Assembly: GCA_902515095.1 (NCBI GenBank)
Contig: CABXTC010000003.1
Coordinates: 62,001-126,000 of the forward strand
Direction: 5' to 3'
Length of the DNA: 64,000 nucleotides
From: an uncultured Pelagibacteraceae bacterium
Lineage (GTDB): Bacteria > Pseudomonadota > Alphaproteobacteria > Pelagibacterales > Pelagibacteraceae
Within the stretch, counting starts at the first letter, position 1, and each line of letters begins with the position of its first letter. The notes under the pieces are model-generated. The model made no database searches. It was given only the letters and a program-made list of their open reading frames with translations, and had not been told where the DNA came from. Of this stretch, positions 1 through 64,000 are shown piece after piece. Made by a program: the position numbers and the translations under genes.

Positions 1-1793
1 CTAGATTTTTTCCCTGCAGATAATCCACAAACTACTGTATTTTGTTCGCCAGGAGCTGATCCTGTGAAGACAGGACCTATTTCAAATATTGATAAATCTT
101 TAAATCCCCTATCAAGGTTTTTACCCATATAAATAATTAAATTTGAGAATATTGAGTTTCTTAAAACACCTAATTCAGAACTAATAGGATTAACAATTTT
201 AATTTCTTTATTTGTTCCTTTAAAATAATTATTAAAATTTGAGTCTGTAAAAGACCATGTAATTGCCTCTAAGTATCCCTTGGACGCGATTGATCTTTGC
301 AAAAAATGAAACATTTTTTGAGATGAGTTAAGAGTAGATTTAATTCTTTCTTTTTGTGGATATACAGTCTTTATCTTATCGTAACCACTAATTCTCACTA
401 ATTCTTCAATAATATCTATTTGTTGGGAAATATCCGGTCTCCATGACGGTATGTTTAATTTGAGATTTTTTTTTTCTTTTTTAATTTTAAAACCAAGATC
501 GCCTAAAATCTTAATCATTTCTCCAATAGAAATTTTAAAACCAGATACTTTTTCGAATAAATTTGGATCGAAATTTATTGTTTTTGATTTAAAATTTTCA
601 ATTTTTTGAATATCTATTTTACTAACTTCGCCGCCACAAATTTCTTTTATTAATGATGCTGCTTGATTTAGACCATTTTCAATTGACAATGGATCTATAC
701 CTCTCTCAAATCTAAACTTAGCATCAGTATCAATATTTAATTTTTTTGATGTATTTCTAATTGATCTTGGATAGAAATAAGCAGACTCTAATAGAATATT
801 TTTAGTATCTAATTCTGTGCCAGATCGTATACCTCCAATAATTCCTCCTAATCCTAAAACGCCTTTGTTATCACTAATCACACACATGTCATTTTCTAAT
901 TTATAATTTTTGTTATCTAGTGCTGTAAATTGTTCGCCAGATTTAGAGTTTCTAACAGTTATATGTTTATCAATTTTGTCAGCATCGTATGCATGTAGCG
1001 GACGATTAATATCTATCATAACATAATTTGTAACATCTACTATTGCTGTAATAGGTTTTTGACCAACTGATATCAATTTATTCTTAAGCCATTGTGGACT
1101 CTCTGTATTTTTAACATTTGTAATCAAACAACTCCCAAACACTCCACATCCTTGATTTTTTTCCTTGCTAATTTTTACTTTTAAAGTTTTTTTTGTTTTT
1201 GTATAAATTTTTTTTTCTTTTAAATCCAATAACTTACCAAAACCTGAAGCAGCTAGGTCTCTTGCTATTCCTCTAACCCCAAGACAATCTGGTCTATTTG
1301 GAGTAATTGATAAATCGATTAGTTTAGATTTTGATTTTGAAAAATAGCTCTTTCCAATATTTTTTTTGAATTTTAAGGGTAACTCAATTATTCCATCACT
1401 TTCATCAGACAAATTTAATTCAGACTCTGAACAAAGCATCCCATATGAAGTAACACCTCTAATTTTAGCTACTACAAGTTTTGTTTTATTTTTTGGGATA
1501 ATCGCACCTGGTGGAGCATATATAGTAATCAATCCTTCTCTCGCATTACTTGCACCACACACAACTTTTTTAAAATTTTTTTCACCAATATTGACATCAC
1601 AAACTTTGAGTCGGTCTGCATTAGGGTGTTTTTCAGTTTTAATAATTTTCGCTACTTTAAAAAATTCATTACTAGAATTTAAGCTTTCAACACTTTCTAC
1701 CTCTAATCCAATATTGGTAAGTTGATTTAATAGATCCCCCTCTTTTAAATTTGTCATTAAATGATTTTTCAGCCAGTTAAAGGTTATCTTCAT
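1..1793 (-). CDS. pheT: phenylalanine--tRNA ligase beta subunit (partial, C-terminal part beyond the window)
   Basis: Beta subunit of the tetrameric PheRS, which charges tRNA-Phe. About 597 of the usual ~800 codons are visible; the gene leaves the window at its left edge. The N-terminus carries the EMAP-like tRNA-binding domain ([10 protein letters not shown], then [10 protein letters not shown]), followed by the B3/B4 editing region ([19 protein letters not shown]) and a B5-like domain (PSWRPDI). The ATG overlaps the pheS stop by four bases (ATGA), so translation is probably coupled. It is the last visible gene of the thrS-infC-rpmI-rplT-pheS-pheT run. Family assignment is secure; the catalytic-like C-terminal part and ferredoxin-fold anticodon-binding domain cannot be judged. 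Confidence 0.97.
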
Positions 1794-2857
1794 CTACTTA
1801 GGCCTCGATAATTTGTTGGTACATCCAAAGGATCAAATCCAAAATGATTTAGCCATCTATAATCACAATCAAAAAAAGCTCGTAAGTCATTTATCCCATA
1901 TTTCAACATGGCTAGTCTATCAATTCCAATACCAAATGCATATCCCTGGAATTTTGTTGGATCAACTTTTACATTTTTTAAAACATTAGGATGAACCATT
2001 CCACATCCCAAAATTTCAAGCCAACGATTTCCTTCACCTATTATTATTTTTCCATCTTTGATTTCATATCCTATGTCAACTTCAGCAGATGGTTCTGTAA
2101 AAGGAAAATGGCTTGGTCTAAATCTCATTTTAATTTTTTTTACTTCAAAAAACTCTTTTATAAAATAACTCAAACATCCCTTTAAGTGACCCATGTTTAT
2201 ATCTTTATCAATGTGAAGACCTTCGACTTGATGAAACATTGGTGAATGAGTTTGATCACTGTCTGATCTATATGTTCTTCCAGGTGCAATAATCTTAAAA
2301 GGTGGTTTATCTTTTGACATTGTTCTAATTTGAACAGGAGAAGTATGGGTTCTTAGTAGTGTTTCTTTATTTTGATCCAAATAAAATGTATCATGCATAT
2401 CTCTTGCTGGATGGTTATCAGGAGTATTCAAAGCTGTAAAATTATTATGCTCATTTTCAACGTCAGGTCCTTCTTCAACACTAAAACCTATTTCAGAAAA
2501 TATAGATGATATTTGATCTATAGTTTGTGATACTGGATGAATTTTACCTCTAACAAAAGGTCTCTCTGGTAAAGTGATATCAATTTTTTCTTGTTCTAGC
2601 TTTTGATTAATCTTTGCTTTTTCAATTTCAGAAATTTTTAAATTTATTAAGTTTTGTAATTCATCTTTTATTACATTTAAATCAGAAGCAAATTTTTTTC
2701 TTTCAGTTTCATCTAAAGTTCCAATTTTTTTAAATTGAGATGAAATCAATCCATTTTTTCCAAATAAATCAGTTTTTATTTGATTGATTTCCAAAAGAGA
2801 TAATTTTTCTTTAAGTTTTAAAAGAAATTCGTCTTTTATTTTTTTAAGTTCAGACAT
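1790..2857 (-). CDS. pheS: phenylalanine--tRNA ligase alpha subunit
   Basis: Catalytic alpha subunit of PheRS. An N-terminal coiled-coil arm is followed by the class II core: motif 2 region with [19 protein letters not shown] and motif 3 [10 protein letters not shown] near the C-terminus. I start it at the ATG giving [11 protein letters not shown], which matches the usual N-terminus of PheS. The open frame extends eight codons further to a TTG at 2881, but those residues have no family counterpart and there is no convincing Shine-Dalgarno sequence. About 355 residues, normal length. It lies downstream of rplT and overlaps pheT by four bases. Confidence 0.97.
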
Positions 2858-2900
2858 ACTTACAGAGTATTTCTTCAGCAAAATAAAACAATAGTGAAGA

Positions 2901-3257
2901 TTAATTTAAAGCAGATTGAGCTTTTTGGACAATAGTTTTAAAGGCATCTGGGCTATCATACGCTATTTCTGCTAGAATTTTTCTATCAATTTTAATTCCA
3001 CATTTGTTTAATCCGTTAATAAATTTAGAATAAGTTAAGCCCTCTGCTCTCACTCCAGCGTTTATTCTTTGTATCCAAAGTGATTTAAAATCTCTTTTTT
3101 TATTTCTACGGTCTCTATATGCATACTGCATAGCTTTTTCCATAGCCTGCTTGGCAACTCGGATTGTATTTTTTCTTCTTCCCCATTGGCCTTTAACAGC
3201 TTTTAAAACTTTCTTGTGTTTTGCTTTACTGGTTACACCTCTTTTTACTCTTGCCAT
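2901..3257 (-). CDS. rplT: 50S ribosomal protein L20
   Basis: L20 binds 23S rRNA early in 50S assembly and in many bacteria also represses its own operon. The 118-residue product has the typical start [16 protein letters not shown] and the very basic N-terminal extension followed by the globular domain ([16 protein letters not shown]). Length is normal. Its ATG lies one base after the rpmI TAA, so the two are translationally coupled. Part of the conserved infC-rpmI-rplT cluster. No L20 binding site could be recognised in the short leader. Confidence 0.98.
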
Positions 3258-3258
3258 T

Positions 3259-3465
3259 TTAACCTCTTAAATTGTAAGGCATGTACGATTTAACTATTTT
3301 ACCATCTTGTTTCGACATTGTGGTTGTACCTCTTAATTTTCTGATTTGAGAATTTGTTCTTTTAATCATGCCATGTCTTTTACCAGCTTGAGCCGTTATA
3401 ACTTTGCCCCTGGCAGATATCTTAAATCTTTTTTTAGCTGAGCTTTTAGTTTTTAGTTTAGGCAT
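3259..3465 (-). CDS. rpmI: 50S ribosomal protein L35
   Basis: Small basic 50S protein of 68 residues starting [15 protein letters not shown], with the conserved [18 protein letters not shown] segment. It has its own predicted promoter (TTGTAA, 17-base spacer, TATAAA) in the infC-rpmI gap and the leader is only about ten bases (CTCGCAAATT before ATG). The same promoter-leader arrangement occurs in front of rpsT elsewhere in the window. So rpmI-rplT, and perhaps pheST, can probably be transcribed independently of thrS-infC. Confidence 0.98.
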
Positions 3466-3475
3466 AATTTGCGAG

Positions 3476-3504
3476 TTTATACAAAGAATAGAATTAATTT
3501 ACAA
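3476..3504 (-). promoter_or_regulatory. predicted sigma70 promoter of rpmI-rplT
   Basis: On the minus strand TTGTAA (3504-3499) and TATAAA (3481-3476) are separated by exactly 17 bases, and the ATG of rpmI follows only ten bases after the -10 box. The sequence between (CTCGCAAATT) is identical to the corresponding stretch before rpsT. The transcript would therefore have a leader of only a few bases. Prediction from spacing and from the match between the two sites; no start site has been measured. Confidence 0.65.
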
Positions 3505-3517
3505 CCACTATTAAAGC

Positions 3518-4063
3518 TTATAAAGGCTGGATTACCATTATCATTTGCTTACCATCAAACTTTGGGTGCAATTCCACCTTGCCGATTTCCTTCATATCCT
3601 CCTTTATCTTCGTCATCAATTCATTTCCTAAATGCGAGTGCTGGAGTTCTCGACCCTTAAATCTAATTGTAAATTTTACTTTATCCCCTTTAGCTATGAA
3701 TTTTTTTGCGTTTTTAACTTTAAATTCATAATCATGAGTTTCTGTAACAGGTCTCATTTTAATTTCTTTTAAGGCAATAATTTTTTGCTTCTTTTTTGCT
3801 AGATTAGCTTTTTTTTGGGCATCATATTTATACTTACCCATATCCATTATTTTACAAACTGGCGGTTTTGCTTTTGCGGCAATCTCTATTAAATCAAGAC
3901 CTTGATTTTTGGCCATTGATATTGCTTCATTTGTACTTAAAATTCCCAAGTTTTCTCCATGATTGTCTATAACCTGAACTTCTGGTGATGAAATTCTATT
4001 ATTTGATCTTGGTCCTTGATCTTTAGTTCTTCGCTGGAAATAATTTTGTTTAAAATCTGCCAC
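3518..4063 (-). CDS. infC: translation initiation factor IF-3
   Basis: IF-3 keeps 30S subunits free and checks the start codon. The protein shows both halves: an N-domain with GLDLIEIAAKAKPPVCKIMDMGKYKY, a lysine-rich linker, and a C-domain with FKGRELQHSHLG. About 181 residues, typical length. The start is GTG placed directly after the thrS stop codon with no intervening base, rather than the AUU start famous in enteric bacteria. Cotranscribed with thrS; a separate promoter for rpmI lies in the 52-base gap downstream. Confidence 0.97.
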   Translation of the reverse strand: MADFKQNYFQRRTKDQGPRSNNRISSPEVQVIDNHGENLGILSTNEAISMAKNQGLDLIEIAAKAKPPVCKIMDMGKYKYDAQKKANLAKKKQKIIALKEIKMRPVTETHDYEFKVKNAKKFIAKGDKVKFTIRFKGRELQHSHLGNELMTKIKEDMKEIGKVELHPKFDGKQMIMVIQPL

Positions 4064-5983
4064 TTAATTTGAAGATGCTTTATTTAAAGCAGAAAATGTT
4101 TTTAAAAATTTATCTAATTCCATATTTTCTTGTTTATTAGAATCCAATCTTCTAATGGTTACTGAGTTGCTGTCAACTTCTTTTTTTCCACAAATTAATA
4201 AAATTGGGACTTTTGCAAGTGAATGTTCTCTTATTTTATAATTTAAATTATGATTTTTTAAATCAACTAATGAACTCATGCCAGCTTGTTTTATTTTTTT
4301 TGAAACTTTACTTGCATAATTTTCAAAATCTTCAGAAATGGGAATTACTACTGTTTGTAAAGGAGATATCCAAAATGGAAATTTTCCTGCATAATTCTCA
4401 ATTAAAATTCCTATAAATCTCTCAAGTGATCCAAACAGTGCTCTATGTAACATCACGGGAACTTTTTTTGTTCCATCTTTGTCGACGTAAGAAGCATCTA
4501 ATCTCCCAGGCAAGTTTAGATCAACCTGTACTGTTCCACATTGCCAATCTCTACCGATTGCGTCTCTTAATACAAATTCTATTTTTGGTCCGTAAAAAGC
4601 ACCTTCACCCTTATTTATACTATAATCTAATTTAGAAGCTTTAACTGCCTCTAGCAATGATGCCTCTGCTTTATCCCACACTTTATCCTCACCAACTCTT
4701 ATTTCTGGCCTATCAGCATATTTCAAAACTACGTTTTCGAAACCTAAGTCTTTATAAATATCTAAAATTAAATTAGTTACATTTAGACACTCACTAGTAA
4801 TTTGATCTTCAGAGCAGAATATGTGCGCGTCATCCTGTGTAAATGCCCTCACTCTTAAAAGGCCATGCAAAGCTCCCGAAGGTTCATAACGGTGTACCTT
4901 ACCGAACTCTGTTATTCTTAATGGTAAATCTCTATAACTTTTTAAACCTTGATTAAAAACTTGTATATGGCCAGGGCAATTCATAGGTTTAATTGCAAAG
5001 ACTTTTTCATCTGGAGTTTCAGAAGTATACATATTCTCTCCATATTTTTCCCAGTGACCTGATTTTTCCCACAACAATCTATCTAAAACCTCTGGAGTAT
5101 TTACTTCTTTATATCCTGCCGCATCTTGACGTGCTCGCATATAATTTATTAACTTTTGAAATAAAGCCCAACCTTTTTCATGCCAAAAAACAGATCCTGG
5201 ACTCTCTTCTCTAAAATGAAATAAATCCATTTCTTTGCCAAGTTTCCTGTGGTCTCTTTTCTCTGCTTCTTCGATTCTTTTTAAATAATCGTCTAAATCT
5301 TTTTGGGATGCCCAACCAGTTCCATAAATTCTTTGTAACATCTCATTTTTGGAGTCACCACGCCAATAAGCTCCTGCAACTTTAGTCAACTTAAAAGCTT
5401 TTCCTATTTTCCCAGAAGAAAGTAAATGTGGACCTCTACACAAATCATACCATGTGTCACCATGATGATAGACTGTTAGCTCCTCATTTTCAGGTATACT
5501 CTTAATTATTTCAGCTTTATATTTTTCACCAATTTTTTTAAAGTGGCTTATTGCTTCATTTCTTTCCCAAGTTTCCCTCTTTGTTTTTACATCTTTATCA
5601 ATTATTTGTTTCATTCTTTTTTCAATTTTTTTAAGATCGTCTTCTGTAAAAGGTTCTTTTCGAGCAAAATCATAATAAAAACCATTCTCAATTACTGGGC
5701 CAATAGTTACCTGTGTACCTGGGTATAACTCTTGAACAGCCATCGCCATAATGTGGGCAGCATCATGTCTAATAACTTCTAATCCCTCAGGGTCTTTTGC
5801 CGTGAAAATTTTTACTGAGCAATTTTTTTTTATTGAAAAATATAAATCCTTAAGTTCACCATCTACACTCATTATCAATGCTTGTTTTAATAATGATTTA
5901 CTAATTTTTTCCGCAATATCTAGTCCTGTAACTTCTTTCGAAAATTCAAGATTTTTTCCATCTGGTAATGTAATTGTGGGCAT
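4064..5983 (-). CDS. thrS: threonine--tRNA ligase
   Basis: Charges tRNA-Thr. The 639 residues contain, in order, a TGS domain (MPTITLPDGKNLEF), the second additional (editing) domain with HHGDTWYDLCRGPHL around residue 175, the class II catalytic core with the zinc-ligand segment NCPGHIQVF and motif 3 (HRALFGSLERFIGI), and a C-terminal anticodon-binding domain. Full length. The ATG follows immediately after the TAA of the upstream glycosyltransferase gene (no gap), and infC follows its own stop without a gap, so all three are likely one transcript. Confidence 0.98.
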   Translation of the reverse strand: MPTITLPDGKNLEFSKEVTGLDIAEKISKSLLKQALIMSVDGELKDLYFSIKKNCSVKIFTAKDPEGLEVIRHDAAHIMAMAVQELYPGTQVTIGPVIENGFYYDFARKEPFTEDDLKKIEKRMKQIIDKDVKTKRETWERNEAISHFKKIGEKYKAEIIKSIPENEELTVYHHGDTWYDLCRGPHLLSSGKIGKAFKLTKVAGAYWRGDSKNEMLQRIYGTGWASQKDLDDYLKRIEEAEKRDHRKLGKEMDLFHFREESPGSVFWHEKGWALFQKLINYMRARQDAAGYKEVNTPEVLDRLLWEKSGHWEKYGENMYTSETPDEKVFAIKPMNCPGHIQVFNQGLKSYRDLPLRITEFGKVHRYEPSGALHGLLRVRAFTQDDAHIFCSEDQITSECLNVTNLILDIYKDLGFENVVLKYADRPEIRVGEDKVWDKAEASLLEAVKASKLDYSINKGEGAFYGPKIEFVLRDAIGRDWQCGTVQVDLNLPGRLDASYVDKDGTKKVPVMLHRALFGSLERFIGILIENYAGKFPFWISPLQTVVIPISEDFENYASKVSKKIKQAGMSSLVDLKNHNLNYKIREHSLAKVPILLICGKKEVDSNSVTIRRLDSNKQENMELDKFLKTFSALNKASSN

Positions 5984-7138
5984 TTAATTTAATAATCTTT
6001 TATACTCTGAATAAGTAGAAAAACACATTTTTTCAACATTAAATTTTTTTATTATATTACTTCTTCCCTCTTTACCCATTATATTGATAGATGTTTCATC
6101 CATTGTTAATCCACGAATTATTTTTTTACTCAAAGAATTTGCATCACCTGATTTAAATAAAAAGCCAGTTTTTTCATCATTAATTGTTTCATTTGATCCA
6201 CCAATATTAGAGGCTATGATTAATTTCTCCATTGATTGTGCTTCTACAGATACTCTCCCAAAAGCCTCTGGCTCTATTGAAGGTGATATGACTATATCAG
6301 AAACTTTATATGCTAAAGCCATATCTTTACAGTGATTTATAAATTTGATTTGATTTGTTAAACGATACTGTTCAGTAAGACGAACTAATTTTTTTTTATA
6401 TAAATCTCTACCTTGATCATTGCCAAGTATCACGGCATGAAATGCCTCATAACCTAATTCTATATTGACTAAATTAATTGCTTCAATAAATAATTCTTGT
6501 CCCTTCCATAAAGTGAGTCTGCCTGGCATTAGAATTATTTTTTTTTCATCATTTATTTTCCATTTTTGTAGCAAATTTTTTTCATCATTTTCTATTTTTG
6601 TTGAAGGATCAAAATAATCGATGTTTATACCTCTAAAAATAACTAAAAATTTTTTTTTAGATGATAAAAGTTCAGAATAATTTTCCTTGATATGTGAAAA
6701 AATAAAATTTGATCCTGCAATTATTAAGTTAGATCTAACCATTACAGAATTGTAAAATTTTTTGAACTTTCCATTAAAGTTATATGTGCCATGAAATGTG
6801 GTAACAAACTTTCTTTTAGTCAATTTTGTAGCAAATAGACATGACCATGCTGGTGCTCTACTCCGGGCGTGAACAATTGAAATTTTATAAAATAAAATTA
6901 TCCCTATTAAAAAAATTGTATTGATTAAAATTATTAATGGATTTTTACTATGTACTGGAAGTTTAATTAATTTTACTTTTTTTTTATCAATAAACTTTGT
7001 CAATTCACCACCACTAGTTACTATGAAAGAATCACAACCATTTTCAGGTAAATAATGAGCAACATCATAACATCCAGTTTCGGCCCCTCCATAACCCAAT
7101 TTTGGTATTACTTGTAAAACTTTTATATTAGACGACAT
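5984..7138 (-). CDS. GT4-type glycosyltransferase
   Basis: A retaining GT-B glycosyltransferase of the GT4 (RfaB-like) kind, 384 residues. The N-terminal acceptor domain begins IKVLQVIPKLGYGGAETG; the C-terminal nucleotide-sugar domain has LMPGRLTLWKGQE and the E-x7-E motif in EPEAFGRVSVEAQS near residue 292. It probably adds a sugar to lipopolysaccharide or another envelope glycan at the inner face of the membrane; donor and acceptor cannot be told. It is the first gene of a run that continues directly into thrS, an unusual companion for translation genes. Confidence 0.85.
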   Translation of the reverse strand: MSSNIKVLQVIPKLGYGGAETGCYDVAHYLPENGCDSFIVTSGGELTKFIDKKKVKLIKLPVHSKNPLIILINTIFLIGIILFYKISIVHARSRAPAWSCLFATKLTKRKFVTTFHGTYNFNGKFKKFYNSVMVRSNLIIAGSNFIFSHIKENYSELLSSKKKFLVIFRGINIDYFDPSTKIENDEKNLLQKWKINDEKKIILMPGRLTLWKGQELFIEAINLVNIELGYEAFHAVILGNDQGRDLYKKKLVRLTEQYRLTNQIKFINHCKDMALAYKVSDIVISPSIEPEAFGRVSVEAQSMEKLIIASNIGGSNETINDEKTGFLFKSGDANSLSKKIIRGLTMDETSINIMGKEGRSNIIKKFNVEKMCFSTYSEYKRLLN

Positions 7139-7180
7139 ACAATTAGATTATATAATAATAGACATAACTAATAAACTTTT

Positions 7181-7927
7181 ATGACAAAGTTCAATTACTT
7201 TAAAATAAACAAATCTAAAAAAATCAGATATTTAAAATACAACCAAAAAAATACAGCTTACATTGTTTTTTTACATGGATTTATGTCTGATTTGGAGGGA
7301 AAAAAACCAAAAGTTTTTTTAAATTTTGCAAAAAAAAATAAACTTGGCTTTCTTGCTTTAGAATACTCTGGCCACGGTAAATCATCTGGTAAATTTACTA
7401 ATGGAAATATCTCAAAATGGACTAAAGAAACAAGTATATTAATTAAAAAAGTTGTTAAAAAAAATAGAATTATATTAATTGGTTCAAGTATGGGAGCCTG
7501 GATTTCTTTAAATCAATTTAAATTTTTTAAAAAACAGATTGTAGGGTTTTTAGGAATTGGTTCAGCACCTGAATTTTTAGAAGGGTTAATGTGGAATAAA
7601 TTTTCAAAAGAAATGAAAAAAGAATTAAAAAAAAACAAAATTATAAATTTAAAGCATGGAAGTTATGAGTACCCAATTTCTTTACAATTAATTAGAGATG
7701 GTCAAAAAAATAAAGTATTTCACAAAAAAATTAATCATAGATTTAATGTAACCATGGTTCATGGACACAAAGATGAGGTTGTACCTGTTGGTTATTCAAG
7801 AAAAGTTTTGAAGATTTTTAAAAATTCAAAAAAAAAATTGGTAATTGTAAAAAATGGTGATCATAGTTTATCTTCACCTAAATGGTTAAATATTTTAAAA
7901 AAAGAATTAAAAATTATTATTAACTAA
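7181..7927 (+). CDS. alpha/beta hydrolase, serine-esterase type
   Basis: A 248-residue alpha/beta-fold hydrolase. The oxyanion region is HGFMSDLEG, the nucleophile elbow is GSSMGAW near residue 104, and the likely acid and base are the Asp in HGHKDEVVP and the His in NGDHSLS. Such proteins hydrolyse small esters or thioesters; the substrate is unknown. Strongly lysine-rich, as in its neighbours. Divergent from the glycosyltransferase (42-base gap) and convergent with gltB, with which it overlaps by eight bases at the 3' ends. No signal peptide, so cytoplasmic. Confidence 0.8.
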   Translation: MTKFNYFKINKSKKIRYLKYNQKNTAYIVFLHGFMSDLEGKKPKVFLNFAKKNKLGFLALEYSGHGKSSGKFTNGNISKWTKETSILIKKVVKKNRIILIGSSMGAWISLNQFKFFKKQIVGFLGIGSAPEFLEGLMWNKFSKEMKKELKKNKIINLKHGSYEYPISLQLIRDGQKNKVFHKKINHRFNVTMVHGHKDEVVPVGYSRKVLKIFKNSKKKLVIVKNGDHSLSSPKWLNILKKELKIIIN

Positions 7928-10900
7928 CTTCTTTAATTTTAGAATTTAATGAAATTGGATTTTCAAGTTTATTGATCATTTCTTTTGGGCAAACTTGAAC
8001 AAAATTCTTAATTTCATCTTTAAAGTTTTTAATTATGTTCTTCGATATTAATGAACCTGTTTCCTCAGAATGCTCAAAGACTAGCCCTTTTAAAAAAGTC
8101 GTCCAATATTCTGTTTCAACATTCTGCCAAATAACTGAGTCTGGATTTACTTTTTTCTCAAACTCATTAAATTTATCATAAATAAATGCCATGCCTCCAG
8201 TCATGCCTGCTGCAAAATTGTCACCCACATTTCCTAAAATTACTACTGTCCCTCCAGTCATGTATTCACAACCATTAGAATCACACCCTTCAATGACTGT
8301 GGTAGCACCAGAATTTCTTACTGCAAATCTATCACCTGCTTGACCAGCAGCAAAAAGTTTGCCAGAAGTAGCACCGTAGAGAACTGTGTTACCAATAATT
8401 GTATTTTCGTTAGAAACTAAATTACTTTCGTCTGAAAGTTTTATTGAAATTGTAGCTCCCGACAATCCTTTACCAACATAATCATTCGCATCACCTTTAA
8501 GATTTAATTTTAATCCTTTTGATGAAAAAGCACCAAATGATTGTCCTGCAGAACCTTTAAAATTTAATATAAGAAAATTTTCTTTTAATTTTTCATAACC
8601 ATACTTTTTGTAAAGATGGTGTGAAATTCTTGTACCAACGGCTCTATTCGTGTTTTTAATAATAAATTCTTTTTCAATTTTATGTGAATTGTCTAAGGAT
8701 TGTTCTATCTCTGGCCAAATTTTTTGGTCTAATGTCTCAGGTACTTTGTTAATCTCTTTAGACTCACAATATCTCTTATTGCTTCCAGGGTCTGCCTGAA
8801 CAAATAGCGGATTTAAGTCTAAATCATCTAAATTTGGTGAAGCCTTATTTACTTGCATTAATAAGTCTGTTCTACCAATAATATCATTTAATGATTTAAA
8901 ACCTAGTGCGGCTAAAATTTCTCTTACTTCAGAAGCAATAAAAGTAAATAAGTTAACAACCTTATCTGGAGTGCCAGTAAATTTTTCTCTCAATTTCTTA
9001 TCTTGTGTACAAACACCAACTGGACAAGTGTTTGAATGACACTGTCTTACCATTATACATCCCATTGCTACCAAAGCTGTTGTAGCAACTCCGTATTCTT
9101 CTGCTCCCATCATTGCGGCTATAACAACATCTCTACCAGTTTTAATACCACCATCAGTTCTTAATGTAACTTTGTGTCTTAAATTGTTTAATGTTAAAAC
9201 TTGATTAGCTTCTGTTAGACCCATTTCCCATGGTATTCCAACATATTTAACACTTGTTTGAGGGGTTGCACCCGTTCCTCCATTATGACCTGAAATCAAA
9301 ATAATATCTGCTTTTGCTTTAGCAACACCTGCTGCAATTGTTCCAATTCCAGATGAAGCAACCAATTTAACCCCAATTCTTGCGATTGGATTTATCTGTT
9401 TTAAATCATAAATTAGTTGAGCTAAATCCTCTATCGAATAAATATCATGATGTGGTGGGGGAGAAATTAATGTTACTCCTGGAGTAGAATGTCTTAGTCT
9501 TGCGATTTCTTTTGTTACTTTAAAACCTGGTAACTGACCTCCTTCACCTGGCTTTGCACCCTGGGCCATTTTAATTTCTATTTCGTTACAATTATTTAAG
9601 TAATTTACAGTCACACCAAATCTAGCTGATGCAATTTGTTTCACCCTAGAATTTGCACTATCACCACCGTCCATAATCTTGAATCTATCAGCATCTTCAC
9701 CTCCTTCACCACTACAAGAGGCTCCTTTAATTCTATTCATTCCAATTGCTAATGTTTCATGTGCTTCTTTGGATAAAGCACCATGAGACATGCTTCCACT
9801 GCCAAATCTTTTTAATATTTTTTCTATTGGCTCAACTTCTGATATATTTATCGATGAACCTAATTTCTTTTTTCTAAAATCAACTAAATCTCTCAAATTT
9901 ATTGGTGGCAGATTATATATTCCATCAGCATATTTCTTATATGCCTCATATGAATTTGAGCCTACAGCACTCTGTAATAAATGAATGAGTTTCCCTTGAT
10001 ATTGATGTGTCTCTCCATTTTTCCTATATCTATAAATACCTCCAATAGGCAAGACTGTTTCTGTACTCTCAAATGCTTCTTTATGAATTTCTCTTATTTT
10101 TTTTTCAATTCCAACCAAGCCAATACCTGAAATTTTTGATATAACTCCAGGGAAGTAATCATCTACAACTGTTCTACTTAATCCAACAGTTTCAAAATTA
10201 CATCCACCTCTATAAGAACTTAAGACAGAAATTCCCATTTTAGACATTATCTTCAATAAACCTGCGTTAACTGAATTTATATAACGCTGCACACACTCAT
10301 CAAAACTATATTGGCCAAAAAGTTTTTTTTCGTATCTATGGTATAAACTGTCAAAAGCTAAATATGGATTTACTGTTGTTGCACCAACCCCAATTAATGT
10401 TGCAAACGAGTGTGTATCTATAGCTTCACCAGATTGAACATTAATAGAAACATATCCTCTTAATTTTTTTTGTATTAAAAATGTGTTTATGGCTCCAACA
10501 CATAATAACATCGGCATTGGTAATCTTTCAGAGGAAATATTTTTATCACTCAAAATTACTTGTGTAATACCTTGTCTTACAGCGATTTCTGACTCTTTTT
10601 GAATCCTGCTAAGAGAGTCTGTTAGATTTTCATCTTGTGAAAAAGAGCAATCTATTGTTACTGAATTTTTACCAAAAAAATTAATAAACTTATTAAATTG
10701 GGAATTTGATAGAATAGGACTATTTAATACATAAATATTCTCTTTCGTTAAGGTATCGAAATCAAGAATATTTCCTAAGTTTCCAAATCTAGTTTTTAAA
10801 CTCATTACTTTGTTTTCCCTCAAAGAGTCAATTGGTGGATTTGTTACTTGACTAAAATTTTGCCTAAAAAAATGATAAAGTGGTCTGTACTTATCAGATA

Positions 10901-12425
10901 AAACAGCCAAGGGAGTGTCGTCGCCCATTGAGCCTGTTGCCTCTTTAGCATCCTCTGCCATTGGATGTAAAATAAGCTCTAGGTCTTCTAAACTTATTCC
11001 AAAAGTATACTGTCTTCTCCTTAAACTTTCTCCATCAAAAATGTGTTTTTCATTAGAGATTGATAATTTTTCGTCTAAATCAATTATTTGAGAATTAAAA
11101 TGTTTAAATTCTTTAGCTAGATAATCTTTTATTTGGCTATTTGAAAAAACTTTTCCTTTTTCAATTCGAACTCCAATTATTTCACCAGGACCTAATCTAC
11201 CTTTAATTAAAATTTTTTTTTCATTTAATTTTATCATTCCTGTTTCAGAGCCCGCAAAGAGCATTTTGTCTTTCGTTATGGCGTATCGTAAAGGTCTAAG
11301 ACCATTTCTGTCATTTGCAGCTATCACCCATTCATTATCTGTAGCAGCAATAGCAGCAGGTCCATCCCACGGTTCCATCGTACTATTTAAAAAATTGAAT
11401 AGTTGTTGATGATTTTTTGATAATGTCTTATTTTTTTTTGACCATGCATCAGGTATAAGCATCAATTTAGCTAAAGGTGCTGATTGACCTGATTTATTCA
11501 GTAACTCAAATACATTGTCTAAAGCTGCAGAGTCAGAAACCCCTTTTTGAATTACTGGTTTTAAATTTTCTATTTCATCAAAAAGTGGACTGCTCATTTG
11601 TTGCTCATGAACTTTCATCCAGTTTTTATTTCCTTTATAAGTATTTATCTCACCATTGTGTGCTACAGCTCTAAATGGTTGAGCTAAACTCCAGCTTGGT
11701 GCAGTGTTTGTTGAAAATCTTTGATGAAAAATTGCATATCTTGAGATAAATCTTGAGTCTTTAAGATCTAGATAAAAATCTGATATTGCCTCTGCTAAAT
11801 ATAGTCCCTTATAAATTATAGACTTTGAACTAATTGAGCAAATATAAAAATTATTCAATGATGCATTGAAAGCTTTATTTTCTATTTTCTTTCTTGTTTC
11901 ATAAATTTTTCTTTCTAAGCTTTTGTCCAATAAATTTGGATTATTAGATTTAAACAGAACCTGTATAATTTCAGGCATAGTTTGAAGAGCTTTATCACCC
12001 AAAATTTTTGGATTCACTGGCACTTGTCGCCAACCGTATATACTAAAATTATTTTTTGTAAGTTCGCTTTCAACAATTGTTTTACAATTCTCTTGTGCTG
12101 AATAGTCATTTTTAGGTAAAAAAATCATGCCCACACAAATTTCAGAATTATCATAGTCATGTCCTGTGACTTCAATTTTTTCTATAAAAAAATCTTTTGG
12201 GATTTCTACATGTATCCCAGCTCCATCTCCTGTTTTTCCATCTGCATCAACAGCTCCCCTGTGCCAAACTGCTTTTAATGCCTCAATTCCATATTCAACG
12301 ATAGCTCTAGATTTTTTTCCTTCTGTAGATGCAATTAAACCAACTCCACAAGCATCATGTTCCATTTCTTTCGAATAAACATGACTATCAGTTAATAATT
12401 TTAAATTTTTTTTATAATTTTCCAC
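7920..12425 (-). CDS. gltB: glutamate synthase (NADPH) large subunit
   Basis: Makes two glutamates from glutamine and 2-oxoglutarate, the GS-GOGAT route of ammonia assimilation. Domains in order over 1501 residues: class II glutamine amidotransferase with catalytic Cys26 (HDACGVG, exposed after removal of a 25-residue propeptide), a central domain, the FMN-binding synthase domain with the 3Fe-4S cysteines in CIMVRQCHSNTCPVGVC, and the C-terminal GXGXG-repeat domain. Normal length. The start codon is GTG, overlapping the gltD TAG by one base (TAGTG). Works with GltD, the gene just upstream. Confidence 0.98.
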   Translation of the reverse strand: MENYKKNLKLLTDSHVYSKEMEHDACGVGLIASTEGKKSRAIVEYGIEALKAVWHRGAVDADGKTGDGAGIHVEIPKDFFIEKIEVTGHDYDNSEICVGMIFLPKNDYSAQENCKTIVESELTKNNFSIYGWRQVPVNPKILGDKALQTMPEIIQVLFKSNNPNLLDKSLERKIYETRKKIENKAFNASLNNFYICSISSKSIIYKGLYLAEAISDFYLDLKDSRFISRYAIFHQRFSTNTAPSWSLAQPFRAVAHNGEINTYKGNKNWMKVHEQQMSSPLFDEIENLKPVIQKGVSDSAALDNVFELLNKSGQSAPLAKLMLIPDAWSKKNKTLSKNHQQLFNFLNSTMEPWDGPAAIAATDNEWVIAANDRNGLRPLRYAITKDKMLFAGSETGMIKLNEKKILIKGRLGPGEIIGVRIEKGKVFSNSQIKDYLAKEFKHFNSQIIDLDEKLSISNEKHIFDGESLRRRQYTFGISLEDLELILHPMAEDAKEATGSMGDDTPLAVLSDKYRPLYHFFRQNFSQVTNPPIDSLRENKVMSLKTRFGNLGNILDFDTLTKENIYVLNSPILSNSQFNKFINFFGKNSVTIDCSFSQDENLTDSLSRIQKESEIAVRQGITQVILSDKNISSERLPMPMLLCVGAINTFLIQKKLRGYVSINVQSGEAIDTHSFATLIGVGATTVNPYLAFDSLYHRYEKKLFGQYSFDECVQRYINSVNAGLLKIMSKMGISVLSSYRGGCNFETVGLSRTVVDDYFPGVISKISGIGLVGIEKKIREIHKEAFESTETVLPIGGIYRYRKNGETHQYQGKLIHLLQSAVGSNSYEAYKKYADGIYNLPPINLRDLVDFRKKKLGSSINISEVEPIEKILKRFGSGSMSHGALSKEAHETLAIGMNRIKGASCSGEGGEDADRFKIMDGGDSANSRVKQIASARFGVTVNYLNNCNEIEIKMAQGAKPGEGGQLPGFKVTKEIARLRHSTPGVTLISPPPHHDIYSIEDLAQLIYDLKQINPIARIGVKLVASSGIGTIAAGVAKAKADIILISGHNGGTGATPQTSVKYVGIPWEMGLTEANQVLTLNNLRHKVTLRTDGGIKTGRDVVIAAMMGAEEYGVATTALVAMGCIMVRQCHSNTCPVGVCTQDKKLREKFTGTPDKVVNLFTFIASEVREILAALGFKSLNDIIGRTDLLMQVNKASPNLDDLDLNPLFVQADPGSNKRYCESKEINKVPETLDQKIWPEIEQSLDNSHKIEKEFIIKNTNRAVGTRISHHLYKKYGYEKLKENFLILNFKGSAGQSFGAFSSKGLKLNLKGDANDYVGKGLSGATISIKLSDESNLVSNENTIIGNTVLYGATSGKLFAAGQAGDRFAVRNSGATTVIEGCDSNGCEYMTGGTVVILGNVGDNFAAGMTGGMAFIYDKFNEFEKKVNPDSVIWQNVETEYWTTFLKGLVFEHSEETGSLISKNIIKNFKDEIKNFVQVCPKEMINKLENPISLNSKIKEVS

Positions 12426-13864
12426 TATGCTACTTTTGTTTTTCTTAATTCTATATTTTCTAAGTATGTTTTCATTGAAGTAGCAGCGTCTCTACCATCT
12501 TTGATTGCCCATACCACTAGCGATGCTCCCCTTACAATATCACCAGCAGCAAAAACACCTTTTAAATTTGTTTCCATCGTATTAAAGTCAGTCTTAATTG
12601 TACCCCATTTGGTTATTTGTAATTCCTGAGCGTCAAACAATAATGGTAAATTTTCTGGATCAAAACCAAGAGCTTTGATTACCATGTCTACTTTAATTTT
12701 AAATTCTGCACCCTCTTTAATCTCTGGTCTTCTTCTTCCTGAATCATCTGGTTCACCTAGCTGTATTTGGTTTACAACTAAATTTTCAATTTTATTTTTG
12801 CCTTTAAATTCTTTAGGACTTGATAGCCAAACAAATTCAACACCTTCTTCCTCAGCGTTTGCAACTTCCCTGGCTGATCCAGGCATATTTTCTTTATCTC
12901 GTCTATATAAACATTTAACAGATCTTGCTTTTTGTCTTATTGAGGTCCTAACACAATCCATTGCTGTGTCACCACCACCTATTACAACAACATCTTTTCC
13001 TTCAGCATTTAAAGTTCCTTTATCAAATAACTCTACTTTATCACCTAAGCCTTTTTTATTTGATGCTGTCAAAAATTCCATCGCCGGAAAAATGTTATCT
13101 AAATCGTTACCAGGTAATTCAACTTCTCTAGGTTTATAAACACCAGTAGCAATTAAAATTGCGTCATGTTTTTTTCTTAACTGTTCTAGCGATGCGTCTT
13201 TACCAACTTCAAAATTTTGAACAAACTTTATACCACCATCTCTTAATAGTTTTGTTCTTCTTTCAACCACATGTTTTTCTAACTTGAAATTAGGGATACC
13301 ATAAATCAATAATCCACCTGCACGATCATATCGATCATAAACGGTAATTTTATATCCACTTTTTCTTAACTGCTCAGCAGCTGCTAGACCTGCTGGACCG
13401 GCACCAATTATTCCAACACTTTGGTCTTTCTCATGTTTTAAAGAAATTGGTTTGACCCAACCTTGTTCCCACGCTGTGTCATTAATATATTTCTCAACTG
13501 AACCAATAGTTACTGTTCCATGACCTGATTGCTCAATTACGCAATTACCTTCACATAATCTATCCTGAGGACATATCCTTCCACATACCTCTGGCATATT
13601 GTTAGTGCTTTGAGATAATTCATAAGCCTCTTTTAGTCTCCCTTCAGCTGTAAGTTTTAACCAGTCTGGTATATTATTGCTTAAAGGACAATGTACTTGG
13701 CAGAATGGAACTCCACATTGAGAACATCTACTCGACTGTTCTTCGGCTTTTTTCTTAACGAACTCGTCATAGATCTCATTAAAATCTTCTTTTCTAATGC
13801 CAGTATCCCTTTTAGGTGGAGTTTGTTGACCTAATTTTACAAATTTTAACATTTTATCAGTCAT
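12425..13864 (-). CDS. gltD: glutamate synthase (NADPH) small subunit
   Basis: Supplies electrons from NADPH to GltB. The 479-residue protein has an N-terminal iron-sulfur domain (CSQCGVPFCQVHCPLSNN; CGRICPQDRLCEGNC), then an FAD-binding GAGPAGLAAAEQL near residue 153 and an NADPH-binding GGGDTAMDC near residue 297. Length is typical. It leads the gltDB pair. Upstream, in the gap shared with divergent uppP, lies a 7-7-7 palindrome that could be an operator. Confidence 0.98.
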   Translation of the reverse strand: MTDKMLKFVKLGQQTPPKRDTGIRKEDFNEIYDEFVKKKAEEQSSRCSQCGVPFCQVHCPLSNNIPDWLKLTAEGRLKEAYELSQSTNNMPEVCGRICPQDRLCEGNCVIEQSGHGTVTIGSVEKYINDTAWEQGWVKPISLKHEKDQSVGIIGAGPAGLAAAEQLRKSGYKITVYDRYDRAGGLLIYGIPNFKLEKHVVERRTKLLRDGGIKFVQNFEVGKDASLEQLRKKHDAILIATGVYKPREVELPGNDLDNIFPAMEFLTASNKKGLGDKVELFDKGTLNAEGKDVVVIGGGDTAMDCVRTSIRQKARSVKCLYRRDKENMPGSAREVANAEEEGVEFVWLSSPKEFKGKNKIENLVVNQIQLGEPDDSGRRRPEIKEGAEFKIKVDMVIKALGFDPENLPLLFDAQELQITKWGTIKTDFNTMETNLKGVFAAGDIVRGASLVVWAIKDGRDAATSMKTYLENIELRKTKVA

Positions 13865-13920
13865 AGAATCTTTAAATTTTGAGCAAATTATACATTGTTT
13901 TTATTAATAAAAGTATTATT

Positions 13921-13941
13921 TAGGTCAGTACTTATGACCTA
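13921..13941. promoter_or_regulatory. perfect 7-base-arm palindrome between gltD and uppP, candidate operator
   Basis: The arms TAGGTCA and TGACCTA are exact reverse complements separated by seven bases, centred about 67 bases upstream of the gltD start and 117 upstream of uppP. The G+C content of the arms stands out in a gap that is otherwise almost all A/T. The position fits a dimeric repressor or activator site for gltDB. There is no T-run after it, so it is not an intrinsic terminator. The cognate regulator is unknown. Confidence 0.5.
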
Positions 13942-14047
13942 TAATTGTTTATATTAACCTTAAATTATAGAAAATTTATTATTTGCATACCTATTATGAT
14001 TAAATCGAATTGTTTAAAATAAATATTTTTTAAGTTACGACATATGT

Positions 14048-14821
14048 ATGCTTCAAGATTTTATAGAAATCCTAATTCTTTCTGCAGTACAAGGAATTTC
14101 TGAATTTTTACCTATTAGTTCTTCAGCTCATCTAATCTTGATATCAAATTTTTATGATTTTAGCTCAAGCTCTTTGTTTATTGATATAGGTCTTCATTTG
14201 GGCTCTTTGATTGCAATACTCTATTACTTTAAAAAAGACTTAATAGATTTGAGAAAAAATCAAAAACTATTAGTTTTGATTTTAATTGGCTCAATACCTC
14301 TTATAATTTTTGGGTATATAATATATTCAATTGAAATAGTTAATCTTTTAAGAAATATAGAAGTTATTGCATGGACAACTCTATTTTTTGGTTTAGTTCT
14401 ATTTTTATCAGATAAAAGAGATATCAATCAAGATATATCGACAGACTTAAATATAAAAACAATATTATTTATAGGACTATTTCAAATTTTAGCACTCATA
14501 CCTGGTGTAAGTAGAGCGGGAATAACTTTAACAGCAGCTCGTTTTCTAAAATTTAATAGAGTCGCCTCAAGTAAAATTGCTTTTTTATTATCTATACCTG
14601 CCTTAGCTGGTGCAAGTTTTTTAGGTCTTAAAGATGCAGTGCAACAATCAACTGAATTCAATTATTTATTATTAATTGCAATTACTTTTTCTTTTATTTT
14701 CTCATTTATCACAGTCAAATATTTTATAAAATATGTTAGTAATTTTTCTTTAACTGTATTTGTAATTTATAGAATTTTTGTTGCTTTAATTTTATTATCA
14801 ATAATTTACTTTCCTCATTAA
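14048..14821 (+). CDS. uppP: undecaprenyl-diphosphatase (BacA family)
   Basis: Integral membrane enzyme that dephosphorylates undecaprenyl pyrophosphate to recycle the lipid carrier for peptidoglycan and other envelope glycans. 257 residues with about eight hydrophobic segments. Both family signatures are present: the N-terminal SAVQGISEFLPISSSAHLIL and the later PGVSRAGITLTAARFL. Length is normal. The ATG at 14048 is used; another ATG four bases earlier is out of frame. Transcribed alone on the plus strand and overlapping the EamA gene by 24 bases at the 3' end. Confidence 0.96.
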   Translation: MLQDFIEILILSAVQGISEFLPISSSAHLILISNFYDFSSSSLFIDIGLHLGSLIAILYYFKKDLIDLRKNQKLLVLILIGSIPLIIFGYIIYSIEIVNLLRNIEVIAWTTLFFGLVLFLSDKRDINQDISTDLNIKTILFIGLFQILALIPGVSRAGITLTAARFLKFNRVASSKIAFLLSIPALAGASFLGLKDAVQQSTEFNYLLLIAITFSFIFSFITVKYFIKYVSNFSLTVFVIYRIFVALILLSIIYFPH

Positions 14822-15691
14822 TGGTAATAGTTGAGAAATTAAAACACCACATAATATGAACAAACACCCTAATATATTGTTAAAATCTAAAATTTGACTT
14901 AATAAAAACCATGCTGCGATAGTTGCAAAAACACCTTCTAAAGAAAAAATTATAGCTGCTGGTGCAGGTGTTATATTTTTTTGAGCATAAATTTGTAGAA
15001 CGAATGCAAAACCTCCAGATAAAATTCCAGCATAGAGAATGGAGTCTATCTCATTAAGAATATTTTCAATAACAAATTCTTCATAAATCAAAGCAATGAT
15101 AAAGGAAAATAAAGCTACCAATAAAGTTTGGATCGAACCTAAGGTTAAAGGTAAGTTGTATGTTTTAACAATCATTCCTGTAAATATGATATGAGTACTC
15201 CAGAATAATGCTCCAAGAACTACTAACATATCTCCAAGTCTAACTGTAGCATCATAAAAATTTGTTAAGAGATATCCACCTATTAAACATAAAATCACTG
15301 ACGGCCACACACTCCAATGTAATGAGTCCCTCTTAAAAATAAAAATTATTATCGGTACCATGGGTACATAAAAAATTGTAAAGAAAGCAGCATTAGCTAC
15401 ATCAGTATAAAGTAAAGCTACCTGTTGTAATGCTGAGCCTAAGAAAAGAGATAATCCAATTAAAAAAGATAAAATGACAAAAGTTCTATGACCAATTTGA
15501 AATTCAAATTTAAATTTTTTCTTTTCAAAAAATAATGCAAAAGGGAGAATTGCTAAGAAACCTACAAAAAATCTTACAGCATTAAAGGTAAATGGACCAA
15601 TATCATCCATACCAGTATCTTGAGCAATAAATGTGGTTCCCCAAATAAATGTGCACAACAAAGCACTTAACAATGAAACACTTTTAGACAT
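14798..15691 (-). CDS. DMT-superfamily (EamA) transporter
   Basis: A 297-residue inner-membrane protein with about ten transmembrane helices and two EamA repeats; FIWGTTFIAQDTGM at the start and the second repeat with LGALFWSTHIIFTG around residue 155 are typical. Members export amino acids, metabolites or drugs by a proton antiport-like mechanism; the substrate cannot be inferred. It lies eight bases downstream of aceF on the same strand, so it may be transcribed with aceEF, and converges on uppP. Confidence 0.88.
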   Translation of the reverse strand: MSKSVSLLSALLCTFIWGTTFIAQDTGMDDIGPFTFNAVRFFVGFLAILPFALFFEKKKFKFEFQIGHRTFVILSFLIGLSLFLGSALQQVALLYTDVANAAFFTIFYVPMVPIIIFIFKRDSLHWSVWPSVILCLIGGYLLTNFYDATVRLGDMLVVLGALFWSTHIIFTGMIVKTYNLPLTLGSIQTLLVALFSFIIALIYEEFVIENILNEIDSILYAGILSGGFAFVLQIYAQKNITPAPAAIIFSLEGVFATIAAWFLLSQILDFNNILGCLFILCGVLISQLLPLMRKVNY

Positions 15692-15699
15692 AATTTTAA

Positions 15700-16950
15700 T
15701 TAAACAGCTAGCTTATATGCAAAGTTTTTACCAAGGTTTTCTTTTAAATCATTATTAAATCGAGCTGCTTCTGCACCGTCGATAATTCTGTGATCATAAG
15801 ATAAGGAAAGTGGCAACATAGTGCGTGTAACAAATTTTCCACCCGTAAATACCTGTTTTTTTTCTGCTCTTCCTACTCCTAAAATAGCTACCTCAGGATA
15901 ATTTATAATTGGGGTAAAAAAAGATCCCCCGATTCCACCTAAGCTGGTAATGGTCATAGACCCTCCAAATAACTCTTTTTTATCAATTTTAAGATCTCTA
16001 CATTGCTGGCTTATTTTTTTTAATTCTGTGCTTATTAAAGAAATATTTTTATTATCAGCATTTCTTAATTTTGGAACCATCAAACCATGAGGGGTATCTA
16101 CTGCTATGCCAACATGATAATATTTTTTAACAGTCATTTTACCATTTTCGATATCATCTATTGAGGTATTAAAATTTGGAAATTTTTTTAATGATGCTGT
16201 TAATGCTTTAACAATGAAAGCAAGTGGAGTAATTTTTTTTTTCTCTCCTGTATATATATCCGTAAGGGAACTTCTAAATTCTTCTAATTCAGTTATATCA
16301 GCTTCATCATGGTTAGTTACATGAGGAATTTTTAACCAAGAGTTCATCAAATATTTGGATGACAACTTTTTTACTCTAGGAATGTTTCTGATATCTACTT
16401 CTCCAAACTCAGAATGAGAATACTCTTGTTCAATCTTTTGTTCTGTTGTATTTTGATTTTCAAAGCTCTTATCAGATTTAGTTGCAACAAATAACTTTAC
16501 ATCACTTTCTGTAACTCTTCCTTGTCTCTCACTACCAGGAACTTTATTAATATCTATTCCAAGTTCTCTTGCAAATTTTCTTACTTTTGGTGATGCGGAA
16601 GCTTTTGTAGAAAAATCTTTAATAATTACGTTTTTAGATTCTGTATTTTTTTTAATTTCATATTTTTTAATCTCCTTAGGTAATTCTTTAGTCTCTATTT
16701 CTTTTATTTCTCTCTCAATTTCAACTTCAATAATTTTGTCACCTTCAGATACCTTATCTCCAATTTTAACATTTAAAGAAATTACCGTACCATCATCTGA
16801 TGATGGTATCTCCACACTTGATTTATCACTTTCAATGGTTATTAGTGGGTCATTCTTTTTTATTTTTTGACCTTTTTTAATTAAAACCTCAATAATCTCT
16901 ACATCTTTAAATTCACCAATATTTGGAACTTTTATATCTTTCTTTGACAT
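15700..16950 (-). CDS. aceF: pyruvate dehydrogenase complex E2, dihydrolipoamide acetyltransferase
   Basis: Core of pyruvate dehydrogenase; moves acetyl groups from E1 to CoA. Over 416 residues: one lipoyl domain with the lipoylated Lys43 in ESDKSSVEIPS, an acidic/lysine linker, a peripheral-subunit-binding domain (ASPKVRKFARELGIDINKV), and the catalytic domain ending in LSLSYDHRIIDGAEAARF with the active-site His. With one lipoyl domain it is at the short end of the family. Its ATG overlaps the aceE stop by one base (TAATG). No E3 (lpd) gene lies nearby. Confidence 0.96.
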   Translation of the reverse strand: MSKKDIKVPNIGEFKDVEIIEVLIKKGQKIKKNDPLITIESDKSSVEIPSSDDGTVISLNVKIGDKVSEGDKIIEVEIEREIKEIETKELPKEIKKYEIKKNTESKNVIIKDFSTKASASPKVRKFARELGIDINKVPGSERQGRVTESDVKLFVATKSDKSFENQNTTEQKIEQEYSHSEFGEVDIRNIPRVKKLSSKYLMNSWLKIPHVTNHDEADITELEEFRSSLTDIYTGEKKKITPLAFIVKALTASLKKFPNFNTSIDDIENGKMTVKKYYHVGIAVDTPHGLMVPKLRNADNKNISLISTELKKISQQCRDLKIDKKELFGGSMTITSLGGIGGSFFTPIINYPEVAILGVGRAEKKQVFTGGKFVTRTMLPLSLSYDHRIIDGAEAARFNNDLKENLGKNFAYKLAV

Positions 16951-19900
16951 TATAATTTTGTTGGCATTGGTTTGTCTTTATCAATTTTATATTTCTTTAT
17001 TGCCTCTTGTGCATATTTTGAGGCAATTAACTGCTCTTTAGCCAAAACACTTAATCCATAAGTAACTATATGCTCTTTATCAACTTCAAAAAACTTTCTT
17101 AAATTTTTTCTTGTATCACTCCGACCAAATCCATCCGTTCCTAATGAATAAAAGCTCTTATTAATATAGGGTCGAATTTGATCTGAATTCATTCTCATAT
17201 AATCAGAGGCAGCTAAAATAGGACCTTCGGTATTGCCTAAACAGCTCTCAACATATGTTTTTTTAGATTCCTTACCCGGATTCAACAAGTTAAATCTTTC
17301 CACCTCCAAACCATCTCTTCTTAATTCATTAAAACTCGTTACACTCCAAACTTCACTATCAATTTGATATTCTTTTTGCAAAATTTCGGCACCTGAAATC
17401 ATTTCTCTTAAAATTGTTCCTGATCCTAAAAATTGAATTTTTGTTTTTTTATATTTATTAAATTCTCTAATTTTATACATTCCTTTTAAAATACCTTCTT
17501 CACATAATTTGTCTTTTGGCATTGCTGGATGAGGATAATTTTCATTCATAGTTGTAATATAATAAAAAATATTTTCTTTTTTCTCGTGCATTCTTTTTAA
17601 ACCATCTCTAAAAATTGTTGCCAATTCATAATGAAATGTTGGGTCATAAGATTTACAGTTTGGGATTGTTGAAGCTAATAAATGACTATGACCATCTTGA
17701 TGTTGTAAACCCTCACCTGCTAATGTAGTTCTTCCTGCGGTCGCACCAATTAAAAAACCTCTAGACTGACTATCTGCTCCCGCCCAAGCAAAATCACCTA
17801 TTCTTTGAAAACCAAACATTGAGTAAAAAAGATAGATAGGGATCATTTCAATGTCATGATTTGTGTAGGAAGTTCCAGCTGCAATCCAAGAAGACATGGC
17901 CCCTGCCTCATTAATTCCTTCTTCTAAAACTTGTCCACTTTTATCTTCTCTATACGAACTTAATTGTGCAGAGTCCTCTGGTTCATATTTTTGTCCTTCG
18001 TGAGCATAAATCCCTATTTTTTGAAAAAAACCCTCCATACCAAAAGTTCTGGCTTCATCTGGAATAATTGGAACTAATCTTGGAGCTACATTTTTATCTC
18101 GTAAAAGATTTGTTAACATTCTAACTAATGCCATAGTTGTAGACATCTCTTTATCTCCTGTGGACTCTTTCATGTTATCAAAAATATCTTTTGGAGGTGC
18201 TTTGATAGGTTTTGCATAAGTGGTTCTCTCTGGAATAAAACCACCCAATTGAAGCCTTCTTTCTTTAATATATTTTATTTCAGGCGAATTTTGATCTGGC
18301 TTATAATATTCAATATTTTGAACCTGCTTATCTGTTAAAGGAACATCAAATCTATCCCTATAATACATCAAATCATCAATATCTAATTTTTTGGTTTGGT
18401 GAGTTGTGTTAACACTTTCTCCACTTTTTCCCATTCCATAACCTTTAATAGTTTTAGCTATAACAACTGTTGGGCTTCCAATATTTTTAGAAGCTTTATC
18501 ATAAGCCGCGAAAACTTTGTGAGGATCGTGACCACCCCTATTTAATCTCCATATATCTTTATCTGAGAGACTTGAGACTAATTCTTTTGTTTCTGGATAT
18601 TTACCAAAAAACTTATCTCTAACATAAGCTCCATCCCTTGCTTTAATTGCTTGATACTCGCCATCAACAGTTTCATTCATAACCTTAATTAAATGGCCGG
18701 TTTTATCATTTGCTAATAATGCATCCCAATATGAACCCCAAATTACTTTAATAACATTCCATCCTGCTCCTCTAAAAATACCCTCTAATTCTTGTATAAT
18801 TTTTCCATTTCCTCTAACAGGCCCATCCAGTCTTTGAAGATTACAATTAATTACAAATATTAAGTTATCTAATTTTTCTCTAGCTGCTAATCCAATTGCA
18901 CCTAAAGACTCTGGTTCATCCATTTCTCCATCACCTAAAAAAGCCCATACTTTTCGTCCTTCATCTTTAATAAGGCCTCTGTTAATTAAATACTTCATAT
19001 ATCTTGCTTGGTAGATAGCCAACATTGGTCCTAAGCCCATTGAGACTGTCGGAAATTGCCAGAAGTTCGGCATCAACCAAGGATGTGGGTAAGATGATAA
19101 ACCACCTGGATTAACTTCTTGTCTAAATCTATCTAATTGTTTTTCATTAAGTCTACCTTCAAGAAAGGCTCTGGCGTACATTCCTGGTGCACTATGACCT
19201 TGAAAGTAAATTAAGTCTCCACCAAATTTATTATTTTTAGCTCTCCAAAAATGATTCATTCCTACATCATAAAGTGTAGCCGCAGATGCAAACGTACCAA
19301 TATGTCCTCCAAGTTCAGGAAATTTTTTATTTGCACGAACAACCATTGCTGCAGAGTTCCATCTTATTAATGATCTAATTCTTCTTTCGGTGTTTTGATC
19401 ACCATTAGACTTTTTTTCCTCACTTACTGGGATTGTATTTATATAAGGTGTGTTTTGTGTGTAAGGAATGTTTGCACCTTCCGTATAAGCTTTATTTATT
19501 AATTCCTTTATTAAATAATGAGCTCTTTGATTGCCATCTTTTTCAATTACTGCTGTAAGAGACTCTAACCATTCATTAGTTTCTAATGGATCAACATCAC
19601 CTTCATTAACAACTTGAATTATCTCAGATTTTTTTCTCTCATCATTTTTTTTTTGGACAGTTTGCTCATGTTTTTTTTCGAGTGATTTTTCAGCTTCTTC
19701 AATTAAATTTTCAGTATCTTTTGGAATATTCTTAGTTGGAGAAGGTTTTTCATTTGAAGCTAAAATATTTAAAATTAAATCACCTTTAGAAACTTTATCA
19801 CCAACTTTTACTTCTATTGTCTCAATTTTACCTGACAATGTTGATGGTATTTCAACACTTGATTTATCACTTTCGATAGTTACTACTGGGTCGTTCTTAG

Positions 19901-19988
19901 AAATTTCTTGACCTTCTTTAACTAGTAATTCAATAACTTCCACATTTTCAAAATCACCGATGTCAGGAACTAATAATTTTTCACTCAT
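16950..19988 (-). CDS. aceE: pyruvate dehydrogenase E1, homodimeric type, with an N-terminal lipoyl domain
   Basis: Thiamine-diphosphate-dependent decarboxylation of pyruvate. The body (from about residue 130) is a homodimeric AceE: the ThDP motif runs from GDGEMDEPESLG to NCNLQRLDGP. The first ~75 residues, however, are a complete lipoyl domain with Lys42 in ESDKSSVEIPS, closely similar to the one in AceF, joined by a charged linker. That makes 1012 residues against about 890 for ordinary AceE. The fusion is in frame with no break. Operon with aceF, one-base overlap. Confidence 0.95.
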   Translation of the reverse strand: MSEKLLVPDIGDFENVEVIELLVKEGQEISKNDPVVTIESDKSSVEIPSTLSGKIETIEVKVGDKVSKGDLILNILASNEKPSPTKNIPKDTENLIEEAEKSLEKKHEQTVQKKNDERKKSEIIQVVNEGDVDPLETNEWLESLTAVIEKDGNQRAHYLIKELINKAYTEGANIPYTQNTPYINTIPVSEEKKSNGDQNTERRIRSLIRWNSAAMVVRANKKFPELGGHIGTFASAATLYDVGMNHFWRAKNNKFGGDLIYFQGHSAPGMYARAFLEGRLNEKQLDRFRQEVNPGGLSSYPHPWLMPNFWQFPTVSMGLGPMLAIYQARYMKYLINRGLIKDEGRKVWAFLGDGEMDEPESLGAIGLAAREKLDNLIFVINCNLQRLDGPVRGNGKIIQELEGIFRGAGWNVIKVIWGSYWDALLANDKTGHLIKVMNETVDGEYQAIKARDGAYVRDKFFGKYPETKELVSSLSDKDIWRLNRGGHDPHKVFAAYDKASKNIGSPTVVIAKTIKGYGMGKSGESVNTTHQTKKLDIDDLMYYRDRFDVPLTDKQVQNIEYYKPDQNSPEIKYIKERRLQLGGFIPERTTYAKPIKAPPKDIFDNMKESTGDKEMSTTMALVRMLTNLLRDKNVAPRLVPIIPDEARTFGMEGFFQKIGIYAHEGQKYEPEDSAQLSSYREDKSGQVLEEGINEAGAMSSWIAAGTSYTNHDIEMIPIYLFYSMFGFQRIGDFAWAGADSQSRGFLIGATAGRTTLAGEGLQHQDGHSHLLASTIPNCKSYDPTFHYELATIFRDGLKRMHEKKENIFYYITTMNENYPHPAMPKDKLCEEGILKGMYKIREFNKYKKTKIQFLGSGTILREMISGAEILQKEYQIDSEVWSVTSFNELRRDGLEVERFNLLNPGKESKKTYVESCLGNTEGPILAASDYMRMNSDQIRPYINKSFYSLGTDGFGRSDTRKNLRKFFEVDKEHIVTYGLSVLAKEQLIASKYAQEAIKKYKIDKDKPMPTKL

Positions 19989-20088
19989 TTAATTTTTAAG
20001 ATCTTATACACTATAAAAATGTTGTTAATTGCTAATTTTAACACATTATGCTCAATTTTTTGACACTCTTTAAAAGTATCCTTTTAAA

Positions 20089-20205
20089 ATGATTAAAAAG
20101 TTCATAAATATACTTCTTAAACCTAAAGAAAGTACATACATAGATGCTAAAATTTGGATACAAAAAATTTTACTAAAGGAGAAATTTAGAAAAAATCATT
20201 ACTAA
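20089..20205 (+). CDS. possible small protein, 38 residues
   Basis: An ATG-started open frame of 38 codons in the aceE-thiolase gap, beginning MIKKFINILLKPKEST and rich in Lys and Ile. A TTGACA at 20060 followed 17 bases later by TTTAAA could be a promoter, which would put the start codon almost at the transcript's 5' end. There is no Shine-Dalgarno sequence and I do not recognise the peptide. Its stop overlaps the thiolase stop by four bases on the other strand. It may well be chance in such AT-rich sequence. Confidence 0.3.
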   Translation: MIKKFINILLKPKESTYIDAKIWIQKILLKEKFRKNHY

Positions 20206-21389
20206 ATTCTCTCTACACACAAAGCTATTCCCATCCCTCCACCTATACAAAGTGCAACACAACCTTTAACTTTTTTTTGTTTTTTCATCTCATGTATCAA
20301 GGTAACAAGTATTCTTGTTCCAGACGCACCAATTGGGTGGCCAAGAGCTATTGCTCCACCATTTACATTGACTATTTCTTCAGGAATTTTTAATTCTTTA
20401 ATCACTGCTAAGCTTTGAGCAGCAAAAGCTTCGTTAATCTCAAATAAATCAACATCTTTCAAACTCCATTCAGCTTTTTTAAGTGCTGCTTTAATTGCGG
20501 GTATGGGACCTAAGCCCATTAAAGATGGTTCAACACCACATGATGCCCATGAAACTATTTTAACCAGGGGTTCTATTGATTTTAGTTCTGCTTGTTTTCT
20601 TGTCATCAATATTGTTGCGGCTGCGCCGTCATTTATACCAGACGAATTTCCAGGAGTAACAGTTCCATTTTCTTTAAAAACAGTTTTTAATTTTTTTAAT
20701 TCATCCAAAATTAAATTACCTCTAGGATGTTCATCTTTATCAAAAACTAAAACTTTTTTATTAGTTTTAATTTCTAACTTAATTATCTCATCCTTAAATT
20801 TATTTTTACTTAAAGCTTCTTGTGTTTTTTTTTGAGAATTTAATGCAAAATTATCTTGTTCATCTCTTGAAATTTTGAATTTTTCTGCAACATTTTCTGC
20901 TGTTACGCCCATATGATAATGATTAAATGAGTCAATCAAACCATCATTGAGCATTGTATCAATTAATTTTGTATCATCTAATTTTTTATTCTCTCTATAA
21001 AACAATGCATGTGGTGCTCTCGACATATTTTCTTGACCACCTGAAACAACGATCATTTCTGGATCTAATTTAATCGATTGAAAACCTGAAACTATAGATC
21101 TTAAGCCTGATCCACAAACCTGATTAACAATATACGCTGGTTTAGTTACAGGGATACCGGCATGTATGGATGCTTGTCTAGCAGGGTTTTGACCAAGTCC
21201 CGAAGTGAGAACATGACCCATTATAACTTCATCAATTTGCTCAGACTTAAGATTTGATTTGTGTACAGCTTCTTTAATCACCAGCGCACCTAATTTTTCA
21301 GCACTCAAACTTTTTAAAGAACCTTTATATGTTCCAATTGGTGTTCTTAAAGCAGATGTTATTACAACATCATCTAATTTTTTGCTCAT
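20202..21389 (-). CDS. acetyl-CoA C-acetyltransferase (thiolase)
   Basis: A 395-residue thiolase that joins or splits acetoacetyl-CoA. The nucleophilic cysteine is in NQVCGSGLRS near residue 92, the His in NGGAIALGHPIGASG near residue 352 and the second Cys in CIGGGMGIA near the C-terminus, so the active site is complete. The start MSKKLDDVVITSALRTPIGT is typical. The sequence favours a biosynthetic acetyl-CoA acetyltransferase (AtoB/PhaA type), but no polyhydroxyalkanoate or mevalonate genes are near to settle its role. Confidence 0.93.
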   Translation of the reverse strand: MSKKLDDVVITSALRTPIGTYKGSLKSLSAEKLGALVIKEAVHKSNLKSEQIDEVIMGHVLTSGLGQNPARQASIHAGIPVTKPAYIVNQVCGSGLRSIVSGFQSIKLDPEMIVVSGGQENMSRAPHALFYRENKKLDDTKLIDTMLNDGLIDSFNHYHMGVTAENVAEKFKISRDEQDNFALNSQKKTQEALSKNKFKDEIIKLEIKTNKKVLVFDKDEHPRGNLILDELKKLKTVFKENGTVTPGNSSGINDGAAATILMTRKQAELKSIEPLVKIVSWASCGVEPSLMGLGPIPAIKAALKKAEWSLKDVDLFEINEAFAAQSLAVIKELKIPEEIVNVNGGAIALGHPIGASGTRILVTLIHEMKKQKKVKGCVALCIGGGMGIALCVERI

Positions 21390-21463
21390 TAAACACTAAG
21401 CATAATATTTTATAAGTTAAATTACATTAAAAACTTTGATATATTTAAATAATTATTGAATGA

Positions 21464-21540
21464 GGACCGCTGGCCAAATTGGATAAGGCGCTCGGCTACG
21501 AACCGGGAGATTCCAGATTCGAGTTCTGGGCGGTCCACCA
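21464..21540 (+). tRNA. tRNA-Arg(ACG)
   Basis: A complete cloverleaf of 77 bases. The acceptor strands GGACCGC and GCGGTCC pair perfectly, followed by discriminator A and an encoded CCA. The anticodon loop CTACGAA gives anticodon ACG at 21498-21500, read as inosine-CG after deamination, and a normal T-arm (GTTCTGGG region with TTCGAGT) is present. It sits at the edge of a sugar-modification cassette. Confidence 0.96.
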
Positions 21541-21543
21541 TAA

Positions 21544-22650
21544 TTATATTAAATTATCCACAATTTCTTTATATTTATTTAAACTTTTACCAGGAGAAAA
21601 TTGTAACAAACTTTTTTTAATGTACTTTTTTTTTCTGATTACTAACTCTGGTTTTTGAAAGTAAATTCTAATTTTATTTGCAAGATCTTCATAATCATCG
21701 TTATTTACCAAAAAACCTGCCTTACCATTCAATAGTATTTCTTTTGGTCCGGTTGGACATTTGGTTGAAATAACAAATTTTTTTAGAGCTAAACCTTCAA
21801 TTAAAACATTTGGCAAACCTTCTGTTCTTGAGGTTAAAATTAAAATATCTGATTTTAATAGGTAAGGATATGGATTTTTTTGGAAGCTTAAAATAAAAAG
21901 ATCCTTTTTAAAATTATTTTCTTTAGCATAATCAAGTAACAATTTTTTTTCATTTCCATCTCCCATCAATACAATGTTGCATCTTATTTTATCTTTTATT
22001 TCATTATATGCTCTAAGCAACATTATATTATTTTTATTATAGTCAAGTCTTCCTAGGGAAAATAAAATTGGTTTTTTTTTTTTTAAAAATGGTTCAGTTT
22101 TTATTCTAAATTTTTTTGACAACAAATTAAAATTAGAATTTAAAGTTGGATTATAAATATGAACAACTTTTAAATTTTTAGATAAAGCTTTAAATTCTCT
22201 TGATAGTTCTTTTGAATTACATATTACTAATTTAGAATATCTATAAATTAATTTTGCTAAAAAAATAATTAGCCTGCCTTTTAAATTCCACTCATATCTT
22301 TTTATTGATATTCTTTCACAGCAAATAACTTTTAACTTATTCCTAAAAAAAAACATATTTAATAACAAACTAATGACGTTAGCATGAGTTTGAAGTGAAA
22401 AAATTAAATCAGGTTTTATTTTTTTATATGCTTTAACAAGTCTCGCAAGCCCAAATATTGCTCTTTTAGAAGGAATTAAAATTTTCTTAATACCTATTCT
22501 TTTAATTTCTTTGTCAAATTTATTTGAAAAAGAATGAGATAGAAAAAAAATATCATATTGCTCAGATAGCTTTCCAGAGATCATCAAATTAGTTTTTTCA
22601 ACACCACCATCACCAAAATTAGGATGATAAAATATGATTTTTTTTTTCAC
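21544..22650 (-). CDS. GT4-type glycosyltransferase
   Basis: A 368-residue GT-B glycosyltransferase. The start IIFYHPNFGDGGVEKTN is the acceptor-domain glycine-rich loop, and the C-terminal half has LFSLGRLDYNKNN and the E-x7-E motif in EGLPNVLIEGLA near residue 282. Probably transfers a sugar during surface polysaccharide or lipopolysaccharide synthesis; donor unknown. Start is GTG. It ends four bases after tRNA-Arg on the opposite strand and is divergent (54-base gap) from the radical SAM gene, suggesting both belong to one glycan module. Confidence 0.87.
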   Translation of the reverse strand: MKKKIIFYHPNFGDGGVEKTNLMISGKLSEQYDIFFLSHSFSNKFDKEIKRIGIKKILIPSKRAIFGLARLVKAYKKIKPDLIFSLQTHANVISLLLNMFFFRNKLKVICCERISIKRYEWNLKGRLIIFLAKLIYRYSKLVICNSKELSREFKALSKNLKVVHIYNPTLNSNFNLLSKKFRIKTEPFLKKKKPILFSLGRLDYNKNNIMLLRAYNEIKDKIRCNIVLMGDGNEKKLLLDYAKENNFKKDLFILSFQKNPYPYLLKSDILILTSRTEGLPNVLIEGLALKKFVISTKCPTGPKEILLNGKAGFLVNNDDYEDLANKIRIYFQKPELVIRKKKYIKKSLLQFSPGKSLNKYKEIVDNLI

Positions 22651-22704
22651 AAATTTACTGTATTATTAATTTTAAAATTAATATTATATTTACAATAAAT
22701 AACA

Positions 22705-24249
22705 GTGCTTCAAAATAAGAATATTGACGTAGACAATTGGTTAATAAAATCAGAATTTCAATTACCAAAAGGAGATTCTGGTCAATTAATTTTAGATGAA
22801 ATCAAAAAATTTGATAAAGATTATGGGAATAATTCTAAATTTTTTGAGCTTATTTCAAGGATAATCTACCTATTTGCTAATAATCCGTGGTTAAGACAAA
22901 GAGAAATTAAATCTGCGTTAGATGTTGATATTTCAACATTGAGAATTTTAAACAAAATTATTAGGGGAAGTGAGTATTTGCAAAATTTAATCACTAAATC
23001 AGGTACAGCAAAAAAGTATTGGCAATCTATATCTCCCTTTTGTGCTCAGTTAGGGAGTGCCTTACAAAATGAATTTAAATATCCTATGAGAATTGCTTTA
23101 TATCCAGGTGTGTCTTGTATGTATTATTGTGGATTTTGTGGAAGAAACCAAGCAGAAAAATATCCTTCCAATGCAATAGAAAGTGGAAACAAGATATTTA
23201 ATAAAGTCCTTTCTGAACTTGATCCAAAAAATACAGCTATTTCTATTTCAGGTGGATTAGAACCCCTCACCAACCCTGGCATTGGTGACATTATTGAATT
23301 TGCTTCCGATCATGGACTAAGGGTTCCACTTATAACTAATGGACATTCACTAACTGAAAATTTTGTTAAAAAAAATCCTAAAATTATGAAGCTTGATTCT
23401 ATTAGAATTTCTTTATACGGCATTGACGAAGAGTCTTATGAATTTATCACTACTGTTAAAAAATCTTACAAAATGGTCAAAAGAAATTGTATTAATTTTT
23501 TGATAAAAAGAAATGAGGAAAATTCTAAAATCAAATTCGGTTTAAATTATATTATTCTTAAAGAGAACTATAAAAACCTCCCTAAGCTCATAAATTTTAT
23601 TGAGGAGGTAAATAGTGAAGTTAAAAATGGTCCAGGAATTGATTTTTTATCTTTAAGAGATGATTTTGATACAGTGACTGGAATATCAGATGTGAGGGAT
23701 CAGGATAAGAAATACCATCTTGATGGTTTACTAACTGAAGAAGATAGAAAAAAATTAATAAAATTATTTAAGGATTTTGAAAATGATAAGAGATTACAAA
23801 ATCTACATATTGATTACGGTTATGCCCTTCATCCTATTAGGATGGGGGTTTTAGGAAAAAAACTTACAAAAATAACTGATGATCAGATGAGAAAATATGG
23901 TCATACACAATTATCAGTTTGTGTTGATTTATATGGTGATGTTTTTTTATACAGAGAAGCAGGTTTTTTAAATAGAAATGGAAATGAAAAATTCATTATT
24001 GGCAGAGTAGATAATAAAACTTCTTTTAGACAAGTTATAGAAAACTTTTTGAATAACACTGGTGGCATTAAAAGTGAAAAGAATGACATAAGATTTATGG
24101 ATCCATTTGATCATGTAATGACATCATTAATAAATCAAGCAGAAGATGATAAAGATTTTGGAATTCCATTCAAGGAGGGCCCTGTTGCTCTTAGATATTA
24201 TACTCAGAAAGTTAATCTAGGAAATAGTTGGTACAAGGATGCATTCTAA
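22705..24249 (+). CDS. radical SAM enzyme, DesII-like (possible dTDP-amino-dideoxysugar ammonia-lyase)
   Basis: A 514-residue radical SAM protein. The iron-sulfur motif is CMYYCGFC (Cys138, Cys142, Cys145), a CX3CX2C arrangement preceded by YPGVS and followed by ISISGGLEPLTNP, the SAM-binding strand. The overall length, the N-terminal helical region (NPWLRQREIKSAL) and the late VCVDLYGDVFLYREAGF segment resemble DesII/EryCV, which deaminate dTDP-4-amino-4,6-dideoxyglucose in deoxysugar synthesis. The true substrate is inference. Start is GTG. It overlaps the next gene (Gfo/Idh type) by 11 bases. Confidence 0.65.
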   Translation: MLQNKNIDVDNWLIKSEFQLPKGDSGQLILDEIKKFDKDYGNNSKFFELISRIIYLFANNPWLRQREIKSALDVDISTLRILNKIIRGSEYLQNLITKSGTAKKYWQSISPFCAQLGSALQNEFKYPMRIALYPGVSCMYYCGFCGRNQAEKYPSNAIESGNKIFNKVLSELDPKNTAISISGGLEPLTNPGIGDIIEFASDHGLRVPLITNGHSLTENFVKKNPKIMKLDSIRISLYGIDEESYEFITTVKKSYKMVKRNCINFLIKRNEENSKIKFGLNYIILKENYKNLPKLINFIEEVNSEVKNGPGIDFLSLRDDFDTVTGISDVRDQDKKYHLDGLLTEEDRKKLIKLFKDFENDKRLQNLHIDYGYALHPIRMGVLGKKLTKITDDQMRKYGHTQLSVCVDLYGDVFLYREAGFLNRNGNEKFIIGRVDNKTSFRQVIENFLNNTGGIKSEKNDIRFMDPFDHVMTSLINQAEDDKDFGIPFKEGPVALRYYTQKVNLGNSWYKDAF

Positions 24250-24955
24250 ATCGACTGGTTTAGTTGGTAAGGGTAAATGGGGAAAAATACTTCAAAAAAA
24301 AATAAACTCTATTTCAAAATTACATTTTACAGCTAACAGTAAGTCAAAATATTTTAACAAATTAGATAAAATAGATTGGATTTTCATCGCTACCCCGGAT
24401 AACACTCATTTCAATATAGTTAACAAATGTATAGAAAAAAAAATAAATATATTTTGTGAAAAACCACTTACAAAAACTTATATTCAATCACTGAGATTAT
24501 TTCAAAAAGCCAAGAAAAATAGGATCTTACTGTATGTTGATGAAGTACAATCCTTTTTAAAAAAGAAATTAAAAATTAAAAAATATAATTATATCACTAG
24601 ACAAAAAAAAGGTTTTGGCAATCCTAAGGATTTATTATTTAGATTTGCTTATCATGATTTTTATTATTTATATGAAAAAGTTAAAAAAGACAAAATTTCA
24701 AATATTAAAATATTAAATATAAAAGATTATTTAGAATTTAAAATTGATTTTGGAAAAAAAACATTTCATTTTTATTACAGTTTAAATTCTGAAAAAAGGA
24801 TCCATAGTTTTAATTCAATAAATCTTTTAACCAAAAAAGATGTACTTTCTAAAATGATTAAAGATGTTCTTAATGAAAAGGTTGATTTTAATAATAATAA
24901 AAATAAAAGTCTATTTGCTAATAAATTAATCGATAAGATAATAAAAAAAATATGA
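24239..24955 (+). CDS. Gfo/Idh/MocA-family oxidoreductase-like protein, short
   Basis: 238 residues with a recognisable N-terminal Rossmann domain: GLVGKGKWGKILQKK and IATPDNTHFNIVNKCIEKKINIFCEKPLT, the latter carrying the EKP motif of Gfo/Idh/MocA proteins. It is about 100 residues shorter than usual and the C-terminal substrate domain is poorly conserved and Lys-rich. It probably oxidises or reduces a nucleotide sugar, acting with the radical SAM product, whose gene it overlaps by 11 bases. It could also be a degenerate, non-catalytic member. Confidence 0.72.
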   Translation: MHSKSTGLVGKGKWGKILQKKINSISKLHFTANSKSKYFNKLDKIDWIFIATPDNTHFNIVNKCIEKKINIFCEKPLTKTYIQSLRLFQKAKKNRILLYVDEVQSFLKKKLKIKKYNYITRQKKGFGNPKDLLFRFAYHDFYYLYEKVKKDKISNIKILNIKDYLEFKIDFGKKTFHFYYSLNSEKRIHSFNSINLLTKKDVLSKMIKDVLNEKVDFNNNKNKSLFANKLIDKIIKKI

Positions 24956-25035
24956 AAATTTCCTTACAAAAATCAGTTATATATTTTTTTATAATTGTTT
25001 TAATAATTTTATTAATTCTAACTTTAGTATTATAG
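24952..25035 (+). CDS. tiny single-span membrane peptide, 27 residues
   Basis: ATG overlaps the TGA of the preceding gene (ATGA), giving a 27-residue product: a short basic head (MKISLQK) followed by an uninterrupted hydrophobic helix of about 18 residues (Phe/Ile/Leu/Val). The tight coupling and the clean membrane helix argue for a real gene. No family is recognised. It may anchor or modulate one of the neighbouring envelope enzymes, which is only a guess; AT-rich DNA can also encode such runs by chance. Confidence 0.45.
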   Translation: MKISLQKSVIYFFIIVLIILLILTLVL

Positions 25036-25041
25036 AAAAAT

Positions 25042-25446
25042 ATGAGCAAAGAATTTGAACAAATAAGTATTAAACCTGGGTTTATGAAACACAATGGAGG
25101 TGTTTTATTTAGAGCCGTATCTGAAACAGAGTATGAATTTAAATCAATAATTAACGAGAATCATTTAAATGCGGCAGGAATAACTCATGGTGGTTATCTA
25201 TCGGCACTAATTGATGCTGGGGCAGGGACTGCGGCACATAGAGCATCTGATAATTCACCATGTGTAACTATTTCTTTAGATCTTAAATATATTGGTGCTT
25301 CAAAAATTGGTGATGAAATTATTGGAAATGTAAAAATTCTAAAAAAAACTAAAACACTTGTGTTTTTATTTTGTGAATTAAAATGTGACAATAAAATTAT
25401 TACATCTGCCTCTGGTATTTGGAAAATTCTTAAGATTAAGTCTTAA
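25042..25446 (+). CDS. PaaI-family thioesterase (hotdog fold)
   Basis: A 134-residue single hotdog-fold acyl-CoA thioesterase. The signature HGGYLSALIDAGAGTAAH, containing the catalytic acidic residue and the helix of the hotdog, sits near residue 50, and VTISLDLKYIGAS near residue 75 is the following strand. Such enzymes release CoA from small or aromatic acyl-CoAs; the substrate is not known. It starts seven bases after the small membrane peptide and ends before a 179-base gap. Confidence 0.88.
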   Translation: MSKEFEQISIKPGFMKHNGGVLFRAVSETEYEFKSIINENHLNAAGITHGGYLSALIDAGAGTAAHRASDNSPCVTISLDLKYIGASKIGDEIIGNVKILKKTKTLVFLFCELKCDNKIITSASGIWKILKIKS

Positions 25447-25625
25447 AACTTTATGTCTGATAGTTAATTTTGGATAATTAGCTATATTGTGTTAAATTAG
25501 GTAAAATTATTGAAAGTCAAAATGAGAACTTTTAGCCTAATGATTCGGTCATGTTTTAGTCTATTTTTGTTCTTTAAGAGCAACTATATCTTGTAGGTAA
25601 GATACTTAACATACCAAAGATAGAA

Positions 25626-28103
25626 ATGAATAAAAATAAAATCACAGCAGTACTAGGTCCAACCAACACAGGTAAAACACATTTAGCAATAGAAACAATG
25701 CTTTCATTTGAATCTGGAATGATAGGTTTTCCACTAAGACTTTTGGCGCGAGAGGTATATGACAAAGTTATAAAAAAAACCAAACATGATGAAGTTGCTC
25801 TTATAACTGGAGAAGAAAAAATTATACCAGCAAATGCAAAATATTTTTTATGTACAGTAGAGTCTATGCCAATAGACAAAGATTTAGAATTTGTTGGAAT
25901 TGATGAAATTCAAATGTGTGCAGACCATGAACGAGGCCACATTTTTACAGATAGATTACTTAATATGAGGGGTAGTAAGCTTACAATGTTTATGGGTTCA
26001 AATACGATAAAAGGTATTATCTCAAAATTAAATGATGATATAGAGTTTATTAATAGGAAAAGATTATCTAAACTTACTTACGCTGGCCATAAAAAAATCT
26101 CGCGAATTAATAGAAAAACAGCAATAATTGCTTTTTCAACAGAGGAAGTTTACGCCATAGCTGAATTATTACGAAGACAAAAAGGTGGAGCAGCGATTGT
26201 AATGGGGTCATTGAGTCCAAAAACAAGAAATGCTCAAGTTAATTTATATCAATCAGGAGATGTCGATTTTTTAGTAGCAACTGATGCCATAGGTATGGGA
26301 ATTAATATGGACCTTGACCATGTATATTTTTCAAATTTAAAAAAATTTGATGGAAAAAAATTAAGAAAACTTAATCTATCTGAAATAGGTCAAATTGCAG
26401 GCAGGGCAGGCAGATACCTAAATGATGGTAATTTTGGTATTACTGGTGATTGTAAAGATATAAAAGCTGAAGAAGTTGATTTATTAGAAAATCATAAGTT
26501 TGAAGAAATAAGAACTTTGTTTTGGAGAAATTCTAACTTGAATTTCAACAACCCACCGGCCTTATTAAAATCACTTGAGGAAAAACCTGATAAAGATTGG
26601 TTAAGGAAAATTCATGAATGTGAAGATGAAAAGGTTCTCAAATATTTTATTAAAAAATTGGATTTAAACAGTGCGATTAAAGTAAAAGAGACTTTAATTT
26701 TATTATGGGAATGCTGTCAAATTCCTGATTTTGTTAAAAAAACTTATGGAAATCATATTGACGTTGTTGAAAAAGTATTCAATTTTCTAAATACTAGTAA
26801 AGGAAAAATCACTAATGATTTTATGCATTTACAGCTTATGAAGCTTAATAAATTGGAAGGAAATGTAGATTCTTTAGCAAATAGAATTGCAAATGTAAGA
26901 ACTTGGTCTTATGTTTCGAATAAAAATAATTGGGTAGAAAATCAAAATTATTGGGTAGAAAAAACAAAATTTTTAGAGGATAAACTTTCAGATAGACTTC
27001 ATGAAGAAATTACAAAAACTTTCATTGATAAAAGAGCAAGCGTGCTTGCAAGAGGTTTAAAACAGGACATGAAATTTGATACTAAAATTCTAGAAAATAA
27101 TGATGTTATGATTGATGATCAATTCATTGGTAAAATAAATGGTCTAAAATTGGATTTAGATCTTAAGAAAGGCGCTCTTGAAACTGATATTAAATCTCTT
27201 AAAAAAGCTGCAAGAAAAACTATTGGGCCAGAGCTTGAAAAAAGAATTCAGATAATAATTGATACAGGTTTAATTGATCTAAAAAATGATTTTAAAATTT
27301 ATTGGAATAATTCATCAATATGTAAGTTGTCACCTGGAAAAGATTACTTAAACCCCAACATTGAATTATTAGTTGATGACATGCTTGAACAAAATCAAAG
27401 AAATAAGTTGGTAAATTTTTTAGAAAAATGGTTAAAAAATAAAATTTCAACTATTTTAAAAAGTCTTTTTGATCTAAAAGATCTTAAAGATAAAAATTCT
27501 TCGATTAAAGCATTAGCATATCAACTTTATGAAAATAATGGGGTTATAAAAAGAGATCAAGTTTCAGATTATATTAAAAAATTAGATCAAAGTGATAGAA
27601 AAATTTTACGAGATTTAGGTGTAAAATTTGGAAGATACCATATTTTCTTATACAAGCTTATCAAGCCAGAGCCTGTTTCTCTTAGAACATTACTTTGGAA
27701 GAATCATCATCAAAAATTCTTCAATTTACAACCACCAACTTTTGGTCTTAATTTTATTAATGATGATAAAATAAAGAATAAAAATTTTATGCTACTTTGT
27801 GGTTTTGAAAAATTTAATAATTTTTACGTAAGAATAGATATTTTAGAGAGGTTATTTGTACAAATAATTAATTCAAATTCTGGAAATCTTAAAGAAATTA
27901 AAATGATGCCAGAAATGTTAAATTTATTAGGGTGCAATAAAGATAATTTTAAACATTTACTTAAAATAATGAATTATAAAATTATAGAAAAAAATAGTGA
28001 ATTATTTTTTAAATATATGCCAAAAAAGAAAATTAAAAGAGAAAACAGAGGAAATATTAAAGAAAATCCTTTTGGGGTCTTAAAAAATTTAAATTTAAAT
28101 TAA
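25626..28103 (+). CDS. SUV3-like DEXH-box RNA helicase
   Basis: An 825-residue superfamily 2 helicase of the type found in alphaproteobacteria and related to the mitochondrial SUV3 helicase of the RNA degradosome. Walker A is GPTNTGKT near residue 11, the DEXH box is DEIQ near residue 93, and motifs V/VI are ATDAIGMGIN and IGQIAGRAGRY. The long C-terminal part is poorly conserved and Lys-rich. Probably unwinds RNA during decay, in the cytoplasm. First gene of a run with the TerB-like protein, ferredoxin and CarD. The 179 bases before it hold no gene I can support. Confidence 0.88.
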   Translation: MNKNKITAVLGPTNTGKTHLAIETMLSFESGMIGFPLRLLAREVYDKVIKKTKHDEVALITGEEKIIPANAKYFLCTVESMPIDKDLEFVGIDEIQMCADHERGHIFTDRLLNMRGSKLTMFMGSNTIKGIISKLNDDIEFINRKRLSKLTYAGHKKISRINRKTAIIAFSTEEVYAIAELLRRQKGGAAIVMGSLSPKTRNAQVNLYQSGDVDFLVATDAIGMGINMDLDHVYFSNLKKFDGKKLRKLNLSEIGQIAGRAGRYLNDGNFGITGDCKDIKAEEVDLLENHKFEEIRTLFWRNSNLNFNNPPALLKSLEEKPDKDWLRKIHECEDEKVLKYFIKKLDLNSAIKVKETLILLWECCQIPDFVKKTYGNHIDVVEKVFNFLNTSKGKITNDFMHLQLMKLNKLEGNVDSLANRIANVRTWSYVSNKNNWVENQNYWVEKTKFLEDKLSDRLHEEITKTFIDKRASVLARGLKQDMKFDTKILENNDVMIDDQFIGKINGLKLDLDLKKGALETDIKSLKKAARKTIGPELEKRIQIIIDTGLIDLKNDFKIYWNNSSICKLSPGKDYLNPNIELLVDDMLEQNQRNKLVNFLEKWLKNKISTILKSLFDLKDLKDKNSSIKALAYQLYENNGVIKRDQVSDYIKKLDQSDRKILRDLGVKFGRYHIFLYKLIKPEPVSLRTLLWKNHHQKFFNLQPPTFGLNFINDDKIKNKNFMLLCGFEKFNNFYVRIDILERLFVQIINSNSGNLKEIKMMPEMLNLLGCNKDNFKHLLKIMNYKIIEKNSELFFKYMPKKKIKRENRGNIKENPFGVLKNLNLN

Positions 28104-28106
28104 ATT

Positions 28107-28517
28107 ATGTTCTTTAAGAAAAATAATAATCAAAACGACGATCTGTCTAAAGTTGCAGCATTATTAATTCATGCAGCAAAAATTGATGAAAATTATTCAC
28201 CAGCCGAAGAAGAAATTATTAAGAGAGCTTTATTAAGAATTGGTGCTAGCAATGAAGATGTGAGTAAAATAATAGCTGATGGAAAAAAAATAGAAGAAGA
28301 CTCTAATCAAATATTAGATTTTACAAAGGAAGTTAAAAACATGGAGCAAGAAAACAAAATAAAGATAATTGAGACACTTTGGAGAATAATTTACTCTAAT
28401 AATGACGCAGATATGTATGAAACTAACTTAATGAGAAGATTAACTGGGCTGCTGTATGTTGACAACAAATTAATGGGAGATATTAAAGATAAAATTAAAA
28501 AAGAAATTTCAAAATGA
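28107..28517 (+). CDS. TerB-like protein
   Basis: 136 all-helical residues resembling the TerB (tellurite resistance B) domain: an acidic helix [22 protein letters not shown] that can bind metal, and a second acidic helix [24 protein letters not shown]. Function is not established for these stand-alone copies; membrane-stress or metal-related roles have been suggested for the family. It starts three bases after the helicase and overlaps the ferredoxin gene by four (ATGA), so the three genes are cotranscribed. Confidence 0.8.
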
Positions 28518-28840
28518 CTTACATTGTAAATGATAATTGTATCAAATGTAAATTAATGGATTGTGTTGATGTGTGCCCTGTTGATTGCTTCTACGAAGGT
28601 AAAAATATGCTTGTAATTAAACCGGATGAGTGTATAGATTGTGGCGTTTGCGAGCCAGAGTGTCCTGTTGATGCTATTAAAGCTGATACTGAGCCAGGTA
28701 GCGAAAAATGGTTAGAAATCAATAAACAATATTCTGAAATCTGGCCAAATATTAGTGAAAAAAAAGATCCACCTGCGGATCACGAAAAATATAAAAATGA
28801 GCAAAATAAGTTTGAAAAATATTTTAAAGAAAACCTTTAA
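28514..28840 (+). CDS. fdxA: 7Fe ferredoxin (FdxA type)
   Basis: A 108-residue electron carrier. The N-terminal cysteine set [18 protein letters not shown] is the 3Fe-4S/4Fe-4S pattern with an extra Cys, and the second cluster is [16 protein letters not shown]; the C-terminal extension is typical of the 7Fe FdxA family. Partner reactions are unknown. It overlaps TerB upstream, and the carD start most likely lies inside its last 44 bases. FdxA just before CarD is a recurring alphaproteobacterial arrangement. Confidence 0.93.
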
Positions 28841-29624
28841 AAAAAAAACTAAAACGAAGAAAATTAAGAAAGCTCCTAAAATAAAAAAGGCTAAAGTTAA
28901 AAAAATAAAAAAACCTACAAAGATATCGAAGAAAATTTCCAAAAAAGTAGAAACTCAAACAGAAAATTTAAGGATTCCTAAAACTAATGAATTAAAACCT
29001 GAAATAAAAAAGGTAAAAAAACAAAGTACTGAAAAAAGAGAATTCAAAATTAAAGATTATGTTGTTTATCCCAAACATGGAGTTGGCCAAATTACAGAAT
29101 TTAAAAAAATAAATATTGGTGGAATAGATGTTGAAACTTACATTATTAAATTTGAAAAAGATAAGGCGAATGGAATGGTGCCAGTCAATAAACAGTCCCA
29201 TCTACGACCACTTTCTACAATTAACCAGGTCAATAAAAGTATCTCTATTTTAAAAAGTAAACCAAAAATTAAAAGGTCTATGTGGAGTAGAAGAGCTCAA
29301 GAATATGAGGCAAAAATCTCATCAGGTAAAATTTATGAGCTAGCTGAGGTTGTTAGAGATTTAAATAAAGGTGATGACATCATGATTGATCAATCTTATA
29401 GTGAAAGACAGCTTTTTGAAAAAGCATACGAAAGAATAATCTCTGAATTCCAAATTGTATTGAATTTATCTAAAGAGGATACTCAAAAAAAATTTGATAA
29501 AGCTTTAAAGAGGAATCTTAACAAAGAAACTGTTGAAGAATCCAAGACTACTAAAACATCAAGTAATAATGATTTACCTGTTGAAGAACCAATTTCTGAT
29601 GTTGAAGAACAAATCGAGGATTAA
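28797..29624 (+). CDS. carD: CarD-family transcription factor with a lysine-rich N-terminal tail
   Basis: CarD/CdnL proteins bind RNA polymerase and stabilise the open promoter complex. The RNAP-interaction domain begins [20 protein letters not shown] and the helical DNA-contacting half has [15 protein letters not shown]. In front is an extension of about 85 residues, nearly half of it lysine, reminiscent of histone H1 tails; the C-terminus is acidic. I take ATG 28797 (MSKISLKN), inside fdxA; a GTG at 28755 would add 14 residues and neither has a clear Shine-Dalgarno sequence. An intrinsic terminator follows the stop. Confidence 0.9.
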
Positions 29625-29629
29625 AAAAA

Positions 29630-29667
29630 AACGCCTCTCACACTAAAAGTTATGAGAAGCGTTTTTT
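29630..29667. terminator. bidirectional intrinsic terminator of carD and the basic peptide gene
   Basis: The arms AACGCCTCTCA and TGAGAAGCGTT pair with a single mismatch around a 12-base loop. A run of T follows on the plus strand (29662-29667) and a run of A precedes it (29623-29631), which gives a T-tract on the minus strand. It therefore ends transcripts from carD on one side and from the small basic peptide gene on the other. Confidence 0.88.
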
Positions 29668-29685
29668 ATAAAGAATACTAAGTTA

Positions 29686-29763
29686 TTATCTTCTTCTTCT
29701 TTTTTTAGCTTTTTTCTTAGCTTTTTTCTTAGCCTTCTTTGCTTTTTTTCTTCTCTTAGGCAT
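29686..29763 (-). CDS. extremely basic 25-residue peptide
   Basis: ATG-started frame beginning MPKRRKKAKKAKKK and ending in four arginines: 13 Lys, 6 Arg and 4 Ala out of 25. Three things support it as a gene: an AAGGGAG Shine-Dalgarno sequence eight bases upstream, a promoter with a perfect TTGACA and 17-base spacer, and a terminator just downstream. The size and charge recall tiny ribosomal proteins (archaeal/eukaryotic eL41, bacterial Thx) or histone-like tails, so RNA or DNA binding is likely. No family assignment is made. Confidence 0.8.
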   Translation of the reverse strand: MPKRRKKAKKAKKKAKKKAKKRRRR

Positions 29764-29784
29764 CTTTAGCTCCCTTTTTAGTTA

Positions 29785-29805
29785 AACGAATCAAATTGAT
29801 TCGTT
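29785..29805. promoter_or_regulatory. 21-base perfect palindrome in the leader of the basic peptide gene
   Basis: The arms AACGAATCAA and TTGATTCGTT are exact reverse complements around a single central base. It lies between the predicted -10 box and the Shine-Dalgarno sequence of the 25-residue peptide gene, so it can act as an operator for a dimeric regulator or as an RNA hairpin in the leader. There is no T-run after it, so termination is unlikely. Confidence 0.6.
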
Positions 29806-29814
29806 ATTATCTTA

Positions 29815-29843
29815 TTTTTATTTTTTTATGTACGTTATGTCAA
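29815..29843 (-). promoter_or_regulatory. predicted sigma70 promoter of the basic peptide gene
   Basis: On the minus strand a perfect TTGACA (29843-29838) is followed after 17 bases by TAAAAA (29820-29815). The start codon lies about 50 bases downstream, leaving room for the palindrome and a strong Shine-Dalgarno sequence. It is one of the clearest -35 boxes in the window. Confidence 0.65.
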
Positions 29844-29962
29844 TTCTTTAATTGAAGTTTAAATTTTAAGAAATAAAATTAAATCTTTATAATTTCTTTT
29901 ATAATTTTGAAACGTAAAAAAGTTAATGTTTATGCGCTTAATAATCAGTTATTTAAACTAAA

Positions 29963-31705
29963 TTAATAAAGTTTTTCTAAATCTTCTTTATATTTTTCTA
30001 AAATTTTTTTTCTTTTTAATTTTAATGTTGGTGTTAACATTCCATTATCAATTGTAAATTCTTCATTAATTAATTTAAATCTTTTAACTTTTTCAACTAA
30101 AGATAAAGTTTTGTTAAGATTTTCTAAATAAAATTCAATTTCTTTTCTGTTTTCAATACTTTCAGTAACAATAATAGCAACTAAATAAGTTTTTTTATCT
30201 CCATAAATAAAACTTTGTTTAATTTTTTCATTTAAACATAATAAATTTTCAATTTTTGAGGGTGAAATGTTATCGCCGCCAAGACTCACTATTATTTCTT
30301 TCTTTCTATCAGTTATTTTTAAATTTCCATCTTCTGTGATTTCACCTATGTCTCCAGTATGCAGCCAGCCATTCTTGATGATATCATCTGTTTCTTTTTT
30401 CATATTCCAGTAGCCAAGCATAACATTCTCACCTTTTACTAAAATTTCACCATCATCAGCGATTTTCACCTCATTGGTTTTAAAAGGTGGACCAACAGTC
30501 TCTATCTTGATTTTACCAGGTAAATTGCAGCTTACCACAGGTGAAGTCTCCGTTAAGCCATATCCTTGTAAAGTCGGCAGACCTATAGAATTCAAAAATT
30601 CACCTATTTTTTGATCTAAAGCTCCACCACCAGAAACAAAGGCTTTTAATTTCCCCCCAAATTGATTTTTGATTTTTTTTCTTACTAAAATTTCACAAAA
30701 AAAATTAATGATTTTTTCTTTTAAACTTAATTCTTGTTTATTTAAATTTTTGGTGCCTAACAAAATTGTATTTTCTATCAATTTTTTTTTTAAACCTCTT
30801 TGTTTTGAAAAATTAAGAAAAATTTTACTATATAAATTTTGATAAAATCTAGGAACAGCTGTCATAATAGTAGGTTGTGCAACAGTCATGCTTGGTAATA
30901 ATTTTTCTAAACTTTCAGCATAGTAAATTTTTGCTCCAAGCAATATTTGAACGTATTGAACTGTATGTTCATATGAATGAGATAACGGCAACCAAGTTAA
31001 GAAAACTGGTTTTTCATTTTCAACCAATGATTTTAAAATCGTTTGTGCACCCTCACAATTTGATAAAATACCCCCATGACTTAACATTACACCCTTGGGA
31101 TTTCCAGTGGTCCCTGATGTATAAATAATACAAGCTAAATCATTTCTTCTTAAATTATTATTATAAAATTTTATACTTTCATTTAAAGTTTTAACACTCC
31201 ATTGCGCCTTAGAAAAAATATTTTCAAAAAATTCTATTTTTTTATCAAATTCATCGATTGAAATTACAATTGTATTTTCTTTAATATGATTTTTAATTTT
31301 TTCAAATTGGAAAGAATTAGAGACTATACATACTTTTGGTTCGCAATTATTGATTATGTATTCATAATCACTTTCGGAATAAGTTGTAAAAAGTGGAACA
31401 GTCACCCCACCTGCATTCATTATTGATATATCAGATATTAACCATTCAGGTCGATTTTCAGATAATAAAATACACCTATCGCCTTTAGAAATAATTTTCA
31501 CTAAATAGTTTGATAATATTTTTATTTTTGTATTAATATTTTCCCATGAATAAGTAAATGGTCCAGAATTTGTGTCTGGTGAATCTTTATTTTTAAGTGA
31601 AACTAGAAAAGTCTCTTCATGAGTCTTCGTGCCTGCAGAAGGAAACTTTTCATCATATTTCCTAAAAAAAAGCTCAACTAAACTATTTATTTCTTTCAAT
31701 TCCAT
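29963..31705 (-). CDS. AMP-dependent long-chain acyl-CoA synthetase
   Basis: Activates a fatty acid to acyl-CoA through an acyl-adenylate. The 580 residues hold the P-loop-like IIYTSGTTGNPKGVMLSHG near residue 192, the adenylate-binding GYGLTETSPVVSCN, and GWLHTGDIGEI with DRKKEIIVSLGGDNISP near the C-terminus. It resembles FadD15-type enzymes; the exact chain length is unknown. The start codon lies only four bases after the CCA of tRNA-Leu on the same strand, so its mRNA is probably released from a tRNA-mRNA precursor with almost no leader. Confidence 0.92.
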   Translation of the reverse strand: MELKEINSLVELFFRKYDEKFPSAGTKTHEETFLVSLKNKDSPDTNSGPFTYSWENINTKIKILSNYLVKIISKGDRCILLSENRPEWLISDISIMNAGGVTVPLFTTYSESDYEYIINNCEPKVCIVSNSFQFEKIKNHIKENTIVISIDEFDKKIEFFENIFSKAQWSVKTLNESIKFYNNNLRRNDLACIIYTSGTTGNPKGVMLSHGGILSNCEGAQTILKSLVENEKPVFLTWLPLSHSYEHTVQYVQILLGAKIYYAESLEKLLPSMTVAQPTIMTAVPRFYQNLYSKIFLNFSKQRGLKKKLIENTILLGTKNLNKQELSLKEKIINFFCEILVRKKIKNQFGGKLKAFVSGGGALDQKIGEFLNSIGLPTLQGYGLTETSPVVSCNLPGKIKIETVGPPFKTNEVKIADDGEILVKGENVMLGYWNMKKETDDIIKNGWLHTGDIGEITEDGNLKITDRKKEIIVSLGGDNISPSKIENLLCLNEKIKQSFIYGDKKTYLVAIIVTESIENRKEIEFYLENLNKTLSLVEKVKRFKLINEEFTIDNGMLTPTLKLKRKKILEKYKEDLEKLY

Positions 31706-31709
31706 AATT

Positions 31710-31794
31710 TGGTGGGCGAAGAGAGAATCGAACTCTCACTTCTTGCGAAACACGATTTTGAGTCGTGCGCGTCTACCAGTTCCGCCATTCGCCC
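31710..31794 (-). tRNA. tRNA-Leu(CAA)
   Basis: Class II tRNA of 85 bases. Acceptor strands GGGCGAA and TTCGCCC pair, discriminator A, encoded CCA. The anticodon stem CACGA/TCGTG holds loop CTCAAAA, giving anticodon CAA, and a long variable arm (around TTTCGCAAGAAGT) confirms the leucine type. It is directly upstream of the acyl-CoA synthetase gene. Confidence 0.95.
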
Positions 31795-31852
31795 CGATTG
31801 TTTAATAATTTATTAAATAGTATAAGAACTAAAATTATATTAAAACCAAAAA

Positions 31853-32458
31853 ATGTTTAAAAATCTTTACAAAAAATGTTTAGATTTGGCGAGTCACAAA
31901 AGTTCTAAATATTACTTAGCACTTGTGTCGTTTGTTGAAAGTTCATTTTTTCCTATTCCTCCTGACATTATGATTATTCCAATGGTAATATCCAAAAAAA
32001 CTGATTTTAAAAAAATTTTTCTTATAGCAACAATATTTTCAGTTTTAGGTGGTATTCTTGGTTATGTAATTGGAGCATTCTTTTTTGAGTTCGGAGCATA
32101 TATTATGAATTTTTATGGTTATGAGGATAAACTTTATAATTTAAAAGAAAGCTTGATAAGAAATGATGGTTTTTATGCTTGGTTAGGAATACTTTTTTTA
32201 GCAGGTTTTACCCCTCTTCCTTATAAAGTTTTCACAATCGCAAGTGGTCTCATAGGTTTTAACTTTTTAATTTTTGTTTCAATAAGCTTAATTTCTAGAG
32301 GGTTAAGATTTTTTTTAGTGTCATATCTCTCTTATAAGTTTGGAGATTTGTTTAATGAATTTATGGATAAACATGGGTCAAAATGGTTTACGATAATTGG
32401 AATATTAATTGTTATTGTTGGAATAGTAGTTTATCTAATTTTTAAATCTAATGTTTAA
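31853..32458 (+). CDS. YqaA/DedA-family membrane protein
   Basis: A 201-residue inner-membrane protein of the DedA/SNARE-associated (VTT) superfamily, YqaA branch. The sequence SFVESSFFPIPPDIMIIPMV near residue 28 is the re-entrant loop signature and GFTPLPYKVFTIASGLIGF near residue 119 the second. DedA relatives move lipids across the membrane or keep the proton gradient; the YqaA branch is uncharacterised. First gene of a run with dsbB and coq7, overlapping dsbB by eight bases. Confidence 0.87.
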   Translation: MFKNLYKKCLDLASHKSSKYYLALVSFVESSFFPIPPDIMIIPMVISKKTDFKKIFLIATIFSVLGGILGYVIGAFFFEFGAYIMNFYGYEDKLYNLKESLIRNDGFYAWLGILFLAGFTPLPYKVFTIASGLIGFNFLIFVSISLISRGLRFFLVSYLSYKFGDLFNEFMDKHGSKWFTIIGILIVIVGIVVYLIFKSNV

Positions 32459-32933
32459 TTTAAAAGCTGAATTTTATTTCAAAATAATCTTTTTATTTAG
32501 TTTTATCGCTTTAATTTCTGCTTTTTTTATAGAATATGTTCTTGGACATCAGCCTTGTAATTTATGTTTGATAGAGAGAATTCCTTATGGATTAAGCATC
32601 ATGATAATAATGGGGATCTTGTTAATTAAGAAAAATCAAAAATTCTTGGTTTTATTATTGATTCTTACTTTTGCCTTTTCTTTAGCAATTTCATTATATC
32701 ATTTCGGAATTGAACAAAATTTTTTTCAGGAGTCATCTGTTTGTGGAGTAAAGAGTTTGACTAAAAGTATCACCAAAGAAGATTTGCTTAAACAATTAAG
32801 TGAAAAAACAATAAGTTGTAAAGATGTGACATTTAGGATTTTTGGATTATCACTCACAAGTATTAATATTGTAATAAGTTTATTGTTTATTATAACACTT
32901 TTAAAAATTTTTAAAAAATATGAAAAAAACTAA
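32451..32933 (+). CDS. dsbB: disulfide bond formation protein DsbB
   Basis: Inner-membrane quinone-linked oxidase that regenerates DsbA-like periplasmic disulfide donors. 160 residues, four transmembrane segments. The first redox pair is in GHQPCNLCLIERIPY (CX2C near residue 36) and the second pair is the periplasmic Cys in SSVCGVKS and the one in TISCKDVTF. It overlaps coq7 by 14 bases; both proteins are linked to ubiquinone, though this may be chance. No dsbA is in the window. Confidence 0.93.
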   Translation: MFNLKAEFYFKIIFLFSFIALISAFFIEYVLGHQPCNLCLIERIPYGLSIMIIMGILLIKKNQKFLVLLLILTFAFSLAISLYHFGIEQNFFQESSVCGVKSLTKSITKEDLLKQLSEKTISCKDVTFRIFGLSLTSINIVISLLFIITLLKIFKKYEKN

Positions 32934-33450
32934 TAGTAGAGTTGAAGAATTTATTAGAGTTGATCATGCTGGTGAGCGTGGAGCTGTCAAAATATATGAG
33001 GGGCAACTATTGGCACTTAATACACTTGTAAAAGACGAGAATTTAAAAAAAACAATTGAGGAAATGAAAGTGCATGAAATTGAGCATTGTCAATTTTTTG
33101 AAAGTGAAATTAAAAAAAGGAATATTAAACCTACAAAATTTCTTCCTCTATGGGACTTATTAGGAGTGGGTTTAGGTTTTGGTTCAACTCTATTGGGAAA
33201 AAAAGCTGCAATGCTATGCACTGCATCTGTAGAAGAAGTTATTGATAAACATTATCAAGATCAAATAGATCAACTTGGCACAAATGAAAAAGATCTAAAA
33301 TCTAAGATAATCAAATTTAGAGAAGACGAATTACATCATAAAGATATTGCTTATGAAGAGGGTGCATCAAAGAAAGGATTGTACTCAATTATGGATAAAA
33401 TAATCAAAACTGGATCAAAAATAGCAATTAATATTTCTGAAAAGATTTAA
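32920..33450 (+). CDS. coq7: demethoxyubiquinone hydroxylase (Coq7)
   Basis: Di-iron monooxygenase for the penultimate step of ubiquinone synthesis. 176 residues; the iron ligands are in RVDHAGERGAVKIYEGQ (Glu near residue 19), EMKVHEIEHCQFF, and the C-terminal ASVEEVIDKHYQDQ and DELHHKDIAYEEG. Length is typical of the bacterial Coq7 form. Last gene of the yqaA-dsbB-coq7 run, converging on the HNH nuclease gene with two bases between the stops. Confidence 0.95.
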   Translation: MKKTNSRVEEFIRVDHAGERGAVKIYEGQLLALNTLVKDENLKKTIEEMKVHEIEHCQFFESEIKKRNIKPTKFLPLWDLLGVGLGFGSTLLGKKAAMLCTASVEEVIDKHYQDQIDQLGTNEKDLKSKIIKFREDELHHKDIAYEEGASKKGLYSIMDKIIKTGSKIAINISEKI

Positions 33451-33452
33451 AT

Positions 33453-34022
33453 TTAAGCCTCTAGTTCCACATCCCAATATAAATAATCCATCCAACTTTT
33501 ATGCAAATGATTAGGTGGAAAGTTTTTTCCATTGCGATGTAAATCTTCAGTAGATGGTTGAAAAGGATATTGAGTTAGTTTCATACCAGAGGATTTCAGT
33601 AATTTACCTCCTTTTTGTACATTGCATGCTGAACAAGCGGTAACAACATTATCCCAATTAGTTTCACCTCCTTTTGATCTAGGTAATAAATGATCGAATG
33701 TTAATTCCTCGCTGCCACCACAATATTGACATGAAAATTTATCCCTAAGAAAAACATTAAATCTTGTAAAACTTGGTTTAGATAAAGGAACAATATAATC
33801 TTTTAATGCGATAACGCTTGGCAATTGCATATTAAAAGAGGGGCTTCTGACAACTCTGTCATAAGTACTTACAATTATTACTCTATCTAAAAATACTGAT
33901 TTAACAGTATCTTGCCATGACCATAATGATAAAGGATAATAACTTAAAGGTCTGTAATCAGCATTTAATACAAGAGCTGGACATTTTTCTAAAGATACAT
34001 CTTTATCAATAAAATTATTCAT
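33453..34022 (-). CDS. HNH endonuclease
   Basis: 189 residues with a C-terminal HNH/zinc domain: CQYCGGSEELTFDHLLPRSKGG followed by NVVTACSACNVQKGGK, so two CX2C pairs and the His-Asn-His core are intact. The N-terminal region (LVLNADYRPLSYYPLSLWSW) is the usual one for this widespread alphaproteobacterial subfamily, whose role (perhaps DNA repair) is unclear. Not associated here with any mobile or restriction genes. Confidence 0.9.
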   Translation of the reverse strand: MNNFIDKDVSLEKCPALVLNADYRPLSYYPLSLWSWQDTVKSVFLDRVIIVSTYDRVVRSPSFNMQLPSVIALKDYIVPLSKPSFTRFNVFLRDKFSCQYCGGSEELTFDHLLPRSKGGETNWDNVVTACSACNVQKGGKLLKSSGMKLTQYPFQPSTEDLHRNGKNFPPNHLHKSWMDYLYWDVELEA

Positions 34023-34068
34023 ATTTAAAAGTTTAACTTAAAAGAAAATTTATTTCAATACGAAGTAA

Positions 34069-34719
34069 TTATTTAATTTTTTTTAAGATATAATTTAAAG
34101 CTATACTTGATGACTCTATAGGGATATGATGATCACAATTTTTAATCAAATGTGTTTCTATTTCAATATTATTTCGAATAAAAAAATCTTTTGCTTCTAG
34201 CAATGAATTTGCTGGCACAACTTGATCTAATTCCCCATGTATTAATAAAGTTTGAGTAGAATTTTTTTTTCTGGTTTCTAAATCTTTAATATTAATTATT
34301 TTTCCTGAGAACCCTATAATACAATTATATTTATTATCTGATGTCAATCCTAAATTAATAGACATCATACATCCCTGGCTAAATCCAGATAGGCAAATTT
34401 GATTATTTGCTAAATTAAATTTTTTTTTAACTTCATTTATAAATTGGTTTAATATCTTTTCTCCTTTTAGAGATTGTTCTAAAATATATTCTGGATTATC
34501 ACTGGTTAAATCAAACCATTGATATCCCGAGGGATTGATGGAGCATGGTTCATGACCATTGGGACAGATAAAAATTGTGTTTGGCAAATGTCTTTTCCAA
34601 TTTAAAGATAGTGAACTTATATCCTTTCCATCACCACCATATCCATGAAGTAAAATTATTGCATTTTTGATATGCTCATTATTTGGCTTAATAATCGTTG
34701 AGTCTAGGCAAAATGTCAT
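34069..34719 (-). CDS. carboxylesterase/phospholipase-type alpha/beta hydrolase
   Basis: 216 residues, YpfH/carboxylesterase-like. Oxyanion loop LLHGYGGDGKD, nucleophile elbow GFSQGCMMS near residue 110, Asp in HGELDQVVP and His in KNCDHHIP complete a serine-hydrolase triad. Substrate unknown. No signal peptide. Separated from the HNH gene by 46 bases and divergent from the HIG1-type gene. Confidence 0.87.
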   Translation of the reverse strand: MTFCLDSTIIKPNNEHIKNAIILLHGYGGDGKDISSLSLNWKRHLPNTIFICPNGHEPCSINPSGYQWFDLTSDNPEYILEQSLKGEKILNQFINEVKKKFNLANNQICLSGFSQGCMMSINLGLTSDNKYNCIIGFSGKIINIKDLETRKKNSTQTLLIHGELDQVVPANSLLEAKDFFIRNNIEIETHLIKNCDHHIPIESSSIALNYILKKIK

Positions 34720-34770
34720 ACTATTTTTTTTTTATGTTTTTTTATTTTTAAAACACTCTAAAGTACTTTT

Positions 34771-34974
34771 ATGATTTCTGGAATATTAGTAAAAATAATA
34801 TCAATAATATTATTAATTGTTGTTGGAATAGTCTTAATATTAGGCATTGGTACTTTATTTAAAGGTGGAGAAACAAGTAAAAAATATTCCAATAAGTTAA
34901 TGCAACTTAGAGTATTGCTACAGTTTATTGCAATAATTGTGTTAGTGTCATTTGCTTATTTTTTTAAGAATTAA
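34771..34974 (+). CDS. HIG1-domain twin-transmembrane protein
   Basis: 67 residues with two transmembrane helices and the loop KLMQLRVLLQFIAI, which matches the QxRVxxQ core of HIG1 domains. In mitochondria HIG1 proteins bind cytochrome oxidase supercomplexes; the bacterial ones are presumed to have a similar respiratory role but are little studied. It overlaps the tlpA-like gene by four bases at the 3' ends. Confidence 0.83.
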   Translation: MISGILVKIISIILLIVVGIVLILGIGTLFKGGETSKKYSNKLMQLRVLLQFIAIIVLVSFAYFFKN

Positions 34975-35480
34975 TTGTGATCACTTAACCATTTAATAAA
35001 ATTTTCATCATCAAAATCAATAGATCCAATTATTCTCGCAAACTCAAAACCATCTTTATTTATCAATATAGAAGTTGGTATACCTCTTAGTTGTAATTTT
35101 TTTGCTAAAGTTACTGGAGTATCAAAAAAAATTTTTAAATTTTTGATTTTCAAGTTTTTAAAAAATTTTAATGACTTTTCAAAATTATCTTGTCCAATGT
35201 TAATTGGAAAAATTTTAAGATTATCTAAATTTTTATTTTTTTGTAACCTATCTAATGAAGGCATTTCCTCTTTACATGGGGCACACCATGTCGCCCAAAA
35301 ATTTAGCAAAACAAGGTTCCCTTCATAATCTTTTAAATTAATTTGCTTATTGTCAGCATCAAAAAATGTTAATTCATTGTGTTTTTTCAATTTTTCATCA
35401 ATAATAAGATTTTTCAAACCAGTGACTTCACTAGCAAAAGAATTAGATAATAAAAAAATAAAAATTATTAAAAATCTCAT
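34971..35480 (-). CDS. periplasmic TlpA-like thioredoxin-fold protein
   Basis: 169 residues beginning with a signal peptide (MRFLIIFIFLLSNSFA). The redox motif is WATWCAPCKEE near residue 64 and the cis-proline loop is RGIPTSILI. Such proteins reduce disulfides in the periplasm, for example in apocytochromes or copper chaperones. Its start codon lies 23 bases from that of the divergent argH gene, so there is very little room for two separate promoters. Confidence 0.9.
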   Translation of the reverse strand: MRFLIIFIFLLSNSFASEVTGLKNLIIDEKLKKHNELTFFDADNKQINLKDYEGNLVLLNFWATWCAPCKEEMPSLDRLQKNKNLDNLKIFPINIGQDNFEKSLKFFKNLKIKNLKIFFDTPVTLAKKLQLRGIPTSILINKDGFEFARIIGSIDFDDENFIKWLSDHN

Positions 35481-35503
35481 GTTAATTGGTATAGTTAATT
35501 ACC

Positions 35504-36898
35504 ATGTCAAAAAATAAAAACAACCAAGCAATATGGAGTTCCCGAATAAAGAAATCCACATCGAATGCTTTCCTAAAAGTTGGAAGTTCAATAGACGTAG
35601 ATAAAAGACTTTATAAAGAAGATATAAAAGTCTCAAAAATACATGTTGAAATGCTTTTTAAACAAAAAATCATTTCTTTTAAAATAAAGAATAAAATAAT
35701 TTATGGATTAGAGAAAATTGAAAGAGAAATAAAAAATAACAAAATCCAATTTAGTAAAAGATATGAGGATATTCATATGAATATTGAAAAAAGGCTTTTT
35801 CAAATTATTGGTGATGAGGCAGGATATATCCACACCGCAAGATCGAGAAATGATCAAGTAATTACAGATTTTAAGATTTGGATTAAAACAGCATCAAAAA
35901 ACGTAGATCTCAAATTAAATAAAATTATTAATAGTATTTTGAAACTTGCTGAAAAAAATATTTATACAATTATGCCAGGTTTTACTCACCTTAAAAATGC
36001 ACAAGCTATTTCTTTTGCTCACTATCTATTGGCTTATATTGAAATGTTTAACAGAGATAAAAAAAGATTTGCAAATAATCTGGTAAGTTTGAACGAAAAC
36101 CCTTTGGGTGTTGCTGCTTTAAGTGGAACAACTTTCAATATTGATAGAAATTATACAACAAAAAAACTTGGTTTCAAAAAACCTACAAGTAATTCTATAG
36201 ATACTGTATCTGATAGAGATTTTGTTTTAGATTTTTTGTACAGTATTTCAGTATGCTCTATGCATATTTCAAGAATTGCTGAGGAACTTATTATTTGGAA
36301 TTCTGATGCATATAATTTAATTACTATATCAGACAAAATAGTTACTGGTTCATCTATTATGCCACAAAAAAAAAATCCAGATGCTCTCGAATATTTAAGA
36401 GGAAAATCTGGAAGCTGTTACGGAAACTTATTTTCAATGCTAACCATCCTTAAAGGTTTGCCCTTATCATATTTCAAAGATCTTCAAGATGATAAGGAAA
36501 TTGTTTTTCAAGCTAATGACACGATTATGGATTGTCTGATAATATTTGAAGAATTTATTAAAAATTTTTATCCTAACAAAAAACAAATGCTAGATCTTGC
36601 TGGTACTGGACATATAACTGCAACAGATTTGGCAGATTACTTAGTAAAAAATCATTCAATGTCATTTAGAAAGGCTTATCAAAAAACCTCTGCGATTGTA
36701 AATTTAGCTGAAAAAAAAAAGAAAAATCTCTCTCAATTATCATTAGAGGAATTAAAAATAATTGAACCAAAACTTACAAATGAGGTTTTAATGGTTTTTG
36801 ATTTAAAAAACTCAGTTAAATCAAAAAAATCTTATGGTGGAACATCTTTTGAAAATATCAAAAGAATGATAATGAAATATAAAAGAAAAAATGATTAA
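35504..36898 (+). CDS. argH: argininosuccinate lyase
   Basis: Last step of arginine synthesis, splitting argininosuccinate to arginine and fumarate. 464 residues with HTARSRNDQV near residue 107, the flexible signature loop GSSIMPQKKNPD near residue 284 and the C-terminal helical domain. The start gives MSKNKNNQAIWSSRI, the usual N-terminus. It leads argH-lptM-lysA, each overlapping the next by eight and one bases. Confidence 0.97.
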   Translation: MSKNKNNQAIWSSRIKKSTSNAFLKVGSSIDVDKRLYKEDIKVSKIHVEMLFKQKIISFKIKNKIIYGLEKIEREIKNNKIQFSKRYEDIHMNIEKRLFQIIGDEAGYIHTARSRNDQVITDFKIWIKTASKNVDLKLNKIINSILKLAEKNIYTIMPGFTHLKNAQAISFAHYLLAYIEMFNRDKKRFANNLVSLNENPLGVAALSGTTFNIDRNYTTKKLGFKKPTSNSIDTVSDRDFVLDFLYSISVCSMHISRIAEELIIWNSDAYNLITISDKIVTGSSIMPQKKNPDALEYLRGKSGSCYGNLFSMLTILKGLPLSYFKDLQDDKEIVFQANDTIMDCLIIFEEFIKNFYPNKKQMLDLAGTGHITATDLADYLVKNHSMSFRKAYQKTSAIVNLAEKKKKNLSQLSLEELKIIEPKLTNEVLMVFDLKNSVKSKKSYGGTSFENIKRMIMKYKRKND

Positions 36899-37022
36899 AA
36901 ATATTATAATAATAACAATTTTGTGCTTCTTTGCAGCTTCTTGTGGAAAAAAAGGTAATCCAAAATATGTTGAGCCAAAGAAAAATGTAAAAAAAAATAT
37001 TGCCTTTATAAATAAAGTGTAA
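36891..37022 (+). CDS. small LptM-like lipoprotein
   Basis: 43 residues: a hydrophobic signal (IKNIIIITILCFF), a lipobox AASC with the acylated Cys18, and a short polar tail GKKGNPKYVEP. It lies between argH and lysA, the classic place for the YifL/LptM family, which helps assemble the LPS-transport protein LptD. Overlaps argH by eight bases and the lysA start by one (TAATG). Function taken from the family, not shown here. Confidence 0.8.
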   Translation: MIKNIIIITILCFFAASCGKKGNPKYVEPKKNVKKNIAFINKV

Positions 37023-38242
37023 TGAAATATATCAATAAAAAGCTGACTATTGAAAAATTGAGTGTAGAAACTATTGCTAAAAAGTATGGAACACCAGCAT
37101 ATTGTTATTCATTCAAACAGTTTAAAAAAAATATTTTAGATTTTAAGGAAAATTTTAAATCGTTTTCCCCACTAATATGTTTTGCAATTAAATCGAACGC
37201 TAATCTAAATTTGATTAAAGAAATTAAACAATTTGGTTTAGGTGCAGATGTTGTCTCAATGGGTGAATTAATGATGGCTCTTAAAGCAGGCATAAACCCA
37301 AAAAAGATAGTTTTTTCCGGAGTTGGTAAAACTTCTAATGAAATTAATTATGCAATAAATAAAAATATATTATTGATAAATGCAGAATCAGAAAATGAAA
37401 TTAAAGAAATAGAAAAAATTGCGAAATCTAAAAAGAAACGTGTTCAAATTGGAATGAGACTAAATCCAAATACAGATGCAAAAACTCTAAGTCAAATCTC
37501 AACTGGCAAAAAAGAAAATAAATTTGGCATAAATGAAAGAAAATTTTTGGAGCTTGTAAAATACTGTAAAAAATCAAAAAACATTGACCTTCAATGTTTA
37601 AGTGTTCATATTGGAAGCCAAATATTAGATTATAGACCATATGAAAAAATGCTAAGAGTAGTTGATAAAGTTATTAAAAAAACTGATTATAACTTTCAAT
37701 ATATAGATCTTGGTGGGGGAATGGGAATTTCTTATGAAAAGAATAATCAATCGCTTAATTATAAAAAGTATAATCTCTCAATTAAGAAATTTTTAAAAAA
37801 ATATAATTCTAAAATAATATTTGAACCAGGTAGATCAATTATTGGAAATACTGCATCTCTAATATCAAAAGTTATTTATGTGAAAAAAAATAGCAAAAAA
37901 GATTTCATAATTCTTGATGTTGCAATGAATGATTTGATAAGACCTGCTCTTTATGGTGCTGTTCATAAAATATTACCTGCCAATAAAAAGAACAAAAAAT
38001 CAAACAAATCTTACGAATTTGTAGGTCCTATTTGTGAAAGTACTGACAAATTTTCAAGTGTTAAAAACTTTCAAGAATTAAAAGAAAAAGATCTTGTTGT
38101 GTTACATGATGTTGGTGCTTACGGGATGTCATTAAGTTCAAATTATAATCTTAGACTTAAACCAATAGAGATTCTTGTAAAAAATTCAAAAATAAAAGTT
38201 ATTAGAAAAAGACAAACCTACAAAGACCTATTAAATTCTTAA
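37022..38242 (+). CDS. lysA: diaminopimelate decarboxylase
   Basis: PLP-dependent last step of lysine synthesis. 406 residues: PLP lysine in CFAIKSNANLNLI near residue 58, HIGSQI near residue 198, the glycine loop GGGMGISY, FEPGRSI, and the active-site Cys in GPICESTDKF. Length is typical. Starts at ATG overlapping the lptM stop by one base; plsC follows after four bases. Confidence 0.97.
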   Translation: MKYINKKLTIEKLSVETIAKKYGTPAYCYSFKQFKKNILDFKENFKSFSPLICFAIKSNANLNLIKEIKQFGLGADVVSMGELMMALKAGINPKKIVFSGVGKTSNEINYAINKNILLINAESENEIKEIEKIAKSKKKRVQIGMRLNPNTDAKTLSQISTGKKENKFGINERKFLELVKYCKKSKNIDLQCLSVHIGSQILDYRPYEKMLRVVDKVIKKTDYNFQYIDLGGGMGISYEKNNQSLNYKKYNLSIKKFLKKYNSKIIFEPGRSIIGNTASLISKVIYVKKNSKKDFIILDVAMNDLIRPALYGAVHKILPANKKNKKSNKSYEFVGPICESTDKFSSVKNFQELKEKDLVVLHDVGAYGMSLSSNYNLRLKPIEILVKNSKIKVIRKRQTYKDLLNS

Positions 38243-38246
38243 AAGA

Positions 38247-38948
38247 ATGGTGAAAGATTATATATTTTCATTTTTCTTTTTTTTTGGAATAATAATTATT
38301 TCAATTATCTTTCTTCCATCATTTTTTTTACCTCAAAAATTTGTAATTACTGGAGGTAAATTAATGGGTCACTGGACTAAAATTTGTTTAAGATTATTTT
38401 TATCAACAAAAATCTTGGTTAAAGGACATGAAAACATAATTAAAAATGAAAAATTTTTTATTGCATCATCTCATCAATCAATGTTTGAAACTTTTTTTCT
38501 GCAAACTATATTTAATTCTCCAGTATTTATCTTAAAAAAAGAGTTGTTAATTATTCCTATTTTTGGGTGGTATTTAAAGAAAATTGGATCAATCTCAATA
38601 ACAAGAAATAAGATTTCAAAAGATAATCTAGAGTTTTTTAATGAAATATCTAAAACTGTTTCGAATTCAAGTAGACCACTAATAATATTTCCTCAGGGTA
38701 CAAGAGTTTTGCCTAATGAAAAACCTCCATTTAAAAAAGGGGCATCAAGAATTTATGAAAAACTTAACATTGCATGTCAACCGGTTGCAATTAATTCTGG
38801 TTATGTTTGGCCTAAAAAAGGGAAAAAAACACCAGACAGAACAATAACTGTATCTATATTACCTCAAATAAATAAAGGTATAGAGAAAGAGAAATTCTTA
38901 AAAAATCTTGAAGAAAAAATTTATTTAGAACTAGAATTAATTAATTAA
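38247..38948 (+). CDS. plsC: 1-acyl-sn-glycerol-3-phosphate acyltransferase
   Basis: Membrane acyltransferase of phospholipid synthesis, converting lysophosphatidate to phosphatidate. 233 residues with an N-terminal membrane segment, the catalytic SSHQSMFET (HX4E, the variant common in alphaproteobacteria instead of HX4D), and the phosphate-binding FPQGTR motif near residue 150. Last gene of the argH-lptM-lysA-plsC run. Its stop overlaps the dnaN stop on the other strand. Confidence 0.93.
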   Translation: MVKDYIFSFFFFFGIIIISIIFLPSFFLPQKFVITGGKLMGHWTKICLRLFLSTKILVKGHENIIKNEKFFIASSHQSMFETFFLQTIFNSPVFILKKELLIIPIFGWYLKKIGSISITRNKISKDNLEFFNEISKTVSNSSRPLIIFPQGTRVLPNEKPPFKKGASRIYEKLNIACQPVAINSGYVWPKKGKKTPDRTITVSILPQINKGIEKEKFLKNLEEKIYLELELIN

Positions 38949-40057
38949 CCCTTCATTGGCATTACTACGTAAATACTATCAAAGTCACTAGGGTCTTTTA
39001 TTAATGCTGGAGATCCAGTATCATTAAAAAATATTTCTATTAGTTCTCCATCAAGTTGAGACGCAACATCAATTAAATATCTTGAATTAAAACTTATTTC
39101 TAAATCGTGATTAAATTTAACATTAAGAGACTCATTTCCATCTCCACTGTTAGTATTATTAACAGACAAATTAAGTAAGTCTTTAGATAACTGAAACTTT
39201 ACTCCGTCTTTTTTATCAAGTGAAACTGAAGCTACACGGTCAATGGAACCTAAAAATAACTTAAGATTAGTTTCCATTTTTTTTTGATTATTCTTTGGAA
39301 TTACTTGTATGTAATTGGGAAATTTTCCATCAATTAATTTAGAAATCAAAATACTATTAGTTAATTCAAACTTAATTTTTGATTTTAAATTAGATATTTT
39401 AAGATCACCATCATAATTGTCTAATAAAGAGCAAAGTTGAAAAATAGTTTTTTTTGGTAAGATGATTGGATCAAAATTTATTTTTTCATTTAACCTTATT
39501 TTTGAAATAGACATCCTGTGGCTATCAGTTGCAGCTGCAGTAAGATAAATTTTATCATCAACTTCTGTTTGATGAAAATATATTCCACTTAAATAATGTC
39601 TTGTTTCATCACTTGACACAGAGAATTTACATTTATTAAGTAATTTCAAAAATTGTTTTGAATTTACATTAAATTCATTTTGGTTAAAATTTTCATCAGT
39701 TAAGGGAAATTCAGATGAATTAATACAATTTAAATTAAAAACTGATTTTTCAGACTCTAATTGAAGCTTGCTGTCATTATTCATAAATAAATTTATTTTT
39801 TTATCTGAAGAAAATTTTCTAACTATATCAAACATTATGGACGAAGTTGTTGTTGTCTTTCCCTCTTCAAAAATTTCAACATTATTAATATTATGAATAA
39901 ATATTAAATCCAAATCTGTTGCCGTTATTGTTAATTTTGAATTACTAGCATTTAATAAAACATTAGATAATATTGGTAGTGTGCTTCTTTTTTCGATAAC
40001 TCCTTGGCAATAGCTCAGAGCTTCTTGAAGATCTTTTTGATTAACGTTAAATTTCAT
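38945..40057 (-). CDS. dnaN: DNA polymerase III beta sliding clamp
   Basis: Ring-shaped processivity clamp of the replicative polymerase. 370 residues in three clamp repeats, starting MKFNVNQKDLQEALSYCQGVIEKRSTLPILSN and ending in the conserved YVVMPMKG (the protein-binding cleft end). It overlaps dnaA upstream by 11 bases, so the two replication proteins are translated from one transcript. recF, often next, is not here. Confidence 0.97.
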   Translation of the reverse strand: MKFNVNQKDLQEALSYCQGVIEKRSTLPILSNVLLNASNSKLTITATDLDLIFIHNINNVEIFEEGKTTTTSSIMFDIVRKFSSDKKINLFMNNDSKLQLESEKSVFNLNCINSSEFPLTDENFNQNEFNVNSKQFLKLLNKCKFSVSSDETRHYLSGIYFHQTEVDDKIYLTAAATDSHRMSISKIRLNEKINFDPIILPKKTIFQLCSLLDNYDGDLKISNLKSKIKFELTNSILISKLIDGKFPNYIQVIPKNNQKKMETNLKLFLGSIDRVASVSLDKKDGVKFQLSKDLLNLSVNNTNSGDGNESLNVKFNHDLEISFNSRYLIDVASQLDGELIEIFFNDTGSPALIKDPSDFDSIYVVMPMKG

Positions 40058-41453
40058 TTTCTTTATTATATAATATAATGTTTTTTAATTTGCTAATATT
40101 CTCATTCATATCTGGATTTTTCTCTTTTAACTTTTCAATTGTCTTGACTGAATGAATTATAGTTGTGTGATCTCGATTAGAAAATTCACGACCAATCTCT
40201 GGCAAAGATTTTGTTGTTAAAATTTTTGTTAAATAGATTGCTGTTTGTCTAGGTCTTACTAAGTACCTTGATCTTCGAGAAGACAGCATTTCATTTTTGC
40301 TGATTTTGAAAAATTTACAAACTATGGTTTGAATTGTATCAATTGTAACATTATTCTCATTTAGATTTAATAAATCTTTCAATATAATTTTTGTTTCTGA
40401 CAAACTTGGTAGTTTATTATAAATTCTTGAGAAAGAGATAATTCGATTTATTGCTCCCACTAATTCTCTCACATTTGATGTTATTTTATTACTAACAAAA
40501 TCCTGAATTTCCTCTGAAATATTTATTTTATCAGAATACAAATTTGTTAACTCATTTATTTTATGATTTAATATTTTCTTTCTGAGATCATATTCTGGCT
40601 TTTGTATATCGATAACCAATCCTCCTGAAAATCTTGATTTTATCCTTTCTTGGATTCTCGATAATTTATTTGGAGGTCTGTCCGCTGATACAATTATTTG
40701 TGAACCTTTATCTAATAACGCATTAAAAGTATGAAAAAACTCTTCCTGCATAGCTTCTTTTCCATTCATAAATTGAATATCATCAATTAATAAAACATCA
40801 GTATTTCTGAAAAATTCTTTAAATCTAACCATATCATTTGATTTTATTGACTTTACAAACTGATACATAAAACGTTCTGCTGAAATAAACATTACTTTTT
40901 GATTTTTATTCATTTCATAGCCAATCGAGTTCAATAAATGTGTTTTACCTAATCCCACACCTCCATAAATGTATAATGGATTATAATGAGAAATATTTTC
41001 AGATACTTTTAATGAAGCTTCAAATGCAACTTTATTACTAGAGCCTATTTGAAAATTTTCAAATCTTTTATTTGGATCGATACGATTATATTGAAGATGA
41101 GAATCTTTTATAAATGAAACATTTTCAATATTATTTATCTTATTTTGATTATTAGATTTTTGAAATTGATCATCTTTATTTGCTACAATTTTAAATTCTA
41201 TCCTTATAATTTCTTTTTTATGTTTTTTTATGGTTTGTAAAATTTGATCTAGATATCTAGATGTAATCCAATCGCGGATAAATCTTGTTGGAACAGCTAA
41301 TAAAACATAATTATTAAATTCCTCAAATAAATTAATTTTTTTAATCCAACTTTCATAAACTTCCTTACCTAATTTAATTTTTAATTCAGATTGGATTAAT
41401 GGCCAATCTAAGTTAATTTTATCAAAATTTTTATTTATGATAGTTTTGTTCAT
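40047..41453 (-). CDS. dnaA: chromosomal replication initiator DnaA
   Basis: Opens the chromosomal origin. 468 residues: domain I (LDWPLIQSELKIKLGKEVYESWI), a variable linker, the AAA+ ATPase with Walker A GGVGLGKTH near residue 165 and Walker B LLIDDIQF, and domain IV ending SLPEIGREFSNRDHTTIIHS, which binds DnaA boxes. Length normal. Upstream lies the 274-base gap to rpsT with two near-consensus DnaA boxes. Operon with dnaN. Confidence 0.98.
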   Translation of the reverse strand: MNKTIINKNFDKINLDWPLIQSELKIKLGKEVYESWIKKINLFEEFNNYVLLAVPTRFIRDWITSRYLDQILQTIKKHKKEIIRIEFKIVANKDDQFQKSNNQNKINNIENVSFIKDSHLQYNRIDPNKRFENFQIGSSNKVAFEASLKVSENISHYNPLYIYGGVGLGKTHLLNSIGYEMNKNQKVMFISAERFMYQFVKSIKSNDMVRFKEFFRNTDVLLIDDIQFMNGKEAMQEEFFHTFNALLDKGSQIIVSADRPPNKLSRIQERIKSRFSGGLVIDIQKPEYDLRKKILNHKINELTNLYSDKINISEEIQDFVSNKITSNVRELVGAINRIISFSRIYNKLPSLSETKIILKDLLNLNENNVTIDTIQTIVCKFFKISKNEMLSSRRSRYLVRPRQTAIYLTKILTTKSLPEIGREFSNRDHTTIIHSVKTIEKLKEKNPDMNENISKLKNIILYNKENEI

Positions 41454-41727
41454 ATTGTTGGGGAGAGTCCACTTACATCTATAATTATAACTATTGCAAC
41501 AAATTATTTTCTTAAATCAAAAAAAAATTAAATCTGGGATTGTGTAAAATTTATTTTTTAAAAAAAATTCTTTGACAAAAATTTAAATTGTGTATTAAAA
41601 AAAAAATTAAATTCATAATTGAATTAAGTATCTTATTTCTTTACTAATTCTAAATATTGTAACTTAAGATCCTTAGACCATATATGAAGTGTATTCTTAA
41701 AGTTGAATCAACTTGAAGTATAGACAA
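41454..41727. other. dnaA-rpsT intergenic region, candidate DnaA-bound or origin-proximal sequence
   Basis: The longest gap in the window, almost entirely A/T. On the minus strand TTTTACACA (41549-41541) and TAATACACA (41597-41589) each differ from the DnaA box TTATNCACA at one position, 48 bases apart, beside long A/T tracts that could melt. This fits dnaA autoregulation or part of an origin, but two imperfect boxes are weak evidence. A plus-strand TTGACA-17-TTAAAA at 41572-41600 points away from dnaA toward the rpsT 3' end. Confidence 0.4.
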
Positions 41728-41988
41728 TTATAATGATGCTATTTTTCTTGTTATCCTTGAAACGTTTCTTGATGCGTTTTGTTTTTTTATAATTCCAGTT
41801 TTTGCAACTTTCATTAGCTCAGAATTCAACTTGGGTAAGAATTTTAAAGCATCTGTTTTTTTTTTATCTTCAATCATAGCGTTCATTTTTTTTAAAGCAT
41901 TCTTGTATCTACTTTTTCTAGCTTTATTGACAGAAGTCTGTTTTGAGATTCTTCTTATTCTTTTAATTGCTGATTTTGTATTAGCCAT
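41728..41988 (-). CDS. rpsT: 30S ribosomal protein S20
   Basis: 86-residue helical-bundle 30S protein beginning MANTKSAIKRIRRISKQTSVNKARKSR region; Lys/Arg/Ala-rich throughout and full length. It has a good predicted promoter whose -10 box and ten-base leader are the same as in front of rpmI. It lies between mutM and dnaA, as in many alphaproteobacteria. A 15-base palindrome (AAGTTGA-A-TCAACTT, 41700-41714) lies just after its stop but lacks a T-run. Confidence 0.97.
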   Translation of the reverse strand: MANTKSAIKRIRRISKQTSVNKARKSRYKNALKKMNAMIEDKKKTDALKFLPKLNSELMKVAKTGIIKKQNASRNVSRITRKIASL

Positions 41989-41998
41989 AATTTGCGAG

Positions 41999-42027
41999 GT
42001 TATAGATGCTTAAGTAGTTCCGGTCAA
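41999..42027 (-). promoter_or_regulatory. predicted sigma70 promoter of rpsT
   Basis: On the minus strand TTGACC (42027-42022), 17 bases, then TATAAC (42004-41999), followed by CTCGCAAATT and the ATG. The ten-base leader is identical to that of rpmI, and both -10 boxes are at the same distance from the start codon, which supports both predictions. Confidence 0.7.
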
Positions 42028-42038
42028 TAATATATTTG

Positions 42039-42902
42039 TTATTTTTGACACTTTTTACAATAAAAAGTTGATCTATTTGCTTGAGTAATTTTAGAAATTA
42101 TTCCTGAACAGCTTAATCTTTTACAATTTTTTTTATCTCTACCATAAACTTTAAATTCTTTCTGAAATTTACCAGTGTCACCTAATATGTTTTTAAAATC
42201 TTTTATAGTAGAACCTCCTTTTTTAATAGCACTTATTAAAATTTTTTTTGAATTTTTAATTATTTTTTGACAATGTGTTGTATTTAAATTTTTAGCTGAA
42301 CTTTGTGGATGAATTTTCGATAAAAATAAGATTTCACTCGCATATATATTTCCTATTCCTGAAACAAACTTTTGGTCCAATAAAAAACTTTTGATATCCT
42401 TTTTTTTTTTCTTAAAATAACTTTTTAAGTATTCTAAATTAAATTTTTTACTAAAAGGTTCAGGACCAAAATTATCAAATTTTTTATTTAACTCATCTAT
42501 GTTTCTCATTAATTGAAAAAAACCAAATCTTCTAGGATCGTTATAAATCAATTTCATATCGTCAAAGATAAATTCAATATGATTATGTTTTTTTGGCAAT
42601 TTTGGAGAGTTATAAAAACTAGTATTTGTAAATAGACTTTTTTTTTTATTTTTAATAATATGAATAGTTCCCGACATTCCTAGGTGAACTATACAATAAC
42701 TTTTGTTTTCTAATTCAATTATCAAATATTTTGAAAACCTGTCTATATTGGTTATTATTTTGTTTTTTAATTTTTCCTCAAATGATGGTTTTAATTTGAA
42801 TCTTAAATTTCTATTCCTAACTAAAATTTTATTGATTTTTTTACCTTTTATATTTTTTGTCAGTGATTGTCTTACGATTTCTACTTCTGGTAATTCTGGC
42901 AT
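42039..42902 (-). CDS. mutM: formamidopyrimidine-DNA glycosylase
   Basis: Base-excision repair enzyme that removes 8-oxoguanine. 287 residues: catalytic Pro2-Glu3 in MPELPEVEIVRQSL, the helix-two-turn-helix with QKFVSGIGNIYASEILF near residue 166, and a C-terminal zinc finger CKRLSCSG...FYCKKC. All key residues are intact. Divergent from ubiE; the 33 bases between them contain only A and T. Confidence 0.96.
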   Translation of the reverse strand: MPELPEVEIVRQSLTKNIKGKKINKILVRNRNLRFKLKPSFEEKLKNKIITNIDRFSKYLIIELENKSYCIVHLGMSGTIHIIKNKKKSLFTNTSFYNSPKLPKKHNHIEFIFDDMKLIYNDPRRFGFFQLMRNIDELNKKFDNFGPEPFSKKFNLEYLKSYFKKKKKDIKSFLLDQKFVSGIGNIYASEILFLSKIHPQSSAKNLNTTHCQKIIKNSKKILISAIKKGGSTIKDFKNILGDTGKFQKEFKVYGRDKKNCKRLSCSGIISKITQANRSTFYCKKCQK

Positions 42903-42935
42903 TTAATATTATATTAAATTAATAATTAATTAAAA

Positions 42936-43643
42936 ATGCAACAATATCTTCAAAATAAAAAAGGTCTTGTCCAAGAGGTATTTGATCAAGTTTTTGATAA
43001 ATATGACTTAATGAATGATTTTATGTCACTTGGGATTCATAGATTATGGAAAAAAAACTTAATCAATTTAATGAGTCCCTCAAAAAATAAAAAGCTTGTA
43101 GATGTTGCCTGTGGTACAGGTGATATTGGAAAACTTTACTTAAATTCCACTGATGTCAACAATCATGTAACTTGTGTTGATCCAAACAATGGAATGATAG
43201 CTAAAGGGAAAAAAAAATTAGCAAGTTACAAAAATATTGATTGGATAAATTCTAAAGCGGAAAAATTACCTTTGAAAGATAATTCATTTGATTTTTATAC
43301 AATTAGCTTTGGCTTAAGAAATACTGCGGATTTAAATAAATCTTTATCAGAAGCTTTTAGAGTATTGAAGCCAGGAGGAAAATTTCTTTGTTTGGAATTT
43401 TCTAAAATACAAAATGAAAACTTTAAGTTTTTTTATAATCAATATTCAAAACTTATTCCTTTTGTAGGAAAATATGTTGTTGGCCAAAAAGAACCTTATG
43501 AATATTTAATTAAAAGTATCGAAAAATTTGTAAATCAAGAAGAACTTTTAGAATTAATGAAAAATAATAAATTTCAAAAATGTGATTATAAAAATTTATC
43601 TAACGGAATTGTTTCAATACATAGTGGTTGGAAAATTAAATGA
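42936..43643 (+). CDS. ubiE: ubiquinone/menaquinone C-methyltransferase
   Basis: SAM-dependent C-methylation of the benzoquinol ring in ubiquinone synthesis. 235 residues; the SAM-binding VDVACGTGD is near residue 52, and NSFDFYTISFGLRN and FRVLKPGGKFLCLEFS are typical of UbiE/COQ5. It overlaps ubiB by four bases (ATGA), keeping two quinone genes together. Confidence 0.96.
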   Translation: MQQYLQNKKGLVQEVFDQVFDKYDLMNDFMSLGIHRLWKKNLINLMSPSKNKKLVDVACGTGDIGKLYLNSTDVNNHVTCVDPNNGMIAKGKKKLASYKNIDWINSKAEKLPLKDNSFDFYTISFGLRNTADLNKSLSEAFRVLKPGGKFLCLEFSKIQNENFKFFYNQYSKLIPFVGKYVVGQKEPYEYLIKSIEKFVNQEELLELMKNNKFQKCDYKNLSNGIVSIHSGWKIK

Positions 43644-45208
43644 TAAAAAAATTAATAACGTTATTTAAAATTGGTAGAAAAATAGCTAAATCAAATATTC
43701 TAAACATAGTTTCAAAGTTCCAGAAACCACCCTTAACAATTATATTTTTATTTAAACTGTTGTCATTGTCAGTTTCGTCTAAAAAAAAAATGAATTCTAA
43801 TAAAAGTGAAGGTGAACGTTTATCTGACTCATTAGAGTCTATGGGCACAACCTTTATTAAGTTGGGTCAGTTTTTAGCTACACGACCAGATATTATTGGT
43901 GAGGAACTTTCTAAACAACTTGAAAACCTTCAGGATAAACTGCCGCCATTTTCTTTAGTTCAAGCAAAGGAAATTATAAAGAAAAATTTGGGCGAGGAAA
44001 CATTTAACTCAATTATAAATTTAAGTGAACCAGTAGCAGCAGCGTCTATAGCACAAGTTCATAAAGCACAAATTAATGACAATGGAATCATAAAAGATGT
44101 TGCAATCAAAATTTTACGACCTGATATTAAAAAAATTTTTAATGAAGAAATAGACGCAATGATGCTATTTGCTTTTTTGATAGAGTCATTTGTAAAAAAA
44201 ACTAAAAGATTAAAATTAGTTGAAGTAGTTTTTTTATTAAAAGAAATTACGAATCTAGAGATGGACCTAAGGTTTGAAGCTGCAGCAGCTAATGAATATG
44301 CTGAAAATACAAAAAACGATATTGGATTTAAGGTTCCACAGATTTATTGGAATTTTACGAGTGAAAATGTAATGACGCTTGATTGGGTTGATGGAATATC
44401 AATTAGAGAAACTGAAGAACTTAAAAAAAGAAATTTAGATACTGAAAAACTTGCTAACGACATTATTCAAAATTTTCTTAGACATGCGGTAAGAGACGGT
44501 TTTTTTCACGCGGATATGCATCAGGGAAACATATTTATAGATAATAACGGTCATATTGTTCCAATTGATTTTGGAATAATGGGAAGACTTGACAAAATGA
44601 GTAAAAGATTTTTAGCAGAAATATTATTTGGTTTTATTCAAAGAGATTACCGTAAGGTTGCGGAAGTACACTTGGTGGCAGGTCTTGTACCTAAAGAGGT
44701 TCCAATTGACGACCTTGCACAAGCATTAAGGTCTATTGGAGAGCCAATTTTTGGACAATCAGTAAAAGACATATCTGGTGGAAAATTATTGAAACAATTA
44801 TTCGATGTAACTGAAAAATTTAATATGCAAACTCAACCTCAACTTTTAATGTTACAAAAAACAATGGTTGTTGTTGAAGGAGTAGCAAGAAAATTAAATC
44901 CTAATACTAATATTTGGACTACTTCCAAACCTGTTCTAGAAAACTGGTTAAGAGAGTCGAAAGATCCAATTACTTCAATTAATGAAACTATTCAAAATAC
45001 TTCAGAGGTAATTAAAAGGTTACCAGAGTTTCCAGAGATAATGGACAAAGCTAATCAAGCTCTAACATATTTAGCAAGCGGACAAATTCCCCAAAATTCA
45101 AATTCTTATTCAGATTTAAATACTAAAAAATCAGAAATGATTACTTTTAGAAATCAATCTATTATTGGCTTTTTAGTCCTTGTAATTTTTGGACTATTAG
45201 TATTTTAA
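43640..45208 (+). CDS. ubiB: UbiB/Coq8-type kinase-like protein for ubiquinone synthesis
   Basis: Atypical protein-kinase-like ATPase that supports ubiquinone synthesis, possibly by extracting lipid intermediates. 522 residues with KxGQ motif KLGQFLATRPDI near residue 74, the Ala-rich ATP loop AAASIAQVHKA, HADMHQGNIFID and DFGIMGRL, and a C-terminal membrane anchor (IIGFLVLVIFGLLVF). Cotranscribed with ubiE. Confidence 0.95.
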   Translation: MIKKLITLFKIGRKIAKSNILNIVSKFQKPPLTIIFLFKLLSLSVSSKKKMNSNKSEGERLSDSLESMGTTFIKLGQFLATRPDIIGEELSKQLENLQDKLPPFSLVQAKEIIKKNLGEETFNSIINLSEPVAAASIAQVHKAQINDNGIIKDVAIKILRPDIKKIFNEEIDAMMLFAFLIESFVKKTKRLKLVEVVFLLKEITNLEMDLRFEAAAANEYAENTKNDIGFKVPQIYWNFTSENVMTLDWVDGISIRETEELKKRNLDTEKLANDIIQNFLRHAVRDGFFHADMHQGNIFIDNNGHIVPIDFGIMGRLDKMSKRFLAEILFGFIQRDYRKVAEVHLVAGLVPKEVPIDDLAQALRSIGEPIFGQSVKDISGGKLLKQLFDVTEKFNMQTQPQLLMLQKTMVVVEGVARKLNPNTNIWTTSKPVLENWLRESKDPITSINETIQNTSEVIKRLPEFPEIMDKANQALTYLASGQIPQNSNSYSDLNTKKSEMITFRNQSIIGFLVLVIFGLLVF

Positions 45209-45216
45209 TTCATTCG

Positions 45217-46416
45217 ATGAATAACTTGAATAATAAAAAAATATTATTGATAATTTGTGGTGGGATAGCTGCTTACAAAAGCCTTGAAACAATAAGACTC
45301 TTAAAAAAAAATGGTGTTACAATCAAAACAATTCTTACTAAAAGTGGTTCCGAATTTGTAACGCCTCTCTCAATCACTTCATTGTCTCAATCAAAAGTTT
45401 ATCAAGATCTTTTTAGTATAGAAAATGAAGTAGAGATGGATCATATTAGTCTTTCAAGGTGGGCAGATCTAATTTTAATCGCCCCTGCAACAGCTAATAC
45501 TATATCTAAGCTTGCAAATGGTAATTCTGATGATTTAGCCTCTACAGTTGCTCTTGCTTCAAATAAAAAAATTTTTATTGCGCCTGCAATGAATGTAAGG
45601 ATGTGGGATCATCAATCTACCAAACTTAATATTAACAAGTTGAGAACTTACAACTATAGTTTAATTGGTCCTGAGATTGGAGATATGGCATGTGGAGAGT
45701 ACGGAGAGGGAAAAATGTCAGAACCAAAAGAAATTGTTAACATACTAGAGAATCATTTTAAAAATTTAAAAGTGAAAAATAAATTCAAAGCAATTGTTAC
45801 TGCAGGACCAACACATGAGTATATTGATCCAGTGAGATATATTGCTAATAGATCAAGTGGCAAACAAGGTTATGAAATTGCAAAATCATTACAAAAAAAA
45901 GGTTTTGAAACAACTTTAATTTCTGGACCAACAAATTTAGAAATAAACAGTGATATTAATTTAATTAAAGTTAAGACTGCTGAAGAAATGTTTCAATCAA
46001 CACTTAGAAATTTACCGGCTGATGTTGCAATTTTTTCAGCAGCAGTTTCTGATTATAAGGTCAAAGAAACTTCTAAAACAAAGATAAAAAAACAAGATGA
46101 AATAAATTTACAGTTAGAAAAAAATGTAGACATTCTAGATTATGTCTCTAATCATAATTCTCTTAGACCTAAACTTGTTGTAGGTTTTGCTGCAGAGTCT
46201 AATAATTTAGAAAATTATGCAAATAAGAAACTAAATGAAAAAAATTGTGACTGGATAGTTGCAAATAACATATCAAATAAATTAATTGGGTTTGACTCAG
46301 ATTTTAATGAAGTTGAAATCTTTTATAAAAATAATAAAAGAGACAAATTAAAATATAAACCTAAATCTGAAATTTCGGATGAATTAGTAGAAAAAATTAT
46401 TAATCATTTAAACTAA
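45217..46416 (+). CDS. coaBC: bifunctional phosphopantothenoylcysteine decarboxylase/synthetase
   Basis: Two steps of coenzyme A synthesis in one protein of 399 residues. The N-terminal flavin decarboxylase domain has the catalytic His in EMDHISLSRWADL and APAMNVRMWDH; the C-terminal synthetase has AGPTHEYIDPVRYIANRSSGKQG near residue 192 and the lysine loop around FAAESNNLE. Starts nine bases after ubiB and overlaps dut by one base. Confidence 0.96.
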   Translation: MNNLNNKKILLIICGGIAAYKSLETIRLLKKNGVTIKTILTKSGSEFVTPLSITSLSQSKVYQDLFSIENEVEMDHISLSRWADLILIAPATANTISKLANGNSDDLASTVALASNKKIFIAPAMNVRMWDHQSTKLNINKLRTYNYSLIGPEIGDMACGEYGEGKMSEPKEIVNILENHFKNLKVKNKFKAIVTAGPTHEYIDPVRYIANRSSGKQGYEIAKSLQKKGFETTLISGPTNLEINSDINLIKVKTAEEMFQSTLRNLPADVAIFSAAVSDYKVKETSKTKIKKQDEINLQLEKNVDILDYVSNHNSLRPKLVVGFAAESNNLENYANKKLNEKNCDWIVANNISNKLIGFDSDFNEVEIFYKNNKRDKLKYKPKSEISDELVEKIINHLN

Positions 46417-46853
46417 TGGTTAAAGTTTTAATAAAAAAATTAAATCCTTCTGTCAAATTACCTTCATACAAAACCAGCGGTGCATCTGGTATGGATTTAA
46501 TGGCTTATATTGATAAACCAATTGATTTAAAACCAGGAGGGGCATATCTTGTTCCAACTGGATTATCAGTTGCATTTCCAAAAGAATATGAAATTCAAAT
46601 TAGACCAAGATCAGGATTAGCAGCAAAAAGTAGTATCAGTGTTTTGAATACACCTGGCACAATTGATAGTGATTATAGAGGAGAAATTAAAATTATTTTA
46701 TTTAACCACGGTGACCAAAATTTCAAAATATCTAACGGTGATAGAATTGCTCAAATGATTTTGAGTCCAGTTATAAAAATGGATTTAGAGGAAACGAATG
46801 AACTTCCTGAGTCATTTAGAGGTGAGGGAGGTTTTGGTTCAACAGGTAAATGA
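46416..46853 (+). CDS. dut: dUTP diphosphatase
   Basis: Hydrolyses dUTP to dUMP, keeping uracil out of DNA. 145 residues with all five trimeric dUTPase motifs: SGASGMDLMA, RPRSGLAAK, NTPGTIDSDYRGEI, GDRIAQMIL and the C-terminal RGEGGFGSTGK. Overlaps coaBC by one base and the ThiF-type gene by four. Confidence 0.97.
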   Translation: MVKVLIKKLNPSVKLPSYKTSGASGMDLMAYIDKPIDLKPGGAYLVPTGLSVAFPKEYEIQIRPRSGLAAKSSISVLNTPGTIDSDYRGEIKIILFNHGDQNFKISNGDRIAQMILSPVIKMDLEETNELPESFRGEGGFGSTGK

Positions 46854-47587
46854 AAGGGGGTCTAAATAAATCTCAAATCGAAAGATTTTCAAGACAATTA
46901 ATTCTTAAAAATATTGGACCGAGTGGTCAAATAAAAATTTTATCTGCTAGGGTTTTAGTTGTTGGTGTTGGAGGATTGGGATGTCCAGCAGCAGAAAATC
47001 TAGTAAGAGCAGGTATTGGAACTATTGGTCTTATAGATAATGATATCATTAATCTATCCAATATTCACAGACAAAGCTTATTTAATTCAAAAGATATTAA
47101 AAAATCAAAAGTAAGTGTGGCTGCCAAAAAACTTAAAGAAATAAATCCATTTACAAAAATTAAAACTTACAAAACAAGACTAACTAAAAATAATATAATA
47201 AAAGTAATTAAAAATTATGAAATTATAATAGATGGTTCTGATAATTTTAAAACTAAATTTTTAATTAATGATTATTGTATTAAATTAAAAAAAAAATTAA
47301 TAATAGGAGCAATAAGTAAATTTGACGGTCATGTTTTTACATTTGATTTTAAAGACAAAAAAACAGCATCCTTAAAAAATTTTTATCAAGAAAATAAAAT
47401 TTCTGACGATAATTTAAATTGTGAGTTTGATGGGGTGCTCGGCACAACCGCTTCAATAGTAGGAACAACACAAGCAAATGAAGCTTTAAAAATGATAATG
47501 GATATTGGTCAAAGCTTGAAAAATCAAATATTGATTATAGATCTTTTAAATCTAAACTTTAGAAAAGTAAGATTCAAAAAAAAATAA
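46850..47587 (+). CDS. HesA/MoeB/ThiF-family adenylyltransferase, zinc site lost
   Basis: E1-like enzyme that adenylates the C-terminus of a ubiquitin-like sulfur carrier (MoaD or ThiS). 245 residues: ATP loop VGVGGLGCPAAENLVRAGIG near residue 36, IDNDIINLSNIHRQ, and DGSDNFKTKFLINDYCI. The usual C-x2-C pairs for structural zinc are absent: only the single Cys of NLNCEFDGVLGTTASIVGT remains, and the C-terminus is truncated before the second pair. Whether it serves molybdopterin or thiamine synthesis is open. Confidence 0.85.
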   Translation: MKGGLNKSQIERFSRQLILKNIGPSGQIKILSARVLVVGVGGLGCPAAENLVRAGIGTIGLIDNDIINLSNIHRQSLFNSKDIKKSKVSVAAKKLKEINPFTKIKTYKTRLTKNNIIKVIKNYEIIIDGSDNFKTKFLINDYCIKLKKKLIIGAISKFDGHVFTFDFKDKKTASLKNFYQENKISDDNLNCEFDGVLGTTASIVGTTQANEALKMIMDIGQSLKNQILIIDLLNLNFRKVRFKKK

Positions 47588-47601
47588 CTTTTAATTTCAT
47601 A

Positions 47602-48042
47602 ATGAAAAAAAATTACTTTTTAATTTTAATTTGGTTTTTTTTTCCGTTCAATGTTATGTCGGAAGAAATTTTTCTTTCACTCAAAAAAAATAAAGTAAAT
47701 GTTAGATATGGCCCCGGTTTCGAATATCCAATAAAATATATATATAAAAAAATTAATTTACCTATCAAACAAATTGATAAAAAAGAAAATTTTAGAAGAA
47801 TTATTGATCTTAAAAATAATAGTGGATGGATACATGTCTCTCAATTAAAAAAAGTTAATTCCATAATACCAGAGGAGGATAAAGTTTTATTTAGTAAGCC
47901 AACTGATTTTTCTAAACCTTTGGCGAGAATTAAAAAAGGTAGAGTATTACTAATCAAAAATTGTAATAAAAAATGGTGTAAAGTTAAAACTGATAATTTT
48001 AAAGGCTGGGTTAAAATTAATAAAACCTGGGGCTTAAACTAA
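47602..48042 (+). CDS. secreted bacterial SH3-domain protein
   Basis: 146 residues with a signal peptide (MKKNYFLILIWFFFPFNVMS) and two SH3-like repeats; NVRYGPGFEYPIKYIYKK is the family's NxRxGPGxxYP signature, and GWIHVSQL and GWVKINKTWGL end the repeats. Such proteins probably bind peptidoglycan or other ligands in the periplasm. It is the last gene of the ubiE-ubiB-coaBC-dut-moeB run. Confidence 0.87.
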   Translation: MKKNYFLILIWFFFPFNVMSEEIFLSLKKNKVNVRYGPGFEYPIKYIYKKINLPIKQIDKKENFRRIIDLKNNSGWIHVSQLKKVNSIIPEEDKVLFSKPTDFSKPLARIKKGRVLLIKNCNKKWCKVKTDNFKGWVKINKTWGLN

Positions 48043-48078
48043 TTTTAATCACTCAACTGAAATATCTAAAACAACAAA

Positions 48079-48258
48079 CTATTTTTGTTGTTCACAAACA
48101 TCCTTAATTACTGGAGCATTTGCACATTGTCCGCATTTTGTTTTTTGGACAATGCATCCATCGTCAAGAATTTGAACATCAACAACTTTATCACACTTAG
48201 AACATGTAGAAGAGATTGTTAATCCACATTTTTTACAATTATAATTTTCTATTTGCAT
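48079..48258 (-). CDS. small cysteine-rich protein, 59 residues
   Basis: A real-looking gene of 59 residues starting MQIENYNCKKCG. It has eight cysteines, six of them in three CX2C pairs (Cys8/11, Cys19/22, Cys42/45), plus Cys35 and Cys55; two zinc ribbons or an iron-sulfur site are possible. The acidic stretch between pairs lacks a membrane helix. I do not recognise the family. A 9-base stem (AACAACAAA / TTTGTTGTT, 48070-48092) spans its stop codon and is followed on the minus strand by TTTT, perhaps a terminator. Confidence 0.75.
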   Translation of the reverse strand: MQIENYNCKKCGLTISSTCSKCDKVVDVQILDDGCIVQKTKCGQCANAPVIKDVCEQQK

Positions 48259-48303
48259 ATGGAAAAAATAATTATAAACAAAATTTATTTCAACAATTAT
48301 TGC

Positions 48304-48360
48304 TGCGAATGATTATTATTATCGCTCTTTTTTTGCGAATGATTACTAATCGCTTTTTTT
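48304..48360. repeat. two direct repeats with internal dyads and T-tracts
   Basis: Two copies of TGCGAATGATTA...ATCGC, each followed by a T-run (48304-48332 and 48334-48360). Inside each copy GCGA and TCGC can pair around an A/T core. Read on the plus strand each looks like a weak intrinsic terminator; read on the minus strand they lie in the leader of the cysteine-rich gene. No other copy was noticed in the window. Confidence 0.6.
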
Positions 48361-48408
48361 AATGGGGATATATGTTTGAGGAGTTTTAAATTGAAAAATA
48401 TTAATTTA

Positions 48409-48648
48409 CTATTTTTTTGTTTTGCTCGCCCACCATTTATCTAAGATAAAATACCAAACTGAGTTTGCAATAGGTTCAACTATTGCATCTGTTAACGCAA
48501 CTGCGAAAGAAACATCAGCAACTAACATCAAAACTGTAATAGCAATTACAAAATGTCCAATTGTATAAATTACTGTTCTTAATAATGAACCTTTGTTATT
48601 ATTATAAATGTTTTGAGCTGCTTGAAATATACCGTTTGTAATTTCCAT
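48409..48648 (-). CDS. DUF2061 small membrane protein
   Basis: 79 residues matching DUF2061: RTVIYTIGHFVIAITVLMLV is one transmembrane helix and ALTDAIVEPIANSVWYFILDKWW the second, amphipathic part. The family is uncharacterised. Its ATG lies two bases from the stop of the oxygenase gene upstream, so it is cotranscribed with it and probably with katG. Confidence 0.85.
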   Translation of the reverse strand: MEITNGIFQAAQNIYNNNKGSLLRTVIYTIGHFVIAITVLMLVADVSFAVALTDAIVEPIANSVWYFILDKWWASKTKK

Positions 48649-48650
48649 TA

Positions 48651-49244
48651 TTATTTAAAAGGGCTCTCTAAAACACATGCTACAAGATGTATTCTGGCCT
48701 GCTCACCACCATTGAAGAAGTTATGGTATTTTGTATTATTTGTTATCCAAACATTTCCATCTGCGGGCAAGTGTTTGGCAACGTTTTCGATTACCATAGA
48801 ACACCCTTTATTTGTAATGATAGGAACATGTAATCTGCATTCGGGGTCTTTATGCCAACTTAGTGTTGATCTTGGTTCTTTTAATAAAAGCCTTACCCTT
48901 CCTAATTTAAATCTTTTGCTTAATGTCTCATAAACCTCTTTAAAGTACGTTTTCTCAAATTCGGGGACTAGTTGGGTATACTTTGACTCGTCTATATCAA
49001 TATCTCTGGAAACTTCTTTGCCAGTATCGTCGGCAATCGTCCAATATTTACCTCTAATATTATTTCCCTTAATAGAATTCTCATCATTTGGGATTTGATT
49101 AATTGAAATTGCACCGAAATGAGTAACACCTGGCGCTTTAAATTCTTTTGATTGTAAAATTTTATCTAAATCAATTCTCAATTTTGAAATATCAAAATTT
49201 AGTCCAGGAACCTGGTAAAAGTCCTCAAAGCTTACTGTTGCCAT
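48651..49244 (-). CDS. aspartyl/asparaginyl beta-hydroxylase-like 2-oxoglutarate/Fe(II) oxygenase
   Basis: 197 residues with the double-stranded beta-helix pattern of these oxygenases: HxD in LSWHKDPECRLHVPI near residue 130, the arginine that binds 2-oxoglutarate in the same block, and the distal His in TKYHNFFNGGEQARIHLV. The substrate (protein side chain or lipid) is unknown. It lies 27 bases after katG on the same strand, so it is likely expressed with it. Confidence 0.78.
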   Translation of the reverse strand: MATVSFEDFYQVPGLNFDISKLRIDLDKILQSKEFKAPGVTHFGAISINQIPNDENSIKGNNIRGKYWTIADDTGKEVSRDIDIDESKYTQLVPEFEKTYFKEVYETLSKRFKLGRVRLLLKEPRSTLSWHKDPECRLHVPIITNKGCSMVIENVAKHLPADGNVWITNNTKYHNFFNGGEQARIHLVACVLESPFK

Positions 49245-49271
49245 ATATGTATTCTTCTTTTTTTATACTGT

Positions 49272-51509
49272 TTAATTTAATTTTAAATCAAATCTATCTG
49301 CATTCATAACTTTGACCCATGCAGAAATAAAATCTTTAATAAATTTGTCTTGTGAGTCATCACAAGCGTAAACTTCTGCTAAAGCTCTAAGTTGAGAATT
49401 TGAGCCAAAAATCAAATCGACTCTTGTACCTGTCCATTTAGCCTTTTTTGACTTACGATCACTACCAATGAAAGTTTGTTCAGATTTGTCTGTTTCTTTC
49501 CAGGTTACGTTCATATCTAATAAATTTCTGAAATAATCGTTTGTAAGCACACCTGGTTTATTAGTAAAGACTCCATGTTTTGAATTATCAAAATTAGTAT
49601 CTAAAACACGCATCCCACCTACTAGTGCTGTCATTTCTGGGGCAGTAAGACCCATTAATTGAGCTTTATCAATTAATTTTTCTTCAGCAGACACAATAGA
49701 TTTGCTACCATTTAAATAATTTCTAAAACCATCTGCTTGCGGCTCTAATAGTCCAAATGAGTTAACATCTGTTTGATCTTGTCTCGCATCTCCTCTGCCA
49801 GGAGAAAAAGGAACTTTTACTTTGAGTCCAGATTTTTTAGCAGCCATTTCAACTCCTACTCCTCCAGCTAAAACAATCAAGTCAGCCATTGAGACTGTTT
49901 TCTTTTTATTATCAAATTGTTCCTTAATTTGTCTCAAAACTGAGATAACTTTTGAGAGTTTTGAGGGATTGTTAACTTTCCAATTTTTTTGGGGTTCTAG
50001 CATTATTCTCGCACCATTGGCACCACCTCTTTTATCAGAACCTCTAAAAGTTGAAGCTGAAGCCCAAGCAGTAGAAACTAAGTCAGAAACTGACAATTTG
50101 GATTTTAATATTTTTGATTTTAAATCGTTAATATCTTTTGATTTCAATTTATATTTTGGTTTATCAATTGGATCTTGCCAAATTAATTGTTCTTTTGGAA
50201 CATCACTGCCAAGATAACAAACTTTTGGTCCCATATCCCTGTGAGTTAGTTTAAACCAAGCCCTAGCAAATGCATCATGAAACTCTTTTGGATTTTCATG
50301 AAAATGTTTAGTTATAGGCCCATAACTTGGATCAACTTTCATTGAAATATCTGTTGTTTGCATCATTGGAGGGTGAAGTACATTTTTATCATGTGCATCG
50401 GGAACCATTTTTATCTTTTGTCCATTTTTTTTTGGTGTCCACTGATGAGCACCAGCAGGACTTTTCGTAAGCTCCCATTCGTGATCATAAAGACAATCTA
50501 AATAACCCATGTCCCATTGAATCGGATTTTGTGTCCATGCACCTTCTATACCGCTACTGATTGTATCAATACCTTTTCCAGATTTATATCCACTATTCCA
50601 ACCAGTTGATTGATCTTGGATTCTCGAAGCTTCAGGGTCAGGGCCCTTGTGAGACTCAGGTGCTGCACCGTGTGATTTTCCAAACGTATGTCCCCCAGCA
50701 ACTAGTGCTGCTGTTTCATAGTCATTCATCGCCATTCTACCAAATGTTTCTCTAATATCATGTGCTGCAAGTTTTGGGTCTGGATTAGCATCAGGACCTT
50801 GTGGATTTACATATATCAAACCCATATGTGAAGCACCAAGTGGTTGTTCCAAATCTCTTTTCTCAGTGTATCTCTCTACACCTAGCATTTCTTTTTCTGA
50901 TCCCCAATAAATATCATCTTCTGGTTCCCAAATGTCTGTTCTTCCAGCACCAAAACCAAATGTTTTAAATCCCATTGAGTCTAAAGCAACGTTTCCTACT
51001 AGGATAAATAAATCAGCCCAAGAAATTTTATTTCCATATTTTTTTTTAATTGGCCAAAGGAGTAATCTTGCTTTATCTAAATTGACGTTATCTGGCCAAG
51101 AATTAAGTGGTGCAAATCTTTGATTTCCTGTTCCAGCTCCACCTCTTCCATCACCAGTTCTGTAAGTACCTGCTGCGTGCCAAGCCAACCTTATAAACAG
51201 GGGTCCGTAATGACCATAATCAGCTGGCCACCATTCTTGAGAGTCTGTCATTAATTTTTTTAAATCTTTTTTGAGACCCTGGTAGTTAAGTTTTTTAAAT
51301 TCTTTAGAATAGTTAAATTTCTTGTCCATCGGGTTTGATAAATTAGAATGCTGACTAAGTATTTTAAGATTTAAACTGTTTGGCCAAAAATCTCTTACTG
51401 ATTGACCTCTTCCTGCAGAAAATTTAGCAGGTGTTCCGGCTCCTGTAAAAGGACATTTACTTAATTGATTGGCTTTAAAAGATTTATTTTTAAAATTTTC
51501 AGTGCTCAT
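49272..51509 (-). CDS. katG: catalase-peroxidase
   Basis: Bifunctional haem enzyme that destroys hydrogen peroxide. 745 residues, two peroxidase-like domains. The Met-Tyr-Trp crosslink residues are in [18 protein letters not shown] (near residue 107), [16 protein letters not shown] and [24 protein letters not shown], where the proximal His also lies. A Fur-family box covers its promoter region, and an Irr-like regulator gene is just upstream on the same strand. Its base composition looks slightly richer in G+C than the flanks, but conserved protein sequence can cause this. Confidence 0.98.
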
Positions 51510-51543
51510 TTATATCCCCATGTGTAATTTTTAAGTTATTGGT

Positions 51544-51572
51544 AGTTTATAATGATTCTAAAAAAGTGTCAA
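51544..51572 (-). promoter_or_regulatory. katG promoter with overlapping Fur-family operator
   Basis: On the minus strand TTGACA (51572-51567) is followed after 17 bases by TAAACT (51549-51544). The 15-base box TTATAATGATTCTAA (51547-51561, plus-strand reading) covers most of the spacer and part of the -10 element, so a bound dimer would block polymerase. The same box with a different central base occurs before the irr/fabA pair. It resembles PerR boxes (TTATAATNATTATAA, one mismatch) and Irr control elements. Confidence 0.75.
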
Positions 51573-51605
51573 TTGGTTAAAAATGACGCTAAATTAATTA
51601 TCAGA

Positions 51606-52004
51606 TCAGTCTTCTAGCTTTACTAGAACTTCAACTGATTTTATCTTTTTTCCGTTAATTTTTTTTAAAATATTTATTGGTCCTACATCTGAATTCTCTA
51701 AATCAATCAACTTTTCCTCTTTTAAATCATAAAAATGATGATGGTCAGTAACGTTTGTATCAAAATACGTTTCACTAGAATTAATTGGAATTTGTTTTAG
51801 ATATCCTTTTTTTTCAAAAGCATGAACTGTATTATAAACTGTAGCTAATGATATTTTGCTATCTGTTTGTTTTTTAATTTTTCTCTCTAATTCGTTTATT
51901 GTGAAATGAAATGTTTTGTCTCTATCAAACAAAACTTCGCATATTTGAAGTCTTTGTTTGGTGGGTCGGAGTCCTGAATTTCTCAATTTTTCAATATATT
52001 TCAC
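51606..52004 (-). CDS. irr: Fur-family regulator, Irr-like
   Basis: 132-residue Fur-superfamily repressor. The winged-helix domain (GLRPTKQRLQICEVLF; SLATVYNTVHAFEKKGYL) is followed by the metal/haem-binding half with His88-90 in TDHHHFYDL, the HHH motif of Irr. The two CX2C pairs of zinc-type Fur/PerR are absent; Cys22 is the only cysteine. This points to Irr, which responds to haem and iron, with PerR as the alternative. GTG start. It lies upstream of katG and divergent from fabA, with two candidate boxes in front. Confidence 0.8.
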   Translation of the reverse strand: MKYIEKLRNSGLRPTKQRLQICEVLFDRDKTFHFTINELERKIKKQTDSKISLATVYNTVHAFEKKGYLKQIPINSSETYFDTNVTDHHHFYDLKEEKLIDLENSDVGPINILKKINGKKIKSVEVLVKLED

Positions 52005-52023
52005 TATTTAATCATATTGTTAG

Positions 52024-52038
52024 TTATAATTATTCTAA
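52024..52038. promoter_or_regulatory. Fur-family box between irr and fabA
   Basis: TTATAATTATTCTAA, a 7-1-7 arrangement identical to the katG site except for the central base. It lies 20 bases from the irr start codon and about 60 from fabA, consistent with autoregulation of irr. The exact recurrence at two promoters next to a Fur-family gene is the main evidence. Confidence 0.72.
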
Positions 52039-52050
52039 ACTAGTATTATA

Positions 52051-52065
52051 ATTATATTATATAAT
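52051..52065. promoter_or_regulatory. second, perfect 7-1-7 palindrome between irr and fabA
   Basis: ATTATAT-T-ATATAAT is an exact palindrome with Fur-like geometry, 12 bases from the first box. It is made only of A and T, so chance is a real possibility; it may also contain the -10 boxes of one or both divergent genes. Confidence 0.35.
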
Positions 52066-52098
52066 CACAAAATCAAGTAAATAAGAGTACTCAAGTTT

Positions 52099-52599
52099 AT
52101 GAAAAAAAACTCTTACTCATATGATGAATTAATTAATTGTGGTGAGGGAAAGCTGTTTGGTCCAGGTAATGCTAAATTACCTCTTCCCCCTATGCTCATG
52201 TTTGATAGAATTACAGAAATTACTGATGATAAGGGTGCTTTTAAAAAAGGCTCATTAAAAGCTGAATTAGATATAAAAAAAAACCTTTGGTTTTTTGATT
52301 GTCATTTTAAAGAGGACCCCGTCATGCCTGGTTGCCTTGGTCTTGATGCTATGTGGCAATTAGTAGGATTTTATTTAGGCTGGATTGGAAATCCAGGAAA
52401 AGGAAGAGCCTTAGGAGTTGGGACTGTAAAATTTACTGGCGAAGTTTTACAAAGTGTAAAAAATGTAAGATATGAGATAGATATGAAAAAAATTATGTCT
52501 CCTGGTGGTACAACTGTAGGTTTGGCTAATGGAGTGGTTTTGGCAGATAATAAAAAAATATATTCAGCAGATAGTTTAAAGGTGGGGTTGTTTAAATAA
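52099..52599 (+). CDS. fabA: 3-hydroxydecanoyl-ACP dehydratase/isomerase
   Basis: Introduces the cis double bond in anaerobic unsaturated fatty acid synthesis. 166 residues; the active-site His and the later Asp are in [23 protein letters not shown] near residue 70-85, and [11 protein letters not shown] follows. Length is normal. First gene of fabA-fabB-fabI, overlapping fabB by one base (TAATG). Confidence 0.97.
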
Positions 52600-53810
52600 T
52601 GAGAAGAGTTGTAATTACAGGTTTAGGAGTAGTATCTTGTTTGGGTAATAATCAAGATGAAGTTCATCAATCTCTGTTAAATTCTAAGTCTGGGATATCA
52701 TTTAGTGAAGAATATAAAGAACATAATCTAAAAAGCCATGTACATGGTAAACCAAATATAAAGCTTGAAGATCATATTGACAGAAAAACAATTAGGTTCA
52801 TGGGTTCAGGTTCTGCTTACAACTATATAGCAATGAAAGAGGCGATTGAAGATTCTGGATTAGAAGAAAGTGAAGTTAGTAATTTTAAAACTGGAATAGT
52901 CATGGGCTCAGGTGGACCTTCAATCGAAAATGTAATTTTAGCTGCAGACAAAACTAGAGCTAAAACACCAAAATTAATGGGACCTTTTATTGTTCCTAGA
53001 ACAATGGCAAGTACAGCTTCTGCTACACTTGCTGTACCTTTTAAAATAAAAGGGACCAATTATACAATGAGCTCAGCTTGTGCAACTAGTGGACATTGTA
53101 TTGGAAATTCTATGGAATTAATTCAAATGGGTAAACAAGATATTGTTTTTGCAGGTGGTAGTGAAGAAATTCACTGGGCGATGACTGCAATGTTTGATGC
53201 CATGACAGCATTGTCGTCAAAATATAATGATACACCTGGGACAGCATCGAGGGCTTACGATAAAACTAGAGATGGATTTGTAATTGCTGGTGGTGGTGGA
53301 GTATTAGTTCTTGAAGAATATGAGCATGCTAAAGCAAGAGGAGCTAAAATATACGCAGAATTAACGGGTTATGGAGCAACTTCGGATGGGTATGATATGG
53401 TAGCACCATCAGGGGAAGGAGCAGTGAGATGTATGCAAATGGCAATGGCAACAACCAAAAATAAAATTGATTACATTAATACTCACGGAACTTCTACTCC
53501 AGTTGGAGATATTACAGAATTGAATGCTGTTAAAGATACTTTTGGAAACAACATTCCAAAAATAAGTTCAACAAAATCATTATCAGGCCATCCTTTAGGA
53601 GCAGCATCAGTTCATGAAGCAATATATTGTTTAATTATGATGAAAAATAATTTTATAGCAGGCTCTGCGAATATTAGTGAGATGGATGAAGAAGCTAAAA
53701 AATTCCCCATAATTGCAAAAACTGAAACTGGAGTAACTTTAAATACAGTTATGTCTAATAGTTTTGGTTTTGGCGGAACCAATGCTGCTTTAATTTTTGA
53801 AAAGGTTTAA
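52599..53810 (+). CDS. fabB: 3-oxoacyl-ACP synthase I
   Basis: Condensing enzyme that elongates unsaturated acyl chains. 403 residues with the catalytic Cys in SSACATSGH near residue 162 and the two His in [11 protein letters not shown] and [15 protein letters not shown], the Cys-His-His triad. Between fabA and fabI; fabI follows after two bases. Confidence 0.97.
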
Positions 53811-53812
53811 TT

Positions 53813-54598
53813 ATGAGTTTGATGAAAGGTAAAAAAGGAATAATCATGGGTGTTGCCAATGAAAGATCAATTGCTTGGGGTATTTCACAAAAACTTGCAG
53901 AGGCGGGTGCTGAGTTAGCATTTACATATTTAGGTGATGCTCTCAAAAAAAGAGTAATCCCTTTAGCAGAGAAATTAAATTCAAAAGTCACATTTAGTTG
54001 TGATGTTGAAAAAAAGGATGAGGTAATAAAGTTATTTGAAGACATTAAATCTCAGTGGGGAGAAATAGATTTTGTAGTGCACGCTGTAGCATTTTCAGAT
54101 AAATCAGAATTATCAGGTGAATACTTAAATACTACTCGAGAAAATTTTTTAAGAAGTATGTTAATTTCATGTTTTTCATTTACAGAAGTTGCAAAAGAAG
54201 CTTCTAAAGTAATGAAAGAAGGTGGAAGTTTATTAACTCTAACTTACGAGTCTACTAAAGCTATACCAAATTATAACGTAATGGGTGTTTGTAAATCTGC
54301 ATTAGAGGCAAGTGTTAAATACCTTGCAAGAGATTTGGGTTCTAAAGGTATGAGAGTAAACGCAATAAGTGCTGGACCTATTAAAACATTAGCAGCTTCT
54401 GCTATTGGAGATGCAAAATTCCTATATAAATGGAATGAAGACCATTCTTTCTTAAAAAGAAATGTAGATATTAATGATGTAGGAAATTCAGCATTATATC
54501 TACTAAGCGACCTTGCAAACGGTGTTACTGGTGAAATTCACTACGTAGATGCTGGATATAACAAGGTTGGGATGCCAGATCCTAAGAATATTACTTAA
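53813..54598 (+). CDS. fabI: enoyl-ACP reductase (NADH)
   Basis: Last step of each fatty acid elongation round. 261 residues of the short-chain dehydrogenase fold: MGVANERSIAWGI binds NADH near residue 12, the Tyr-x6-Lys active site is around YNVMGVCKSALEASVKYLARDL, and ISAGPIKTLAASAIG follows. Last gene of fabA-fabB-fabI; the 41 bases after it, before the converging pnp stop, hold no clear terminator. Confidence 0.96.
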   Translation: MSLMKGKKGIIMGVANERSIAWGISQKLAEAGAELAFTYLGDALKKRVIPLAEKLNSKVTFSCDVEKKDEVIKLFEDIKSQWGEIDFVVHAVAFSDKSELSGEYLNTTRENFLRSMLISCFSFTEVAKEASKVMKEGGSLLTLTYESTKAIPNYNVMGVCKSALEASVKYLARDLGSKGMRVNAISAGPIKTLAASAIGDAKFLYKWNEDHSFLKRNVDINDVGNSALYLLSDLANGVTGEIHYVDAGYNKVGMPDPKNIT

Positions 54599-54639
54599 TG
54601 AAGTGTCAGGACTCGAAACTACCACCCCTCTGAATTTGA

Positions 54640-56712
54640 TTATTCCGCAGCTTGTTTCATAGAGAGTTTAACTTTACCTCTATCAAAACCGATTACTTTA
54701 ACTTTTACTTCATCACCTTCTTTGACAACGTCTGTGACCTTTGCGACTCTTTTGTCTGCTAGTTCTGAAATATGAACTAGTCCATCTTGTTTCCCTAAGA
54801 AATTTACAAATGCACCAAATTCCATAATTTTCATTACTTTTCCCGAATAAATTTTATTCAATTCAGCTTTTGCAGTAATGTCTTTAATCATTTGCATAGC
54901 GATATTTCTAGACTCTTCATCTGGAGCAGCAACAGTTACCACACCTTCGTCATTCACATCAAGTTTAGCACCCGATTTTTCGACAATCTCTCTTATTGTT
55001 GCGCCACCTTTTCCAATTACAGCAGCAATATCTTTTTTATCAACTGTAATCTGTTCCATTTTTGGAGTGTGTTGTCCAACATCGGCTCTCGACTCACTTA
55101 AAGCTTTGTTCATTTCACCTAAAATATGAATCCTCCCATCTTTAGCTTGGTTTAAAGCCTGCTCCATGATTTCAAATGTAATACCAGTAATTTTGATATC
55201 CATTTGAAGTGAAGTGATTCCATCTTTAGTACCAGCAACCTTAAAGTCCATATCACCTAGATGATCTTCATCACCTAAGATATCTGACAGAACACTAAAA
55301 TCATCACCTTCTTTAATTAAACCCATTGCAATACCCGCTACAGGTTCTTTAATTGGAACACCTGCATCCATCAATGCTAAAGAAGCTCCACAAACAGTAG
55401 CCATTGATGAAGAGCCGTTAGACTCAGTAATCTCAGATACAATTCTAAAGGTATATGGAAATGCTTCTTTTGTAGGTAATGAAGAATTAATTGCTCTCCA
55501 TGCTAATTTTCCATGTCCAATTTCACGTCTCCCAGTTCCTATTCTTCCGGTCTCACCAACTGAAAAAGGGGGGAAATTATAGTGAAGCATAAATCTTTCT
55601 CTATGCTGTCCGTCTAAACTTTCTAATCGTTGTTCATCATCTGATGTACCTAAAGTGGTAACAACAATTGCTTGAGTTTCACCTCTAGTGAATAATGCAG
55701 AGCCATGGGTTCTTGGTAAAACCCCAACTTCACATGAAATAGCCCGTACATCTGATAAACCTCTACCGTCAATTCTATTTTTATTTTTAAGAATATCAGT
55801 TCTTACAATAGATTTTTCTAAACTTTTTAGTTGGCTGTTTACATCAAGATCTGTGTAGTTTTCGTTTTCTTCATAAAGTTTTTTAGCTTTATCTGTAATT
55901 TCTGAAATTTGATTTGATCTATCTTGTTTATCTTTTGTTGCAAAAGCTTTTTTAAGGTCATTTGTAAAAGTTGCTTCAAGTTTTTTCTTTACCTCAGACA
56001 AATCTTTTTTCTCAACAATCCATTCCGGTTTTCTACACTCTTTAGCAAGGTCCTCGATCATCTCGATTACTGGGACAAAGCCCTCGTGTCCAAACTTAAC
56101 TGCATTTAACATTTCCTCTTCGGTTAAACCATTTGCTTCAGACTCAACCATTAAGACAGCATCTTTTGTACCTGCTACAACTAAATCTAAACTTGAATTC
56201 TCTAGCTCGGCTTTTGACGGGTTTAGAATGTACTTTCCATCAACAAAACCTACTCTAGATGCACCTACAGGCCCCATAAAAGGCATTCCCGAAATTGCTA
56301 ATGCCGCTGAAGAAGCGATAATTGCTAAAATGTCTGGTTGGTTTTCTTTATCATATGAAATTACAGTTGGTAATAATTGTACTTCATTTTTAAATTCGTC
56401 AGGAAAAAGAGGTCTGATTGGTCTATCAATTAATCTTGAGATTAATGTTTCGCTTTCAGTTGGTCTTGCTTCCCTTTTAAAATATCCACCAGGTATTTTT
56501 CCACCTGCGTAATATTTTTCTTGGTAGTTTACAGATAATGGGAAATAATCCATGTCTGGATTTATTTTCTTTGCTCCTACTACTGTTGCTAAAATAACTG
56601 TCTCACCAGATGTTGCTATTATTGCTCCGTCTGCCTGTCTTGCCACTTTGCCTGTTTCTAAGCTTATTTTCTTTCCTGCTACTTCAATTTCCTTTTTATA
56701 TACTTTAAACAT
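54640..56712 (-). CDS. pnp: polyribonucleotide nucleotidyltransferase
   Basis: Phosphorolytic 3'-to-5' exoribonuclease. 690 residues: two RNase PH domains with an alpha-helical linker, [15 protein letters not shown] in the second, a KH domain ([12 protein letters not shown] near residue 560) and a C-terminal S1 domain ([15 protein letters not shown]). Length is typical. It ends the nusA-infB-rbfA-rpsO-pnp run. Its 57-base leader after rpsO carries a GAACGAAA repeat. Confidence 0.98.
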
Positions 56713-56727
56713 TTCATTTCCATTTCG

Positions 56728-56754
56728 TTTCGTTCGTTTCGTTCCATTTCGTTC
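56728..56754 (-). repeat. triple GAACGAAA repeat in the pnp leader
   Basis: On the minus strand three copies of GAACGAAA (56754-56747, 56744-56737, 56735-56728) at 10- and 9-base intervals, flanked by related AAATGGAAATG. It occupies the short rpsO-pnp gap, directly before the pnp start. It could be a protein-binding or RNase-processing site in the mRNA, or slippage-made sequence. Confidence 0.6.
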
Positions 56755-56769
56755 TATCTAACTTGACTT

Positions 56770-57018
56770 CTATTTTCTTAAATTCAATTTTGACAGTACA
56801 TTTTTGTAAGAATCAATTTTATTTTTTTTTAAGTATTCTAACAATTTTTTTCTTCTATTGACTGCTCTCAATAATCCAACAGATGAATGCTTGTCTTTTT
56901 TGAATTGTTTAATATGTGTTGAGAGGTTCTCAATTTTTTCAGTTAACAAAGCAATTTGAATTTCAGAGGATCCTCTGTCTTTATCATGCATTGCCAGTTC
57001 TTGTGATTTTTTATTCAT
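56770..57018 (-). CDS. rpsO: 30S ribosomal protein S15
   Basis: 82-residue, four-helix 30S protein that binds 16S rRNA and S6/S18. DKDRGSSEIQIALLTEKIENLSTH and GLLRAVNRRKKLLEYLKK are the classic segments. A few residues shorter than usual (about 89) at the N-terminus. It starts ten bases after rbfA; truB, which usually lies between them, is missing. Confidence 0.97.
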   Translation of the reverse strand: MNKKSQELAMHDKDRGSSEIQIALLTEKIENLSTHIKQFKKDKHSSVGLLRAVNRRKKLLEYLKKNKIDSYKNVLSKLNLRK

Positions 57019-57028
57019 ACATTTCTTT

Positions 57029-57397
57029 CTATTTATTTGTTTGTTTAATTAAATTTTCTATTTTTTCTGCATACTCAAAAGACTCGTCTTTTCTAAAAAG
57101 TAATTTTGGTAAAAATTTCATAACCACTTTTTGTGATAAAATTTTTCTTATTAAGAATGAGTATTCTTTTAAAACATAAATTGTTTCTTCTGCATCTTTT
57201 CCTCCAAGTGGAAGAACATATGCTTTTGCAATTTTTAAATCTGGACTCATCCTCACCTCAGTAACTGTTATAGTATTTGTCTCTAAATTCGGCACCTTAG
57301 CCTCATTTCGTAAAAAAATCATGCTTAAAGATTGTTTGATCATTTCACCAACTCTTAATTGTCTTTGAGACAATGGTTTTCCAATTTTATCTGCCAT
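57029..57397 (-). CDS. rbfA: ribosome-binding factor A
   Basis: 122 residues with a KH-like fold, needed for late 16S rRNA maturation. QRQLRVGEMIKQSLSMIF and TVTEVRMSPDLKIAKAYVLPLGG are recognisable. It overlaps the infB stop by one base (TAATG) and is followed closely by rpsO. Confidence 0.93.
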   Translation of the reverse strand: MADKIGKPLSQRQLRVGEMIKQSLSMIFLRNEAKVPNLETNTITVTEVRMSPDLKIAKAYVLPLGGKDAEETIYVLKEYSFLIRKILSQKVVMKFLPKLLFRKDESFEYAEKIENLIKQTNK

Positions 57398-59568
57398 TAA
57401 ATTGACCTCTCTGTAGATGTAACACTAAATGCTTCTATAATGTCGTTTTTTTGAAAATCCATATAATCCTTAACCGTTATTCCACATTCTTGTCCAGTAT
57501 TAACCTGTTTTACTTGGTTTTTTTCTCTAAATATTGTCGAAACTTTACCTGTATAGATAATCGTTCCATCTCTAATAATGCGAACATCTGAAGTGTTATT
57601 TATTTCACCATCAGTTATTTTTGAACCAGCAACTTTGCCAGCACCAGATACTTTAAAAATTTCTAAAATTTGCGCCGATCCTATAACTTTTTCTTCAACA
57701 TCTGGCGTTAATAACCCTGACATTCTTTTTTTTATATAATCTAAAACCTCATAAATAATATTGTATGAAGAAATTTTTATATTCTCGTTTTCAGCAAGTT
57801 TTTTTGCTTCTTTGCTAGGCTTTACATTAAATGCTATTAATACCGCATTTGAAGCTTTAGCCAAGGTGACATCTGTTTCTGTCACCATTCCAATATCAGC
57901 TAGAATTATTTTAGCTTTAACTTCTTCATGTTTAATTTGACTGATTGCATTTTTGATCGCTTCAGATGAGCCATGCACATCCGATTTAATTATCATATTC
58001 AACTCTTTGGATAAATTATTGGTAAATGCTGACTCTTGGGTTGCAAAAGTAAGCGGATTTTTATTTTCTTTTTTTTCCTGAGCTCTACTTTCACTCAATG
58101 ATTTTACTTCTTTCTCACTTTCAAATACTATAAAATCATCTCCTGCTTTAGATGCACCATTAATTCCTAAAATTTCTACAGGTGTAGATGGAAAAGCTTC
58201 ATTTATATTTATACCTTTGTCATTTACGATAGCTCTAATTTTTCCCCATTTTAAACCGCTGACAAAGAAATCACCTTTTTTAAGTGTTCCTGTAGTTACT
58301 ACTATATTTACAACCGGACCCTTTCCAGAATCAATTTTTGATTCAAGAACAATGCCGGTAGCTTTTGATTCATAATCTGTTTTTAGATCCAAAATTTCTG
58401 CTTGTAGAATTATCGACTCAACTAATTTATCTAAATTCTTTTTTGTTTTTGTTGAAATTTCTACCATTAATGTTTCTCCGGATAAATCTTCAGCTATTAG
58501 TTCATGTTCTAATAATTGGTTTTTAATTTTCTGTGGGTCTGCCTCAGGTAAATCACATTTATTAATTGCAACTACAATTGGTACATTTGCAGCTCTAGCA
58601 TGCTTAATTGATTCTACTGTTTGCGGTTTTACGCCGTCATCTGCTGCAACCACTAATACAACAACATCTGTTAATTTTGACCCTCTTGCTCTCATTTCGG
58701 TGAAGGCAGCATGGCCAGGTGTATCTATAAATGTTAACTTACTACCTTGGCTTTCAATCTGATATGCTCCAACATGCTGGGTTATTCCACCAAACTCTCC
58801 CGAAACAACATTGGCACTTCTTAAAACATCCAATAATGAAGTCTTACCATGATCTACATGCCCCATAACCGTAACTATTGGAGGTCTATTCTTTAAATTT
58901 TCAGTTCTTGAGGCTTTTATTTTCTGAATTATTTCCTCTGCTTTTTCCTCTCTAATTGGATTATGGCCAAATTCTTTTACTAAAAATTCTGCCGTGTCTG
59001 CTGCCAAAGTTTGGTTGATTGTAACTGTAACACCCATACCAAAAAGATACTTTATTACGTTGCTGGATTGCTCTGCCATTCTATTTGCTAACTCTCTTAC
59101 AGTAATAGCTTCTGGTATATTTATGTCTCTTTTAATTGGTTTTAAGTCATCTTTGCGAAGCTCTTTATTTTGATTTTTATTTTCTTTTTCCCTCGCTCTT
59201 TTAACTGATGCCAAACTTCTCTCTCGTGCCTCAATCTCATCACTTAAAGCTCTTGATACTGTTAACTTTACTTCTCTTTTTTTAGTTCCTAATTTAATTT
59301 TTTTATCCTTTAAACTTCCTTCATCTTTTAGCCTTCTTGTGGCTCTTTGTTCTGCAAGTTTTCTTTTCTCAAAATCACCAACTACTCCTTGTTTTTTTGT
59401 TGGTAAAGTTGGCTTATTTGGTCTAAATGAAGTTCCTTTTTTTACAAACTTATTTTGGGGTTTGCCTGATAAGACTGATTTACCTTTATAAGGGCTTGGT
59501 GTCTCGAATTTCTTTTCTAATTTTTTTGGCTTGCCAGAAATTGTTAATTTTATTTTTTTGTTTTCCAT
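57397..59568 (-). CDS. infB: translation initiation factor IF-2
   Basis: GTPase that brings initiator tRNA to the 30S subunit. 723 residues: a shortened basic N-terminal region, the IF2-N domain (ITVRELANRMAEQSSNVIKYLF), G1 GHVDHGKTSLLDVL near residue 233, G3 DTPGHAAF and G4 NKCDLPEAD, then domains II, III and the tRNA-binding C-terminal domain. Shorter at the N-terminus than enteric IF-2 (890). Eleven bases after nusA. Confidence 0.98.
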   Translation of the reverse strand: MENKKIKLTISGKPKKLEKKFETPSPYKGKSVLSGKPQNKFVKKGTSFRPNKPTLPTKKQGVVGDFEKRKLAEQRATRRLKDEGSLKDKKIKLGTKKREVKLTVSRALSDEIEARERSLASVKRAREKENKNQNKELRKDDLKPIKRDINIPEAITVRELANRMAEQSSNVIKYLFGMGVTVTINQTLAADTAEFLVKEFGHNPIREEKAEEIIQKIKASRTENLKNRPPIVTVMGHVDHGKTSLLDVLRSANVVSGEFGGITQHVGAYQIESQGSKLTFIDTPGHAAFTEMRARGSKLTDVVVLVVAADDGVKPQTVESIKHARAANVPIVVAINKCDLPEADPQKIKNQLLEHELIAEDLSGETLMVEISTKTKKNLDKLVESIILQAEILDLKTDYESKATGIVLESKIDSGKGPVVNIVVTTGTLKKGDFFVSGLKWGKIRAIVNDKGININEAFPSTPVEILGINGASKAGDDFIVFESEKEVKSLSESRAQEKKENKNPLTFATQESAFTNNLSKELNMIIKSDVHGSSEAIKNAISQIKHEEVKAKIILADIGMVTETDVTLAKASNAVLIAFNVKPSKEAKKLAENENIKISSYNIIYEVLDYIKKRMSGLLTPDVEEKVIGSAQILEIFKVSGAGKVAGSKITDGEINNTSDVRIIRDGTIIYTGKVSTIFREKNQVKQVNTGQECGITVKDYMDFQKNDIIEAFSVTSTERSI

Positions 59569-59578
59569 AACTCATCTC

Positions 59579-61132
59579 TCAATCTTTATAAATAATACTT
59601 CTTGCAGACATTATAAGAGCATCTGCTTCTTCTCTCGTTAAAGCGAAATCTTCTAGATAACCTTCTATTTTAACTTTAGAGCCTTTGATAACATCATAGC
59701 CTCCGGTCAGCTCATCAGATGCTAGATCAGCAAAATCCCCTAGCTTTAAGATTTTTTGCTCACCCAATGTTACTAACATTCCTGGAGTTAACCCTTTTAA
59801 ATTTATTAAAGCCTCATCGAGTCCAAGTTCTTTTATTCTTTTTGAAATATCTTCCTGATCTTTCTCATGGAACTCTTTTGCTCTTTCAATAAGTGCTTTT
59901 GCAGTATCTTCTTCAATACCCTCAATTTTTAGTAAATTTTCAACAGAACTATCTTTAATATCATCAATTGTTGAAAATCCCTCTGCAACTAATAGCTGAC
60001 CTAATGTTTCATCTAATTCTAAATTTTTAACAAAATTTTCTGTTTTCTCTCTAAATTCTAGTTGTCTTTTTTCAGAGTCTTCTTTGTCGGTCATAATATT
60101 TATTTCATAATTTAAGAGTTTTGTTGCTAATCTCACATTTTGACCTCTTCTTCCAATCGCCTTACTTAAATTTTCATCAGTCAATATTACGTCTAACTTT
60201 TTTCTTTCCGTATCGACATTTACTCTTAATACATCAGCTGGTGAAAGTGAATTTGATACCAACACAGCTGGATCCTCAGACCAATTTACAATATCAATTT
60301 TTTCTCCCTGAAGTTCATTTACAACAGCTTGGACTCTCGAACCCCTCATACCTACGCATGCACCTACTGGATCAAGAGAGGCTTCAACTGCTTTGACACA
60401 AATTTTCGCTCTACTTCCAGGATCTCTTGAAGATGATTTAATTTCAATCAATCCATCATATATCTCTGGAACTTCTTGAATAAAAAGTTTTTCCATAAAT
60501 TTTGGATGAGCTCTAGATAGAAAAATTTGTTGACCTCTTTGTTCCCGTCTTACATCAAAACAATAAGCTTTAATTCTATCTCCAGCCTTAATGATTTCCC
60601 TAGGTATTAGCTCATTTTTTTGGATGATTGCTTCTGTTCTTCCTAAATCTACAATTACATTTCCAAATTCTAATCTTTTTACAATTCCACTTAAGATGGT
60701 ATCTTTTTTATCAATATAATCATTAAATTGTTTGTCTCGTTCTGCCTCTCTAACGCTTGAATTTATAACTTGTTTTGCTATTTGGGCAGCTATTCTTCCA
60801 AAATCAAAGGTTGGAAGAGGTTGTAAGACCTCATCTCCAATATTTTTTTCTTTGTTTGTTTCGTTTAAATTAATTGCATCTTCTAATTTAATTTCAGTAT
60901 TTGAATTTTCTGGATTTTCTGCAACTACCAACTTTCTAAAAATTTGTATATCTCCATTATCTCGATTTATTGAAACTTTAATTTCGTTATCTTGTCCAAA
61001 TTTAGATTTTGCTGCTTTTGCAATACCTGTTTCCATTGAATTAATAATAAGTTCTTTATCAATAGACTTCTCTAAAGCAACCGCTTCTGCAATTCGTAAT
61101 AATTCAAGTTTATCTGCTCTTTTATTTAACAT
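59579..61132 (-). CDS. nusA: transcription termination/antitermination factor NusA
   Basis: Controls RNA polymerase pausing, termination and antitermination. 517 residues: NusA N-domain, S1 domain (DTILSGIVKRLEFGNVIVDL), two KH domains (VGACVGMRGSRVQAVVNEL; KAIGRRGQNVRLATKL) and two C-terminal acidic helix-hairpin-helix repeats. Preceded by a GGAG Shine-Dalgarno sequence and, 20 bases upstream, by a terminator-like hairpin. rimP, usually upstream, is absent. Confidence 0.97.
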   Translation of the reverse strand: MLNKRADKLELLRIAEAVALEKSIDKELIINSMETGIAKAAKSKFGQDNEIKVSINRDNGDIQIFRKLVVAENPENSNTEIKLEDAINLNETNKEKNIGDEVLQPLPTFDFGRIAAQIAKQVINSSVREAERDKQFNDYIDKKDTILSGIVKRLEFGNVIVDLGRTEAIIQKNELIPREIIKAGDRIKAYCFDVRREQRGQQIFLSRAHPKFMEKLFIQEVPEIYDGLIEIKSSSRDPGSRAKICVKAVEASLDPVGACVGMRGSRVQAVVNELQGEKIDIVNWSEDPAVLVSNSLSPADVLRVNVDTERKKLDVILTDENLSKAIGRRGQNVRLATKLLNYEINIMTDKEDSEKRQLEFREKTENFVKNLELDETLGQLLVAEGFSTIDDIKDSSVENLLKIEGIEEDTAKALIERAKEFHEKDQEDISKRIKELGLDEALINLKGLTPGMLVTLGEQKILKLGDFADLASDELTGGYDVIKGSKVKIEGYLEDFALTREEADALIMSARSIIYKD

Positions 61133-61147
61133 TTTTTAGTCAGCTCC

Positions 61148-61175
61148 AAAAAAAAATGGGCATATGCCCATTTTT
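61148..61175 (-). terminator. terminator-like hairpin between metK and nusA
   Basis: A perfect 24-base palindrome (61152-61175; AAAAATGGGCAT and its complement) is followed on the minus strand by a T-run reaching 61148, the form of an intrinsic terminator. It ends only 15 bases before the nusA start codon, so it lies inside the nusA leader. It may terminate metK transcripts, attenuate nusA, or both. Confidence 0.8.
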
Positions 61176-61197
61176 GTAAGTTCAATAATGTAACTGC

Positions 61198-61225
61198 AAT
61201 ATAATAAAGTTTTTTTTTAATTCAA
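61198..61225 (-). promoter_or_regulatory. predicted promoter of nusA-infB-rbfA-rpsO-pnp
   Basis: On the minus strand TTGAAT (61225-61220), a 16-base spacer and TATATT (61203-61198), in the metK-nusA gap and upstream of the hairpin. A transcript from here would carry the hairpin in its leader. The spacer is one base short of optimal, and the region is AT-rich, so confidence is moderate. Confidence 0.45.
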
Positions 61226-61231
61226 CTCAAA

Positions 61232-62401
61232 CTATTTAGAAAAAATAGCTGTTTTATCAGTTTTTTCCCACGAAAATGAACCATTATCCTCAGGTAATCT
61301 TCCGAAATGTCCATAGGCTGCGGTTTTTTCATAAATTGGTTTATTTAAATTTAACATCTCCCTTATTCCCCTAGGACTAAGGTCAAAATTTTTATTAATT
61401 TTTTCAACAACAAATTTATTTTTTTCTAAATCTTCATCAAATAAATCTACGTAAATAGATAATGGTTTTGAGACACCAATTGCATATGCTAACTGAATTA
61501 AACATTTATCTGCAATTTTTGAACCAACAATATTTTTAGCAATATATCTTGCTGCATACGCTGCTGATCTATCAACTTTGGTTGGATCTTTGCCTGAAAA
61601 AGCTCCTCCACCATGTGGAGCAGCCCCACCATAAGTATCAACTATAATCTTTCTCCCAGTTAGACCACAATCTCCATCTGGACCGCCAATAACAAAATTA
61701 CCTGTGGGATTTACATAAAATTCGTCCTCATTAAAATCTTTTAGAAAATTCTCTGGAATAGACTTTAGCATATAAGGCCTTAATAAATCTTTTACTTGAG
61801 TTTGATTTACATCAGCTGAATGTTGTGAAGATATAACTACTGATTTAACTTTTGAAGGTTTTCCATTAATATACTCAAACGTCACTTGACTCTTTGAATC
61901 TGGTTCAATATTTTTTAATTTTCCTGCTTTTCTATCTTCAGCCATTAATCTTAAAATTTTATGAGAGTAGTGAATTGGTGCTGGCATTAACACCTCTGTT
62001 TCATTGCATGCATAACCAAACATAATACCCTGATCTCCAGCTCCTTCATCTTTGTTGCCAGATGAGTCTACACCCATTGCAATATCTGCGGATTGAGAGT
62101 GTAAATGACTCTCAATTTTTGTAGCTTCTTTCCAAGTAAAACCCTCCTGGTCATATCCAATATCTTTTATGCAACTTCTTACTTTTTCAATTAACTCATC
62201 TTTTTTTATTTCCGGTCCTCTTACCTCGCCCGCTAAAACAACTTTATTTGTTGTTGTTAAAGTTTCACAAGCTACTCTTGAATATGGATCTCCAGAAATA
62301 TAACTGTCGACAACCATATCAGAGATTCTATCAGAAACTTTATCTGGATGGCCCTCAGAAACTGATTCACTGGTGAAAAGAAAGTTTTTTAAATTACTCA
62401 T
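61232..62401 (-). CDS. metK: S-adenosylmethionine synthetase
   Basis: Makes SAM from methionine and ATP. 389 residues in three pseudo-repeats: [18 protein letters not shown] near residue 11, the signature [12 protein letters not shown] near residue 120, and [19 protein letters not shown]. Full length. Its start overlaps the lnt stop by eight bases; a hairpin lies after its stop. No SAM riboswitch is visible, as lnt coding sequence runs into its start. Confidence 0.97.
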
Positions 62402-63938
62402 TTTTAATTCTATTAAATGAAAAAATTAAGAAAATATACAATAAAATTATTAATATAAAAATTTTATTTCCATATTGTGAAAACAGTGTTGATTTAATTT
62501 TTTTTGACTCAGTAAAGTCAACATAGCCAGATTGATTGATACTAATCTTTTTTTCAACTATTCCTAAAGGATTTACAATTGCAGATATTCCATTATTAGA
62601 AGACCTTAAAACATATTTTCCACTTTCTATAGCCCTGTATATACTGTGAATAAAGTGTTGATGAGGACCTATCGATTGACCAAACCAACCATCCTCAGAA
62701 ATATTAATAATAAAATTGAAATTACTATCTTTAAAAATTTTACCTGAATAAATTATCTCATAACAAATAAGCGGCAACACTTTTAGTGAGAAATCTCCTT
62801 GATTGATCTCTATAATTTCTCTTTTTTTACCTTTTGAGTAAGATTGATAATTATTAGTAATTGTTTTAAGACCAAGTTTTTTGAGAATTTTCTCAAGTGG
62901 TAAAAACTCACCAAAAGGAACTAAATTAATTTTGTTATAAGAGTTTATAAGATTTAAGTTATGATCGTAAATTGAAAATGAATTATAATATCTTGTAGCC
63001 TGATTTACATTTAGTTTACTATTAATACCAACAACTAATAAATGATTTTCGTTAAATTTATTCTCGAATAGTTGTTTATATTCTATCAACTCTTTTTGTG
63101 AAACACCTGGGAATATACTCTCTGGCCAAATAAAAATTACTTTTTCATCTTGTGGAGGAGAACTTATGTTGATTAATTCTTCAATACCAGAAACTGGATC
63201 AATATCATTATAAAATCTACTTATACTTATATTTGAATTAACAATTCTTATCTTAAAATCATGTTTAATTATTTTTTTTTCGTTAAATTTTTTAAAATTT
63301 TGAGTTCCAAAAAAATAAAAAGAGACCATAATTATAAAAAAGGTAATCAAAACTCCGAATTCTTTTTTGCCCTTTTTCAGAATTAATAGAGCCGGACTTG
63401 TAAAAAGTGAGATACAGAAAAGATTAAAACTGTATGTTCCGATAATTGATATAATATTTAAAATTTCAAGATGATTGGAAAAACTGTATACAATCAAATT
63501 CCAAGGGAATCCTGATAATATTGATCCTCTTAAGAATTCTATTATTGCAAAAATAACAGAGAAAGAGAAAAAAGAACTCAAATTATTTTTTGGTTTTAAA
63601 ATTGCAAAAAAATACGTGGCCAATGAGTAAAATAAACTTAAAAGTCCTGGTATAAGAATTATTGTTACTGGTATTAGAAACTTAAAGTTGTCATCAAAAG
63701 TAAGTGATATAGAAATCCAGTATAAATTGCTTACAAAATAACCCAATCCAAATAACCAACCATAAAGAAAGAATATTTTCTTATTTTCATTAGTTTTTAA
63801 TTTTTTTACTAAAAAAATATAAAATAAACTTAATGTAAAAAAATTAATTATAACATAATTAAAAGGAGGCAAACTCAAAGATGTGAGGGCTCCTAATAAA
63901 ATTAAGAGCATAGATTCAATATAAAATTTTTTTTTCAA
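62394..63938 (-). CDS. lnt: apolipoprotein N-acyltransferase
   Basis: Adds the third acyl chain to bacterial lipoproteins in the inner membrane. 514 residues: about six membrane segments, then a nitrilase-like domain with the Glu in IWPESIFPG, the Lys in [15 protein letters not shown] and the Cys in [10 protein letters not shown]. The start is a TTG one base after the preceding stop; an ATG nine codons on ([12 protein letters not shown]) is the alternative. It may process the LptM-like and other lipoproteins here. Confidence 0.94.
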
Positions 63939-63939
63939 C

Positions 63940-64000
63940 TTAGTCTATTTTTAATTTCACTAATTTATACAAAAGATCTTCCTCTTTTATCATTTTGGAG
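63940..64000 (-). CDS. C-terminal end of an upstream gene (partial)
   Basis: A frame enters from the right edge and stops (TAA) one base before the lnt start. Only 19 residues are visible, ending in LYKLVKLKID, Lys- and Leu-rich. In many alphaproteobacteria the CorC-type transporter-associated gene precedes lnt, which is the likeliest identity by synteny, but the visible sequence does not prove it. Confidence 0.4.
   Translation of the reverse strand, partial: SKMIKEEDLLYKLVKLKID

Follow-up and report, generated by a model that had tools for sequence, protein, structure and literature searches.

An RF01814 RNA as the probable trans-acting repressor of a histone-like micro-protein in SAR11 bacteria

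We find that a small gene beside carD in SAR11 bacteria encodes a polycationic peptide, and that the loop of an RNA of the RF01814 ('rhtB') family, encoded elsewhere in the genome, is complementary to its ribosome binding site. It is probable that RF01814 is a dedicated trans-encoded sRNA that represses translation of this histone-H1-like peptide independently of Hfq. In the proposed mechanism, a strong promoter would drive a short mRNA that carries a hairpin at its 5' end, followed by a strong Shine-Dalgarno (SD) sequence and a Lys/Arg/Ala frame of 20-36 codons. RF01814 would be transcribed from its unlinked locus as a single hairpin of roughly 50 nt, whose loop, AUCUUUAGCUCCC, together with the adjacent C of the inner stem, would pair with GGGAGCUAAAGAUG of the mRNA. 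The duplex would cover the SD and the start codon and thereby block ribosome binding, with no need of Hfq. This antisense RNA is the regulator with the strongest evidence. It lies outside the window, which is the 64,000-nucleotide stretch of the Pelagibacteraceae genome that was analysed, and it was missed by an earlier note made from the letters of the window.

The peptide gene occupies 29686..29763 on the minus strand of the window, a 25-codon frame encoding MPKRRKKAKKAKKKAKKKAKKRRRR with stop TAA, and is assigned from its orthologues and from selection. It sits between a gene for an AMP-binding, acyl-CoA-synthetase-like protein (29963..31705, minus strand; PF00501), which is upstream, and carD, encoding a CarD/CdnL-type protein (28755..29624, plus strand; PF02559 and PF21095), whose start may be internal. 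As the earlier note had claimed, 19 of the 25 residues are basic (Lys or Arg). This basic fraction, 0.76, compares with 0.375 for the runner-up among the window's 231 frames that start with ATG and encode 20-60 aa. Among 60 simulated windows, in which each base was drawn by a Markov model from the preceding three, none held a frame of at least 22 aa with at least 76% basic residues, the maximum being 0.43.

The frame is conserved. A DNA search of 61 genomes of the genus gave 48 loci, and 47 of these carry the peptide frame beside carD; one locus (G004) is cut by a contig end, and the other 13 genomes had no usable locus. Protein search alone recovered the peptide in 8 of the 61 relatives because the query is so short, so that searches with DNA and with the leader had to be added. 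Pooled pS was 0.151 and pN 0.029 (pN/pS 0.19) in 791 pairs of equal length with differences at no more than 20% of sites; these pairs are not independent of one another. The peptide frame is under purifying selection. The earlier note had named the lack of a conserved frame in close relatives, or equal rates of synonymous and non-synonymous change, as grounds for abandoning the gene. Neither is the case, and the 25-codon frame is therefore confirmed as a real, conserved small gene beside carD. Orthologues start with M[PA]x and consist otherwise of stretches of K, R and A interspersed with a few T and P. They range from 20 to 36 aa in 143 genomes, the variation in length arising largely through Lys/Ala repeats. 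CarD adjoins the gene at all 143 loci and the AMP-binding gene at 136. The best explanation, and part of the reading that we hold probable as a whole, is a core small-protein gene of the SAR11 genus.

Shorter and longer versions of the peptide occur in the sister genera g5-g9. The copies read have 21-24 aa in g8 and g9, 31 in g6 and 36 in a g5 genome (G085). Leader-model scores are weak for the g5-g7 copies (E 0.0004 to 0.14), and these were accepted by leader, frame and place. The longest, in a g7 genome (G099), is 50 aa with APAKK/KPAKK repeats (AGGAGAGCAAAG); its contig holds only the AMP-binding side, and since it failed the mRNA pattern it stands outside the counts. Within the genus itself, a strongly diverged copy in G182 (loci L195 and L288) encodes 20 aa, MAAKRKAAKKSKKKAKKRSR, and the sRNA of the same genome has diverged outside the core. 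A tblastn search of a phage collection with the peptide, a low-complexity query, gave no match.

The neighbourhood has features of its own. In the window and in the six relatives whose CarD frames were read, the CarD domain is preceded by a long N-terminal extension rich in Lys, next to a gene for a Lys-rich micro-protein. A Suv3-like DExQ helicase is encoded at 25626-28103 of the window, and three genes separate it from the peptide gene. Suv3-like proteins are an RNA helicase family known from mitochondria.

The expression signals described earlier from the window are all present in the sequence: the SD AAGGGAG (29770..29776, minus strand), a sigma-70-like promoter TTGACA-17-TAAAAA (29815..29843, minus strand), the 21-base palindrome AACGAATCAAATTGATTCGTT between them and a downstream terminator. 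All SD bases but the first A are invariant in 44 aligned leaders. A generic promoter scan, which gave the TTGACA an 18-nt spacer, reported 3 promoter-like sites where shuffled sequence is expected to yield 2.4. On one sequence alone, the promoter is not above chance; what makes it convincing is its recurrence upstream of the gene in relatives. The terminator, a hairpin with a T-run at 29628..29667 common to the peptide gene and the convergent carD, went unreported by the generic scan because its loop exceeds the scan's loop limit. Hairpin and T-run are visible in the listed relatives.

The palindrome (29785..29805, minus strand) lies close to where the mRNA is predicted to begin, and autoregulation through it had been proposed in the earlier note. 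Among 135 leaders that fit one pattern, its arms are ACGAATC/GATTCGT in 79, GCGAATC/GATTCGT in 40, ACGAATC/GATTTGT in 15 and GCGAATC/GATTCGC in 1. In 55 of the 135 leaders (40 + 15), the arms do not match perfectly as DNA, yet in the mRNA strand they pair through G-U. The loop measures 4, 5 or 6 nt. Because the arms are so often kept by G-U pairs and the loop varies in length, the palindrome looks like an mRNA 5' hairpin rather than a DNA operator. The operator reading is disfavoured on the same grounds. Thus, of the earlier interpretation, the real and conserved small gene beside carD stands, and autoregulation through the palindrome is not supported. Eight leaders fell outside the pattern: three belong to sister genera and have stems that are longer and different, four are from the genus (G034, G066, G106 and G262) and have lost one or more stem pairs, and one is cut short. 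The genus leader alignment showed no covariation beyond shuffles, 162 of 500 of which reached the observed score. The segment CGAATC is near-invariant, which structure alone does not explain and which leaves some room for a protein site. Placed near the expected transcription start, the hairpin may stabilise the 5' end.

An Rfam scan of the peptide region gave a weak RF01814 match on the opposite strand, at 25.6 bits against a cut-off of 55. The strong overlap in this match is CAUCUUUAGCUCCC, the complement of the SD-to-start region. The ribosome binding site sequence led to the genome's own RF01814 gene, since its closest other copy lies there. This gene is on another contig (G000:C2:26517-26599, minus strand) and, with a covariance-model score of 81.3 bits against the curated cut-off of 55, belongs to the family. 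RF01814 is found in 50 of the 61 genus genomes. Across the order it occurs in 144 of 247 genomes, all in this genus, and the leader model R1 in 165 of the 247; the sRNA search used the whole-family model, and many of the genomes have completeness gaps. All seven single-contig genomes of the genus in that sample carry both sRNA and leader. Fifteen of some 159 genomes of the genus have no RF01814 match, among them G117, which is 97% complete, and those read (for example G117, G009 and G206) keep the canonical ribosome binding site. Assembly gaps or recent loss are possible explanations.

In the predicted fold of the genome's own sRNA (z -3.5), a long stem leads to a short inner stem topped by a loop of 13 nt, which is the antisense sequence; the predicted apical loop of the family is the same 13 nt. 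Both stem halves are present in 118 of 120 loci listed from genome contigs. Nineteen of 144 outer stems, of eight pairs each, contain one U-G pair when read on the Rfam strand, and none contains a mismatch; read on the other strand, these U-G pairs would become A-C mismatches. Since only the Rfam strand tolerates these wobbles as pairs, a sense-strand reading of the element as an 8-codon frame, MAKKDYLK, was rejected. An extended -10-like element, TGNTANNNT, stands at a near-fixed distance before the stem in the 50 loci listed, and because promoter-like elements precede the stem, the sRNA probably starts at the first paired base. In most of these 50 loci, TAATGCA is found about 17 nt before the -10-like element, an unusual -35 region for this sRNA. 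The combination AATGCA-15-TGNTANNNT is not enriched in the window (2 matches against 3.6 expected). After the stem, the copies fall into two classes, 53 of 144 with a T-rich run and 91 of 144 without one. The 3' end is uncertain in most copies, as only those 53 have a U-run directly after the stem.

Two further sets of matches were examined. Among 80 matches listed, 79 are SAR11 by title; the remaining one (L326) is a contig titled Cytophagales, with 28% GC and an rhtB element of SAR11 type, which is probably misbinned. None of 120 viral loci listed as holding the 14-mer has an sRNA-like element, and a basic frame among the viral loci (L495) bears no resemblance to the peptide family.

The proposed target, GGGAGCUAAAGAUG, comprises SD, spacer and start codon at 29761..29774 (minus strand) and is complementary to the RF01814 loop. 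Both partners were read in 127 genomes, and in all 127 of them positions -11 to +3 pair, by Watson-Crick or G-U pairs. These genomes are a fetched subset of the listed sRNA and mRNA pairs in which low-scoring ones were preferred, parsed with patterns that required core parts (GGGAG; AGCTC[CT]CGG). All 144 fetched sRNA loci parsed. For 17 of these 144 genomes, no mRNA sequence was read (no usable locus, or a contig-end cut), and for 37 of 164 mRNA genomes no sRNA sequence (18 of this genus, 19 of others). Position -12 pairs in 0 of 127 and +4 in 68 of 127; the +4 mismatch in the other 59, as in MP-type peptides, means that the duplex beyond the core varies.

Sequence change within the core is rare and keeps the pairing. 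In 118 of the 127 pairs the core is identical. Six mRNAs have A at -1, and the matching sRNA base is found in all six and in none of the others. In a tree built from CarD and the AMP-binding protein these six form one clade (the most recent common ancestor has exactly six tips, support 0.80), so the matching double change counts as one co-evolutionary event rather than six. The other core changes are C-to-U in the sRNA (G077 and G182) and A-to-G in the mRNA (G220), and all keep G-U pairs. The spacer of the genus mRNAs is CTAAAG in 137 of 145, CTAAAA in 6, CTGAAG in 1 and unparsed in 1, presumably G005, which lies at a contig edge. Genera lacking an RF01814 match show seven forms among 19 genomes, three of them within g8; these are raw counts that ignore kinship. 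A cognate sRNA in the sister genera was sought with the strict pattern GGGAGN{1,5}AAGATGGCT, which occurs at one place in 14 of 20 genomes and at none in 6; by this pattern, no second copy of the RBS-like sequence is present in the 20.

The exact match is also unique. Each of six genomes has exactly two copies of the exact 14-mer, one in the peptide gene and one in the sRNA gene. Near-matches with one or two mismatches do occur in the six, and the two 1-mismatch sites in G000 have no start codon. With the peptide mRNA the sRNA is predicted to form a duplex of -40.1 kcal/mol, whereas the most favourable of 59 other ORF starts in the window reaches -29.8; cofolding gains -12 to -22 kcal/mol in 7 genomes. 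The two loci are unlinked, on different contigs in G000 and at about 410 kb and 1,298 kb in G090, where the RF01814 hit (1297616-1297698) probably overlaps the rhtB region published in 2009. A distant locus with conserved complementarity to a ribosome binding site, paired in 127 of 127 genomes, is one mark of a trans-encoded base-pairing sRNA; the other, a short transcript that alters expression of its target, is predicted here. Pairing of the RF01814 loop with the peptide mRNA is well supported.

The same double-stranded 14-mer stands at both loci, and a sequence-specific DNA-binding protein might recognise the duplex GGGAGCTAAAGATG at each, the RNA complementarity being incidental; a co-evolving DNA motif would then change in both places, as the clade of six does. 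We regard this as highly improbable. At the peptide locus the 14-mer coincides precisely with SD and AUG, and at the sRNA locus it falls in the apical loop of a predicted hairpin that is conserved. Each of the three changes confined to one partner leaves a G-U pair, and the wobbles in the stem make valid pairs solely in RNA of one strand. RF01814 might also be a mere terminator or the leader of a neighbouring gene, its loop a match left by a duplicated start region. The family was first named for rhtB, and in the parts covered, Meyer 2009 described a bulged hairpin of lesser support whose loop is conserved and which might be regulatory or act as a terminator, saw poly-U after about half the copies and raised a conserved termination signal (PMC2704228). 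The U-run after the stem in 53 of 144 copies here agrees with this. However, a relic under no selection would not have preserved all 14 pairing positions in every one of 127 genomes amid variable flanks, and an extended -10-like element precedes the stem at a near-fixed distance in the 50 loci listed. We find this explanation very unlikely and favour an antisense RNA.

Because the pairing covers SD and AUG, translational repression is the predicted result. Transcription of the sRNA, its size, and repression rather than another outcome on pairing are likewise predictions. Hfq (PF17209) was found in none of 10 SAR11 genomes (G000, G090 and eight others), the same search being positive in 5 of 14 controls; with Hfq absent, long perfect pairing without a chaperone is to be expected. 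In their usual form, type I toxin-antitoxin systems have a toxin ORF and an antisense RNA that overlap or are adjacent. An antisense RNA over the start of a small ORF recalls such a pair, with the polycation as toxin and the sRNA as antitoxin. Basic proteins can be toxic, and the parts of PMC3469542 covered report that HctA expression is lethal in E. coli. Here, however, the loci are unlinked, with single copies in the closed genomes looked at; the peptide gene is core rather than patchy, and the peptide is not hydrophobic. We therefore consider a toxin-antitoxin pair improbable, and an sRNA dedicated to a cellular gene remains our preferred reading.

As for the peptide, its charge and its H1-like longer forms suggest the binding function: most likely it resembles a histone H1 tail and, as a polycation, binds nucleic acid or some other polyanion. 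Nucleic-acid or ribosome binding, as the earlier note proposed, is plausible. It might instead be a ribosomal or ribosome-associated micro-protein with feedback at the leader hairpin. eL41 and bTHX are likewise tiny and highly basic, and the size, charge, strong expression signals and a 5' hairpin kept across the genus would all fit. We judge this unlikely. The solved PDB chains, which include eL41 and Thx, gave no match at E up to 10, and three peptide forms (25, 36 and 50 aa) matched no Pfam or NCBIfam family at E up to 1, although a short, low-complexity query of 25 aa makes this a weak test. The length, 20-36 aa and 50 in G099, also varies, unlike a fixed ribosomal site. For the histone-like peptide that we prefer, one tentative role, which we think somewhat doubtful, is that the sRNA switch gates nucleoid packaging, or the condensation of polyphosphate or RNA, with growth state, and that this switch arose independently of the IhtA-HctA system of Chlamydia.

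Taken together, our results propose a function and one unique target for RF01814, a family without a function since 2009. They also propose a regulator for a core small protein that had been overlooked in one of the sea's most abundant cell groups. If the sRNA does act as such a growth-state switch, this would be a minimal sRNA, little more than one loop on one stem, and the pair would be among the most numerous sRNA-mRNA pairs in the ocean, in SAR11 cells with few regulators and no Hfq. The use of antisense RNA by a streamlined bacterium lacking Hfq becomes directly testable.

A search of the open-licence PMC literature brought up neither a report of the peptide nor a target for rhtB, and the parts covered of PMC5069720 and PMC13198564 make no mention of either. 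A 2019 survey notes at least three sORFs and one sRNA in SAR11 strain HIMB5 in the part covered, with details in its supplement, where an earlier listing of the peptide or the sRNA is possible (PMC6429828). Relative to the rhtB of Meyer 2009, the family is the same, and the target, the strand test and the co-variation with the target are new here. The variable length of the SAR11 peptide sets it apart from eL41 and bTHX. Like HctA, HctB and AlgP, it is rich in Lys, Ala and Pro and varies in repeat length, and by eye the 50-aa form of G099 is similar to them. Unlike those families, it is only 20-36 aa in the relatives counted and has no profile match. HctA is the larger protein.

The closest known system is that of Chlamydia, where, according to the parts of PMC4355289 and PMC3469542 covered, the trans-encoded sRNA IhtA pairs across the hctA AUG and represses it independently of Hfq. 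In both cases a trans-encoded stem-loop RNA pairs, or is predicted to pair, over the AUG of the mRNA for a small basic histone-like protein without Hfq. As described there, IhtA measures 107 nt, folds into three stem-loops and requires a duplex of 7 nt around the AUG, whereas RF01814 has one predicted hairpin and 14 nt complementary to SD and AUG; repression was shown for IhtA and hctA and is predicted for RF01814 and the peptide. The likeness is presumably one of convergence, and it suggests that RNAs which cover the start codon of a histone-like protein and silence it may have evolved more than once.
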